This document shows positions 1 to 64,000 of a stretch of 64,000 nucleotides of DNA, piece by piece. Location of the stretch: positions 8,176,501-8,240,500 of the forward strand of contig NC_012870.2 in assembly GCF_000003195.3 (NCBI RefSeq), read 5' to 3'. The notes beneath the pieces are model-generated. The model was not told where the DNA came from, searched no databases, and worked only from the letters and a program-made list of their open reading frames with translations. Position numbers and translations under genes: made by a program. Every line of letters begins with the position of its first letter. Position 1 is the stretch's first letter. Source of the stretch: Sorghum bicolor (taxonomy: Eukaryota > Streptophyta > Magnoliopsida > Poales > Poaceae).

Positions 1-483
1 TCGAAGGAGATGTACAGAGAGGGACGTACCAGGCTTTGTCGATGGAGATCGCTCGGCTACGTGGATGCAATGGCCGCTCGCGTGTTTCTGTCCAGATGCG
101 CGCGATCTTCAGGGAGGGATGTACCAGACTCGATCGGCGTATTTCAATCGCGTTCAGGGAGGGACGACGTAGCAGACTCAATCTGCGTCTTTGAGTCGCG
201 GCAAACCAATGGCGGCACGGACTCTATTTGGCGCGAGGACTCCCTCCAACGAAGGAAACGGCGCCAAAGAGACCATGCCGCACACGGAATTGATGCAGGA
301 AAACCGGCCGCAACTGTTTGCCAATCCAAAAGCCAACTCCCAAATATGCCAAGGGGAGCATCTCAAATGTCAAGTTTACTAAAATGGCAAACCCGTTTGC
401 AAAACCGTTGGAGGAGTAATTTTTACCTTTTCGCCAAATAACACAAATGCCAAACTAGAATGGCAAACCGTTGGAGATGCTCT
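1..483. other. Unassigned sequence with imperfect tandem repeat, no gene called
   Basis: Positions about 110-205 hold two imperfect copies of a unit of about 45-55 bp that starts GGGAGGGA and runs into GACTC-ATC-GCGT-TTTC. A weaker copy begins near position 17. A plus-strand frame through the repeats gives two similar peptide units (GRDVPDSIGVF and GRDDVADSICVF), but no start context, splice signals or known domain were recognised. The right end, about 280-483, is a degenerate relative of the inverted-repeat element that follows: it has several GGCAAA/CCAA words and ends in GTTGGAGATGCTC. It may be a captured gene fragment inside a transposable element. Confidence 0.35.
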
Positions 484-498
484 AAGTAGTATTCCTAA

Positions 499-1440
499 GA
501 GCATCTCCAACCAGTGGCGGACGCACCGGGGGGAGGGGGGGCTGGGGTGGCTGCAGCCCCCCCTCGGGCAGCAAAAAAAAAATTAATAACTTTTTCTCTT
601 TAGCTAAAGTCTAGCCCAAAACAAGTTTCTTTGCTGGGCACCATACCATGCAAGGTCCCAAGGTGCATATTATTTTAGTACTTTTCTTCTTGCTTGTTAT
701 ATTGATCATTGAAGAAGTGTATAACATTTAAAAATGGCATTGGGCATGACGGTTCAAATGGTGTGAATTCTTGAAGATGCAAGACTCTATGTATTTGGTA
801 TTTTTCTATGCTTATTATCATAATTTTATGTATCTTTGCCTTTGAGCACTTTGAATCAATATTGAATTATCGATCTTAGCTATATTTATTAGTGTACTGG
901 GTTGAGCGAGAAATTTTTTTTTCTGCCCTATGTTATTTAGCCCCCCTCTTAGTCCGTTTCTGGATCCGCCACTGTCTCCAACAGTTGGCCATTTGGGTTA
1001 TGCATTATAGGAATTTGCCAAAAATCTTAAAAATTGGTCTCCAACAGTTGGCCATTTGACTTATGCATTTTGCCAAACTTGGCATTTGATGGACCAAACT
1101 AGACATTTTTGCATAGGCTCTTTGGCTTGGCAAATTTAGAATCCCGGGAATCCCAAACTACCTGGAGCACGTGCGTTGGGAAGTTTGGCTCGAGTACGTT
1201 TCCTTTTCCTTGCGCGACTCGTTCCTTCTCTCGCCCGACCGTCTTCTTTTCTTCCTCCCTCGCGCAAATAGGATCAGAATCCCGGATAAATCTTGGTGGG
1301 TCCACAATTTTGGAAAATGGCAAGTCAAAAATACCCAACTGTTGGAGATCACCTTTTTTTTTCCCTTTGCCAAATGGTTTTGAGACTTGGCATTCTCCAA
1401 AAAATGGCAAAGGAAAAATGGCCAACTGTTGGAGATGCTC
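499..1440. mobile_element. Inverted-repeat DNA element (GAGCATCTCCAAC ends), interrupted by a hAT element
   Basis: The left end GAGCATCTCCAAC (499-511) is the exact reverse complement of the right end (1428-1440). If the hAT insertion at 512-974 and one copy of its duplication are removed mentally, the left terminus continues AGTTGGCCATTT and matches the right terminus for about 25 bp. The interior has repeated GTTGGCCATTTG words, including a second terminus-like copy at about 1038, so ends may be stacked. No clear target duplication was found. The superfamily is uncertain; it is a MITE-like non-autonomous element. The block at 1180-1300 is GC-richer and may be captured host DNA. Confidence 0.6.
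512..974. mobile_element. Non-autonomous hAT element, 463 bp, with 8-bp target duplication
   Basis: The element starts CAGTGGCGGACGC and ends GGATCCGCCACTG, so the termini are inverted repeats. It is flanked by the perfect 8-bp direct repeat TCTCCAAC at 504-511 and 975-982. An 8-bp duplication is diagnostic of hAT transposition. There is no transposase frame, so the copy is non-autonomous. A related element, with a different internal sequence but similar ends, lies at 57903-58217. Confidence 0.85.
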
Positions 1441-1961
1441 TTGTAACCCTTAACCTAGTAACCTGTAACGGGTACACATCATGCAAAGCAAAAGCATCAT
1501 GTTTACTACGCCCCCGTTGACTACAGACACTGAGGGGTTGCTTGGTTTTTCGGCTAGATACTGTTTAACTTGTTAGACAAGGATATAAAACAATCTTGCT
1601 CGTTTCATTTTCTTGTCTATCTACCTTGAGGTAGGTGTTGGCAAGGTTTCCCTTGCCGTCTTGAGAGAGCCAAGGTGCATTTTTTTGGATTTAGTTATTA
1701 TAACTTTTTTATTTTATTTAGCAATTAGTATGTAATTATGGATAAATTTGACTCAAGATTCATCGCAAATAATATGCAAAATATATAATTAGTTATTTTT
1801 TAATTTATATTTAATATTATATATATATGTCTAAAGATTTAACATAATTAGATAAAAAGAAAATTTTTAGCTAAACAACAAAATTGACTCTTTGTAGGTG
1901 GGCAAGGTTCTCGTGTCTCGTGCTAGCAAGGCGAGGCCGACCATTTCTGAGGCCTCGTTTA
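1441..1961. other. AT-rich intergenic DNA, no gene
   Basis: No coding exon is supported here. From about 1530 the sequence (GGGGTTGCTTGGTTTTTC and, near 1900, GGGCAAGGTTCTCG) resembles decayed transposon DNA with an AT-rich middle of TA-type microsatellite words. No terminal repeats or target duplication could be fixed. Confidence 0.4.
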
Positions 1962-2191
1962 GGCCTTGTTTAGTTCGCAAAAAATTTCAAGATTATCAGT
2001 CACATCGAATCTTTAGTCGCATGCATGGAGCATTAAATATAGACGAAATTAAAAACTAACTGCACAGTTTACCTGTAATTTGTGAGATGAATCTTTTGAG
2101 CCTAGTTACTCCGTGATTGGACAATGTTTGTCAAATAAAAACGAAATGCTACAGTACCCAAAAACAAAAAATTTTGCGAACTAAACAAGGC
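1962..2191. mobile_element. Tourist-type MITE (GGCCTTGTTTAG family)
   Basis: It has terminal inverted repeats GGCCTTGTTTAGTTCGCA and TGCGAACTAAACAAGGC, and an interior with the family signature words TCACATCGAATCTTTAG, TTAAATATAGACGAA and GAGATGAATCTTTTGAG. TTA lies to the left and TTTA to the right, fitting a TTA-type insertion. This is a PIF/Harbinger-derived non-autonomous element. Confidence 0.85.
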
Positions 2192-2426
2192 TTTAGTTCA
2201 CTCAAAAACCAAAAATTTTTTAAGATTCTTCGTCACATCAAATCTTACGGCACATTCATTAAACATTAAATATAGACGAAAATAAAAACAAAATTACACA
2301 GTTTGCCTGTAAATCGTGAGACGATTTTTTTAACTCTAATTAGTGTATGATTAGACAATATTTGCCATAAACAAACGAAAGTGCTACAGTAGCGAAATAA
2401 AAAAAATTCGTCTCTAAACAAGTCCT
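2190..2426. mobile_element. Tourist-type MITE, abutting copy
   Basis: It starts in the shared GGCTTTAGTTCACTC at the end of the preceding copy and ends TCTCTAAACAAGTCC. The interior has TCGTCACATCAAATCTTA and ATTAAATATAGACGAA. It is a diverged member of the same family, immediately adjacent to the first copy. Confidence 0.75.
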
Positions 2427-2482
2427 AAGCCCGAATAGCAGACGAGCCCAGAGCACCAAGCATGCTCCTACACTTTTTTATA

Positions 2483-2692
2483 CTTCCTGTATCCTATAAA
2501 AATGTCATTCTCGATTTCTAAAAAATTAAATATTTTTTGATTAAATATATAAAAAAATATTAATATATATAATATATTTAGAGATGTGAATATTCCTAAT
2601 ATTTTATGTAAACTTAATCAAATTTATAAAAAGTTTGACCATCACGACTTCACGAGTCAATAGCCGATCCTTTGTATAGGAAGAAGGTAGTA
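2483..2692. mobile_element. Stowaway-like MITE, diverged
   Basis: This AT-rich block begins TACTTCCTGTATCCTATAAA and ends with an imperfect inverse (GGAAGAAGGTAGTA). The interior has AAATGTCATTCTCG and a long TA-rich core. The pattern fits Tc1/mariner-derived Stowaway elements with TA duplications, but the ends are too diverged to fix exactly. Confidence 0.5.
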
Positions 2693-2712
2693 TATTTACC
2701 GAACTATAGGTT

Positions 2713-2940
2713 TAGATCTAAAAGGTTTTGATTTGGATACTGTAACATTTTTATTTGTATTCGATAATTATTGTCTAATTATAGACTAACTAGATTTAAA
2801 AATTTATTTCATAAATTACAGACAAATTTTATAATTAGTTACTTTTTATATCTGTATTTAATGCTTTATGAATGTATTGCAAGATTTGATGTGACGAGGA
2901 ATCTTGAATTTTTTTTTTAATTTTAGGTATAACTAAATAA
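2713..2940. mobile_element. Tourist-type MITE, degenerate
   Basis: The interior signature of the GGCCTTGTTTAG family is present in order: ACTGTAACATTTTTATTTG, TTGTCTAATTATAGACTAACTAG, TTTAATGCTTTATG, GATTTGATGTGACGAGGAA. The termini are eroded (GGTATAACTAAATAA on the right). Together with its neighbours it makes the knotted1 upstream region almost solid MITE. Confidence 0.6.
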
Positions 2941-3118
2941 CTTATATGTGATACCTATTGCATGAGTTTGTTTTTTTGTGTAAAAAGTCCTAGCTGAATA
3001 TACTGTTCACTAATTTATTATTAGAGACAAACAATGTTGTTAGATTCGGCAGATAAGCTCAACTCTACAAAGGCACCTCATGTCTTTTGATTTAAAAAAA
3101 TTGAAATTGTTTGACTTA

Positions 3119-3362
3119 GGCCTTGTTTAGTTGGTGAAATGAAAAAATTTACGGCCACTATAGCACTTTCGTTTGTTTGTGGCAAATGTTGTCCAATTAT
3201 AGATTTATTAGGCTCAAAAGATTCATCTCGTGATTTACAGACAAACTGTGTAATTAGTTTTTGTTTTTTACTATATTTAATATTTTATGCATGTGCAATA
3301 AGATTTGATGTGACGAAAAATCTTAATTTTTTTTTGTTTTTTTGGATGAACTAAACAAGGCC
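3119..3362. mobile_element. Tourist-type MITE with TTA duplication, upstream of knotted1
   Basis: The termini GGCCTTGTTTAGTTGG and GAACTAAACAAGGCC are flanked on both sides by TTA (3116-3118 and 3363-3365). The element ends about 405 bp before the knotted1 start codon, so it lies in or just upstream of the promoter. Confidence 0.9.
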
Positions 3363-3769
3363 TTAAAAAATGAGAATTATTTTAGAGTAATGTGACTAGA
3401 AAATAGAAACTCCCTGCAAATCCACCACAAGCCCTTTGATTTGACCTGAAAAAGAAACCCACAAACACCACTCCACACTACTGCACTGTCTCTCTCCAAA
3501 GGCGCATTGGCGTCGCCCAGCCTTTTCCCTACTGTGCCGCGCGCTCTCCCTTCTCTCTAATGATAGCATAGAGAGAGAAGGCATACTTCGAGGCATCCTC
3601 CTCCTCCTTTCCCTCTCCTTCCCCCAAACCCTTTTCCTCTTTCCCTCGCCCCAAGAACTTCATCTCACCTCCAGGCGCCCCCTTTTGCGCTTGCGCAGGA
3701 GCTCGCGGGGACAGTGGGCGGAGAGCTCGATCGCTGCACCACTACTTCACTGGAGATCCGCCCACTCCC

Positions 3770-6700
3770 ATGGAGGAGATCACCCACCACTTTGGAGTTG
3801 GCGCAAGCAGCCACAGCCACGGCCACGGCCACGGCCAGCACCACCATCACCACCACCCATGGGCATCCTCCCTCAGCGCCGTCGTTGCGCCGCCGCCGCA
3901 GCAACCGCCGACCGCAGGCCTGCCGCTCACCCTGAACACGGTGGCGGCCACTGGGAACAGCGGCGCTAGCGGCAACCCGGTGCTGCAGCTTGCCAACGGC
4001 GGCAGCCTCCTCGACGCGTGCGTCAACGTCAAGGCGAAGGGCGAGCCCTCGTCGTCGTCTCCCTACGCAGGCGACCTCGAGGCCATCAAGGCCAAGATCA
4101 TCTCGCACCCACACTACTACTCGCTCCTCGCCGCCTACCTCGAGTGCAAGAAGGCAAGCAAAGACCTGTACTAGTAGCAGTCTAACAGTAGCGCACTACT
4201 AGCGCTGCTGCTTCCGGTTCTGCTAGAGAAGTTTCGCCACATCTGATGATGTCAAGAACGGCGCACGCATATGCATATACTTTCTGCTTGCTTTTACATA
4301 GCATACTATAGTTTATGCATGCTGCTCATGTAGACATGTGCATCCGGTGTTCAGAACTTTCTCAAACGGCGGCCGTGTGGGTGCTTGCAGGTGGGGGCAC
4401 CACCGGATGTGTCGGCGAGGCTGACGGCGATGGCGCAGGAGCTGGAGGCGCGGCAGCGCACGGCGCTCAGCGGCCTGGGCGCAGCGACGGAGCCGGAGCT
4501 GGACCAGTTCATGGTGAGAGCTATCAGCTAACCGTCAATGATCCCCTTTCTGCAAAAGAAGACATCTTTTCTGTGTTTTGCTCTCGAGGTTTATTCACGC
4601 ACGGTGGCATTATTTGTCGTTGTTTTCAACTCGGTTTTAATTTGCGTGTAGGAGGCGTACCACGAGATGCTGGTGAAGTTCAAGGAGGAGCTGACGAGGC
4701 CGCTGCAGGAGGCGATGGAGTTCATGCGAAGGGTGGAGTCGCAGCTCAACTCGCTTTCCATCTCTGGAAGATCGCTGCGCAATATCCTTTCCTCTGGTAC
4801 TGAAATTGCTGCGGCTCATGCTCCTCTTATATTAGATGATTTCTTGGATCGGTTGCCTCCTCATGCAGTGATGACCTCTTGTTGATTTTTTTTTGGGAAG
4901 GGTGATGCCCTCTTGTTGAGATCTTCATGTTCTCTTGGTTGTCCATCATGCCCTCTTGTTCATCTTGCCGTCACGAGATCTTCATGTCTTCTTGGCTGCC
5001 CATCTATCATGCCCTCTTGTTCATCTTGCTATCCTCTTTCTTGGTTGAGCATATGTTGTTGATTTTTTGCATCTAAAAAAGAGAAGAAAAAATTGATGTG
5101 GTTTCTCAGCAATTTGGCATCTATATGGTTCCCTTTTTAAGAGCATCTTGTTATGCATGCATGTTTTGAGTATAGCTACCTGCGCAGCGCAGATGAATGT
5201 CTTGTCTGTGCTTCATGTTTTCCTAATCCGGGTTTCCCAAAGAATCTTATCCATGCTTGCTTTTCCTGGCCATGCATCTGTGAGATTCTTCGCTCCGGCT
5301 TCCATCGATCTTTGCTTCTGCTGGAAAGGAATAGTCCTCACACATGTGCAGCAGTGCAGGTGCAGCTCAATCTAGCACGACACCATACGGCCCATTCCTT
5401 CCTTGCGTTCTGCTGTAATACTGCATAGAGATTAGGATGAAATCACCTGTGTTTTACTGGTACTACTACTACTACTACTTTGGCTGTTGGCAGGGATGCC
5501 TTGTTCGTCGTCCTCCATTGATTGATTCCATTTCCAATGGAATATGTGCATGTGTCCAGAGAGTAGTTCCTGGTTCAGGCAGCCATCTTTTCCCATGATG
5601 GGAACCCCAGGGAATTACGGAGCCCTTTCCTTGTTCTAGGGTTTGGGGAAGGGCAACAGTACAGCGTGCTGTGCTGTACAGGCATTGTGCAAGCAACAGT
5701 TCATGGCCGAGGAGTCTCACTGGCGTATGTCAGTGAAACACGAGTACTACACAGACGTACTCCGCCTGTGAATATGGGAGGAGTGAGAGTACTGGGCCGG
5801 TAGATAGAAAGAGATGGGGAGTCATCCCCCATCTGTCACGCAAGCTTGTAGCCTGGCCAGAACATTCTTGTCATCTTTCTCCACCTCAAGAGATGTAGTT
5901 ACCTGTTGTCCTAGAATCTATAGTGTGTTGTGTTGTTGTCTTCCCAGATGTGCTTGTTCTGCATGCCCAGTAGTCTCTTTGCTAATTTTAAATGAACACA
6001 TCAGGTGGATCGAGACGATCCTAGGGGCCTTTCTAATGACCTATCACGAGGCTATAGTAACAACTCGTGCTACCACAGTTAACTTCCGAGCCCAGAGTTT
6101 TTTCACTTCGGTTCTGGAGCACTGGCTACTTGGCTAGTAGTAGTTGACAGCAACACACACAATCACTTCATCATTATTGGAGCATGTTAGCGAAGAAGCT
6201 GCCATCTGATGATGTCGTAGAATGCTGCAAAAATGGCCAGTAAGCCAAGAACGCTGCAAAAATTGAATGGAGCTTCATATGCGGCTCAGTTTTTTGTGTT
6301 CTGAACCGGTCCATGCAGTGGACAAAATGGTCTGTGTGCCTCGAGAACCATAGAAACAGTTAGGCTAGTACATCAACGCTGAACGTCCCCCATTATTTGA
6401 TGTGAGATCTCTCTTGCAATGGATGTGTGATCTGCTAGGCCTTATATTATATGCAACAACTAGTACTTCTTTGTCCCTGTATTTTGTCACAGACTTTCTC
6501 CCCGTGCATTCTCTCTCATAAATAATGACGGTCAAGGAACATTGGATGCCGGCAGTCCAAGTTCTGCGATACATTTTTCAGCTGTCAACTCAGATTTCTT
6601 CTCAGCTCCAACTGTTCTTTGACCTTCTCGGCAGACTTTTTTATTTTTGAAAGAAACTATTTGTAGACCACATAGATTCTTTTCTTAAACATAATACAAT

Positions 6701-9700
6701 CCCTTTTGTTTATGAGGGCCACAGACGAACTATTGAACTAATCGCAAAACAACACTGCATTTTCTGACTGATGTTGCCCATGTACCCCAAGATTCTTGGT
6801 TGCATCTACTCTTTCAAGGTCATGCAAAAGCAGGGACACAGATATCACGAGTTTCCATTTGTCTCGAGGTAAGACCAAAAAAGATACCAGAAGCAAACAA
6901 CATAAAACAAAACGATGAAAAAGAACCGATGGGTTTTGCACTGAGACACCAGTGGAAAAGACAACGCCCGACTGGAGGAAAGGAACAATCTGGCACGTCC
7001 ATCTGCGTGAACTCTTTTATTTGATCTGCATCTCGTGCATGTTTATATTCTTGGTTACTGGAGTCAGGTGCATTCATTTTTATTTTCTTTGAGATTGATC
7101 GTCGGATTCTGATTCTCGTCACTTCTGCTGTTGGTTTTATCATTTTCATGGATTCTATTATATCTATCGTAATGTTCAGTATCACAAAAAATGATGTGAT
7201 CAGAGTTGTTTATCACATAACTTATATTTTTTTCATTTTCCATAACAGTGGAAGTGTTTGACAATATTATCCAGAAACAATTGATAAATTTAAACATACC
7301 AGCTTTTTTAAAATATATAACTTTATTTACCTTAAAAACCAGCTGTATTGAAATGAAACACTAGGAGATCAAGGGCGTTAAATGTATTGAAATGAAACAC
7401 TAAGAAAATATTTGAAAAACATCTGGAATGACTATGGAACAGCTCCTAAGGGTTCCTTCGGCAATACTATTTCTTAAGTGTACCATGAAATCTTTTCCAG
7501 AAGTTTTTTAGATACTGCTGTAACATGTACTCACTCTTCCCTATAAACAACTTTGACTAAATATACATTAAAAAATATTATTGTTTATGGTATATAATTA
7601 GTATCATTGGAAAGATCTTTGAGTCTAGTTTTTAACAAATTTATTGGAGGACAAATATTGCACGTATTTTTTACAAATCGAGTCAAACTTATGGCACGGA
7701 AACCAAAAACGACAATTAATTTGTGACGGGAGTACAAGCTGTGACACTCTTCTTTTTTATTTTGGTTTTCCACATTTTCAACAAGTCCACCAAATATTTC
7801 CACAAAGTAAAATGTCTTATCCCTGTGGTATCCCAAAACAATTTCATATTTTCATGGGTTACTATGTCCATTGTCTAATGTTGTTTTAGTGAGCAAATGG
7901 TTCTTTCTTCATTTCAAAGATAACCACACACATTTCGCATAATTTTTAATGGATCATTAAATTATTATGGTCATTTACTATTACCATATCTGTTGTGACC
8001 TCACACTGCTTTAATCTGTTCCAATTAACAGCATAACGAACAGATACTCATGTCGTGTCACATGCTCAAAAATCATTTTCAAAATAAAATGATATTTTCA
8101 CTGTTGCTTCATCAGAATGCACAAACATAAAATATTTATTTCCTTTATGCAAAAATATATACGAATGTTGGTTTCATGGAGCGATAAGAAGATATTTATA
8201 CAGTTAAAGAAGGTCCTGTTACCCTTTTTTTTCCAAACATATCAGATATTTTCTCAACATTCCAGGCTAAATAGACCTGCATAGTATCATGCTCACAAAT
8301 GACAAACTGTGGTTGACCCATGGTCATGGTAGGTATGCACAGGACTGAGTAGCAGCACAAGGTCCAACCGCTGTGCTGTATGAAATGAAACTAAAAGAAT
8401 GTTGACATCCTGGCTCTTGGTCTCGAATGTGTGTTGTTATTTTCTAGTTATTGATCTTATCTAAAGATAACTAAGTGTTTGATTTTAGTATGCGCAGCAG
8501 GGTTTTGCACTAGCTTGCCAAGCTTATCACAGCCCTCCTTTACCTGTGCTCCTGGGCTAGGCACCGGATGTGTTGAAACAACACGAGCAGAGTTGTTTTG
8601 TTAGAACAGATAAAAATATAACTTAATATTGGAGAACATACTTCATTTTCCCATATATGATAGGGTGCTCTTAGATAGGCAAACATTTTATTCAAGTCTT
8701 AAACCTGTGTTCCTTTGCTTATTTCTATATTGCTTCCAAATTTGTTGCCATCAAGATGTTTATAGATAATTGGCAAAACAACTGTACATGGGTCATTTAT
8801 GCCTGTTGTCAAAAGCATAAGTTAAATATTAAGATGCTAATATAGAAAAACAAATGCAGTGCTGACTGTTGAGAAAAGAACATGGTGTGCACATACAGAT
8901 GCAATATAATATTTTACCCACAATATAAAAATGATCAAAATATCATGCAAATAAAGTAATATGCGCAGAAACATCCATACTTTTTATATTCATTCACTAA
9001 AATAGTGCAAATGCACATGTCCGTGATATCTGTACTTCAATGGGTATACTGGAGATGTTAGACTGATTGATGGACAATAGCCCAATGTAAATTCCCAAGG
9101 CTGTTGTCACGTGGGAGTTGGATGATATTTGTTTTGTATAGAAGCAGATTGCTGTGCTACTTAACTTTTAGATTATCACACTTCACATTCATAAAATCAT
9201 AGTTAAGTTGTTATGTGGCTGTTGGGATTGAGAGAAGAGAGTTGAGGGGAGCTCCAGCGGCTGCCGCACTAGCGTACCCGCAGGTACTGTTCATGGCTAG
9301 GGTTGTGAGGGCACGAGAGGGCCAGACACGGGGCCTTTGCCCACGGCTAGGCAAGAGGGAAGGATTTTCCTTCTTAATGTTTGCTTGATTAGATTGATAC
9401 ATCTACTCTCCTTATATAGAGAGGTTTAGTTAACTTACAAGCAAGGATTACTTGACCCCTAAGCAAACAACTCTTATCTCTAATTAATCCTAACACTAAT
9501 GGGCTATGGCGCCAGCCTAGGCCCAATAGATCCCTTAACATAAGTTCACTTGTTTAACTGTTGCACATGAAAAGTACTGTTTATTGCTTTGCTTGTATGG
9601 GACATGTATTTAGAATCTTAGTAAATAAGTTCAGTACTTGGTGCTTTGCCAGCCAAATGTTTTCTAATCTGGCTATGAATGCTGCTTGATCACTTCTTTT

Positions 9701-10834
9701 GTTGTAGCTAACACTTCCATCTGTTATGCTTGAAGGCTCTTCTGAGGAGGATCAAGAAGGTAGCGGAGGAGAGACAGAGCTCCCTGAAGTTGATGTCCAT
9801 GGTGTAGACCAAGAGCTAAAGCACCATCTCCTGAAGAAATACAGTGGCTATCTAAGCTCGCTCAAGCAAGAACTGTCAAAGAAGAAGAAGAAAGGGAAGC
9901 TCCCTAAGGAGGCTCGCCAGCAGCTCCTTAGCTGGTGGGATCTGCACTACAAATGGCCTTACCCCTCAGTACGTCTTCTTTTTATTCTTCCATTTTTAAA
10001 ATTGTTGGCATCACATGATTTTGATGCAAAGTCTTCATGAGCTTTTATAGCCAGCAAAAATCCAATGTTAGTGCTGATTGCACATGGTAATTCAAGGGGA
10101 AGCATGCATAAAACAAATTTGGCAAATCTAAGCTAGATATGGGTCTTTGATGTTCCATGGTTGTCTGTTCCCGAATTTGCATATTAGCATATAATAAGTG
10201 AGTCAAAGTATGCCAGAGTCTACTATTGATCAGGGGGTGGCAGGCGATTATTGGTATTATTAACCTTATTTCAGGTAATTCTGAAACTTCTACGGTGGTC
10301 TTGCTAAATACCATTAATTTTAAGCAACTAAATTTATCTGAAAGGTAAGCCTTCTCCCAGATACAGATTAAAGAGTTTCCATTGGTTTCACTTGGGAACT
10401 ACATGGCTGAACAGAAAATTATAGTGCTCTGAAGTATGTGTTGGTACTTCAGCACTTGTATAAGTCAAGACCCTAATATGCTATTTTCAAGTTCAGGGTT
10501 CTAAGTGAAACAAGCATCAAGTCAGGAGTTCACAATAAACTTTTTTTATATATCTTCATTTTGTTGGATGTTTTGTATACGACATAGCCTGCCTTTCCCT
10601 ATTGGATATGTATTAACTCTTCACATGGGTGAGCAGGAGACTCAGAAGGTGGCACTGGCTGAGTCTACCGGGCTTGATCTGAAGCAGATCAACAACTGGT
10701 TCATCAACCAGAGGAAGCGGCACTGGAAGCCGTCTGAGGAAATGCACCACCTGATGATGGACGGGTACCACACCAACACTTTCTTCATGGACGGCCATTT
10801 CATCAACGATGGCGGGCTCTACCGGCTTGGCTAG
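3770..10834 (+). CDS. kn1: KNOTTED1 class I KNOX homeodomain transcription factor
   Basis: Class I KNOX (TALE) nuclear transcription factor that keeps shoot meristem cells undifferentiated. Exons: 3770-4153, 4391-4513, 4652-4796, 9736-9968, 10637-10834, joining in frame to 360 residues, against about 359 in maize KN1. The N-terminus is His-rich (residues about 17-29). KNOX1 spans about 100-145 ([16 protein letters not shown]) and KNOX2 about 160-205 ([16 protein letters not shown]). [14 protein letters not shown] linker precedes the ELK domain, which starts at residue 244. The homeodomain spans about 266-328, with the TALE insertion PYP at 292-294 and recognition helix [11 protein letters not shown] at 316-326. 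The protein ends GGLYRLG. Intron 1 appears to begin with GC (AAG|GCAAGC at 4154) rather than GT. The start is the first ATG that gives [11 protein letters not shown]. Intron 3 is 4.9 kb, as in maize, where inserted elements cause ectopic expression. The 5' leader (about 3400-3769) is pyrimidine-rich. Confidence 0.97.
4903..5035. repeat. Imperfect tandem repeat in kn1 intron 3
   Basis: There are about three imperfect units built on ATGCCCTCTTGTT followed by GATCTTCATGT-TCTTGG and TGTCCATC or TGCCCATC. The copies start near 4904, 4948 and 5009. It is simple local duplication; no function is suggested. Confidence 0.7.
7530..7732. mobile_element. Stowaway-like MITE in kn1 intron 3
   Basis: TA dinucleotides flank the element (7528-7529 and 7733-7734). 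The left end CTCACTCTTCCCTATAAA and right end TTTGTGACGGGAG are roughly inverted, and the interior includes AACTTTGACTAAATATA and its approximate complement ATCGAGTCAAACTT. The pattern is Tc1/mariner-derived Stowaway, with diverged ends. Confidence 0.6.
9209..9540 (-). mobile_element. Solo LTR, 332 bp, in kn1 intron 3
   Basis: The block begins TGTTATGTGGC and ends CCCTTAACA (TG...CA, with short inverted TGTTA/TAACA ends). It is flanked by the perfect 5-bp duplication TAAGT at 9204-9208 and 9541-9545. On the minus strand it has a TATA-like CTCTATATAAGGAG about two fifths of the way in, which suggests the LTR is oriented opposite to kn1. There are no internal retrotransposon genes, so it is a recombination-derived solo LTR or a very short TRIM-like relic. 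The minus-strand frame at 9211-9402 lies wholly inside it and is not a gene. Confidence 0.85.
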
Positions 10835-11692
10835 CCGCCAGCATCGCTTCCATTTCGCACCACGACCTAGCTAAAGGACTAATGGTTCTAAGTGTCGACA
10901 GGGCTAGCTATCTAATGATGTGTGCCGCATGCATGAGCTGTAAGGAGGCCATGCTTAACTATTTTGTTACCATTGCTACTCTATCTATGCGCCTATGCTT
11001 CCGTGCATGAACTATGCTTTAGGTGCTGCTCCACAATGTGGTGGTGTGCTCTGCTTTTGTGTGGTTGTATGCGTAACCAGACAGATGGATCGCTGATTAC
11101 TACATGTTTGAATAATTTGCATGATCTAGCTAGTTTCTGCCAAATCTAAGGATACTGCTCAGGTTTCCTCATTTCTGTATGCACATTTTATTTCCAAGAT
11201 ATTCTAGTTCTAGTCTCAGTTGGCTTTGTTATATGGCTTTTTACCACTTTTTAGAGCATAGAATAGCATTTGACTACGAAGATATTCTAGTTCAGTATCT
11301 GATCCTTTCGAACGCAAAAAAGTCACATGAATCTATGAAAAAAATTATTTACACAGGAAACAGGAAAATAGCTAAACTCTGTGGCGTTATCATCGTGTTG
11401 TCCTAGTGATGTCCTTAACTTTGAATTGAATCTACAACGCGTTTGATCCTGACTATACAATGGTCTGTTTGATTTCCCATAGATAGCTGGTAGGAATGCA
11501 GATAAAAAAAACTTAACAAGTTTAGAGATCAAAATATGTAAATCAATAGTTTCAAGACAAGGATCAAGGTATATAAGTCAAAATGGAACCTAGATGCCAT
11601 TACGGTTGACGCTAAAACATGCTACGACACGAGCACGTCCACGTGCAAGCTGCAGGGGTCCTCCTTGCAACACCTTTGCGAAAACCGATCTA
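10835..11692. other. kn1 3' UTR and following intergenic DNA
   Basis: The first few hundred bases after the kn1 stop (TAG at 10832-10834) are the presumed 3' UTR, with CATGCATGAGC and ATGATGTGTGCC words. The polyadenylation site is not identified. The remainder is unremarkable AT-rich intergenic sequence with no supported exon. Confidence 0.5.
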
Positions 11693-11833
11693 GGCCTCGT
11701 TTAGTTCATCCTGAAAACCAAAAAGTTTTCAAGATTTTCTGTCACATCAAATCTGATTGGATAATATTTATCACAAACAAACGAAAGTGCTACAGTATCG
11801 AAAAGTTTTCACTTTTCGAAACTAAACAAGGCC
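11693..11833. mobile_element. Tourist-type MITE, internally deleted, CTA duplication
   Basis: Only 141 bp long, it starts GGCCTCGTTTAGTTCATC and ends GAAACTAAACAAGGCC, with CTA on both sides (11690-11692 and 11834-11836). The left part (GTCACATCAAATCTGA) and right part (AAACGAAAGTGCTACAGTA) are joined without the usual central 100 bp. Confidence 0.85.
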
Positions 11834-11836
11834 CTA

Positions 11837-12735
11837 ATCAGTTTTCATGAATCGTCCTGACCAGTTTCGACAGGCTTGAACCAAAGAATGCTCGCTCGGA
11901 AACGACCCAGGGGATCTCGGCAGGAGAAACACAATAATGAAATCCATTTTACAATTCGGTGTAAAAAAACTTGCCTAAAAACAATCAACAAACAAATATA
12001 GGGAAAGTTGGTGCACTTTATTGTTTTTGGAATGTAGGTTTTTTGACTGCATTCCCACCAGCCATCTATGGGTCACTAGTGAGTTTTATTTTGACGTGTG
12101 ATCAATGATGATATGAACGATTAATTGTGAAAATTCAGTAACATGGACGCTATATAGATGAAATTAAACAGATCAACACTATCAGAGACGTCTGGACGAC
12201 TCGAGTGAATACGTAGATAAATAGGTCAGGGGACTAGGTGAGACAACCCAACAAATCCACTGTCAAAGTGCCAATATACTTTACTCTCTCTAAAAAAAAT
12301 CCACTGCACCACGCCACGCCACCAGCAGAATCTACTCGACAAGGAGACGAGACGAGGCTGGGTTGTGCAGGAAGGGGGGCTTTACTTACGAGTTACGCGA
12401 TCGGGAGCGCTGCCGCAGTCCGGCCTCGGCCGGCCGGCCGGCCAGGAGGGGAAGAAGTGTCGCCTCTCCGTGACTCCATAGCGGCGGAGAGGGGCGGCGT
12501 GCCTTGGGGTTCCGTTTCTGGGCGGCGGCGGTCTGCTGTCTGGTGGACTGGGCCGCGCATGTACGCTCACCGTGACTGATCTGGGCCGTTTGGCTCGGAG
12601 TGTTCTCAGCCCAGGGAAATCTGGGCCTTTTATCGTCCGCACCTAGCTGATGGACCTCACGCAATTTACTCCGTCAGTATCGCATTGGAGTGGAACAACG
12701 GCACTTCCATCCTTGTCGGTTGTCGCCGGTTAGGA
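11837..12735. other. Intergenic and FANCL 5' region
   Basis: No gene was seen at 11837-12240. From about 12300 the sequence becomes GC-rich (repeated GGCCGGCC at 12428-12441) and is the likely promoter and 5' leader of the FANCL gene. An in-frame upstream ATG at 12685 would add 17 residues (MEWNNGTSILVGCRRLG). The ATG at 12736 is preferred because the protein then opens MELPAPL. No convincing TATA box was found. Confidence 0.45.
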
Positions 12736-15388
12736 ATGGAGTTGCCGGCTCCGCTCTCGCGCGCGCCAGCGAGGCCGCAAGCGCGGGCGGGCGAGGAGGC
12801 TGAAGCGGATACTCGGCAAGATGCTCAGGTGGAAGCGGGGCCACCTCCCCGTCGGCCGCCCGCGTTCTACAGCTCCGTGTTCGCGCAGGTACGCCACCCG
12901 CTCGACGAAATGCCTGCGCCGACTGATGCCGCCAGGGAAGTTTCTTTTTTTCCCCATGTGTGGGTTGGTGACATCGTTCATTTTCTATTTGGACGTTTGC
13001 GCGTGCAGATCGAAGAGATCGGGTGGGAGCAGGTGGTGAGCGCCACAGGGGACGATGGAGTGTCTTGTCTCACCTTCCGCGTTGTGTAAGGATTCCTCTC
13101 ATGTGCTGCCAATCGGCAATTCAGCATGAACCTCTTTATTTATATTTATATTGTACGATTGTTTGGAGAAAAAGCTACTGCCATTGAGCAAGGCTAGCGC
13201 ATGTATTATACTGAAGTTTGTCAGTTTGATAGTTGTTCTAAATGGTTGTTTCAGAGGAGTCAGTGTAGTCTGAGGAGTGGGTAGCCATTTGGGCAGATGT
13301 AAATACAATTGTTGTTTTCTTTCAAAAAAGTAAATACAGTTGTTGTTTTCTTTTCTTCTTATTCTTCTATATCTCTTTTTCTTTCGTCTATGTAGCAAAA
13401 CCGTGCTGTACGTTTGCTCTCAACTAAATGAAAAGGGAGAGCACCTGCCAATTATGCTAAAAAAAATAGACTGGCCTGAACATTGTAATGCATATGAGCA
13501 ACAATCACAAGTGTAGCAGCGTCTTTGTAATTTTATTCTATTGTCTGAAATTATGGCTTATGTATCTGCCAGGGATGAAGCAGGACGGATTCATTTACTG
13601 GAGATCACACTGCCCATGGGCTATCCTGAATGTCCTCCTTCAATATCTGCAGTTAGTCTCTAAATATTCCATAAATTAGGCTGTTTTTATTAATTATTAT
13701 ATTTTGCAGTTGCATGAAATTTCAGAACCATAGCCATGCTGTATAATTGAACTTATCTCATTAACAGGACATACCATATCTCCCAAAAATACAATGGTCA
13801 AAAAGCTCAAGACTGAAAGATGTTCTTTGCCAATTTCAAGCGGTAGGTGAGCTTTTTTATTGCTTGAATCAGGGTTGTCCTACTCATGAATTGTTATGTT
13901 GTGTCATGCTATGTTATTGGGTTCGCACAATCAGCACCTGAAGATATTGCAAGAGTTCTGGTCTACGATGGACGAGATTGATAAGGTCCTTTGGATTGTT
14001 GATCCAACAAAGCCGTCCTATGCTATGTCTCATCGTCGTATATCTTTAGGTAATCTCTTATTCGTCTGGAAGTAATAGTTGTGCTCCCCTTATTTATGTT
14101 TGCTTAAATTGCTATTTGTGCCTGAAATCACCAGGTGATGATTGCTACATTTTGTTGCATGTTGATGCACGCAAACCCAACTCCTTACCAGAGTAAGGTC
14201 AGATTTCAGGACTGTATTTAAAGTCAACCATGGTTGATCCCATGCATCACTATTTCTTCCAGGTGTCGCTTCTTGGGCACAGATGACAAACTTGATCAGC
14301 TGATAATAAATTGGAGAAAGAATCGTAAAAAATGGTATACTCACATATTTTATGCATTACATTGTACACGTTTTCTTATATACTGATATAGATATGCTAT
14401 TGTACTTTTTTTCATTAAAATATATTTACTGAACTTGCCTATGTAATATGTGCTAAACTCTATTGCACCTGTATCTTCTTTCCTGTAGATCTACGGTTAC
14501 TGGTTCATACCAGTAGTAGATCAAATAACTGAAATTTCTCTAGAGTTACATTAACGGGCATGTAAAAAATTGTGATTAAAACATATGATCTTTTCTCTAT
14601 CACTAGGGATGCAAAGAAAAAGTTCCATGAGAATTTGACAGCTGTATTGGACTTTGCACTGCCTGCACCCCCTCTGGTTAGTTGTAACGTCAAAGACGAC
14701 GAGCAAGCTGATTGTGGGATATGCTATGCGAAGCATCTGCCAGTTGGTGAGCGAATTTACCATGTGCCTGTACTACCCACACCCCTTTTACTCACATCAT
14801 GGTTCCTGAATCTTGACCACAGTTCTTTCTTCTCTGATCCTCCAGATGACGAACTCGGTGCTCACAGCGGGTGTGTGACGGACTACACGTGCGAGAACCC
14901 CAGCTGCAGCCGCGCCTTCCACTCCGTGTGCCTGAGGGACTGGCTGCGCTCCATCACCTCGACCAGGCAGTACGTCTGAACCAACCGAAGTTAAGCCTTG
15001 TTTAGTTCACAAAATTTTGGGTTTTGGGCTACTGTAGCACTTTCATTTTTATTTGACAAACATTGTCCAATCACGAAGTAACTAGGCTCAAAAGATGTAT
15101 CTCACAAATTTCAGTTAAACTGTGTAATTAGTTTTTATTTTTATCTTTATTTAATGCTCTATGCATGCGACTAAAGATTCGATGTGACGGAAAATCTTGA
15201 AAATTTTTGCGAACTAAACAAGGCCTCCAAAATCCTCATAGTGATGCTCTGTTGCTGTGTCGATTCTCTGATTATTTTGTCACGAGCCTGATGTCTGTCT
15301 TCCTCGTAATGGCAGGTCGTTCGATGTCCTGTTCGGGAACTGCCCCTACTGCAGCGATCCCGTCGCCGTCAAGATCACCGACCACTAA
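12736..15388 (+). CDS. FANCL: FANCL-type E3 ubiquitin ligase (Fanconi anaemia pathway)
   Basis: Catalytic subunit homologue that monoubiquitinates FANCD2/FANCI in DNA interstrand-crosslink repair in the nucleus. Exons: 12736-12888, 13009-13085, 13573-13651, 13768-13842, 13935-14049, 14135-14192, 14263-14334, 14607-14746, 14846-14969, 15316-15388. All introns are GT-AG and the frame stays open for 321 residues. After a 48-residue low-complexity start come FYSSVFAQIEEIGWEQVVS and the double-RWD (URD) region (YPECPP, STMDEIDKVLWVVD-like). The C-terminus is the FANCL RING/PHD-like finger: C246-x2-C249, C266 or C272, C277, H282, C285 and C307-P-Y-C310, with WLRSITSTRQSFDVLFGNCP. Human FANCL has about 375 residues and an N-terminal ELF domain that is not recognisable here. 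The last intron contains a MITE, separating the final zinc-ligand exon. Confidence 0.95.
14994..15225. mobile_element. Tourist-type MITE inside FANCL intron 9
   Basis: The left end is AGCCTTGTTTAGTTCACA and the right end GCGAACTAAACAAGGCC. The interior is in the reverse orientation of many other copies (CACTTTCATTTTTATTTG...GATTCGATGTGACGGAAAATC). TTA precedes it but TCC follows, so the duplication has decayed or the right flank changed. It fills most of the 346-bp intron between FANCL exons 9 and 10. Confidence 0.85.
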
Positions 15389-16676
15389 CACCAAACCCTG
15401 GTCAGCGTTTACAAAGTCAGGCAGGCGCTTCACTTGCGTTTCACGTCACAGAAGGGTGAAAAAAAAGATGAGGCTAGTTTTGGTTCCTGCTTACATGTAC
15501 AGTAGCCAGGTGTCACCTTGTCGTCTATTACTCTGTCAATTTCCTTTGAGAAAGCTCGAGATCGCTCTAGGTGGATGCATGCGTCGGGTTTAGTGGAGCT
15601 GCAACTGCAATATGTCGAAATTTGCTGCCGGCTTCTAGAGAACAAAGATAGTCTCTTCTCTAGAAGAGAGAAAGAGAGGGATTAGCGTCCCGTAGCCTAA
15701 TAATCGGTCAGACTTTTTCAACGTCGCCCTCTGTTCTGGAACATGCCCTTCTACATTTGGATGTGGAACGGCGATTGTTCTGACTAACCTAGTGCCTGTA
15801 ATCCTTATGGACGTCGCGATCTAGGTAGCTTTTACCATTACCAACCAACACCCGAACACCGGTGGACAGGCTCCTTGATTCTGACGGTAGTGATATCGGC
15901 CAATGATTTCAGAGGACTGAAATGGGTCGCCAAGAAGGACACGAACGCCTGGTGGATCACTGTGTAGTGTGTCTGTGTGTGGCACTGGCAACCAACCCCC
16001 AGGTGTTAAACGTTGCGTGGCGCATGGTCTGCCTTGGAATTGGAATTAATACTGGCAGGTGACGATGCATTTGAATTGGAAGTGTCGTGCGTGCAAATGC
16101 AGCAGGTACGGAAAAGCCGGCAAGCGGATGACTCACATGGATCCAGGGCGCCTAGCCGCCAAGCATACATAACAAAAAAACGTTCGCCAGCCACATGCCT
16201 AGCAAAAGAACACAAACCATATCACGCCTATTCGTTTAAACTTATCAGTTTTTAGTCATGTGTAATGACACATCAGGTGTAATGAGTCGATGATGACGAT
16301 GCGTCACTAACTGCGGAGGAAAAGGAAAGCACAAGGGAAAGCGTCGCAGGGCTCAAGTGACCTCTGCAGAACACAGCGCAAAAAACCCACATGGGCAGCT
16401 GCCGCAGGCAAACGAACGAACAATCTCCGTCCGGGCCTCCCGCCTCCGGGACCGGGAGCCTGGGGCCGCGACGGCAGCGCCGCAGTGGAAGAGCTGCAGA
16501 GAGCAGAAGCGTCGGTTGAATTGAATTCTCCGCGCCACGCCTGCATCGGCAGCCAAGCTCGCTCTCGCGAGTCGCGACCGCCGGCAGCAGGCAGGTCCGC
16601 AGCGCTGAATACAAACACCTGCTGCGCAAGTCCCTGGTCTTTGATCTGGACGGCTTCCAGAATCCCAGCACGAGCC
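15389..16676. other. FANCL 3' region and intergenic DNA
   Basis: No gene is supported. Minus-strand open frames at 16273-16671 have no start context or domain and lie over the GC-rich promoter of the next gene. A run of AGAGAGAAAGAGAG occurs near 15662. Confidence 0.45.
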
Positions 16677-16683
16677 TATAAAA
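16677..16683 (+). promoter_or_regulatory. TATA box of the DUF676 hydrolase gene
   Basis: TATAAAA in the context GAGCCTATAAAAGAAAG lies 74 bp before the start codon. The predicted transcription start is near 16708-16712, giving a short leader of about 40 bp. Confidence 0.7.
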
Positions 16684-16750
16684 GAAAGATCCGAGGCACC
16701 AACTGCCCGCGGCCGAGTCAGAGCCCTCAGAGAGTCAGAGGGAGGGGGAA

Positions 16751-19700
16751 ATGGCGAGCGGGGAGGGCGGGGACGAGAAGAAGCAGAGGAGGCGGCGGCG
16801 GCGGCTGTGGGCGGCGTGCCTCCCGCGGCCGGGATGCTTCACGGTGTCCGCCGCCGACGAGGACCCGTCGGCTCACGGCGCCGGCGAGGGGGAGAGCAAG
16901 CCCAAGCCCACGCATCTGGTTGTCACGGTCAATGGGATCGTCGGAAGGTGATCTTTCTGCCTTTCCTCGCTTTCTTCCTTTATTCTGTTTTGTGATATCT
17001 ATTCTCTTACTTTCCCTTGTTCACGAGCTGAAGCTCTGCTCGTCAATCAATTCAACAAACCAGGTTAGCTGCTGTAGCGTTGAGTTCTCAGCCAAAATTA
17101 TAGATTTTACGATAGTGTTCTGGTTACAGACTAGTGCCAGGTTAAATTTACCGTTCTTTGTTTCCTATGCCGATGACTGGTGTCCTCGTGAATGTAGTAA
17201 ACCGTAGAGAACTGCCTTTGAAACTGTCAGAAATAGTAGCTGTCAGTAGAGTCTTGTGCGGATGGTTGCACTCCCATTCTGAAACTCTGCTTTGGCTTTA
17301 CTCAAAGCTTCAGTTGTAGCAGTAGTGAACATCTGCATCCGCAGGCATGGCACGATGATCGTGGGACTATAACTGGTGGGCAGTAATCCTGAATCCATTA
17401 GTACATGAGGCATTACTGTTAAGTAGCTCTTGAGGCTCCAAACAACTTTAGCCACTAAGCTTTAGACTAGAGAATCCAAACAGGGCCTAGGTAACATGAA
17501 CACAGCAGCTATAGCCTAAAATGCTCATTCTAGGATTGTGATCCATGTACAATATTGTTGAGTTTCTTTTATTCAAGTAAAAACACTAAACGCAACTCTT
17601 TAAAAAAAACACTAAACGCTGTTATATGTCATCCTTGAGTTGAGTGACAGTCTGATGCCTATGCGGTAATGTTGGCACATGTCCCTCAGGGCATCCAAAC
17701 AGCCTACCAGAGTGCTAGTGATAATCATTGCGGTCATACGCAATGCCTTCAAGCGGTAGGATTATGCATGCAATTTGCAATGGTGAATGAATCTTGTAGT
17801 GGACTAAAATATCCACTTCACCTTATGATAATTCTAACTGAACAAGTTAACTTTAGTGATTTTTAGATATCATTGCTGGGCGACACCGATTTCCACCTTT
17901 TTCTAAGATGTGTCCCTTGAACTATGCAGTGCAGAAAATTGGCGTTTTGCGGCAAAACACTTCATCACGAAACACCCTGAAGATGTGGTTGTTCACTGTG
18001 AGTTAAACAGCAATGGAAAAAACTCTACCTTTAATCCCAAAAACTTATCTAACATCCGAACAAGCACCGTTCTATCCGTTTTTGTTCTGCTTAGCTTGGC
18101 TATATAATGGCAATTTTTTTGGGTGGCACAGGCAGTGATTGCAACTCAGCAGCTCGAACCTTTGATGGAGTTGATGTGATGGGAAGAAGATTGGCAGAGG
18201 AGGTAAGTGCCGATGAACTAACATTGAAAGAGTATTATCTTGCAAAGCTAATCAAGAATAAACATTCTATAATTTACCTTATTCTCCCCTTTTCTTTCGC
18301 TATGAACTCCTTTCTTGAATATCAGCAGCAGCACCTATTGCTTTTTGCATATGTTTCTTTGAATTAACTCTTGCTTTTCTTATGAAGGTGGCTTCTGTTG
18401 TTGACAGTAGACCAGAGCTTTGCAAGATTTCCTTTGTTGCGCATTCGTTGGGTGGACTAATTGCAAGATATGCTATTGCATTATTATACGAGAATGAGAC
18501 AGAAAAAGATTCTCATGAAAAGCGTGAGAACCATGCTGATGACTATTCTAGTAACCAGCAGAGCATTGGAGGGAAAATTGCTGGTTTGGATCCTATTAAC
18601 TTCATCACTTTTGCAACACCACACCTCGGTACAAGATCACACAAACAGGTTAGGTTAAAAATTTCAACCACGTTTAATTTTGGAATTTGATGTTCAATTA
18701 TTTTCTCAGGTACCCTACCTATTGCAGTATAGATGTGTGATAATCCATGTTGAATTTGTAGGATTTTGTATAGTATTATTAGTCATATTTTATGAATGGG
18801 GGTGGGGACTAATTATAAACTCAGTTTTATAAAGAAAGGTAACCAGTTAGATGCATAAGATGTCCTTGTTTTCTTTTATTTGACTCAGGACACAATTGCT
18901 GTGTTGTACTAAATGCATGTACTTGTTTCCTCATATTCATACTAGTACGCGGTGTTACTTCTTCATACATGTCACATAGTACAAGTCTTCATTTGTACTT
19001 CTACAGTCCCAAATGCTAAAGTTCTTCCATGGTCTTTTATATCAATGTGCTAGTAAAGATAATGCCGTTTATTCTCTGTGCTTTCAAAAGAAAATCTAAG
19101 ATAACCCTTATGGTAACGAATCAAAGAGTATAAGTGTATAACACTACCAGATCACATGGCTGCATCTGTTGTAGCCATGAAAAAACCACATATTTGACTG
19201 ATTCTATTTCTGATCTGCACTTGCAGATACCACTTCTTCGTGGTTCCAACAAATTAGAAAAGATGGCATATCGTTTGTCTTGGATTGCTGGAAAAAGTGG
19301 AAAACATCTCTTCCTGAAAGATATTGAAGATCAGAAACCACCACTTCTTCTACAGATGGTTACTGACTATGGTGGTCTCCATTTCATGTATGCAATAAAA
19401 AATAATTCTACTTGTTTCACAAAAGTGGAAGTTAGTGTTGATGTTGCAACATGCACATTGCTTATCCTGCAGGTCAGCTCTCCGCTCTTTTAAGCGGCGT
19501 GTTGCATACTCCAATGTTTGCAATGACTGTATCCTTGTTTTAAATGCTTCCAGTTTTCACAATATATAAGCCTTTTGGTTTCACTATTGAATTATCAACT
19601 ACCAAAACTTTGTCCTTGACTAATAAATTAGTTATTGTTGGCTGGAGGACATCTTCAATTCGTCGTCAACATGAGCTTCCTAAGGTAATATATCCACTAT

Positions 19701-20371
19701 AAACTCATTTTGGTATTTAACCTGGGCTCCTGAACCTGAAAGTTCCTGTGCATCAGCCCCAAAGTTTTCTAAAGAACGATAGATATCCACACATTGTATA
19801 TGTGGAAGGACCAAAGGTTGAGGATGTTGATTTTTCGGATGCAATGATCTATCAGGCAAAAACAACTACTGAAATGGAAGGTATGGTGCAGAGTTCTCTT
19901 ATTTTAGCTGGAATGAAGAATTTCATGTTCATTCATAATATTTTTTTTTTAAGTTGAGCCGTTGATCCATAGCTATAAATTTGTTCTTCTTTTGTGTCTG
20001 CTAAATTAGTTGTTCTGTGTCTTTTATGATTTTTGAGATTCTTTCGTTCTTAACCGGATTATCTTTTAACTTCAGAGGTGATGCTCAAAGGTCTGAATAG
20101 ACTTTCATGGGAAAGGGTAGATGTTAGCTTCAAGAAAAGTAGACAAAGGATTTTTGCTCATAGCACTATTCAGGTATGTGATTAACCCCCCTGGCAATCA
20201 GTTCATGAGTTAGAAATACTATTTTGTTGAGCAGAAATATAAGTTAGTTGCCTTCTGAGCATCGATCCATTCTTTCCATTTCTTCCTTTTGTGTTGCAGG
20301 TCAAGACCTATTTCTTGAACTCTGATGGAGCTGACGTGATCTTCCACATGATCGATCATTTTATTTATTAA
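16751..20371 (+). CDS. DUF676 putative serine esterase / lipase-like alpha/beta-hydrolase
   Basis: Member of the plant DUF676 family (putative serine esterases, alpha/beta-hydrolase fold); the substrate is unknown. Exons: 16751-16947, 17930-17997, 18132-18202, 18388-18648, 19227-19387, 19473-19528, 19632-19684, 19757-19880, 20076-20173, 20300-20371. All are GT-AG, the phases agree, and the product has 386 residues. The start is Arg-rich (KKQRRRRRRLW). The domain opens HLVVTVNGIVGSAENW (oxyanion-loop strand). The nucleophile elbow is FVAHSLGG, with Ser at 132. Conserved family stretches follow: FITFATPHLGTRS, LLLQMVTDYG, YPHIVYVEGPK and RLSWERVDVSFKKS. It ends TYFLNSDGADVIFHMIDHF. The catalytic Asp and His cannot be assigned by eye, but QRIFAHSTIQ is a His candidate. 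No signal peptide or membrane segment is evident. Confidence 0.93.
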
Positions 20372-20929
20372 GATGAGTGTACTAAGAATGGTGCCAGGTT
20401 CTTCTCTTTGTGGATCAAATTCTCGGCCAAAGAGGAACATGTGAGAAATATTCTTGTTCTGAAGACAGGATTAGAGTTATACTGGAAGCAGTAGAACCCA
20501 CTGTAAAGTGTAAAGGGGTATCGGGTCTCTACCCTTCCTGCAAATTTTGGGCCGTCTAGGTTCTTTTCTCTTCCTTTCAGGCTTCAGAATCTCAGTTGTA
20601 CATGTACTGATGATGTACTAGACCAAAATCTGTTGTCCAAATGCAATGAAATTCGCTGCGTATTTACTTCTCCGAACAACGATCCCTTTGGCTTATGCCA
20701 ACTTATAACACAAATCCCTTGTTGCTATTGCTAAATCCATTATATAATAGTAGTAGTAGTACCAGTTGACAGTTCAAAGTATATTGCTTTGAGGTTCAAT
20801 GATGTGATTACTGGTCTCCGTCTGGCACGCCACTGTTGAAGTTTATGCCGGTTTTTCCTTTAGTTAACACACGTTTGTGACTTTGAAAGGTCCTTTCTGT
20901 ATCTTTTTTCTAGTACTAGTAATAACTTA
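20372..20929. other. DUF676 3' UTR and intergenic DNA
   Basis: The likely 3' UTR continues to about 20650 (TGTACATGTACTGATGATG...AATGCAATGAAATTCG). A TAGTAGTAGTAG run lies at about 20747. No coding sequence was seen. Confidence 0.5.
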
Positions 20930-21161
20930 GGCCTTGTTTAGTTTCCAAAATTTTTCAAGATTCTCCATCACATCGAATCTTGCGGTACATGCATGAAGCA
21001 TTAAATATAGACGAAAACAAAAACTAATTACGCAGTTTACCTGTAAATCACGAGACGAATCTTTTGATCCTAGTTAATCTATGATTGGATAATATTTGCC
21101 ACAAACAAACGAAAGTGCTACAGTGGCGAAATCCAAAATTTTTCCCAAACTAAACAAGGCC
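20930..21161. mobile_element. Tourist-type MITE with TTA duplication
   Basis: Termini GGCCTTGTTTAGTTTCC and AAACTAAACAAGGCC, flanked by TTA at 20927-20929 and 21162-21164. The interior matches the family (CATCACATCGAATCTTGCGG, ATTAAATATAGACGAAAA). Confidence 0.92.
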
Positions 21162-21620
21162 TTATTTATTTTTCACTCCTTTTGGAATTTGGAGATTTCC
21201 CCTGGAAAAACTGCGCGCCTCCTGCTAGCCACGGGCCGTGGCAAATGAAGCTGCCGGCCCAGTTGCTCCTTCCAGAGGTTCTGGAATCTGGACCACACAA
21301 TCCGTGATGTGGAATCCATCCATGCATAACGAAGGTGTCAGCTATGGAATGCCATCGGCTCTCGAGCAGAGGACCCATGCATGGCGGGAATTACGACTAT
21401 TGACTTCCTGTCGCGTAATACGCTGCTGCTCTGCTAGTGCCGTGTAGCAGGTTTCCCTCCTGCTTGACCTGAACCCCTTATTATCTATCTGTTGCACGCT
21501 GCGATCCCATTCCCCAGTGTAGCACACTAGCACTGCACTGTTGTTCTTTGACTACCTTTAATTTGTCTGACTGTTTATACATCGAAAGACAACAATATTG
21601 ATGCAGGATCCAAAAGTGTA

Positions 21621-21845
21621 CTCTTTCCGTCCAAAAAAGTGACGTTTTTTATTTTAGAAATCGTGTTTAACCGTTCGTCTTATTCAAAAATTTTATATAA
21701 ATTATAAAATAAATAAATCACTAGTAAAGTATCTCTAATGATAAAATAGGTCTTAATAAAAGATATAATATTTATGTAAAAATTTTAAATAAGCCGGATG
21801 ATTAAACAAGATCTTTGAAATTCTAAAACATTTAGACAGAGGGTG
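21621..21845. mobile_element. Stowaway MITE with TA duplication
   Basis: The left end CTCTTTCCGTCC and right end GACAGAGGGTG are inverted. TA lies on each side (21619-21620 and 21846-21847). The AT-rich core contains AAAGTGACGTTTTTTA and TCTTATTCAAAAATTT. This is Tc1/mariner-derived. Confidence 0.8.
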
Positions 21846-21871
21846 TACGTAAAACCGAAGAAAAAACTTTG

Positions 21872-22114
21872 GGCCTTGTTTAGTTCCCAGAAAATTTTGT
21901 AAAATTTTTTAGATTTCCCGTCACATCAAATCTTTAAACGCATGCATGAAGTATTAAATATAGACAAAAATAAAAACTAATTGTACAGTTTAGTCGAAAT
22001 TGACGAGACGAATCTTTTGAGTCTAGTTAGTACATGTTTGAATAATATTTGTTAAATACAAACGAAAGTGGTACTATCCCTATTTTGCAAAAAAAATTGA
22101 AACTAAACAAGGCC
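21872..22114. mobile_element. Tourist-type MITE with TTG duplication
   Basis: Termini GGCCTTGTTTAGTTCCC and AAACTAAACAAGGCC, with TTG on both sides (21869-21871 and 22115-22117). It has the family interior (GTCACATCAAATCTTTAAA, GAGACGAATCTTTTGAG). Confidence 0.9.
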
Positions 22115-22814
22115 TTGATGTTGGGCGACTGGCTATCCGAGTAGGGATGAGTACCAGGATTATGGCTACACTACTACTCTACTCTCCTACTAGTACTAGT
22201 TCCATTCAGCTGTATTCTTGGGCCTCTCTGTGATCGCTTTCGGCAGGGGGGGAATCTGCACAGGACACGACCCGTGGCCCCTCTTTTGGCAGCTGCTCCG
22301 GCTTCGATCGCTCTCGCTTGCAACTTGCATTGCATCTCCCCTGCTTGCTTGGCTGCTTCACGCTGCTCAGCGTGCGCCGAAAATTGCGTTTCATGGAGCG
22401 GCGCTTCGCTTCATCGAAGGAGGAAGGACCACAGCAATCCGTGCCCCCTGATCGTGCAAGGCTCGTGTCGTTTTTGCAATGCCATCTCTCGTCTGCTCTG
22501 CACCAACACCAGTCCTGCTTCTCTCTCCCTCTCGCTTTCTCCTTCACCTTTTGTGCTCGCTGCTGCGTGCTGCCGAACAGCGCCGGAAGCAATGGCCGGC
22601 GGAAGTCTTTATGGCCTCAGAGCATTCAATGACCTGATCCGTGGTGGTACACTGCTGTACATCACCTCCTGCCCGGCTGCCCCCTCTTCTCTCTCTCTCT
22701 CTCTCTCGTGTGGAGTAGAACACCACAGGTAGAGGCACAGGCACAAGGAACCCCTGCCCATGTGAACAGTGAGAGCATGTTGGTACTGTAGCGAGTGCCC
22801 ATCCCTCTGATCGA
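22115..22814. other. Upstream region of the EPFL gene
   Basis: This pyrimidine-rich, GC-rich stretch contains a CT microsatellite at about 22691-22709. Several frames are open on both strands, but none has a start context, domain or splice signals. It is most likely promoter sequence for the EPFL gene that follows. Confidence 0.45.
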
Positions 22815-22820
22815 TATAAG
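22815..22820 (+). promoter_or_regulatory. TATA box of the EPFL gene
   Basis: TATAAG in GATCGATATAAGCCGGG lies 92 bp before the start codon. The predicted transcription start is near 22847. Confidence 0.6.
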
Positions 22821-22906
22821 CCGGGCACCCTACCTACTGTTGCCGACCGCCTCATTTCAGTGGCTAGCTAGGCGACGTTCAGTCAAGCACTCAAGCTCGA
22901 GCTCTC

Positions 22907-23542
22907 ATGGAACTCCAGCTCTACTACTCCACATCCCTGCTGCTGCTCCTCCTCCTGCTACCCTCTTCCTCTTCCTCCCACGGCCTGCGCTCTGCCGACG
23001 GTAAAAATGCCTAAAACCTAGTCCCACCCCTATCCCCCATCATCTCTCTCTCATTTTGCCTTCGATTCGGTAGACGTTTTATGCGAGTGCGCCGCTTTCT
23101 TGATTGCAGGTACTAGAGCGCTGCATTACCGGCTCAAGGATCCGCATCCACCAAAGGTCAGTAACATCCTCTCTTCTCTTCCCTGGACGCGTTCATGCTG
23201 CTGTACTCTCTCACTGTCTCTCAACCCAACCAACCAATTGTGTTTGTGCTGTTGGGCAAATGTGGAATAATGCAGGTCGGCGAGGGGGCGGCGGAGTCGC
23301 TGATCGGGTCAAGGCCGCCGCGGTGCGACGGCAAGTGCGCGCCGTGCGGGCGGTGCGAGGCGGTGCAGGTGCCGGTGGCGCCGCGGGTCGACAGCCGCGC
23401 GGGCGAGGGCGACGCCGACGAGCCCCGGCGCCGCGGCCGCGACGGGCTGTTGTTGGGCAGCGTCGACGAGGAGAGCTACACCGACTACAAGCCTCTCAAC
23501 TGGAGGTGCCGGTGCGCGGACCGGCGAGCCCTGGATCCGTGA
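22907..23542 (+). CDS. EPFL2-like secreted cysteine-rich signalling peptide precursor
   Basis: EPIDERMAL PATTERNING FACTOR-LIKE peptide: secreted ligands of ERECTA-family receptor kinases that control patterning and growth. Exons: 22907-23000, 23110-23156, 23276-23542; 135 residues in frame. A signal peptide (MELQLYYSTSLLLLLLLLP) is followed by a Ser run and a short propeptide. The C-terminal domain begins IGSRPPRC and has six cysteines at 64, 68, 71, 74, 125 and 127, with CEAVQVPVAP and YKPLNWRCRCAD. The GSRPPRC, CEAVQVP and YKPLxWxCxC pattern is that of the EPFL2 group rather than EPF1/EPF2/STOMAGEN. The loop between the fourth and fifth cysteines is long (50 residues), rich in Arg, Asp and Glu, and coded by very GC-rich DNA. 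The ATG at 22907 is the first that encodes a signal peptide. Its receptor and its role here are inferred from the family. Confidence 0.88.
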
Positions 23543-24675
23543 TCTGCTCATCCCCGCCAGCTGCTGATAGCACGCTGATGAGTGATGAGCCCATGGTCTA
23601 GCTATGCGTTTTGTGTTGCTGGATGATCTCTATCCATGGCCAAGATGGTTAATTGTTTGACAAACCTTCTCGTCACTATTACTATTATTCACTGAGTACC
23701 TAGGTTTTGGTAGTGGTAGGCAACTAGGCATATAGCTAGGGAAAGATGCTTGCTTGTAGTTCAGTTTCGGCACTTTGGCTTTGGTGATCACTCGGTTACG
23801 TTCTTCTTATTACTGCTTCGTGGTAATTGTTTAGAGCTGTGCTGTGGTGTAATTATTTAGAGCAACATTTCAGTTCTTGAGTAGGGCTCCCTCCATCTAA
23901 ATCTGATGTTTAATTAAGTGTTCTTTATACGATGTCTCATGCTGTATGCATGCAGAAATGTCCAATGTTAGTCGACTATTGATGTGCATGACGAGGTTCA
24001 TCTGTGTACTAGCGAGTAGCAACAAGCCGCCAAGTATAGTAGTAACCACCGTGAGTCAGGATCTAATTTTTACACATCACCTGCAGTATTTTGCCACCGT
24101 GGTAGTACGGTGGTAGCAAGGTACGAGTACTCAGTAGGACAGAGCACTTTTTCATCCTTGGAGGTACGTGCATCATTGCTCGCCTGTCTTTTTTCTCTTG
24201 AAGAAACTGTACCGTAAGCATTTGATACGGAGCAGGCCAGCAGATGTCCTCTCGGACAGTCCGGGAATCGTCTTCGTTCGATGGCAAGTTCAGTCACACA
24301 GCCATCATGGCACAAACACATACAGCGATCTCGTTGCATGCATAAACACTGTACAATGCAATGCAATGCTCCACACGTCTTCATTGCACAAGCCATCATT
24401 GACAATTCTTGCTGCTATTTTCACCAGCCTCGTTGAAAATCATTGCAGCGCAAATAAGTAAATTTTACAGTAGTCTCAGCTCTGAATTAATCAGGCATCC
24501 ATGTACATGCTCAGATGGTAATCACAAATATGGTGTGTGAGTGATTTGTGACTACTGCATTCGCGGGTGGAGACGAATCTTTCTTTGCCTTGCCCACCTG
24601 GGCAAAAGAAAGGGACACTGCTGAGCCACCATGAATTCTCACTCCAGTCATCAAGTCGGCTGCCCCTAGTTCCTA
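23543..24675. other. EPFL 3' region and intergenic DNA
   Basis: No gene is supported. Short frames at 24063-24461 on both strands lack domains. The sequence is unremarkable, with CATGCATGCAG words and no clear repeat ends. Confidence 0.5.
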
Positions 24676-24905
24676 GGCCTTGTTTAGTTCCGAAAACTTT
24701 ACTGTAGCAATTTCGTTTGTTTGTGGTAAATATTATCCAATCATAGACTAATTAAGGTCAAAAGATTCGTCTCGCGATTTACAGTCAAACTGTGTAATTA
24801 GTTTTTATTTTCGTCTATATTTAATGCTTCATACATGTGCCGAAAGATTCGATGTGACAAGAAATCTTGAAAACTTTTTGGATTTGGAGTGAACTAAACA
24901 AGGCC
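24676..24905. mobile_element. Tourist-type MITE with CTA duplication
   Basis: Termini GGCCTTGTTTAGTTCCG and GAACTAAACAAGGCC, flanked by CTA at 24673-24675 and 24906-24908. The interior is in the inverted orientation (TTTCGTTTGTTTGTGG first). Confidence 0.92.
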
Positions 24906-24914
24906 CTAGCTCAT

Positions 24915-25147
24915 GGCCTTGTTCCAGTTGGCAAAAACTGGTGAAAAACGGCACTGTAGCACTTTCGTTTTTATTTGACAAACATTGTCCAATTATAGAG
25001 TAACTAGGCTCAAAAGATTTATCTCGCGGTTTACAGATGAACTGTGCAAATAGTTTTTGTTTTCATGTATATTTAATGCTCTATGCATGTGCCGTAAAAT
25101 TCGATGTGATGAGGAATCTTGAAAAATTTTGCGAACTAAACAAGACC
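24915..25147. mobile_element. Tourist-type MITE with CAT duplication
   Basis: It starts GGCCTTGTTCCAGTTGG and ends GCGAACTAAACAAGACC. CAT flanks both ends (24912-24914 and 25148-25150). It lies only 9 bp after the preceding copy. Confidence 0.88.
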
Positions 25148-25314
25148 CATGTCTCACTTCCGAGCCTCCTCGGCACTCTCAGCACTTCAGCAGGCGGGGC
25201 AGTTTGGGGATTCCTTTGTCCCCTCCGTATCACTATGCACAAGAAGAGCAGCATCCGGGACATTTATGCCAGACCATTGCTCATGAGAAAAAGAGGAACG
25301 GTTGCAGCAACCAA

Positions 25315-25557
25315 GGCCTTGTTTAGTTCTTAAAAAATTTTGCAAAATTTTTCAGATTCCCCATCACATCGAATCTTTAGACATATGTATGAAGTACTAA
25401 ATATAGACAAAAATAAAAACTAATTGCACAGTTTGGTCGGAATTGACAAGACAAATCTTTTGAGCCTAGTTAGTCCATAATTGGACAATATTTATCAAAT
25501 ACAAACGAAAAAGCTACAGTGTCCATTTTGCAAAATATTTTGGAACTAAACAAGCCC
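25315..25557. mobile_element. Tourist-type MITE with CAA duplication
   Basis: It starts GGCCTTGTTTAGTTCTTA and ends GGAACTAAACAAGCCC, with CAA at 25312-25314 and 25558-25560. The interior is family-like (CATCACATCGAATCTTTAG, GACAAATCTTTTGAGCC). Confidence 0.88.
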
Positions 25558-25659
25558 CAAAACGAGACGACAATCATGAGAGGTATTGCCTCCAAGTTTT
25601 ACTGCCTCCGCGCAAAAAGGAATGGAGTTGTAGATGCACTTTGTTTTGGTTAAAGTTAA

Positions 25660-25894
25660 GGCCTTGTTTAGTTCATCAAAAACCAATTTTTTTAAAAAAT
25701 TCTTCTTCACATCGAATCTTGCGACACATGTATGGAGTATTAAATATAGATGAAAAAAATTCATTGCACAGTTTGTCTGTAAATTGCGAGACAAATCTTT
25801 TAAGCTTATTTAGTCCATGATTGGACAATGTTTGTGAAATAAAAAGAAAAATATTACCATATCAAAATCCAAAAAAATAGATCTAAACAAGGCC
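25660..25894. mobile_element. Tourist-type MITE
   Basis: It starts GGCCTTGTTTAGTTCATC and ends ATCTAAACAAGGCC. TAA precedes and TAT follows, so the duplication has changed by one base. The interior is diverged but recognisable (TTCACATCGAATCTTGCG). Confidence 0.85.
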
Positions 25895-26302
25895 TATGTT
25901 TAACTAAATACTGCATATTATGAAAATATTGCTATTTATGACACCAAATAAAACATATTATGGAAATATAAATCATGAAAAATCTAATTATTTTGGTTTG
26001 ATATAAGAAAATTTGATATTTTCTTTATTTTGAAAGGAATTTTGATTCCATTACTCAACCATGCTAGCTGAATCGCTTGACACCGTAGAATTGTATTTTG
26101 TTTCTAGATGGAGAGGGTACTAGCATTATGTTCTTTCTAGAGTCGTCATGCCGCGGCCTCAGCCTTTCTGTTTGTTTAGTTGATAGGTCATGGTTGTTGT
26201 GACAGAAAAACACCAATGACACATTCAGCAGATAAGCAAACAAGCTAATTGACCTTTGTGCTTGCTCGTCGACAGTTTCTGATGCGCAGCCAATTTCACC
26301 AT

Positions 26303-26535
26303 GGCTTTGTTTACTTCTATTCAAAAACCCAAAATTTTTCAAGATTTTCTGTCACATCGAATCTTTAGACGCATACATGGAGTGTTAAATATAGACGAAA
26401 ATAAAAACTAATTGCACAGTTTGGTTAGAATTTACGAGACGAATCTTTTAAACCTAGTTAGTCTATAGTTAGACAATAATTATCACAAACAAAAGAAACT
26501 GCTACAGTGTCACGAAATTTTTCCTACGAGGAATT
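26303..26535. mobile_element. Tourist-type MITE, right end degenerate
   Basis: It starts GGCTTTGTTTACTTCTATTC and carries GTCACATCGAATCTTTAGA and ATTAAATATAG-type words (AGTGTTAAATATAGACG), then CTGCTACAGTGTCACG. The right terminus has decayed and runs into the next element. Confidence 0.7.
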
Positions 26536-26870
26536 GGGCCTGTTTAGATTGAAGATGAAAAAAATTTTGGGTCACATCGGATGTGTCGTAAGGATGTCGG
26601 GAGGGGTTTTTACAAACTAATAAAAAAACAAATTACATAACTCGTCAGGAAACTGCAAGACAAATCTATTAAGCATAATTAATCTATCATTAGCACATAT
26701 AGGTTACTGTAGCACTTAAGGCTAATCATGGACTAACTAGGCTTAAAAAATTTGTCTCGCGATTTTTAACCAAACTGTGTAATTAGTTTATTTTTTATTT
26801 ACATTTAATGTTCTATATATGTGTTAAAGATTCGATGGGATGGATGAAAATTTTTTGAGTGGGGAAGGCC
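26536..26870. mobile_element. Second Tourist-like family (GGGCCTGTTTAGATTG), composite copy
   Basis: It starts GGGCCTGTTTAGATTGAAG and TTTTGGGTCACATCGGATGTG, words shared with the copy at 62356-62637 on the opposite strand. From about 26700 the interior switches to GTTACTGTAGCACTT and ATGGACTAACTAGGCTT, as in the main GGCCTTGTTTAG family, so this looks like a composite or nested pair. The right end is GGGGAAGGCC. Confidence 0.6.
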
Positions 26871-29800
26871 ACACTGCCCAACAAAGGACGGACATGAGTT
26901 GCTCGACCAGGGTGTCGAGGAATCTCACGGGCGAGAGGATCTCCCATCAAATTTGTGCTGAGTAGGCGCATCCAAATGGAATGCGGTCATTGGTTTCCGG
27001 CGCCTGGTCGTATAGTCTGTAGTTTGGTGAAGCCTGCCTGAAGGCATGTTGTCATTGAAATTTTTAACACGCTTATCATGCAACCATCCATATTTCACTT
27101 CGAACTTAAGAAAAAGTATGACTGGGCACATGGTCGTCGACTTTGGATAATTGGATTCAAAGCGTGTAGGGATATAAACATGCATAAGATGATAATTGAT
27201 AAGAATGGCCGTTTGACTTGAACTCTGATTTAAAATATTTCGCCATCTATGCTTGTGTCCGATTTGGGTTGGACCAGGTAAAAAGCACCTCCACGTCTGT
27301 TTCATTTTCTTTCGGCCCATAACGTCTGGCGGCCCATTCCTTGCTCCTCGCTTTCCCGTGCTCTTCCTTCATCGATGCTAATTGCTATAATCGCCATACT
27401 ACTCACACCCAAAAAAAAAAATCTAGATTGGAAACAAATCAAACTTTTTAAATTTAATCAGGTTTACGAAAAATAATGTCAACATGTATATCTTCAAATA
27501 AGTTTTCAATAAAAATGTATTTCATAGTTAATCTATTGGTACTTATTTGATACCACAAATGCTCTTTTTTTTTTTTGCATAGATTTGATCAAACTCAAAG
27601 TCGTTTGAACCCTTGAGAGTGAAAATTGCATTTTTGTTCAACAGATGGAGTGCCGCAGAAAATCAGGCTCACCTTTCCTTGAGGCGGCGACCTTCATGTG
27701 ATCCTCCTCTGCCTGTTGATCAACGCGTCTACCATTAATAGAGTGTTTGGTTGGAGACACAGATTAGTCTATCATCTTCTCATTCCTTATATTTTGTAGA
27801 ACGCAATGGACTAATGCATCATCATCTCATTTCCAAAGATGAATCTAGTCGTGGACGAGGGAGGGGGCTCCCCTACCGCCGTTGATCTCGTGGAACCCTC
27901 TACCTCCAAATTTTTTTTTCATAACTATTAGGTTATTTAAATGTACAAATATGTCATTGAACAAATATTTATTTTCGCTACAACTCTAATCACATGTTTA
28001 TTTACGCTATAAGACAATGTAAAACATGTATATAGGCATCATTCAAAAGTCCAAATTAATCACGTGTTTACGTTCTGGTAAGGAAGTAAACCAGGACAAA
28101 TTTTACTACACGATGTACGTAAAAGACGAAAATGTCTTTTCCAGGACTACCATAACAGCAGCTAACTGAGAAATTGACGAAAATGGCAGATAAGAAATGA
28201 AAGTTTAAGTGGATATGGCAAATAAGGAAACAAAAACTTTGATCGTGCAGCGCTCTTGCAACTGCAACATGTCTGCGCCGGTCCGTGCCCGGTGTCCCCG
28301 TCCCGGGACCCCGGGACCGCAGCTGCACTCGGGGCGCTGGTCCGTCTGGCAGGTGCCTGAACCCCTGGACCATTGGCGTGGCGTGGTGCAGCCGTGCAGG
28401 TGCACTGCTGCGGGCGCGCACAAGATGACGCCCGGCCAGATAGTACCGCGCGCGTGTCAACGGCACCGCCAGTAGCCCGTAGTACAACATGTCCGGTACC
28501 GTTCCACACGTACAGATAGCAGCTAGCTAGCCAGCCAGATAGTACGTACTCTCGTGAATCGTAATACTACTCCAGAGAACAGAGGTTACGTCCTACTGTG
28601 CCACAGCGTCAATAATGTGCGTGCATGTGCTGGCTATCAGGCTCTATGCTTCACGAAAATCACAGTATCCAATAGGCTCGACCGCTTTATACGGTACACT
28701 GGACCAGGAGGTTGTTCGGACTTCGGAGTGACCTGGTCGTCGTGAAGCATGTGCCAGCCAAGTTGGCGTACGTAGTACTATCCATTCCATTCAGCTTTCA
28801 GCCCTGCTGCACTTGTGCGATTATAAGTGGAGTAGTTTGATTTGATGCGTGTTTGTGTGTCTGACGTGGAAGTCAAGGACGGAGCGCGGCCCGTCCGACC
28901 GTAGTCGTCCATGAGGACGACGACAGTTGAAAGCGGAGGAGGAGCTTTTGGTTGGGCTAGCGGACGAGCGAGCCCAGTCGCCAACATCTGCGTGGCTTCC
29001 ACGACGGATCGTGCAGCCACGGGAGGAGTACCACACACCACAGTGATCACTGGAGTATTATTAATATCTTATCTCCGGGATCCGCTAGGAATGTGCCAGT
29101 GGAGCGGAGACGACGGCGACAACAGCGGAATCATAAAACCGTGCCATGGATGGCGCTAGGAGCTGCACCTGCATTCGCATATGGAGTCAGGCCTGCATCG
29201 CCTATCGCCAATTCGGCACCTCATGGAGACGGTGCAGCCGTGCAGGATGGAGCCAAAGACCGTGACAACCGGACCGGACCCCGAGCCAAATACTGCCAGA
29301 GAAAACCGCCGCTAATCCATCTGTTGCATGAGGGAGGCATCTGAGCTACTCTAGCTAGGCGACGGCACCAGGCACAACGTGCAGGGGCAGGACAGGAGGA
29401 GTACTAACATGTGCATGGTCAGTTGTTGGTGAGAAAAACAGCATTATGTAGGAGTGCTACTTATATTATATTTATACAAATCATTGTGTTACGTCGAAAT
29501 GGATTTTCAGTGTAGCTGGTAAGTACGGTCTTGACTCGGCAATGTCTTCGCTTGCACGTGAAATGAACGGAGGCAGTTGGCGCAGGCCGAGCCGGGGTCC
29601 CGAAACCAGACCGTGTAGGTGACGAATGAATGATCCTCTCTTCCTATCCATTGATGATAAATGATGGAACTTAGGTCAGTCTCGATGGACAGTGTCATTA
29701 CACGGTTTCACATACCAACACGTCATCGAGATTGAAATGGAACCATCTATGAAATAACTCCAGCAATGGAGCATTTTACTTTGTTGTTTCCAAAACTAAG

Positions 29801-30504
29801 CAAATCATTTAATTGTTGCAAAATGATTGGATCACATGCAGGATGGTGAAACGATTTGGCCCTCAGTGGAGATTTCATCCCGTTTCACCGCGTGGGAAAC
29901 AACGTCCGTCGTGGAGTTTCACCATGGTGAAACTACTTCCTTCTCTCTCCTCTTCGTTTCATACAAAAAGTATATTTTTACTGACACGACACTCTAATAA
30001 ATGTGCATGACATTCCAGTAAAATTCCACTGAGACTAGACTTAGAAACTGTGATTTTTCTTGTGCAACTCTGGAGTGTGGTGCGGAGTCCCCGGTGATGG
30101 GCACGGTACTTGGACCACTCCCCTGTCCACGGCTGTGTTTGCATGCTTCATCATGATCCTATCCCCGATCCCCCGGTATTCCGTGCTGTACTCCTACGTG
30201 ATTGCTAGTACAGTACTAGCTAGTTCTCCTACTGGCGACTGTAGTAGTATGATGCATCGTATCACTCAAAATGACCGTGATTACATCGCAGAAACTGCTA
30301 CTGCGTCCGTTGTTATCGATCCGGGTAAGTTTTCTGTCGTAGTGCATACCACAGCCACTCTCGTTGGGCTAGCTGTTTTTTTAACCGGTGATAATGCTCC
30401 TATATTTTGAGAGAAAAATATAGTGAAAATACGGCTGGAAAGTTCGAACGAACAGTACTACGTGCCGACATCTGGGTGGCATGCGAAACATTTTCGGTCG
30501 ACTC
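26871..30504. other. Gene-poor intergenic DNA with GC-rich islands
   Basis: No gene could be supported in 3.6 kb. A decayed Stowaway-like AT-rich block is likely at about 27400-27650. A GC-rich island lies at about 28255-28500 (CGGGACCCCGGGACC) with open frames on both strands but no start, domain or splice structure. Another GC-richer stretch at 28840-29350 likewise lacks recognisable protein. Distant promoter or enhancer sequence, or a diverged transposon, cannot be excluded. Confidence 0.4.
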
Positions 30505-30734
30505 GACTTGTTTAGTTTTAAAAAGTTTTGTTAAAAATTTTAGATTCTGTCACATCGAATTTTGTAGTTCTAGCATGTAGTATTAATATATAGAGAGAAA
30601 AAAACTAATTATATAGTTTACTTGTAATTTATGAGACGAATCTTTTAAGCCTATTTAGTCTATGATCGAACAATATTTATTAAATACAAACGAAAATGTT
30701 ATAATATCTAAAATTTTGCCAATGGAACAAGGCC
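30505..30734. mobile_element. Tourist-type MITE, diverged
   Basis: The left end GACTTGTTTAGTTTTAAA and right end AATGGAACAAGGCC are eroded. The interior has GTCACATCGAATTTTGTAG and GAGACGAATCTTTTAAGCC. Confidence 0.75.
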
Positions 30735-31789
30735 CGGATCCTGTGAAATCCACGACACGAGCACCTGCTAGCAGACCTCAGGGATCAGCAGTTCATCACC
30801 GAAACACAGCTCCTGAACAAGAATAAAAACAGCCCCAGGTCCACACTCCCGTGTGGCCGTGTCCCCGTCCCGTCTCAGGCAACTCGGTCGCCCGATTCGT
30901 CCGGCGCTCCGTGTGCCTAGCGCCCTAGCCTAGTGACCGGCCGGGCACCGCTAAGCGCGGCATTGAGAGCCCCGGTCCCCCCGGGGACCCGGCGCGGCCG
31001 AATTCACCGGCAGAAAAGGAAATGTGACAGCAACACCAGGAGCAGTACCAGCACGTAATGAATGTGCGTGCGTGATGCCGAGGATCCGCTGGGGATCAGG
31101 CCGGCGCCGCCGGGGCGGGCGATGTGTGGACGACGACGCACGTCCGGCCGGCGTCGCGCAATTGTGTGCCGCAACGACGACACGGATCGGAGTCCCGCGG
31201 ATCACGCGCTGAGGCGTGCCGCGCGCGGCCCGAACCACGCGCCCGGGGCGCGCTAGCTGATAAGCCTGATCAATCTTCGGTTCCATCTGAAATCGTTCTC
31301 GTCTAGGTGACGCGACGATGCGGTTGGCCTGGCACGGGGGTTGGAGCGAAGAAGACTTGATTTCCCAACCGACGATTTGGGGAGCTGCGGATGCGATTGC
31401 GGTCGGAATCGTGGACATCAGGACATGATTGCCACGACAAATTTAAACCGTAGTCTAAATTCGCAAGCAAAGGATTCCCCCGCTAGAATACACGGCCGGG
31501 AGATGGATGGTGAGAATGAGATGGCGCTCGGCCCTCCACTCTGTCCGGGCCACGCGGGACGTGGATAGCTGGATAGGCACGTCGATCGGGTCGGGTGGCG
31601 TAATGTGCCAGGCACGGCCCGGTGGCTGCGCTGCGTCAACGTCCATCACGGGACAGCCTAGCTAAGATACCTGTACTGCTGTCTGTAGAGAGGAGAAATC
31701 GAATATGGTGTCTCGGTCCGCTAGTGGTGGTGGACTGGTGGTAGTCACCAGACATCAGTCCAGGCCTCGAGGGGGGAAAAAAAGATCAA
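30735..31789. other. GC-rich intergenic DNA, no gene called
   Basis: Positions 30840-31330 are very GC-rich (CCCCGGGGACCCGGCGCGG). Frames are open on both strands for 60-155 codons, but none carries a known motif, a plausible start or splice partners; open frames are expected by chance at this composition. It could be a CpG-rich regulatory island. Confidence 0.35.
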
Positions 31790-32021
31790 GGCCTTGTTTA
31801 GTTCCCAAAATTTTTCAAAATTCTCCGTCACATCAAATTTTTAGACGCATGTATGAAGTATTAAATATAAATAAAAATAAAAATTAATTGCACAGTTTGG
31901 TCGGAATTGACGAGACGAATCTTTTGAGTCTAGTTAGTACATGATTCGATAATATTTGCCAAATACAAAAAAAAATGGTACTATTCTTATTTTGCAAAAA
32001 ATTTTGGAACTAAACAAGGCC
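31790..32021. mobile_element. Tourist-type MITE with CAA duplication
   Basis: It starts GGCCTTGTTTAGTTCCC and ends GGAACTAAACAAGGCC. CAA flanks it at 31787-31789 and 32022-32024. Confidence 0.92.
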
Positions 32022-32088
32022 CAACACAAGATAAAATATACATGGAGGAGCACGATATCCATTCCACTCGCGTGGAATATCCAACTTG

Positions 32089-32331
32089 GGTCTTGTTTAG
32101 ATGCAAAAAGTTTTTAAATTTTGATACTGTAGTAATTTTGTTTTTATTTGATAAACATTGTCTAATTATGAAGTAACTAGGCTTAAATGATTCGTTTCGT
32201 GATTTACAGATAAACTGTGCAATTATTTATTCTTTTTATCTATATTTAATACTTTATGCATGTGCCGCAAGATTCGATGTGATGAAAAATTTTATAAAGT
32301 TTTGAGTTTTTGGGTGTATCTAAACAAGGCC
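32089..32331. mobile_element. Tourist-type MITE with TTG duplication
   Basis: It starts GGTCTTGTTTAGATGC and ends ATCTAAACAAGGCC. TTG lies at 32086-32088 and 32332-32334. The interior is in the inverted orientation. Confidence 0.9.
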
Positions 32332-32543
32332 TTGGTTGCGGCGGGTTTCATCCTTCCGGCGGCGGTTCGGTTCAGTAGTCTGTTTGGTACTTTGGTCGCA
32401 AAAGTTTTATCGTACAATCAGCTCAATGCTGCGTCTTAGAACCAAAAATTTTGTAAAGTCATAATATTTCTCTAATATTTCAGAATACTTTGCATTCAAA
32501 CAGGGGCTTTAGCTTGGTCTGCGTCTTGCACTGCCAAGACTAA

Positions 32544-32760
32544 GGTCTTCTTTAGTTACACCTAAAATCAAAAAAAAATCAAGATTTCTCGTCTCATCGA
32601 ATTTTGCGAAACATATAATAATTAATTATGCAATTTGCCTGTAATTTATGAGATGAATCTTTTGAGTCTAATTAACCCATGGTTGAACAATAATTACTAA
32701 ATATAAACAAAAATACTACACTACCCAAAAACTTTTCATGAGGAAACTAAACACAAGGCC
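32544..32760. mobile_element. Tourist-type MITE with TAA duplication
   Basis: It starts GGTCTTCTTTAGTTACACC and ends AAACTAAACACAAGGCC, with a CA insertion in the terminus. TAA flanks both ends (32541-32543 and 32761-32763). Confidence 0.88.
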
Positions 32761-33109
32761 TAATGACATCCTCTGTTGTAAGTATCAAACCTCTTTTTCT
32801 CTTAACGAAATACTTACACTCAAGCGTATGTTTGAAAAAAAAAGATACTAAATGCCACCACTATTTTCTCTATAAATTTTTGAAAACACGCTTGGTGAAT
32901 ACTGGATCACGTAGTTGGACAATGTAGCTGAGCAAACTGCCATACTCAATATTTTTTACGCTAGCCAGTCAGAGGTCACAGTTTGCGGCACTTCCCTTTC
33001 TATAGTATCCGAAGCAGAGAGTGTGGCCCGTGCTGCGTCGGCGTGAACAATGCGGTCGCCCAGGCAGCTGAGCCAATTTGGCTCTTTCATGGGAGCAAGC
33101 TAAATCATG
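32761..33109. other. Intergenic DNA before the LTR element
   Basis: No gene was seen. The stretch ends at the CTCGT target site (33110-33114) of the retrotransposon. Confidence 0.5.
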
Positions 33110-33114
33110 CTCGT

Positions 33115-33821
33115 TGTTGGGGAAAAGCTGCATCCTTCCCCCTGGTAGCGCCGGAGGTTATCCTTCACCTGAGTAACCTCCGACGCCTGAAACGTCGGAG
33201 GATATCCTTCGACGGGTAATGCTAATGTTGACGACTCGTCTGGTCGTGCAGAGTGTGTGCAGGGACTGAAGCGCCGGCCGAGGTCCACGGGTGAGGAAAA
33301 GGATGGAACCTTCGACCCTCCCGAGTCCGAGGATGGCAGGAGAACGCAGCCAGGCCAAGGAACCTCCGACTGGACCAGACCAAGGAGGAACTCCCGGGGT
33401 GGCCGGGTGAAGCAACCTCCGACCAGCCGGGCTGCGGAACCTCCGACACCAAAGCGTCGGAGGATCCACAACTGGGCGGAGGATCCGAGCCTCCGACCCG
33501 CTGAGGCCCCAGTCAAAAGGATGAACGAAGGGTTTGCGACGTGAAATTACGCGAGTACATTGGGGTCAGTAGACTGCGATGAAAGAATATGCTGGAATAT
33601 TCCCCCACCGTCACGGGGCATTTATGTAAATGTCGTTGGGTCGGTTTCCGGGCCCTATATAAGGGGCGTGATGCCGCCATTAATAAAAAGAAGAGAGCAT
33701 TCACCGCATTCACCTACTGTTGAGCCCACTGTCCGTTATTGCTCAAGCCTCTCACGGCACCGAGTGAGAAGGTTCTCGATCTACTGTATTGCTGGGGTGT
33801 GCGAAGAGCATTTTCCCAACA
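33115..33821 (+). repeat. 5' LTR
   Basis: It is 707 bp, from TGTTGGGG to CCCAACA. U3 contains seven CCTCCGAC/GTCGGAGG words and three short inverted repeats. The TATA box is TATATAA at 33656-33662. A polyadenylation-like AATAAA occurs at 33682-33687. Open frames inside the LTR recur identically in the 3' LTR and are not genes. Confidence 0.97.
33656..33662 (+). promoter_or_regulatory. TATA box of the 5' LTR
   Basis: TATATAA in GGGCCCTATATAAGGGGCG. The start of R is expected near 33690. The same site in the 3' LTR is 46469-46475. Confidence 0.8.
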
Positions 33822-33822
33822 T

Positions 33823-33840
33823 TGGCGCCCACCGTGGGGC
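33823..33840 (+). other. Primer-binding site
   Basis: TGGCGCCCACCGTGGGGC begins one base after the 5' LTR end, where a minus-strand primer-binding site belongs. TGGCGCC is the usual complement of a tRNA 3' end. The donor tRNA is not assigned. Confidence 0.8.
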
Positions 33841-33857
33841 CCGAATTATAACCTGCG

Positions 33858-36800
33858 ATGGCTGGAAAGAGAACAAGCACCACAAGACCTCGGGGAGAGC
33901 CCTCCAGGAGAGGAAGGCCAAGGAGGGCCGTGCGGAGCACGTACGCGACCGTGGAGGGAGAAGGTTCTGAGGGCGAGCAGCCAGAGAACGAGCAGCCGGA
34001 AACACGCCAGGAACCTCCTCCCGCCGCAGACCCGGCGCAGCCCTCGGCCACGCAAGAGCTCCAGCAACTTCAAGCACAATTGCGGAACCTTCAGCAAGAG
34101 CGAGACCGGATCGCTGCTGCCTACGCCGCCAGCCAAGAGGCAGCGGTAGCCGCGACGCAAGCGGCTGAGATCAGGCAGCAGCTTTCACTCCTGCAGGCAG
34201 AAATCCTTAGCATGCAACCTCCAGCTCAGCCGACAATTCAGCCCGCTGTTCTGAACAGCGCCGGCCCAACATTAGACGTGCAACCGACGAACTACGGCGG
34301 CATGTTGCGGGGCACGTTGGACCTTCGTTCCCCTCTGTCCGAAGGATTGCAGACCTCGCCTTGGCCAACAAACTACAAACCAATCACGCTCCCTAAATTC
34401 AGCGGAAAGGCCGATCCGCGCCAATTCCTGATGAGTTTCGAGGCAGCCGTGGCCTCAGCTGGAGGGAACGAGACTGTGATGGCAAAATCCTTCGTGATCG
34501 CAGCCGAGGGAGATGCCTTAGCGTGGTACTCGATGCTCAGACCCGGGTCGATCTATTCATGGGAGAACCTTCGAGACAAGATTTTAGCGAACTTCCAGGG
34601 ATTCGCGGTTGAATCACTAACCTCCACGGACCTGTTCCAGTGTCGCCAGAATCAGGGAGAGGCACTGCGGGAATACTTCCAGAGGTTCGTGCAGACTAAG
34701 GCGAGAGCACCCGGTGTGCCGGAGGAGGTTGCCATCGAAGCGGCCATCAAGGGCCTTCGCATAGGACCCTTCGCGGCTCATTTGGCCAGAGAAAAGCCAG
34801 CATCCATGCACGAGCTGTACCACGAGTTTGAGAAGTATTGCAGGTCAGACAACGACTACCGCAAAAGGTTGGAAGACCAAAACTCTCAGAAGAGGCAGAG
34901 CAATGATAGAAATTCACAGAAGAAGAACCTCAGCCGGGATGAACGCCGGCCACAGCGAGAGGCTGGTGGACAGATGATGAATATCGAGCAACCGAAAAAT
35001 GACAGGCCGGAAAATAACCGTCCACCAGTGGAGGCGCGGAGCTCGGAACGCATACCCAATCAATCCGGAAGAGGGGGTCGAAATGCGGGATGGCGAAAAA
35101 ATCAAAGTCAGCGACCACGGAAACAGTATTGTTTCTTCCATGGAGAAGAGAAGGGTCACTCCACCAGAGATTGCCCAGATGCAAAAGAAACTCAGGAGAG
35201 GATCAAGAGCAGGTCGGCTCCGCAACCTCCGACACCAGTTGCTCAGCCTCGGGAAGTAAACCACACATTCCCTCAAACCTTCTACCATTCATATGTCGGA
35301 GGTTCAAGCCAGCAGCACCCAGCTCCACTTCAACCCAGCGCGCTAGCCTCCGCTTACTATCCCAGCTTCCTACCAGCTTGGCGCCCAGCCCAGCAAACCG
35401 CGGACCACAACCTTCCACCAAACTATGTTCCCCCACGACCTCCACACATCACGTACATCGAAACCCCGCAACCCCACCAGCAGTCACTACCTCCTCCCCC
35501 AAACCAGCTACAGCTACTCCAAGCCCCACCACCAAAGACCGAACCCCACCCTGATAATCAGATCGGCCCTCATACACCCCTGCCCACAATTGGAATGATC
35601 TTACCAATAGCTGGGGGATCCTCAATGGAGTTCCAGACAAAGAAACAGAAGAAGGATCACCTCAGGCTCGTCAACAACGTTGCAGTTCAAGGGCCAGTGA
35701 GATGCACTGATTGGTCCAGAACCCCAATAACCTTCACCGAGGAGGATCTAAGATTGGAAAGCTACCCTCACACAGACGCCTTGGTCATAACAACAAATAT
35801 TGCGGGTTGGGGAGTAAGCAGAATCTTAGTGGATTCTGGGAGTTCCGCAGACATAATATTTGCTGGAACCTTCGACCAAATGAAGCTCAGCAGAAGCCAA
35901 CTCCAACCTTCGGAGTCACCTTTGATCGGGTTCGGAGGAAAGCAGATACATGCTCTGGGAAAGGTCGCCTTGCCCGTATCCTTCGGCACAACAGAGAACG
36001 CAAGAACAGAGTACGTCACCTTCGATGTAGTAGACTTGCACTACCCATATAATGCCATATTCGGGCGAGGATTCTTGAACAAGTTCAATGCGGCCGCTCA
36101 TATGGGATACCTGTGCATGAAAATCCCGGCTCTGCACGGAGTGATAACGGTTCACGGAAGTCAAAAGGAGGCAAGGAACATAGAGAAAGCAATCTACAAG
36201 TCCTTCCGGAACATAAACTCCGTAGACTCTACGCAGCATGAAGCTTCCCAGCCGCCAGACATGCCAAGGGGGAAAACATACCTGGCTGATCAGGAGGAAA
36301 CGAAGTGTATCCCTCTGCAGGAAGCTGTTCCAGATAAGAAGGTCACCATCTCCGCCACCCTTGGTAGAGAGGAGGAACTCGAATTGCTAGACGTATTGCA
36401 AAAGAACCAAGATATTTTTGCTTGGAGTGTCGCTGACCTACAAGGAGTCAGCAGAGACATAATAGAGCATTCGCTGGACATCGATCCAAGAATGAGGCCG
36501 AAGAAGCAGAGACAGAGAAAAATGTCTGAAGAAAGAACCTTAGCCGCGAAGGCAGAGGTACAAAGACTCCTGGACGCAAAGGTCATCAGAGAAGTCGTAT
36601 ACCCGGAATGGTTGGCAAATGTGGTCTTGGTCCCCAAGAAAAATGGCAAAATGAGAATGTGCATAGATTTTACGGATCTCAACAAGGCTTGTGTCAAAGA
36701 CTCCTTCCCCTTGCCAAGGATAGATACCTCTGTGGACAAAGCAGCTGGTTGTCAGAGATTCTCACTGCTGGACTGTTTCTCTGGTTACCACCAAATTTGG

Positions 36801-39506
36801 CTCAAAAAAGAAGACGAAGGAAAGGCAAGCTTCACGACCCCATTCGGCACGTATTGCTACACCAGAATGCCAGAAGGTCTCAAAAACGCCGGAGCAACCT
36901 TCTCCAGAATGATGGGGAAGGTTCTAGGAAGTCAGCTACAGAGAAACATCATAGCCTACGTCGACGATGTTGTCGTCATGAGCAAGCGCAAGGAAGATCA
37001 TATCAAGGACCTGCAGGAAACCTTCGTCAACCTTAGATCTGCCGGGCTGAAACTCAACCCGGAAAAGTGTGTGTTTGGGGTCAGCAAGGGAAAGATGTTG
37101 GGGTATATCATCAGCTCCGAAGGAATTAGAGCTAACCCAGACAAGACAAAAGCAATCATGTCAATGGCAGAACCTTCAAACAAGAAAGAAGTGCAAAGAC
37201 TGACCGGCCGAATAGCAGCCCTCAACAGATTCATATCAAGATCGGCAGAACGAAGCCTCCCATTCTTCAAAGTACTGAGAGGAGAAGGTAAAACAGAATG
37301 GGGTCCGGAGCAATCAGAGGCCTTCAGGCAGCTCAAGAATTACATTGCAACCAACCTAGTGGTGACAGTGCCTGAGCCGGACACCCCACTACTACTGTAT
37401 GTGGCTGCCTCCAATCACGCTGTCAGTGGTGTCCTGGTCCACGAGACAAGCGATAGTAAGGGAACGGTGCAAAGACCCGTCTACTACGTATCTGAAGCTC
37501 TATCAGGAGCAAAGCTGAACTACACGGAGATAGAAAAAATCGCTTACGCGGTCCTGTGTGCATCAAGGAAGCTCAAGCATTACTTCCAAAGCCACGAGAT
37601 TAAAGTGCCCACTTCACAGCCACTGAGTGATATCCTTAGGAACAAAGAGGCTTCCGGACGTATAGGGAAATGGGCGGCCGAACTATCACAGTTTGATATC
37701 ACCTATGTCCCCAGAACCTCCATCAAATCTCAAGCCCTGGCTGACTTCATGGCAGATTGGACACCTTCGAACAAAAACGAGGAGAAGGTAGTCGATCAGC
37801 CGTGGACGCTGTATACAGATGGCGCCTGGGGACAAGCGGGAGCAGGAGCAGCAGCTGTCCTAATCGCACCATCTGGACTCAAACTAAAGTTTGCTATACG
37901 ACTCGAATTCAAAGCAACAAACAACATAGCCGAGTATGAAGGTCTCATCCTCGGACTGAACAAAGCTAAGGCTTCGGGAGCAAAAACCCTACTCATCAAA
38001 ACAGACTCCCAGGTGGTGGCAGGGCAAGTGGAGAAGGAATACCTAACACACAACCCAGAGCTGGCAAGATATCTGGCCGTCGTAAGAGGCCTGGAGAGAA
38101 GGTTCAAGGGATTCACTCTGCAGTACATTCCAAGAGCCGAAAACTACGAGGCAGACGAGCTAGCGAAAGCAGCAGCCAACAACACCCCCTTGCCAGAAGG
38201 AACCTTCCACCAGATTGCTACAACACCCGCAACCGAATCATTGCCAAAAGCCTTTCGCTCAGTCCTGCTGACAGAAAACGAAGATTGGAGGCAGGCAATA
38301 GCTGATTGCCTCAAAGGCGAGACAGCTGTAGATGACGAAGCAACATCCAAGAGAATGGAGGCAAGAGCAAGGAATTACACCTCCATTGACGGAATCCTGT
38401 ACAAGAAAGGCGTAGTCCAACCTTTGCTGAGATGCATATCACAAAGCGAGGGCAGAGAACTCCTACAAGAGATACACTCAGGAATGTGCGGGTCTCACAT
38501 TGGACCCCGCGCGTTGTCTGCTAAAGCACTAAGACAAGGTTTCTACTGGCCAACTCACATTAAAGACGCTGAAGAAATAGTGAGAACATGCAAAGCCTGC
38601 CAAACCTTCTCACCAATTCAGTCAAGACCCTCAGCACTAACTCAGCTCACACCAGCATCATGGCCGTTGCAGAGATGGGGAATGGACCTGGTAGGACCAA
38701 TGCCAACTGCCCAGGGGGGAAACAAATTCGCAGTCGTGGCCATCGAATACTTCACAAGATGGATCGAAGCTAAGCCACTGGCAACCATAACCTCTGAAAC
38801 AATCAGGAAATTTTTCTGGCAGAACATAGTCTGCAGATTCGGAGTCCCACGCTTGCTCACAGTAGACAACGGGAAGCAGTTCGATTCAGACAATTTCAAG
38901 GAATTCTGCCATCACATAGGAACCAAAATTGCTTTCGCATCTGTGTATCACCCAGAGTCAAACGGGGCCGTGGAAAGAGCAAACAGAACAATATTCTCCG
39001 CAATCTCCAAGACCTTACTCAACCTACGCAAGGGGAAATGGGTTGAAGAACTACCAAGAGTTGTATGGTCACATAACACAACAGTTTCAAGAACAACTGG
39101 TTTCACTCCATTCAAGCTCTTGTATGGGGAAGAGGCAATGTTGCCCGAAGAAATCAAACACCAAAGCCTGCGTTCCATGAAACAGCAGTTGGCTGAAGAT
39201 GAAGAGTACTGCAAGGAAACCTTAGAATCAATAAGACTTGAGGCAGTGGAGAATATTACCAGGTATCAACAAGAAACCAAGAATTGGAGAGACCGCAAGG
39301 TAGTACGAAAAGACATACAAAACGGGGACCTGGTGCTCAGGAAAAAAGGAGATCACCCAAACGCTGGTAAATTGCAACCCAAGTGGGAAGGACCTTACAC
39401 AGCAATACAAGCGGGAAGGTCGGGATCCTTCTACCTGAAAGACCTCGAAGGAAGAACCTCCACCCACACGTGGAACGTCGACAACCTACGTAGATTTTAC
39501 ATTTGA
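33858..39506 (+). CDS. Gag-pol polyprotein, Ty3/gypsy Tat type, intact
   Basis: Encodes all retrotransposition enzymes in one 1882-residue frame. Gag lies at about 170-345 ([20 protein letters not shown]). A zinc-knuckle variant at about 425-439 is [15 protein letters not shown], with His in place of the second Cys. The protease has VDSGSSADI with its aspartate near 659. Reverse transcriptase spans about 905-1085 with [19 protein letters not shown] and YVDD near 1034. The first RNase H-like segment is at about 1160-1290. A second, archaeal-type RNase H is at about 1310-1440 ([34 protein letters not shown]). Integrase runs from about 1530 with an HHCC finger (H...H...CKAC) and acidic residues in [15 protein letters not shown] and NGAVERANR. 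There is no stop or frameshift between gag and pol, so both must come from one translation product. The start is the first ATG after the primer-binding site (CGATGGCTGG). Confidence 0.96.
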
Positions 39507-41175
39507 GTGTAAGGATGACCCCTGCAAAATAAGCGGCGGCATCCACATCCCTAAATACGCTTTTTTCTCTTTTTCTCTACTTTTTCGCATTCCAAGGTCT
39601 GCACTCTTTTCCTCACAGGGGTACTCCTACCAGGAGGTGAGGTTTTTAACGAGGCAGAACCTATGTAAAAACCTCTGAAATATAAAGAGGAATCCACCCC
39701 AGAACCAAAGCCCAAAAAGTCGAAAAACAGCCAGCAACGAGGCTGCAGCATTCGACAAAACATCACGTGATTACAAGGACCCTCCGCAGCTTTCATCCAA
39801 AAGCTAAGAAAGCTCGGAACGTCCTCAAAGGTGAAAGAAAACACCAAATCCTTAGCAAAAGACATAGCCAAGAGCCGGGCAGCAAGGTTAACATGGCCAA
39901 AAAGTGAAAAAGTCCTGTCCTTCTCAGGCATCACAACATGGCCGGAAGGAGCAAAACCTTCAAACCTGACAAAGACCTGAGGAGAATCAGGCATCAGGAA
40001 CTATATTATTTTCGCCAAAAGGCAGCGTAGGTTTAACATTCACAAGACATACCTCAACAAAATTCACATAACCTTCACCAAAATAAGGTCGAAGGTATCC
40101 TGCTACTCTAAGCAGACCCCCAACAAACAAACCGTAAAATTCAAACGAAACTACAAAAACCCTCCGTCAGATACAACAAAACCAACTACCACAACAACCA
40201 TCAGTAACCCGACAATAAATTTTAACCTAACGGAGTGCATAAAATAAATGCGTGAAACCCTATAAAACCAGGCTCACCTTACCACCACCCTCAATCAGGA
40301 TCAGCACACAAAGACCCGAGCATCGAGTGCAAACCTAGCAGTCAAAAAGCAAAATCCTAGGCCACCATGGAAGCAGGAGTTAGCCTCACAACACCAACAC
40401 AAGTTTGTATCGCACGAAGCTTCGTAATACTAGAACTACGGCGTTGTGATGAACATCGACCACAAAGTCGTGAACAGCCACAACAGAAACAATGGAAGTC
40501 AGACTCAGAGGTCTCTGAAGGGTGTCGCACGAAGTCTCGTAACATCCCTTCAGAACCTCCGACTTAAACAGCCGAAGGTTCTCCACGACAACACTCCACG
40601 GGAGTCGAGCAAAGGAAAAAAATAGCACAATTCAGCGAAGGATCCTCCGCAACGAAAAAGTCGAAGGTTCTAAGGCCAAGAAGCAGCGATCCTCCGCGAA
40701 ATAGAAAATCAATAACTCCTTCGCAGCTTCAGGCATCAAGAACAAGCAAGCCACAGCAACACAAAGATCCTTAGGATCAACACCACCGTAACGTTGCAAT
40801 ATATAAGTGCTGTAGCGCGAAGGATGTAATAAAAATGAGATCGAAGGTTGTAGCAAACTTAAAAACTTTATTATCAATGAAGAAATCATTACAAAAGTTC
40901 GTTTACAAAAAAATGAATAAAATCATCCTTCGACCCATAAAGAGTCGAAGGTTATGGGTAGCTTGTATAAGTTCAACTTTCAAACACTCCCTCAACTAAA
41001 CAACCGAAGGATCTATGAGTCACGTACAAACTATAGCGCGAAGGCTGTCAAAGTTAAAAGGTGCGAAGGCCATGTGGTAAAAATATCTGATCTTTATTAA
41101 CGGTATACAATGTACATAACACAAGCTTACAACAAAAAATGAAAAACACCCTCCGACCGTAAAACTCCGAAGGTT
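39507..41175 (-). other. Region downstream of pol with antisense coding-like segments
   Basis: There is no sense gene here. On the minus strand two stretches look protein-like. One is 39994-39760 (opening FVRFEGFAPSGHVVMPEKDR after a CTCCTCAG acceptor-like site). The other is about 40800-40640 (GVDPKDLCVAVACLFLMPEA). They share a pattern L-x-L/A-M-x2-x-AK-x-L-x-F-x-F-x2-ED-x3-FL, as if duplicated. The DNA is dense in CCTCCGAC, CGAAGGTT and GATCCTCCGC words. Whether these are 3' exons of the antisense transcript or relics is unknown. Confidence 0.4.
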
Positions 41176-41412
41176 CTAAGACCCTCGCACAATTCTAACA
41201 TACGAATCTGGAAAAAGCCTAAAATCATCACAGTAATCACGTACAAGGAAATCAACTAAGTCATCTATACTACGCGTAGGATACTTGTGGCGCCACCAGT
41301 CAATTAGATAACCCCTCGCATACAAATCTCCACGCTTGAACGTCACCGGGGTAACGTAACTTCCTTCGACAAAGTTCGAAGGAAGATCTTCCAATGGAGA
41401 GGAATTGACAAC
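41176..41412 (-). CDS. Alternative terminal exon B of the antisense gene (possible)
   Basis: After a CGCGCAG acceptor ending at 41413, a phase-0 open exon of 79 codons runs to a stop at 41176. It starts VVNSSPLEDLPSNFVEG and contains VTPVTFKRGDLYARG, WWRHKYPTRSIDDLVDF and YVRIVRGS. It is similar in order and spacing to exon A (41677-41895): xTPxxF, aromatic-rich middle, P...LVD. Either could follow exon 6 in phase 0. A short upstream open segment at about 41594-41470 (LPYPILRIFGERDRVRWV) may be a further exon, but its joins are weak. Confidence 0.45.
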   Translation of the reverse strand, partial: VVNSSPLEDLPSNFVEGSYVTPVTFKRGDLYARGYLIDWWRHKYPTRSIDDLVDFLVRDYCDDFRLFPDSYVRIVRGS

Positions 41413-41676
41413 CTGCGCGCAGAAAATAATAACTTCAAATCCAACAAAAACGAAGGATAAAACTAAAAAGCCAAAGGAAGCCTTCGAACCTCCGGAAAAC
41501 CTTGAAGAAAAGGCTCAGCAACATCCTCAGAAGCCTCCGCCACCCAGCGTACCCTATCTCTCTCACCAAAGATGCGAAGGATAGGATATGGCAACTACAT
41601 AAACACATCAAATCATGTCATAAAAAATATATAACCAAAACCTACGATAAACGAAAAGAAAAACAAAATCATCCAC

Positions 41677-41895
41677 CTAAGCCGGAGGCCATGAACCTCG
41701 GCGCGCAAGCGACTGGATAAATCCAGATCCTTCGCCATCAATATCATATCCAACAAACTCGAACATATCCACCAATCTCATATTAGGGAAGGCAACTTGC
41801 CAATACTCCCACAATTCACCAGAAACATAAATCCCTTTGTAAAAAAACGAAAGAGGAGTAATGAAACGATCCTGCGCAGGTCCTCCGCCAGAAAC
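41677..41895 (-). CDS. Alternative terminal exon A of the antisense gene (possible)
   Basis: The antisense exon 6 sequence CCTCAG is followed by GTGTGAG, which reads either as Val-stop or as a splice donor. If it is used, the next acceptor GATCCTGCGCAG (ending at 41896) opens a phase-0 exon of 73 codons: VSGGGPAQDRFITPLSFFYK, then GELWEYWQVAFPNMRLVDMF, to a stop at 41677. The extended protein would have 1027 residues. The amino-acid composition looks coding, but no transcript evidence is available. Confidence 0.5.
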   Translation of the reverse strand, partial: VSGGGPAQDRFITPLSFFYKGIYVSGELWEYWQVAFPNMRLVDMFEFVGYDIDGEGSGFIQSLARRGSWPPA

Positions 41896-42063
41896 CTGCG
41901 CAGGATCAAAGTGTAAAACAAAGGCTTATCTGAAAACAACTCAATATATTATATTTTCAACAGTCTTTACAAAATAAAACACAACCTCCGGCCTTACTTA
42001 CAAAAAAAGCGTCACACACTTGGACGCAAAAAAGACTAAGAAAAACCTAAAAACTAAAAAGCC

Positions 42064-45000
42064 TCACACCTGAGGCGGAGGAGGAGCAGGAGCCTCGGAC
42101 GTCTCTGAAACCTTGGCACCAGATCCCTCCGGAGCTTTGGCACCAGTATCACGAGCCTCCGCTTCAGGCTGGGTCGGAGGACACACCTCACTCGGGGGAC
42201 GCGAAGGTCCGGCCTTGACAACCTTAGCCTTCTTCTTCGCAATCTCCTACAAAATACCAATCTTAATTAACATTGCAAAGCAGCGAAGCAAAGTACAAAA
42301 AGAAATAACCAAATAATACAAACCTCAGCTCGACGATCCTCCGCCATTTTCTTCGCCTCATCCCGCCCAAACCTAATCCAGAACGAACTGATGAAGTTCC
42401 GGACAGATCTGCGCAGGGAAGGGGTCCCTTCGCCAACGTCCTCCGCCGCGGTAAAATCCTCCTTGGCGACTCCCTCCGCGTGAGAGCAACCTCCGCGGCG
42501 CAAAAGCCTAGCGAAGGAGCTAACCGCGGCCAAAGCCCCAAAATCAACAGCACCTCCGACAAAGTCGGGGAGCATGCGGATATGAGACTTCAGCCACGCG
42601 AGGGCAGCCCCAACATCTCCGCCGGGCGGAGGAGCAGAGGAGCTTCCCCCAAACTTCGCAAGCGAGTCGGCATAGAGCTCGACAATAGCTGCAGCCTCCG
42701 CTTCCGCCTTCCGTATGCGAGTCTGCAGCTCAGCCGCAGACGTCCGCTCAGCGTCAAGCTCTTTGCGAAGGCGTTCAGCAATGTCCTCTGCCTTCTCAGC
42801 TCGCTGCAGGGCTACGTCCCTAACTCTCCCCGCCTCAGCAACACTTGTGCGGAGGACCGCCACCGAAGCTTCGGCATCCTCTTTCTCCTTCCTTAAAGCC
42901 TCCGACCCAGCCTTGTAGTCATCCCTCTCCTTCCTCAGGGAGTCAACCTCCCTCCTGACGGAGGAAAACTCCCTAACCTCCTCCGACAGACGAGCCTTCT
43001 CAGCCTCCAAGGTCTCGTTCTCCTTCTTCAGAACACCAATTGCCTCATCACGGCAGATAACCTCCCGAGAGCAACGCTCCTCTAAGGCGGCAGCCATGTG
43101 ATGACCCTGCGCAAAAATAAATAGTTACAACAAACCTCCGAGTGAAAAACCACGAAGGAAGATACAACAAAGCGCAAACTTACAAGGCTATGGTGCTCAT
43201 ATTGCACGCGAAGGAGCGTGTCAAAGTCCATGCCGCGAAGCTTCTGACGAAAACGATCTGTAAACCAAAAACAATTAAGAAAAACCATCGTAAGAAACAA
43301 AAAAACTTTGGCGGAGGCCAGAACACTAACCTCCGACCAAGGAATGAACCTCGCGCAAGGCATCAGTCCAACCTGTGATCGAAGGTTCAGAAGCACCTGC
43401 ACATAACAAAAACGAACCTTAGAATAAAATGCCAAAAACAAACCAAACCGTTGAAACCAAAAAAGAGGAAACTCACCGGGACCAAGAACATCAGCAGGCG
43501 AAGGCCTGTTGGCCAACGCAGAAGGCGCAGGCTCACGCGGCGGAGGAACGGCAAGCCCCTCCTGCGCGACGCTGGCGCCTTTAGCCATCTCCTCCGCGGT
43601 AGCCAGCCCAGCAAAAACCTCCGCTGAAAGATAAACAAAAAACATGAGAACAAGTCAATCAAAACTTGCATAAAAACAAAATAATCAATAAAAAATCATT
43701 ACCCATGTATAACGAGTTAATACCGTCACCAGCCGGACGAAGGGGAGCCTCCGCCCTCCTGATCCTCCGAACGGAGGCGGACTCAGCTTCATCGCTGGAC
43801 TCCACCTGAACCTCCTTAGGCGGAGACCCTCCGCCAACCGAAGCAACGCGCGGACCCTCAGACTCTGCAGGATTCGCCTCCCGCGCAGGGCTCGCCACAG
43901 GGGCCTCCGCGTCGGAGGACTCCTCCCCAAGCAGAGACGCGAAAGGCGCGCGCACAGAGGAGACCGCACGCGAAGCTTCAGCTTCAGGAGCTCCACCAGC
44001 AGCAGCGGCCTCCGCAGGCGCAGAAGCTACCGAGTTCGACTCGGCACCAGATGAGCGGGCGGAGGAAGACTCCACAGGAGTCTCTAGCACAACCTCCGCC
44101 CTCCGCTTCTTCGCAAGCTGCTTGACTGCGCCACCCCCTCTCCTCTTCTTCGACTCCGCCAAGGCGACAGCCTTCGAGGAGTCCTTCTTCTTCTCCAACC
44201 CAAGCAAAACATCCGGAGGAATAACATAATCCTCATACTCAATCCCCAATTCCTCAAAAACGCGGTTAAACCGAGGCATCGTCCCGAGCGCAGACCTTCG
44301 CTGGAGATACTCCTTCTCCGAGATCTTCCCGACGATCCTCCGCGCAGAAACCTCCACGCGATCAAGGAAGGACTCCTTGGTCTCATCCTCCGGAATACCC
44401 GCGCCGAACCGGGGAAACGGCAACCCCTCCGGAGGACCAAACACAGGAACTTGCACCATCTCAATGGTGAACTCATCGGTCCTGCGGCCAAGTGGCCAGT
44501 AGTCAGCAGCGACCATTTCCTCAACCAAATCCCGGCCTCCGGAGTATCGGCACGCCAACGCGAATGCCTTGTCACAAGCAAGTCGTTCCTCCGACATCTC
44601 CTGCGAAGGATCAACCTTCGAGAAAGGCTTCAGCTCCTTCATCAGCGACGCGTAAGGATAAACTTTATCAACGCTGCCGTCATCCAAAGTCTTCGACGCA
44701 GCGGGGGTCCTCACGTAGAACCAGGCTCTCATCCAATCCTTCTCCCACTTCCCCTTTTGGCAGTAGGAGATCTCGCACCTTGGCCCAGGCATTGTGCGGC
44801 GCGGCATGAACGCGCAGCTTCCGAACTGCGCAATGCACTCGACACCTTCGGCATCCTTCACCTTCTTAGGCTGGCGCTGGAGCTCAAAGTACGAGCAGAA
44901 GGTGTCGATGTGGGGCATGGCTCCGTAGGATTCGCACGCCCATGCGAATTTGCTAAGGGTCAGTATCCCATTGGGGCTGAAATGCTGCAGCTCCACGTTG

Positions 45001-45320
45001 AAGCTCTCCATCACTTCGCGAAGGAAATGATACGGAGGCATCCGAAGTCCGCAGGTGAAGAAGTCCCTGAATACCACCGCATATCCCTCTTCGGGCGCAG
45101 GCACCGTCTGACCAGCAGGAGGAGCCTCCGCACGACCTTCCTTGAAAAATCTAGCCTCAACCATGTCAGCGATATCCTCCGCCCTCACAGTCGACTGCCC
45201 GAATTCAAAAGTAATCGCCGCCATCCCCTCAAACTCCTTCGCACTTATCAGATCACCGACAGAAGCTTCGACGTCAGACAACGTCTCCTCCAGATCTTGA
45301 GCTGCAGCCACCTCAAGCAT
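42064..45320 (-). CDS. Antisense six-exon gene inside the LTR element, Transposase_28-like
   Basis: Function unknown. Exons on the minus strand: 45320-43703, 43623-43477, 43396-43331, 43257-43184, 43106-42324, 42246-42064. The introns are short (74-87 bp), all GT-AG with consensus donors (GTAATG, GTGAGT, GTTAGT, GTAAGT, GTTTGT) and pyrimidine-rich acceptors such as TTTATCTTTCAG. The joined frame has 956 codons. Residues about 70-270 (GYAVVFRDFFTCGLRMPPY, ILTLSKFAWACESYG) resemble the plant 'putative gypsy type transposon' family (Transposase_28). Residues about 388-406 hold two KKRR clusters, a likely bipartite nuclear signal. Ser/Ala/Glu-rich sequence follows. Exon 5 encodes a long heptad-like coiled coil (KKENETLEAEKARLSEEV). 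The open frame extends 5' to 45428, but only through a GTG; the first ATG after the TATA box is 45320. Confidence 0.8.
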
Positions 45321-45554
45321 CCACTCCTCAAACCTCCTCAGCCAACCTCCGGACCTAACGCTAAGAAAATTGCGCAAAGGACCAGAAAAATCTGACCTCG
45401 AAGGACGCGGTGAAGGAAGCTGAGCCACCGTAAAACCTCCGACAACACTTTAGAACTAAACGCACGCGAGCAGCTCAGAGAGAAAGACGTAGCGAAGGAA
45501 GGTGTGCAGGCAATGAGCAGCAGGGGTGAGAGCTCAAAGCTCCCCAGCACCTCC

Positions 45555-45561
45555 TTTTATA
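45555..45561 (-). promoter_or_regulatory. TATA box of the antisense gene
   Basis: On the minus strand the sequence reads CCCTATAAAAGGAGG. It lies about 235 bp before the first antisense ATG (45320-45318). No other ATG occurs between the predicted transcription start (near 45528) and that codon. Confidence 0.7.
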
Positions 45562-45913
45562 GGGGGAGGCCTGCGACCGCGCGGCCGTTGCGATTCCCCG
45601 CGCCCAACGGCTATAAGCGGAGGAATCGGCCAGACCGTTGCGCTTCATCAATGCCAACGGCTAACTCCAACGGCAACAAAATCCTCCGCAATCCTCCGCA
45701 ATCTAACGCGCGTAGGATACTTAGCAGCAATGATCGGAGGATCCCGGCAAAATAAAGAAACAAGAAAAATTACGACTAAGTAAAAGAAACAGTTATCCAA
45801 CATTTGCTAACAAACACATCCTGCGCACCAGGAGGGAAGGCAGCAACCATGCTCGTGACCTCCGCAGCGTAGCATGTTTTTGAGCACATGGACCGCAGGA
45901 GTGCCATTAGCCC

Positions 45914-45927
45914 AAAAAGGGGGGAAC
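45914..45927 (+). other. Polypurine tract
   Basis: AAAAAGGGGGGAAC directly abuts the 3' LTR start (TGTTGGGG at 45928). It is the plus-strand primer site for reverse transcription. Confidence 0.9.
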
Positions 45928-46634
45928 TGTTGGGGAAAAGCTGCATCCTTCCCCCTGGTAGCGCCGGAGGTTATCCTTCACCTGAGTAACCTCCGACGCC
46001 TGAAACGTCGGAGGATATCCTTCGACGGGTAATGCTAATGTTGACGACTCGTCTGGTCGTGCAGAGTGTGTGCAGGGACTGAAGCGCCGGCCGAGGTCCA
46101 CGGGTGAGGAAAAGGATGGAACCTTCGACCCTCCCGAGTCCGAGGATGGCAGGAGAACGCAGCCAGGCCAAGGAACCTCCGACTGGACCAGACCAAGGAG
46201 GAACTCCCGGGGTGGCCGGGTGAAGCAACCTCCGACCAGCCGGGCTGCGGAACCTCCGACACCAAAGCGTCGGAGGATCCACAACTGGGCGGAGGATCCG
46301 AGCCTCCGACCCGCTGAGGCCCCAGTCAAAAGGATGAACGAAGGGTTTGCGACGTGAAATTACGCGAGTACATTGGGGTCAGTAGACTGCGATGAAAGAA
46401 TATGCTGGAATATTCCCCCACCGTCACGGGGCATTTATGTAAATGTCGTTGGGTCGGTTTCCGGGCCCTATATAAGGGGCGTGATGCCGCCATTAATAAA
46501 AAGAAGAGAGCATTCACCGCATTCACCTACTGTTGAGCCCACTGTCCGTTATTGCTCAAGCCTCTCACGGCACCGAGTGAGAAGGTTCTCGATCTACTGT
46601 ATTGCTGGGGTGTGCGAAGAGCATTTTCCCAACA
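45928..46634 (+). repeat. 3' LTR
   Basis: It is 707 bp, and no difference from the 5' LTR was found by eye. It is followed at once by the CTCGT target duplication. Confidence 0.97.
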
Positions 46635-46724
46635 CTCGTGTAGTCACCGAAACGCCTAATTCACAGAAAAATAGACATTACCGCTTGCTATATATCCTCG
46701 CTCGATAAGACGTCACAGTACTAA

Positions 46725-47006
46725 GGCCTTGTTGAGTTCCTCCCGGTGAAAAGTTTTTTTTAAAGTAATATAACACTTTTGTTTGTATTTAGCAATTATT
46801 GTTCGATCGTTCGCAAAAAAAAAAGCAATTAGTGTTCAATCATAGATTAACTATGCTCAAAAGGATTTGTATCGCAAATTATACACAAATTGTACAATTA
46901 GTTATTTATTTTATTTATATTTAATGCTCTATGCATGTATCGTAAGATTTGATGTGACGAATAATTTTGATTTTTTTTTCAGATTTTGGATAAACTAAAC
47001 AAAGCC
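46725..47006. mobile_element. Tourist-type MITE with TAA duplication
   Basis: It starts GGCCTTGTTGAGTTCC and ends TAAACTAAACAAAGCC. TAA flanks it at 46722-46724 and 47007-47009. The interior contains a small partial duplication (GCAATTATTGTTCGATC and GCAATTAGTGTTCAATC), which makes this copy longer than most. Confidence 0.88.
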
Positions 47007-47009
47007 TAA

Positions 47010-47942
47010 GGAAAGAAACTTAGCAGTCCCTACGAGCACTTCAGCTTACAGCATGATTCGTGACAGAACGTAATATAGGGTAATCTCTAGTCGGGCCAAA
47101 ATCATCATCGTTTGTTTATTTGCTCGTGAAGCATCAGCCTGGGAGGCGTATGATGTTAGCATGACAATAACATGATCTATATTCAATCCCTGACTCTCGC
47201 CTCCAATCATTTACCGACGAGCTTTTCCCGTTAACCATGCGACACATCGGCCACACCCTATTCTTCGTGTGGCAAACAAATGTTTGGAGGTAACGTATCG
47301 ACGTGACCTATGACGCATAGGATCATGTGTTTTCTTCCTTCACGATGATCTCTCACAAATGTACGTACTATAATTGCTCCCCTATTAAAGATACAATAGT
47401 AGGATAATATATTACAATAAATGATTTGATCTTTGATATAACTTTGTTATATTAATGTTTAGCATACTAAAGAAATAATAAATTCTTTTTTTTGCGACTA
47501 AGAAATATTAAATTCAATAAAATATGTTTATACATATTTAGAGTAATTTATGCTGATGATATCATTTTCAAAAACTTAGTCAAATCTGAGATTTATTGAC
47601 TTCGATGTGATCTAAAATTGCATCCTCGTGAGACACAGACAATGCTTATACAGAGTATGGTACTAGTATATGACTCACAATTAAAATTTGCACGGTAGAG
47701 TTTACATAAGCGACAAACAAGAGGACTTTATTTTAGTTGGGGGTGAGAATGTGATTGTATGTATGTTTTGTGTTTGTCCGTACCAATCATCAATGCCTGA
47801 TATTTCTTTCAGACTATCGGGATCCTAGCAATCTTTTTCTCTTAAAAAAAATTCGCGGGATCCTAGCAATCTGAACTTGACGTCGCTTGCCTATTTGACT
47901 TAGCACAATTTGTGGAAAGAAATCAAAATCCCTATTGAGTTA
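47010..47942. other. Intergenic DNA, no gene
   Basis: AT-rich, with no supported exon. A local direct repeat GGGATCCTAGCAATCT occurs at 47819 and 47858. Confidence 0.5.
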
Positions 47943-48186
47943 GGCCTTGTTTAGTTCCGAAAAGTAAAAAAGTTTTCGGTACTGTAGTAATTTCGTTTGT
48001 TTGTGACAATTATTATCTAATTATGGACTAACTAGGATAAAAAGATTCGTCTCGTGATTTACAGCTAAACTGTATAATTAGTTTTTGTTTTCGTCTATAT
48101 TTAATGTTTCATGCATGCGCCACAAGATTCGATGTGACAGGAAATCTTAAAAACTTTTTGGTTTTCAGGATGAACTAAACAAGGCC
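47943..48186. mobile_element. Tourist-type MITE with TTA duplication
   Basis: Termini GGCCTTGTTTAGTTCCG and GATGAACTAAACAAGGCC, with TTA at 47940-47942 and 48187-48189. The interior is in the inverted orientation. Confidence 0.92.
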
Positions 48187-48735
48187 TTAGCACAAATTTG
48201 TAGGAAGAAATCGAACCGAATCGTCGGTTTCGCCGGAACATGCAGGGCTCTGGATGCGCATGTGATCTGGATCTGGCACTCGACATGTTACCGTTTCCCC
48301 AACGAACGAGACAACAGCGATAGCGAGACGGCTGCCATGCACCGGAAAGGATCATGGTAATTACGCGTGCGAAATCACCGCGCTGTGATTTTTTACAGAT
48401 CCACATGCGACTGGCTACTTGACCGGTTGATTGGCTGCTGCCAGACAAGCGGGCGAGCAGGGCAGGACCATTACGGCGCCCGGGGCCAGTGGCCAGTCGG
48501 GGCCGGTTGCCAAACCCCTTCTTCTCATTTCCATATAAAAAACCCCGCTCGGTCCCACATTACATGACTCGCTTCGCTCGACGCTGCGGTTTGCGGTTGC
48601 GGGGCGATGCCAAAATCGAAACACGCCTCCGCCTTCGTCCTCAATCTTGTACCACCACACGGACCGCGATCGATCTCTCATCCGCACTCGCCTCGGCCTG
48701 CCTGCCTACCCCCTCCTCCTGGCCGGGCCGCCGCC
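48187..48735. other. TauE/SafE gene upstream region
   Basis: No gene was seen. The region becomes GC-rich towards the promoter. Open frames at 48367-48740 lack domains. Confidence 0.5.
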
Positions 48736-48742
48736 TATAAAA
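48736..48742 (+). promoter_or_regulatory. TATA box of the TauE/SafE gene
   Basis: TATAAAA in CCGCCTATAAAAGAGTGAG lies 146 bp before the start codon. It is followed by a CT microsatellite in the predicted 5' leader. Confidence 0.75.
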
Positions 48743-48769
48743 GAGTGAGGCGGAGGCAGGCGCCGGCCG

Positions 48770-48772
<3 letters not shown>

Positions 48773-48803
<31 letters not shown>
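48773..48803 (+). repeat. CT microsatellite in the 5' leader
   Basis: About 15 uninterrupted CT repeats lie between the TATA box and the start codon, within the predicted 5' UTR. Such tracts are common in plant leaders and vary in length between lines. Confidence 0.9.
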
Positions 48804-48805
<2 letters not shown>

Positions 48806-48881
48806 TGGTCCTCTACTCCTATCCTCCCGGCATTTCGTCCACTTGTGGCGGCGTAGCTAGCATATTACTGCTGCTGCCTGC

Positions 48882-51800
48882 ATGGTGAAGATGGAGGAGC
48901 GCACGGGCTCACTCTACGGCCGCCTCAACAGGACCAGCACGCGGGGGTTCCTCGCCTACGTCGCCGCCGGGGCCGCTTGCGCGGCCGTCCTCGCCTGCTT
49001 CGTCCTCTCCGCCGCGGACCCGCCGGCGACTGCGGCGCGCAACGATGTTGCGGCGCGACTCCGCCTGTCCTCGCGCTCACCGCGCGTCTGGCCCGTAAGC
49101 TGTTCGCTCTTTTGCCGCCTCCTGTCTTGCGCGTGCTTCGTGTGCTCGCTCTGCGTCTTCGTGCCTGACGCTGTGCTCACATCGCGGATCGGGATCGTGT
49201 TTTTCTCTCTCTCTCCCAGGACCTCGCGTTCAACTGGCGGGTAGTGGTCGCCACCGTTGTCGGGTTCCTCGGTTCCGCGTTCGGCACCGTCGGCGGCGTC
49301 GGTGGAGGCGGGATCTTCGTGCCCATGCTCAACCTCGTCGTCGGTTTCGACACCAAATCCGCCGCGGCCCTCTCCAAATGTAAGCTACTAGCCTTCTGCC
49401 GATGCATGCATCTGCTGATTTGCTTCCTGACACGCGTGCGTGCTCGCCTGGTTTTGTTCGGTTTGTGCGCAGGCATGATCATGGGGGCCTCGGCGTCGTC
49501 GGTTTGGTACAACCTCCAGGTGTCACACCCGACCAAGGAGGCGCCCGTCATCGACTACAAGCTCGCGCTGCTCTTCCAGCCCATGCTTATGCTCGGCATA
49601 ACCATCGGCGTAGAGCTCAGCGTCATCTTCCCATACTGGCTAATCACTGTCCTCATTATAATCCTCTTCGTAGGTAATCATCGCTTGCCTTTAGCTTGCC
49701 GCTGTAAGCTACTGTTATGTGCGGCCCTGCTTCTTTTATCTGTCCTGTGTACTATGTAGTCGCTGAGATGGAAGCCTGTGCTCGTGTGTCCGCTTCATTT
49801 CAGGCACCTCGTCGAGATCGTTCTACAAGGGGATTCTGATGTGGAGGGAGGAGACCAGGATTCTGGTTGGTTCCTGTCACATTTCAGATGTCTGCTGTTA
49901 AATTACTGTATACTGACATCTTTTGTTTACCCTCTATGTTGAATGATTGTAGATGGAGACACGCGAGCGAGAAGAGCAATCCAAGTCTACCTGCGCTGCA
50001 GGTGATGGTGAGAACTAGTACACAATTGCATGATACTTTGGCATCTTTGTGGATAGCGATTGGCACCAGTTACTTGTACAGTTGTACTTTGAGCTGATAT
50101 TCATATTATGGAGTAACATGTTGTGGTCAAATATGAACTTGTTGCAGTGATAATTGATCCGAGTTATGAGGAGCCCCTCCTGACTCAGCCTCAGCCCAAG
50201 AAGAAGTCTGCATTGGTAAGCTACAACCACTACAAATACCTATCATTTGCATTCGTGGCATCCTAAGCAACTGTGGTTCTTAACGTAATCATGTATTATG
50301 AATGTGCTTTCAGATCCACCTTTGCAACTTTGTCATGATTGGTTGACAGATATTGTTCAGACCCATTCAGTGATTCTTCGTGCCTATATTAACATGGTTA
50401 GGGCCTAGGGTGACGCTGATAGATGCTCTGAACATGCAAGAAAGCAAGAAGAAACAAAAGACAGTGTCACATGTCATCTAATCACTGGATTTTGCTCCCC
50501 TTTTTATTTCAGGAGACTTTCCTGTTCAATTTGAGGTGGAAGAATATCCTTGTTTTAATGTCTGTCTGGTCATCCTTCTTGGTGCTGCAAGTTCTCAAGG
50601 TCTCCCTTCTACGTTGAACTATTTTTTTATAACTCCTATTTAAATACAGTCCATCTGCATAGCAATGATTGATGCCTCTGAAAGATAGACCTCATCATAC
50701 AAGTAGAATCACTTTGGGATCAGTTACCTACATTGACTGTCCAAACCTAAGTTATTCTAGCCCACATGTGCATACAAGACCTTTCAGTGGTCTTTCGATT
50801 CCTTTGTCTTCTTTAGATGGAAATTGTTATTAACTGCAGTAAGTTTTTTATCACTTGCAGAATAATGCGAAATCATGCAGCACTTTCTACTGGGTGGTCA
50901 ACATTCTACAGGTAATGAATTAGCTCAGCTTTGTGCTTCTATTTTGTTTAAACTGACATTATGTCTGCCTGCTAGGCTGTCTTTCCAGTTGTAATATTAA
51001 CCATTTGTTCTGTTGTGTTTGGGCAATCATCTTTTTAAAACGTAAGCCACATTAGGCCTAGATTTTTGGCATATTCATCAGCCACCTTTTGAGCATATCT
51101 CAACTCTCCATTGAGCATTAGCCTTTATTTTGTTGCAAACTGAAAGCTGGGTGTTGATTCTGTTATACGTCACATTAATCAGGCATGAAATCCTTATCAT
51201 TGATACCTTTTAACATTCTGCTAAATTATTTCAGGTTCCAGTTGCGGTGAGTGTATTCTTGTGGGAGGCCATGCAGTTATGTAGGGAGAGTCGTGCACGG
51301 CGTATGAATGGGAACCTGGAATGTGTGTGTGAGGCCTCTATTGAGTGGTCACCAGCACAACTGATCTTCTGTGCCTTCTGTGGCCTTCTCGGTGGGACTG
51401 TTGGTGGCCTTCTTGGATCTGGTGGTGGGTTCATCCTCGGCCCACTTCTTCTCGAGCTTGGGTGCATACCACAGGTATTTAAGTTGCCTTGATTCCATGT
51501 TATTTTTTCATATCTTGCAGTTTATTTTCAAATGCTATCAAGCAGAAATGTATGTTTTCATACGTCTGTCATCTTGATGCTAATGCAGCACACCAAGGAT
51601 TTAGCTAGCCTTTCAATTGGCACAGAAATTTTGGCAGGAGACCCGATTATAATAACAAGGAATACCGTAGAAATGTAGGATAAAGTTGATCCCTATAAGG
51701 TTGTAGTATTACCAATGCATTGTTGCCCAAGGTAACGGCCAGGGCATCGGACAAGCCCATAGTGGAAAGACAAGAATGGGTCTTTCATTTCACATGCATA

Positions 51801-54149
51801 GGTAGGTATAAAAGCAGCTGTACTGAAAAGATCAATCCAGATACAGCTTCGCTACTAAAGCGCTGTCTCCATTTGAGACATGTTTCTTAAATGATATGTT
51901 AAAGAGGACCAAACACATATTTGCAATATTTAAATTGAATAGCTAATCTTGAGCGTATTCTAACTTGTTAATTTGGTAAATGTGGTATAAGCAAATTTGT
52001 AGCATTTACAGTAAATCCCTTTTTTGTTTGGCTAAATAGATTACTTCTGATATGTTGCATTGGGATTTTTGGTATTTTAACCTTTTCCTGTTGTGGCTGC
52101 CACTTTCTTTTAGTAGTGTCTAAGATGTTTAAGTTTTCACTGATTCTTCTTTTACTACAATTGTATCCTTTTATTCTAAGAAGCATCCCGCCATCATAAA
52201 CTAAGCTAATCATAGACGTTAGATATATGTTCGATGTTGCCATATATATCATTATTTTATACTGTCTGTCATAAATTATTGGTTACCTACTCACAGGATT
52301 GTTGACACATCAATTGGATTTCCCAGTAGTAAATAGTGTATTCAAGTCTAAGATGCTGATCTAAGACATGCATTAGGTGCACCGTACTGACATAACAAAT
52401 TGGACTATAATTTTTAGTTGCCCTTGATAATTTTTTTTATGAAACCCATCTAGCTCTGTCCCCATATCATCTTGAATATAATCCAGGAAGTTCTCCTGTT
52501 GCTGCTGCTGGAATGCAAAATGCCCTTTGGTATAATGATAAATTTGCCTAACTCTCTGGCATGGTTTACAACACACCCCCTATAATTTGCCCGATTCAAT
52601 AGATCATCAGAAAAGAAAGGGAGCAGGTAGCATCTGCTACCCTTCCTGGGGTCAGCTAGATAGGACTTGGTATTAACCCCCATGTGATCTTTTATAGTTT
52701 GCTGGCCTTACATGGCTTGGTGGCTACATGTTACACCTTTACGGAAGAAAGTTGTGAATGACTGAATGTGGTTATTTGTGGTGCTATATATTTTTTATTC
52801 TAACACAGCTGCATCCAGATTCTCATTAATATAGTAGTGTTTGGATGTTGAATGCAATGTACAGTGGTCAGAACCTGGAGGACAGTGAATTCACAATATA
52901 GTGTAGCAGTATTATCTCTACAAATTTGAAATGCTTAGTGGGGCAATCCAAGATTTTGGAACGAATACCTTTAGCATCGTGTAACTTGAGCAAACCGTGC
53001 ATATACTGAGAGAGTTTGGTCAATCTGATGAAGCCTAGTTGATTCATCATGGTAATATATATCGAAGCTTTTTTCCATTGGGCAATCCAAGATTTTGGAA
53101 CGAATAACTTTCTTGCATCATGTGAGAGAGTTTGGTCAGTCTGATAAAAGCCCAGTTGATTAATCAGTTAATTAATATGTAAAATGTAATTTTATGAGAG
53201 CCGTGATGTCACAACTTTATGTTATCTTGTGCCCATATACTTCTTGAAATAATGATAAAAACACGTTGAATTGTCTGGCAGGTCGCAAGTGCAACAGCAA
53301 CATTCGTGATGATGTTCTCCTCCTCCCTCTCTGTGGTGGAGTTTTACTTCCTGCACAGATTCCCCCTCCCTTTTGGTAAATCCACGTTAGAAATCTCTAA
53401 ACATTTTCAAATGTGTGATTGTTGTAATGGCATGCACTGTTTCTCTATCTGCAGCTGGCTACCTCATCTTCATTTCCATATTGGCTGGATTCTGGGGCCA
53501 GTGTTTGGTTAGGAAGATTGTGCATGTGCTCAAGAGAGCATCGGTTATTGTCTTCATCCTCTCCTCTGTTATCTTCGCCAGTGCTCTTACAATGGGTATG
53601 AACCTAATGACAACTCATTAACTTGCTACTTTGCTTTAACTTGGCTAATTGCTAGCCTCATACCTGTCCATGTTGAGTTCAACTAACCCAGTTTGGTGTG
53701 CAACCTATGCAACCACCAATTAAGGCCACAAGATCTAGATCCAACGTCTGAAGTTTTTTTCACTTAAACTCTTCCATCTGGATATACACGGGTTAGATTT
53801 AAATCCACAGGTGGAGGGGTTTAAGTGAAAAAAACTTTAGACGTTGGATCTAGATCCTGTGGCCTTAATTGGTGGTTGCATAGGTTGCACACGAAGCTGA
53901 GTTGCATATGATACGTTGCCAAGTATTTAAATTCCTTTTGCAATTATAACATGCTTCCTTGAGAAAAATAAGCTTCAAGAATCATATACTAGTTCTTTTA
54001 CTTGTTTAATCTAATTAAGGCAGTTTGATTTTAAACCTCTTTCCTAAGACCTGTTGTTTCGGTGAATTTCAGGTGTCGTTGGAACCCAGAAGAGCATTTC
54101 AATGATAAAAAACCACGAATACATGGGGTTCCTCGACTTCTGCGAGTAA
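48882..54149 (+). CDS. Sulfite exporter TauE/SafE family membrane protein
   Basis: Plant member of the TauE/SafE family of multi-pass membrane proteins, proposed anion or sulfite exporters; the true substrate is unknown. Exons: 48882-49094, 49220-49379, 49473-49673, 49804-49865, 49953-50007, 50148-50215, 50513-50599, 50861-50911, 51235-51474, 53282-53375, 53455-53595, 54073-54149. All are GT-AG with consistent phases, giving 482 residues. There is an N-terminal hydrophobic segment ([20 protein letters not shown]). The two TauE halves carry the glycine-rich family motifs [13 protein letters not shown] and [20 protein letters not shown] charged cytoplasmic-type loop ([20 protein letters not shown]) separates them, and the C-terminus is [19 protein letters not shown]. 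The ATG at 48891 is an alternative start three codons later. Intron 9 (1.8 kb) contains a local duplication and intron 11 a long inverted repeat. Confidence 0.94.
52925..53175. repeat. Local tandem duplication in TauE/SafE intron 9
   Basis: GGGCAATCCAAGATTTTGGA at about 52941 recurs at about 53081. GAGAGTTTGGTCAATCTGAT at about 53009 recurs, slightly changed, at about 53126, followed in both by AGTTGATT-ATCA. The unit is about 140 bp, diverged and partly deleted. Confidence 0.75.
53696..53892. repeat. Long inverted repeat (foldback) in TauE/SafE intron 11
   Basis: GTGTGCAACCTATGCAACCA at the left is the inverse of TGGTTGCATAGGTTGCACAC at the right. The arms continue through TTAAGGCCACA, GATCTAGATCCAACGTC and TTTTTTTCACTTAAAC for about 80 bp with few mismatches, around a loop of about 30 bp. 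It is a foldback MITE or hairpin-forming insertion. A target duplication is not evident. Confidence 0.85.
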
Positions 54150-54720
54150 CTCAATCACACCATCAGACTCCGGGAGAATCCAGGCCAATGCCTAATTGAC
54201 CTTATCTCCCTCAAAATCTAGAACAATAAAGTCGCCAAGTGTGCGCACAGGTTAGCTCCTCGCTAACCCGCGCGTATCTTGTCCGACAGAGTCGCTTTAG
54301 TGAATTCAGCTCGTGTTAGCTCCTCGCTAACCGTCAGATCATATGGCTTTGCTTTGTGGAAGTGGGTGAGATTTCGTCGTGTCATGCATGTGTTAGCTCC
54401 TGGCTAACCTGCAAATGCATTTGTTGGTGTGCAGGTTTTTGTCACGTCTGCGTCAGCTCCTGGCTGACCAGCAAGTATTTGTCGTTCATTCTTGCGCTAG
54501 CTCGCCTGCAAAAGTGCAAATATTTGTCGCATGGAACATTGTAAATATCAGTCAATTTCAATTCTGTTTGTGGAGACCCCGAGTGCTTTTCAAGCCGTGT
54601 CTATACGTCATGTCTGCCTGTACGTAGAATTTGAATCGTCTGTAGCTGTGCAGTGTTTGAGCGAAGTTGCTATTTTGGGCATAAATATGATGGATCGAAA
54701 CCATTTTAACTAAGGTAGAG
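54150..54720 (+). repeat. TauE/SafE 3' region with array of short hairpin repeats
   Basis: The near-palindrome GTTAGCTCCTCGCTAAC occurs at 54251-54267 and 54315-54331, GTTAGCTCCTGGCTAAC at 54392-54408, and GTCAGCTCCTGGCTGAC at 54452-54468, with a decayed fifth near 54495 (GCTAGCTCGCCTGC). The spacing is 60-77 bp. Between copies, words such as CTGCAAATGCATTTGT and GTGCAAATATTTGTCG also repeat. The array begins about 100 bp after the stop codon, so it is probably in the 3' UTR. Confidence 0.8.
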
Positions 54721-54793
54721 CAGCGTTACAAACCCCTGCCGAAGAGTAAATAAATTAAGAACAGTCCTTAAGATTGGCGATGGTGGAGGTGAA

Positions 54794-55078
54794 TTGGCAT
54801 GGGGAGCGCCGGGCCGGAGTGGCTTCGCTTCAAAAGAGAGGCCCAGAGGTGTTCGGGACTCAGGGTGTGCTCCCGTCTCCTTCGTAAAGTTTTCAGCGAA
54901 GACTGATGTTGAGAAGAGCAAAGAAGGGGACGATGAAGTTCCGAGGAAGGTGGCGAGCTCTGAGCAACAAAAAACGCAGACTTTCTTTCAAGAAGAAAAA
55001 AAAAAACGCAGACGTCGACGAAGTGGTGGGAGCCTGGAAATGGCAAACCTGACACCGCTTGACGAAGAGCCGACGTGA
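54794..55078 (+). other. Orphan open frame of 94 codons
   Basis: A plus-strand frame encodes a very basic and acidic, low-complexity peptide (KSKEGDDEVPRK, EEKKKRRRRRSGG). No domain, promoter or splice partner was recognised. An A-rich run near 54998 interrupts GAAGAA-type codons. It may be a gene fragment carried by transposition or a chance frame. Confidence 0.25.
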
Positions 55079-55136
55079 GGGCAACCAAACTCGCAAGCTC
55101 GCTCAAAAACGTCGCTGCGATAGCGTGTTAGAGCTA

Positions 55137-57708
55137 AGCCTGGGCAAAAATAACCGAGAACCGAAACCGAAATAACCGGAACCGAAACTGAAACCGAAAT
55201 AACCGGAACCGAAACTGAAATAACCAAAACTGAAAATTTCGGTTAGCTGTTCGGTTCTCAGTTCTCATGAACCGAACTAACCGATCAAATTTCGGTTCCC
55301 AGGCTCGGTTAACCGAAACAACCGGAATTCATAAAACAAGCTGTAAGGACCTTGATGTCGCCTAGAGGGGGGTGAATAGGCGTATCTAAAAAACCTGAAA
55401 CTCAAAACTCAAGTTGCGGAAGTTAAATGCCTGTCGGTACCACCGACAGTTTGGGCCGGTACTACTGGTGTAAGACAGCCAGTACTACCGACGCAACTGT
55501 TGGTACTACCGACGCCCTAAGAGAGCTACGAAATCAGAGTATTTTGAGTTTCTATTCCAGATCTGAGAGTTACCCCACTCTCCTAGATGTAGTAGAGGAT
55601 GATGTTGAAGTTCCCTTGGCTTGGTTCTTCTCCAAAACATAGATCGGCCCTTGTTCACCTATGAACGGGGTAGATAGGATGAACACAAAGAACACAAGAA
55701 CAAGGGTAGTCGAAGCTACCTCCACAGCAAGACAAGATATTTATCCCGTGGTTCAGCTCGCCACCAAGGCTTGCCTATGTCCACGTCGTTGAGGAAGCCA
55801 CACAGGCTTTTCGGGTCTCTTTCAACCCTATCCTCGTTCTCAAGTCAAGAGAGCAATCCCTTGAGATGAGAGGTGATTTCACTAGGTGATTTGAGTGACT
55901 ACAAACCTCCCGAGGCTACCACATGAGTAGGAAGCTCTACGGGCAATGCCTAGCCGGCTAGGAGCCTTGCTCCAAGAGTAACAAACACAAATCCAACCGG
56001 CTTGACGAAGAAATCAAGTGCTCAAGCTTTGCTTTGATGTTTGTCTCACCAAGAATCCTTCTCTCACTCAATCCCTTGCAAGATTTGAAGTTTGGAGCAA
56101 AGGGGATAGAAGAGAGGAGCTTTTGGGAGCTAGAGAGGTGCCTTGGCTGAAGGTTTTGGTCGAGTGGAAGAGTGAGCCAACGGTTAGAATGAGGGGAAAG
56201 CTATTTATACAAGGGTCCTGAACAACTGCCGGTACCATCGGGGCAACCACCGGTACCACCGTCTCCTCAGATCTAACGGTAAGAAGTCTCTATGATTTGC
56301 GAGAAATAAGCCTACCGGTACCACCGGGCTTTTGTCGGTACTACAGACCATTGCCGGTACCACCGGTGGCCGGTACCACCGGCAGTTCAAATCTCCGCAA
56401 CCAAAGTCAGCGCAGATTTGGCCTGCCGGTACTACCAGCGTTTCACACCGGTACTACTGATGCTGGCCGGTACCACCGGCCCGAGCCCGGTACTACCGGT
56501 AGTTCATTTTCTCGCAAAACTCAGGAGAAAGGGCTGGCACTGCCGGTACCACCGGCCCTGAGGGTTGGTACTACCGGGTCACCCTGGCAGAGAAGAAATT
56601 TTCTAGATGTTTGTGCGTGCAAGTGTTAGAGTGTCTCTCTTTTGATTTAGTTTTAATACTTGAGCACTCTATCTTCCTCAAACCAACTAAATTTGCATCC
56701 CTCTTTATAGTGCGGCAAATCCTAAACTCAAGGTCAAAAGTATATAACCAATTTAACCACTTGAGTCTTCAATGTCTTCATATGCCACTTCTTCTCAATA
56801 TCACTTCATCAAGGATGCAATTAACTTTGTCTCATCTTCTTTGAGTAAATATAGCTTGAGCATGTGACTTGAATCATTTCAACATATGTGAGTTCAATCC
56901 ATGACTTCAAGTCACTTCCATTAAAGATTTTGATCCTCAACACAATATGACTCCTCATAGCTTAATTAGTACCTCGACTCAATGCAAGTACTCTCTTCTT
57001 CACCTTAGCCATGGTACCTCGGTCTACAAGCCATTGCTTGACCTTCACCTTCGCTTAGTCCCTCGAAACCTTTTCCTTGCTATCTTCACTCTATCAAGCC
57101 ATACTCAAGTCACATCATGTTAAGCATCCATTGAAAAATTGTTTCTTCAATATTGTGATTCTTGCTTGAATATCTTCTTGATATGAGCGTTAACATTAAT
57201 CAAGCTTCAGTTTACACCAACACACAACTTTGGTCTTCATTTGAACAATGTGTGAAATACCATCAAGTTTGCTTTCTTGTTGACCCTTTGATACACTTAG
57301 CAAACTTGTTAGACCCTTAATTGTGTTGTCATTCAATTCACCAAAACCCACTAAAGGGCTAGATGCACTTACACAAGCACAATAAACATTACAACATAGG
57401 CCTAATACCACCTTAACCCTAAATATAAAAGGTGAATGACACCTTCTCATAGCCTCACATCCTCACATTTTTTAAAATAACGACATCTTACTTTTTAAAA
57501 AATATTTTTTTCCTATTTTTCTATTCTTTTTTTATGCTTGTGTAAATTTTCGGTTAGTTCAGTCGGAACCGGAACCGAACCGAACTAACCGAAACCGATT
57601 TTGCTCGGTTCCAAGATTTATAAAGAACCGATCGGTTTCTATTTGTAGAGAACCGAATTTGTGTCAAAAACCGAAGAACCGAACCAAGGAACCGAACGCC
57701 CAGTCTGA
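55137..57708. mobile_element. Mutator-like element, 2.57 kb, with 10-bp duplication
   Basis: The perfect 10-bp direct repeat GTTAGAGCTA lies at 55127-55136 and 57709-57718. The ends are AGCCTGGGCAAAAATAACCG and, inverted, TCAGACTGGGCGTTCGGTTC. Subterminal regions at both ends are full of AACCGAAACCG / CGGTTCGGTT words. A duplication of 9-11 bp fits Mutator-like elements. No transposase was seen. A different repeat is nested inside. Confidence 0.7.
55347..57470. mobile_element. Nested repeat inside the Mutator-like element
   Basis: It begins about TGTAAGGACCTTGATGTCGC and GAGGGGGGTGAATAGGCG, a phrase recurrent in grass genomes. It ends about CCTCACATCCTCACA, whose inverse TGTGAGGATGTGAGG resembles the start. 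Two stretches (55430-55520 and 56220-56580) are built of GGTACCACCGG / GGTACTACCGG units. No long coding frame or target duplication was found, so the boundaries are approximate. Confidence 0.5.
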
Positions 57709-57798
57709 GTTAGAGCTATGCCATTATGCCAACGAGGCCTTAGTTTCTGTATTTCAGTCGAGGCAGCTTATGGTCCGGACTCACGGTCGTATGGTATT

Positions 57799-57962
57799 GA
57801 GGGCAAAATCAAGATAGAAAGAGTTTCTACAATAATGGGCTTATAGCCAAGCTAATGCTGATGTGTAGGAGAAAAAAGAGAAGAGAGATGATAGCTTGGC
57901 TCCAGTGGCCGATCTAGGGATATTCCCCAGTGTTTCCGGGAATACCCAACTATTTTGGTACA

Positions 57963-58020
<58 letters not shown>

Positions 58021-58408
58021 GCTATAATATATAGTATTTTGCACATTTGAGCTCAAAACATGTAAAAAACTAGCATTTCAATTAGAAGTCTATATTCTAG
58101 AAAGCAAATATTAGTTTAAAGTTGCTAACTTGCAGTATAATTGACTATATTTTCAACCTATAGATTAACTTTGTGGAAGTAGGAATACCCAAGTTTAAAA
58201 TTCTGGCTCCGCCACTGCTTGGCTCTTATGTAAGCACCAAGCTAGGCATGGATGCATAGTTAGTAGTGGGCCCAAATAGCAAGTGTTGTGAGAAAGAATA
58301 AGAAAGTGAAGAGATTTTAGAGACAAGTATGAGAGAACTTATTGTATAATTTGGCTCTAATCACTTGGCTTATAGCCAAACATTTAGCCCTATTATTAAT
58401 CTTGCTCT
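57799..58408. mobile_element. MITE-like inverted-repeat element interrupted by a hAT element
   Basis: The left words GGGCAAAATCAAGATAG and GGGCTTATAGCCAAGC are mirrored on the right by GGCTTATAGCCAAACATTTA and TATTAATCTTGCTCT. The hAT element at 57903-58217 splits it. The ends are approximate. Confidence 0.45.
57903..58217. mobile_element. Non-autonomous hAT element, 315 bp, with 8-bp duplication
   Basis: It starts CAGTGGCCGATCTAGGG and ends CTGGCTCCGCCACTG. CTTGGCTC flanks it perfectly at 57895-57902 and 58218-58225. A TA microsatellite of about 27 repeats lies at 57965-58018, and the pair GGAATACCCAACTATTTTGG / GGAATACCCAAGTTTAAAAT is repeated inside. Confidence 0.88.
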
Positions 58409-58859
58409 AATGTTCACGCTTCATCAGCAGCGCTCGCTTGAGCGCTTTCAATGATCTCACACTTTGATCTCACATGAATGAATCTTCAAAGTGGACAGGA
58501 CCACACGATATAGCTTTGGCCTGCAGTACTGCAATTTCCATGATACATGAAGCCACTATTCACTGCAATTTGCTAACTCCATGATTTTTCAGATGACATT
58601 TTGGGGAAAGGAAACAAATTCATAGTATTATTAGACAGTTTCGAAGGGGAGAACAAGCATTGCAGCGAGCAGCATGGTAATTGTTCCATACTCGCAGTCT
58701 TGGAGATTGGATCCAGCACGATCTCTCATATACGTAGATAATCATGATCTCTGGTTAAGTCCGTGGAGCTGCAAACATCTATGAGTACAATTCAAGCTAG
58801 GCTGCACCAGAGAGCAAATGGTGGAACTATGGTGTCCGAAAAACCCAATGTTCCATGTA
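58409..58859. other. Intergenic DNA, no gene
   Basis: No coding exon, repeat end or RNA gene was recognised. Confidence 0.5.
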
Positions 58860-59102
58860 GGCCTTGTTTAGTTCCAAAAATTTTCGGAAAATGGACACTG
58901 TAGCATTTTCGTTTGTATTTGATAAATATTGTCCAATCATGGACTAACTAGGCTCAAAAGATTCATCTTGTCAATTCCGACCAAACTGTGCAATTAGTTT
59001 TTATTTTCGTCTATATTTAATACTCCATGCATGCGTCTAAATATTCGATGTGACGGGGAATGTGAAAAATTTTGCAAAATTTTCTAGGAAGTAAACAAGG
59101 CC
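58860..59102. mobile_element. Tourist-type MITE
   Basis: It starts GGCCTTGTTTAGTTCC and ends GGAAGTAAACAAGGCC. The duplication is unclear (GTA left, TAA right). The interior is in the inverted orientation (CACTGTAGCATTTTCG first). Confidence 0.88.
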
Positions 59103-59452
59103 TAAACCTCGCAACACATTGGCTTTAAACTTGAAAAGTACACAAAAGTGGACTGCGATGGACATTTCATTCATAGCTGCCTAGTTGGCATTTGATTCCA
59201 GCAGCAAAGCTTCAGAGCTGCAGAATCGCTATATTTCTTTGTGGGTACATGCTTCTTGTTCTTCACTTGACCCAGATCATTATGATGGGCTACTTACTAA
59301 TTAGGCAATACAAAGCAGACACCTATCAAACTTATACAAAAAAATGGTCGCAACAAGATAGCCTGCTTGCATTGCATCTCCAAGTCTAGGAGATAAACCA
59401 AGTCCTACAAACTTACAGGTTACACCAGAAGCTGAGAAGAGAGATCTCCTTA

Positions 59453-60676
59453 TCACTCTGGAACGACTTCATCTTCACTCATTGCCTTGTTCATTATTTT
59501 AGTGGACACATCCACATCTTCTTTGGGACCATCTTCGCCGTCCGTCTTCTTGTCCACAGGGGTGGAGGATGAGGTATTGCTGCTGCCATCATCTCCAGCC
59601 CCAGATGTGGACTTTTGGACATCTGTTACCAGAGCCAAGGTGCCATTTGGAGGAGAATCCAACTCAAGCAACGATGTCTGGTTAGTCAAAGGCTGTACTT
59701 GGTTGCCCAGCACTGCTGTTGAATTCACTTGTTGATCTGGATGACCTTTCAAAGTTGAATTATTTTGCTCAGGGTTGCTGGTCAAATTTGCTGGAGATGG
59801 ATGGGTCTTGCTTTTGATGTCATCGCTAGGAATGTCTGTGTTTTTCTGGGAGGATGAATTAGTTGGTGTAGCATATGATCCATTTATTCCAGGAGCTCGA
59901 AATGAAATTCCATTAGATAAGTTTGTGGTGCCTTCAAATATCCTATCCATGCTGTTCAATTGTTCCTCTGGGAGAGGTTTTGCCACCTTGGCATCATGAT
60001 CCACAGAGCTTGACACATCATCGCCTCTGAAACTCCTCTCCCTAGCCCTGCGCACTTCCTCCTCCTTGCTTCCAGCCTCATCATGATTTTCGTTAGGCAC
60101 TGCAGTTGAAGCATCATCCACGAATAAGACCTTCTCTTGGGCATGATGGAACAGCTCATCTTGCTCAGATGATGGAGGGTCGTGAGTAACAGCACTAGAA
60201 ACATTGTCACCATGGAAGCTCTTCTCTTGATCCTCCTGCGACCGCTCCTTCCGCTCTTCATCCTCAAACACACCCACATCTCCATCCTTCTCAGAAGAAT
60301 GCTCACCAGGCTCAGGAAGATCTTCATCCTTCTCCAGGTCCTGCTCATCGATGGGATCCTCATCGTTCTCATCATGCTTCATTTCTTGCTCCATTTCATC
60401 ATTCTCTTCATCCTCAACCCGTTCATCCAATGTTGAAGAATCAGCCTCCATCTTTGGAGGCAGATCCTTCCTGCCTAATCTGACTGCCTCTCGCTGGTCT
60501 TTGTCATCTTTATGCAAATCATTCGCTTCATCTTCACTATACGCCTTCTTCTCATAAGAATGCTTTACTTGGTAGAGCAACCAAACAGAAACCAGAAGCA
60601 AGAGACTAATCTGAAGAGCTTTCTTCAGCTTCAGACCTTTGGATCTCTGATTTCTACTAGAGCTCTGCCTCAACAT
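59453..60676 (-). CDS. Acidic type II membrane protein, N-glycosylation-rich, family unknown
   Basis: Function not recognised. There is a single coding exon of 407 residues from ATG 60676 to the stop at 59453. The frame continues 5' to 60703, but only through TTG. A short basic cytoplasmic N-terminus (MLRQSSSRNQRSKGLKLKK) precedes one hydrophobic segment at about 20-37 (ALQISLLLLVSVWLLYQV), a signal anchor. Residues about 45-230 are strongly acidic (DEENDEMEQEMKHDENDE), with three related units ending in GDNVSSAVTHD, VDDASTAVPNENHD and GDDVSSSVDHD. Residues 230-390 hold about ten N-x-S/T sites (NLS, NGS, NSS, NLT, NST, NQT, NGT, NTS). An ER/Golgi lumenal location is inferred. A 5'-UTR intron (about 61654-60764) is suggested by donor CCGAAG|GTGAGA and acceptor CTTATTTCAG|GAAC. 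Confidence 0.8.
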   Translation of the reverse strand: MLRQSSSRNQRSKGLKLKKALQISLLLLVSVWLLYQVKHSYEKKAYSEDEANDLHKDDKDQREAVRLGRKDLPPKMEADSSTLDERVEDEENDEMEQEMKHDENDEDPIDEQDLEKDEDLPEPGEHSSEKDGDVGVFEDEERKERSQEDQEKSFHGDNVSSAVTHDPPSSEQDELFHHAQEKVLFVDDASTAVPNENHDEAGSKEEEVRRARERSFRGDDVSSSVDHDAKVAKPLPEEQLNSMDRIFEGTTNLSNGISFRAPGINGSYATPTNSSSQKNTDIPSDDIKSKTHPSPANLTSNPEQNNSTLKGHPDQQVNSTAVLGNQVQPLTNQTSLLELDSPPNGTLALVTDVQKSTSGAGDDGSSNTSSSTPVDKKTDGEDGPKEDVDVSTKIMNKAMSEDEVVPE

Positions 60677-62355
60677 TGTTAGGAAAACGAGGTAAAACAA
60701 CAACCTCTACAATCCTTTTTTTCTTTAAACTCCCAATACCTCCACTGGAACACTTGATAGTTCCTGAAATAAGACGTTACCAACATATAAGCATCCTTCT
60801 TGATATATTTCACAAAGGGTAAGGGAAACGATTTAGTACTTGAAAGAACACTATAGTACTAACTTCATTTGCTTCAATTTACTTGTGCAAGCCATACAAG
60901 GGGAACCAAAAGAAGAAGAAGATTCCTCAGGTGTAGCAATCCAACCAATCATAAAAATACAAACTATGCATTTGATATCTGAGCTACCTCCAACGTCTCT
61001 TCTAGGTAGTAGGTACCTGTATTGAAGTTATGTGTAGACAGTGTAGTTGTGTAGGATACAAATATCTGTGATAACTTACCGATTTGCCTAGGATAACTGA
61101 AAACGGAACAAGAGCAAGCCGCACGGCCACATTGCTATCTACATCCAAGTAGCTTAAATTAGGGCCAAGGCGTCCTAACTAACGAGCAAAAACCCATCAG
61201 GTCATTGAATAAAAGGACGCAGGGGCTCCTACGAATTACCTAAATCACAGAAAACGCCATTCTTGACAACTGAAATAGGCCTAATGAGTTGAAAACTCCA
61301 ATCTCCCGACAGCATCGAAACCAGCTAATCTCTGCTCCTATAACACACGATTACATATCAAATAAAAATACACCAGTTTTGCAGGGTGGGGCAGTGCGCA
61401 ATAATTCTAACTTGATTTTTGGGATTCTTTGCCCAAAATCCAGGTAAGAAATCCCGAACCCCAGCTCAACGATCATACACCACAAGTCCATTATCCAACA
61501 CCTTCAGTAGCACAAACATCGGATACTTCGCCCAGAATAAACCCAAAGGGGCTTCAAGGACAAGGAGCTCAAGAACAAACACGGCAAGGGCACAGCTCAG
61601 AAGACGCCAATTAAGATTCAAGCTTTAGAACAGAACAGGGAACAGTAATCTCACCTTCGGACGCCGGCAGCTGGATACTTGAAACGACCGTTCTTGCTTT
61701 CGGCTTCGCCTCGTCCGTCTTCCCACCTCCAGACTCCAGAGGATTTAAAAGCGAAGACCACAGGGTGGGTAGAGCAAAGATTGGTCAAAAAATCAAGATG
61801 CTTGTTCACCTAAATCCGCTCCCCCCACTACCGCAAGGCAGGCGCGGATCTAAAAACAGGTGCCTAGAGTAGACCGCTTCTCTGAAACGGAAAGGGTAGC
61901 GGGAAGCCGGGAACCGGAGGTTGCCAACAAATGCGACGGTGGATTCGGGGCTCGTGCACCAGTCAGATTGGGGGCGGGAATGGGCGGATGGCGGGGGTAG
62001 GTGCTAGGTCGGGGCTCGGGAAGGGGGGATTTATGACGCGACGTGGACGGAGACGGAGAGGCAGGCGGCTGCTTCACAGTCACAACTCGCAAGGGCCAGG
62101 AGGAGAGGGGAGGAAGAAGAGGAGAAGGATTTTTATCTGTCCCTTTCTTCTGACTTTTCTGTTCTACAAGTTTTTTTTTTCGCCTCTCAGGAGTGAGGAG
62201 TGAGAAATCAGCTTCTTGTGTTTGGGGTTGGGGCTTTGGCACCGTGTGGTTGGAGGTTGGGAGCAGCGAGCATTGGAGGGCTCGCCGCCCAGCGTGTCAG
62301 CCCGGTTTGCCACTCACGCACTGACCTCAGGGAATTTGTTGCCTACCGTTGCATT
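60677..62355 (-). other. 5' UTR, 5'-UTR intron and promoter of the acidic membrane protein gene
   Basis: On the minus strand, leader exon 2 begins at 60763. The intron extends to about 61654, and leader exon 1 lies upstream of 61655 (start not fixed). Positions 61850-62240 are GC-rich with a 130-codon Pro/Ser-rich minus-strand frame (PPASPSPSTSRHKSPLPEP) that has no recognised domain. It is treated as promoter or leader sequence. No other gene was seen. Confidence 0.45.
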
Positions 62356-62637
62356 TTTTCTGCACCTAAAAAGTTTTTCATCCATCACTTTAGACACATA
62401 CATAGAAGATTAAATGTAGATTAAAAAATAAATTAATTACACAGTTTGGTTGAAAATCGCAAGACGAATCTTTTAAACATAGTTAGTCCATGATTAACCA
62501 GTAATCCATATGTGCTAATGATAGATTAATTATGCTATGTAATTTGTTTTTTATTAATTTCTAAAATTCACTCCCAACATTCTTCTGACACATCTAATGT
62601 GACACTAAAAAATTTTCACCTCCAATCTAAACAGGGC
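62356..62637 (-). mobile_element. Second Tourist-like family (GGGCCTGTTTAGATTG), inverted copy
   Basis: On the minus strand it begins GCCCTGTTTAGATTGGAGG and TGAAAATTTTTTAGTGTCAC, matching the family start at 26536. The other end is near TGCACCTAAAAAGTTTTTCA. It overlaps the next MITE at the shared GGGC. Confidence 0.6.
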
Positions 62638-62854
62638 TTGTTTAGTTTCCAAATTTTTTCAAAATTTCCCGTCACACCAAATCTTACGGCTCATGCATGA
62701 AGCATTAAATGTAGATAAAAAAAGATAACTAATTGCATAATTTACCTGAGTTTTGTGAGACGAATCTTTTGAGTCTAGTTAATCTATGATTGGATAATAA
62801 TTGTCAAAAAACAAAAATACTACAATAGCGAAATCCAAAAATTTTAACGAAGTC
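62635..62854. mobile_element. Tourist-type MITE, diverged right end
   Basis: It starts GGCTTGTTTAGTTTCC with GTCACACCAAATCTTACGG and GAGACGAATCTTTTGAGTC. The right end (AATTTTAACGAAGTCC) is eroded. Confidence 0.75.
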
Positions 62855-62948
62855 CTTATTTGTATAAAAAGGATGGAAATGTGAAATGACTACTCTGTAT
62901 ACTCTAGGAGTATTCTGGAAACCAATCATTTTGATGTGAAATGACTAA

Positions 62949-63191
62949 TGTCTTGTTTAGTTCCTTCTCGATTTTTTTTCCGACACTATAACACTTTCGT
63001 TTGTTTGTGGTAATTATTATCCAATCATAGACTATCTAGGCTCAAAAGATTCGTCTCGTAAATTTCGACCAAACTGTGCAATTAGTTTTTATTTTCGTTT
63101 ATATTTAATACTTCATGCATGCATCTAAAAATTCGATGTGACAGAGAATATTGAAAAAAATTTAGATTTTGGGTGGAAGTAAACAAGACAC
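62949..63191. mobile_element. Tourist-type MITE
   Basis: It starts TGTCTTGTTTAGTTCC and ends GGAAGTAAACAAGACA, in the inverted orientation (CACTTTCGTTTGTTTGTGG). The termini are changed by one base at each end in a matched way. Confidence 0.8.
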
Positions 63192-63398
63192 CACTGTAGC
63201 ACTTTCATTTGTATGTGACAAATATTGTCTAATTATAAACTAATTAGGCTTAAAAGATTCATCTCGCAAATTACAGATAAATTGTGTAATTAGTTTTTAT
63301 TTTCATCTATATTTAATGCTTTATGCATGTGTTCAAAGATACGATGTGACAGATAATCTTGAAAAATTTTAGGTTTTGGGAGGAAACTAAACAAGGCC
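63192..63398. mobile_element. Tourist-type MITE, left-truncated
   Basis: It begins within the family interior (CACTGTAGCACTTTCATTTG), directly after the preceding copy, and ends GGAAACTAAACAAGGCC. The left terminus is absent. Confidence 0.75.
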
Positions 63399-63883
63399 TA
63401 ACTCTAGGAGTATTCGTGAGAACCATCTTCATTTCTTTGACCAATCTGAATAGGAGTTTTATGTGAATTTTATTTACATTAAATAGGTAGTCACATAGGC
63501 TTTTTTCATGATATGATAGTGTATTTAAGAAGAGAGAAGAAATAGATTTCATCTAAATGAAACTCTCTTGGTACGATTACCAACTCTCTGTGAATCTTAA
63601 AATCAAATGTATATAAAACTATAAAATAAAACTCTCTATTAAGAGTGAGTGTTTTATCCAAATTTTATTTTATTTCATATGACATAACAATCTTGAAAAT
63701 AACACCATAGAAAATAACACCATAAAAATTTTCATTGAGATTGACCTTAGAAACCTTTTGTCCTTTTGCGAGCCTATAAGACGCGTTTTCGCCAAGGCGT
63801 GAGATCACAAGTCATGTTGAGATTTGAGAACGTCAATGGGACCTGATCAATCAAAGGAGAACCTTGCTGTGAAATTTTGTTCA
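63399..63883. other. Intergenic DNA, no gene
   Basis: AT-rich; no exon or repeat boundary was recognised. A short direct repeat AAATAACACCATA lies near 63697 and 63712. Confidence 0.5.
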
Positions 63884-64000
63884 GGTCTTGTTTAGTTCCT
63901 AGAAAATTTTATAAAATTTTTCACTTACATCGAATCTTACAGCACATATATGGAACATTAAATATAAATAAAAGAAATAACTAATTGCATAATTAATTGT
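63884..64000. mobile_element. Tourist-type MITE, cut by the window edge
   Basis: It starts GGTCTTGTTTAGTTCC and has TTACATCGAATCTTACAGC. It continues beyond position 64000. Confidence 0.75.

Follow-up and report, generated by a model that had tools for sequence, protein, structure and literature searches.

Does the strand opposite gag-pol in a plant retrotransposon carry a complete gene, and what might its product do? The question is raised by a 13.5-kb LTR retrotransposon of Sorghum bicolor, located in the window analyzed here, a 64,000-nucleotide stretch of contig NC_012870.2. The element is bordered on each side by the target-site duplication CTCGT (33110–33114 and 46635–46639). Its two LTRs (33115–33821 and 45928–46634, plus strand) are 707 bp long and identical, with TATATAAG at 33656 in the 5′ copy. 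A putative primer-binding site, TGGCGCCCACCGTGGGGC, starts 1 base past the 5′ LTR (33823–33840, plus strand), and a putative polypurine tract, AAAAAGGGGGGAAC, lies ahead of the 3′ LTR (45914–45927, plus strand), both roles being assigned from position. The intact gag-pol frame of 1882 codons (33858–39506, plus strand) contains gag, reverse transcriptase, RNase H, a second RNase H-like domain and integrase, with Pfam matches to RT_RNaseH (1174–1279), RVT_3 (1321–1439) and rve (1603–1699). It is followed by a spacer (39507–41175), the antisense gene, and the promoter and 5′ leader of that gene (45321–45927). With its identical LTRs, duplicated CTCGT and open gag-pol, the element is a young insertion, as the initial annotation of this DNA had described the carrier of the antisense gene.

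By its domain order and sizes, the element fits the Retand/Tat lineage (Tat clade, Ty3/gypsy). An additional RNase H, the RVT_3 domain, which we read as the ‘aRH’ of the literature (PMC6317226), is present between RNase H and integrase, and an antisense frame with a Transposase_28 (TRP28) domain lies between pol and the 3′ LTR. This last region (39507–45927) measures 6,421 bp, within the 2,933–6,566 bp given for Retand elements, and the LTR length of 707 bp is within the 315–1,194 bp from the same source (PMC11963269). Between 33000 and 47000, no RNA family reached its gathering score, and Tandem Repeats Finder reported only three short arrays of 1.9–2.3 copies each. Collections of viral contigs and genome contigs scanned for related loci yielded no confirmed relatives, as expected for a plant element.

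On the minus strand, antisense to gag-pol, six exons (45320–43703, 43623–43477, 43396–43331, 43257–43184, 43106–42324 and 42246–42064) join into one frame of 2871 nucleotides, or 956 codons plus the stop codon. All five introns (79, 80, 73, 77 and 77 nucleotides) are of the GT-AG type, with a G+C content of 23–39% compared with 51–67% in the exons. None of the introns leaves the frame intact: no length is divisible by three, and introns 1, 3 and 5 also hold in-frame stops. The exon structure and the effect of the introns on the frame, both claimed previously, were thus reproduced exactly. The antisense spliced frame is beyond chance. When open chains were assembled under a simple model, with our own loose GT-AG rules and introns of 65–100 nucleotides, the longest measured 3608 nucleotides on the antisense strand and 755 on the other strand, and in 60 dinucleotide shuffles the longest averaged 455 nucleotides and never exceeded 866. 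A TATA box, TATAAAAG, is found at 45554–45561 (minus strand). There is no ATG from 45535 to 45321, and the ATG at 45320 would therefore be the first in the expected transcript, which is predicted to run from about 45530 to 41080. A bacterial-type promoter scan of 45200–45900 gave nothing useful.

Five Sorghum bicolor gene models (P0002, P0003, P0005, P0007 and P0031) share junctions with this gene. The join of exons 2 and 3 occurs in all five (with a shorter exon 3 in P0005), that of exons 3 and 4 in the same form in four, and that of exons 4 and 5 in all five. Four models place the donor of intron 1 21 nucleotides upstream, ending exon 1 at 43724. P0007 retains the residues in question, and its donor is therefore at or next to that of the six-exon model; its acceptor differs. 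The donor of intron 5 is used by none of the five, leaving the 3′ end of exon 5 uncertain; the acceptor of intron 5 is common to two models with other donors, and the remaining three end short of it.

The view of the initial annotation that the six exons form the complete gene is not supported. The stop codon at 42064 sits in CTCAG/GTGTGA, which is likely a splice donor ending exon 6 at 42070 (42246–42070, minus strand), and P0007 runs on into two more exons. These match 41594–41490 (exon 8, 78% identity) and 41412–41176 (exon 9, the candidate last exon, 87% identity) of the minus strand. AATAAA then follows in the element (41093–41098, minus strand), a putative poly(A) signal 77 nucleotides past the stop. 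The antisense gene most likely extends 3′ beyond the six-exon model, into exons missing from it. Exon 7 (41895–41677, minus strand), paralogous to exon 9, is a candidate alternative last exon with an in-frame stop at its end, and is found in none of the five models. Of the nine candidate exons, seven would be used if exon 7 ends the gene and eight if it is skipped, and the predicted product would have 1,020–1,068 residues, varying with the splice choices.

Residues 82–148, encoded by exon 1, match Transposase_28 (PF04195) with 57.3 bits, compared with a curated cut-off of 26.2, over positions 1–68 of the 69-position profile, which agrees with the domain previously assigned. The product had further been called nuclear and coiled-coil, and this can be kept in a weaker form. 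A nuclear location is suggested by KKRR-type basic clusters, near residues 391–407 of the exon 1 product, and the coiled coil by a Pfam match that is weak and sub-threshold. The predicted layout comprises the TRP28 domain, the basic clusters, a low-confidence linker, a possible coiled coil in the charged region encoded by exon 5, and a small C-terminal domain. The AlphaFold model of exon 1 was poor (mean pLDDT 55.5), and a fold search with it returned no solved or viral fold at E ≤ 0.001. Scans of exons 1, 5 and 7–9 and of P0007 gave no Pfam match to a DNA-binding domain; TRP28 is predicted to bind DNA according to Vicient 2025 (PMC11963269).

In distant relatives with 48 and 42% identity, the frame is open over 97–98% of a 361-residue stretch; these relatives are in the database because their frames are open, and are therefore not a random sample of copies. 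In a simple neutral simulation of our own, with substitutions only and uniform mutation, the frame was open in 0 of 100 cases at either identity, 5 of 100 at 80% and 14 of 100 at 90%. The protein searches limited scoring, in part, to the candidates with the most shared words. The antisense sequence, carried in a young element and with relatives whose frame is open where simulated neutral drift closed it, has the look of a genuine gene that contains introns and encodes a Transposase_28 domain, and to this extent the claim made for this locus is supported.

Antisense frames in Tat-group elements such as Grande were cited as known in the initial annotation, and rightly so. In a survey of recently active Retand clusters, 97% had such TRP28 frames, whose function was stated to be unknown (Vicient 2025, PMC11963269), and a 2020 review describes GENE23 of maize Grande as driven by a promoter of its own, with a product located in the nucleus (PMC7264820). 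Like the TRP28 genes of the Retand lineage and its kin (Silene Retand ORF4, rice RIRE2, maize Grande GENE23), the sorghum gene is antisense and lies between pol and the 3′ LTR; like Retand ORF4 and the genes of those 97% of clusters, it contains PF04195. It differs from them in having nine candidate exons, which would join the TRP28 region to a possible coiled coil and a C-terminal domain. Both sources (PMC7264820, PMC11963269) present separate antisense open frames, and neither uses the word ‘intron’. A literature search found no spliced antisense TRP28 gene. The statement that the role is undescribed holds for the role, in the literature examined, and fails for the gene class, which is already known from the same sources.

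What is new here is an array of the short motif CGRAGG; the gene itself is not new in kind. The 13.5-kb element holds 141 sites and the 50.5 kb of flank 23. The motif was picked from a ranking of all hexamers, and the sequence used for that ranking also served for the test, at the DNA level in one element copy. With the mean of 200 dinucleotide shuffles as expectation, the flanks are at shuffle level (left, 15 versus 16.9; right, 8 versus 9.0). Sites are in excess in the LTR (12 versus 1.4), the spacer (19 versus 1.2), the introns (6 versus 0.14), the antisense promoter and leader (9 versus 0.84), the nine antisense exons (60 versus 7.3) and gag-pol (21 versus 6.1). Chance and codon usage as sources of the motif are ruled out by the introns, LTR and spacer and by synonymous-codon shuffles, which gave 19.2 sites for the 53 in exons 1–6 (maximum 32 in 500 shuffles) and 10.2 for those in gag-pol (maximum 18 in 300 shuffles). 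In the non-coding parts, CGGAGG occurs 25 times (1.3 expected) and CGAAGG 21 times (1.75 expected), the remaining one-base variants of CGGAGG occurring 0–5 times each. All sites of the 5′ LTR fall in 33152–33531, upstream of the LTR TATA box, and its last 290 nucleotides have none. Sites are present on both strands, the exons included, and are not tandem repeats. Nor do they belong to a longer repeated unit, since the information is about zero outside some nine to ten positions. No such array was found in a literature search in which the motif itself was not a query.

Some sites form inverted pairs. Eight CCTYCG...CGRAGG pairs have a spacing of 18–19 bp, noticed first and tested afterwards, compared with 1.0 for jittered sites, and none of 5000 jittered sets reached eight. 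Counting any pair class or spacing, 36 of 5000 jittered sets did as well. Shuffling the strand labels alone, with every class and spacing counted, gave 650 of 5000, which weakens the pair-spacing result; with orientation ignored, 138 of 2000 jittered sets equaled the best spacing. Of 37 adjacent site pairs on the same strand, 27 agree in their R type, possibly a sign of local duplication. For neighbors on opposite strands, types match in 28 of 52 cases (expected fraction 0.51), and in three of the eight inverted pairs the two sites differ in type.

VANDAL elements belong to the DNA transposons. In the VANC/VANDAL system of Arabidopsis, an element-encoded protein is combined with a short motif that is dense in its own element (PMC5735166), a likeness that extends here to the protein and the motif, binding being our proposal. 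The VANC protein binds its motif and brings about a loss of DNA methylation. The CGRAGG motif is likewise dense in the element and not in its flanks. VANC targets are in the same orientation, often in tandem and mainly non-coding, whereas the sorghum sites are scattered over both strands, exons included. The leading explanation, proposed by this analogy and with less than even confidence, is that the antisense protein binds the CGRAGG sites and thereby regulates or unsilences its own element. The gene would be a host-style RNA polymerase II gene, with its own TATA promoter, exons and poly(A) signal. Because its direction is opposite to that of the genomic RNA, the introns read CT...AC there and should stay unspliced, and the gene would therefore pass intact through the RNA stage. 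Once transcribed and spliced from its own promoter, it would give a dimeric, sequence-specific DNA-binding factor that enters the nucleus and recognizes (K)CGRAGG(WT) sites across the element, above all in the part of the LTR that precedes the TATA box, and this would activate or unsilence its own family. The sole link between protein and motif is the presence of both in one element. It is rather unlikely that the proposal holds in full, as an element's own anti-silencing or trans-activating system in which the spliced antisense gene encodes a dimeric binder of element-wide CGRAGG half-sites, some of them in inverted 18–19 bp pairs.

A possible alternative, somewhat less likely than the leading explanation, is that the gene is real and selected, that its protein serves another nuclear step (entry of the pre-integration complex, integration or RNA export), and that CGRAGG is bound by a host factor or has some other use. 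The basic clusters are consistent with this, as are the accessory-protein-like roles proposed in the review that reports the nuclear GENE23 (PMC7264820) and the nuclear protein of C. elegans Cer1, described as required for export of unspliced RNA (PMC12786077). Binding by a host factor, however, hardly explains sites in introns, spacer and coding exons with flanks at shuffle level. The array could also have arisen as a by-product, from a decayed tandem repeat or through biased mutation or copying, and be bound by no protein. A 24-bp motif-bearing unit with 1.9 copies per LTR and the shared R type of same-strand neighbors speak for this origin, which is nonetheless improbable: flanking positions share almost no information, essentially one base (R) varies, the LTR sites end upstream of the TATA box, and the exon sites outnumber synonymous-codon shuffles.

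There is little to recommend a function of CGRAGG in RNA, whether in packaging the genomic RNA, in its dimerization or in its structure. CCTYCG is complementary to CGRAGG, and inverted pairs could form hairpins, but opposite-strand neighbors match in type no more than expected and the pairs of unlike type would mispair, so the hairpin reading was found to be unsupported. The LTR sites, being upstream of the TATA box, should moreover be present in the RNA in the 3′ copy alone. Slightly less credible is regulation of the element by the antisense transcript through double-stranded RNA, a possibility raised in the 2020 review (PMC7264820). The frame kept in distant relatives and the exon-intron structure require a coding explanation, and the expected transcript would stop short of the gag-pol frame. 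Least probable is a functionless frame due to chance or decay: a stop closes one candidate terminal exon, but the chance test, the open distant relatives and the common exon junctions argue against a relic, and the exon 7 stop need not be damage, as it lies four codons from the aligned position of the exon 9 stop.

If the CGRAGG array is the target of the antisense protein, a single purified protein and a short probe would be enough to test its function. Retrotransposons too could then carry a self-recognition system against silencing, an independently evolved Class I counterpart of VANC/VANDAL, and this would explain the retention of TRP28 in nearly all surveyed recently active Retand clusters. 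The sorghum element would also resemble Ogre, an LTR retrotransposon of the plant Tat clade in which splicing is used, with the difference that the Ogre intron is in the sense polyprotein region and the introns here are in the antisense gene (PMC6317226). Given this splice structure, surveys that tally TRP28 and Smc-like antisense frames separately (PMC11963269) may be counting exons of one gene.

The antisense gene lies on the minus strand of a 13.5-kb Retand/Tat-type LTR retrotransposon (33115–46634), between pol and the 3' LTR. The initial annotation had described a young carrier, and this holds: the 5' and 3' LTRs (33115–33821 and 45928–46634) show zero differences over 707 bp, a 5-bp duplication, CTCGT, is found on both sides of the LTR-bounded element, and the gag-pol frame (33858–39506) is open over 1882 codons, with the domain order gag, reverse transcriptase, RNase H, second RNase H-like domain and integrase. 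A primer-binding-like site 3' of the 5' LTR and a polypurine tract directly ahead of the 3' LTR are putatively assigned by position. As the LTRs are identical, the insertion is recent.

The six-exon joined frame was reproduced exactly, from the ATG at 45320 to the stop ending at 42064 (956 codons). Its five introns are all of the GT-AG type, 73–80 nt long, none a multiple of three, and have a G+C content of 23–39% versus 51–67% in the exons of this model. The longest spliced open chain measures 3608 nt on this strand, 755 nt on the other, and at most 866 nt in 60 shuffles. From the sequence, a TATA box is placed at 45561 (minus strand), and the first ATG downstream of the expected transcript start is that at 45320. 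We consider the presence of an antisense gene very highly probable. The 36 codons upstream of the ATG (45321–45428, minus strand) are in frame and open, with a GTG and without ATG, and this segment is listed as coding in two database relatives, P0001 and P0009.

A Transposase_28 domain (TRP28, PF04195) was recovered in exon 1 with 57.3 bits in a Pfam profile search. Searches returned 36 relatives with exon 1 residues 40–400 and 74 when based on an alignment. The distant relatives P0026 (48% identity) and P0029 (42%), drawn like the others from a database of open frames and not from a random sample of copies, are open across 97–98% of a 361-residue stretch. In a neutral simulation with substitutions only, 14 of 100 frames were open at 90% identity, 5 at 80%, and none at 48% or 42%. 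Because distant relatives are open where the simulated neutral frames were all closed, the protein has probably been under selection over long times. Basic clusters near residues 391–407 suggest nuclear entry, and exon 5 weakly resembles a coiled coil. The predicted structure was poor, and a fold search gave no match at E ≤ 0.001.

The gene model was compared with five Sorghum bicolor models among the relatives, all of them annotations. Identity to the joined protein is 81–96% for P0002, P0003, P0005 and P0007, and identity to part of exon 1 reaches 99% for P0002, P0003 and P0031. These identities point to Sorghum or a near relative as the probable host. The exon 2–3 and 4–5 junctions are common to all five, exon 3 being shortened in P0005, and the exon 3–4 junction to four. 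The outer introns fared less well. Four models place the intron 1 donor 21 nt upstream, but P0007 retains the residues concerned, with a different acceptor; the acceptor of intron 5 is common to two models, which use other donors, and its proposed donor to none. Three of the five end or leave the frame before that acceptor. P0007 alone extends into matches at 41591–41481 and 41415–41179, which fit candidate exons 8 (41594–41490) and 9 (41412–41176) on the minus strand. These are in phase with exon 6, provided that it ends at the candidate donor CTCAG/GTGTGA, which contains the proposed stop. An AATAAA lies 77 nt downstream of the new stop. The end at 42064 is less well supported, and on this predicted model the gene most likely extends further 3'. 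Between exons 6 and 8, candidate exon 7 (41895–41677, minus strand), used in none of the five models, carries its own terminal stop and may therefore be an alternative last exon. Its product is related to that of exon 9 (41176–41412), with about 60 residues aligned, a stop ending each, and a local score of 70 versus 24 ± 4.5 in shuffles (0 of 1000 as high); the two are possibly duplicated alternative last exons.

The surprising part of the findings is a motif array. When all hexamers in the element part downstream of pol were ranked against base-composition expectation, CGGAGG (68 versus 3.5) and CGAAGG (40 versus 3.3) came first and second. The whole window holds 164 CGRAGG sites versus 41.1 ± 7.0 in shuffles, 141 in the element and 23 in the 50.5 kb outside. 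Relative to the mean of 200 dinucleotide shuffles per region, there are 12 versus 1.4 in the LTR, 19 versus 1.2 in the spacer, 6 versus 0.14 in the antisense-gene introns, 9 versus 0.84 in the antisense promoter and leader, 60 versus 7.3 in the antisense exons and 21 versus 6.1 in gag-pol; the flanks have 15 versus 16.9 and 8 versus 9.0. Non-coding element parts contain 25 CGGAGG and 21 CGAAGG, the remaining one-base variants of CGGAGG occurring 0–5 times each. The context is approximately KCGRAGGWT, with almost no conservation outside it. Within the LTR, all 12 sites precede its TATA box, and the last 290 nt are free of them. There are 28.8 sites per kb over LTR positions 1–417, compared with 2.9 per kb over 35761–39506, which spans approximately protease to integrase by a boundary that we set.

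Codon usage as the source of the excess is ruled out, since the sites exceed the maxima of synonymous shuffles both in exons 1–6 (53 versus 19.2, maximum 32 of 500) and in gag-pol (21 versus 10.2, maximum 18 of 300). RNA hairpins are disfavoured, as agreement of the R type (CGGAGG or CGAAGG) between opposite-strand neighbouring sites, 28 of 52, is no more than expected; the agreement between same-strand neighbours, 27 of 37, may reflect local duplication. Inverted half-sites with fixed spacing would be the expected target form of a dimeric DNA-binding protein. With only one of the two LTRs included (129 sites), CCTYCG followed by CGRAGG with starts 18–19 bp apart occurs 8 times versus 1.0 after jittering, a number reached in 0 of 5000 jittered sets, and in 36 of 5000 for any class or spacing. 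Shuffling strand labels alone gave a mean of 2.4 and never 8 in 5000, although 650 of 5000 reached 8 when every class and spacing was counted. With orientation ignored there are 10 pairs at 18–19 bp, a number that 138 of 2000 jittered sets reach at one spacing or another.

We tentatively propose, as the likeliest reading and from co-occurrence in one element, that the protein is a nuclear regulator binding the CGRAGG sites carried by its own family, above all in the LTR promoter, and that binding would activate or unsilence that family; the strong, anti-silencing form is less probable. The antisense gene resembles a normal polymerase II gene. Its introns would be unseen by splicing in the sense genomic RNA, and this may be the reason for the antisense placement. 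The gene belongs to a known, unexplained class, with a model longer than first drawn. Antisense TRP28 frames are reported for 97% of the Retand clusters that were active recently, with DNA binding predicted for TRP28 (Vicient 2025, PMC11963269); a 2020 review (PMC7264820) treats the Grande, RIRE2 and Retand antisense cases, describes Grande GENE23 as having its own promoter and a nuclear product, and urges a search for antisense and spliced transcripts. In the text covered, the word "intron" appears in neither. RIRE2 and RetroSor1 are assigned to Retand and Transposase_28 to 23% of Retand elements (Neumann 2019, PMC6317226), and PF04195 tops two domain tables of blackgrass extrachromosomal circular DNA with 416 and 361 circles (PMC10606437), which fits such elements being active in that plant. 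The closest parallel to protein and array as a whole system, by analogy, would be the Arabidopsis anti-silencing protein VANC21, which is reported to bind YAGTATTAY, dense in VANDAL21 elements (PMC5735166). The CGRAGG array departs from those motifs in how its sites are oriented and dispersed and in lying within exons as well, so that the likeness would be one of working, not of membership. Through this array, the function of TRP28 becomes open to experiment.

Another antisense frame, of 147 codons (39551–39994, minus strand), lies immediately beyond the pol end, with an acceptor-like CTCCTCAG close to its start and one CGRAGG site, at 39781. A Pfam scan of this frame gave nothing up to E 1, and its likeness to exon 7 is weak, equalled by 35 of 1000 shuffles; it may represent an additional antisense gene or exon. 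Downstream of the insertion, 49244–49759 (plus strand) may be part of a TauE/SafE sulfite exporter gene; its score of 24.4 bits falls short of the curated cut-off, 32.6. Also outside the element are two repeat families, D1 (nine copies, 255 nt) and D2 (six copies, 243 nt), with members for example at 3111–3365, 21872–22114 and 58851–59105. They are related to one another in inverted orientation and presumably resemble a miniature inverted-repeat transposon family.
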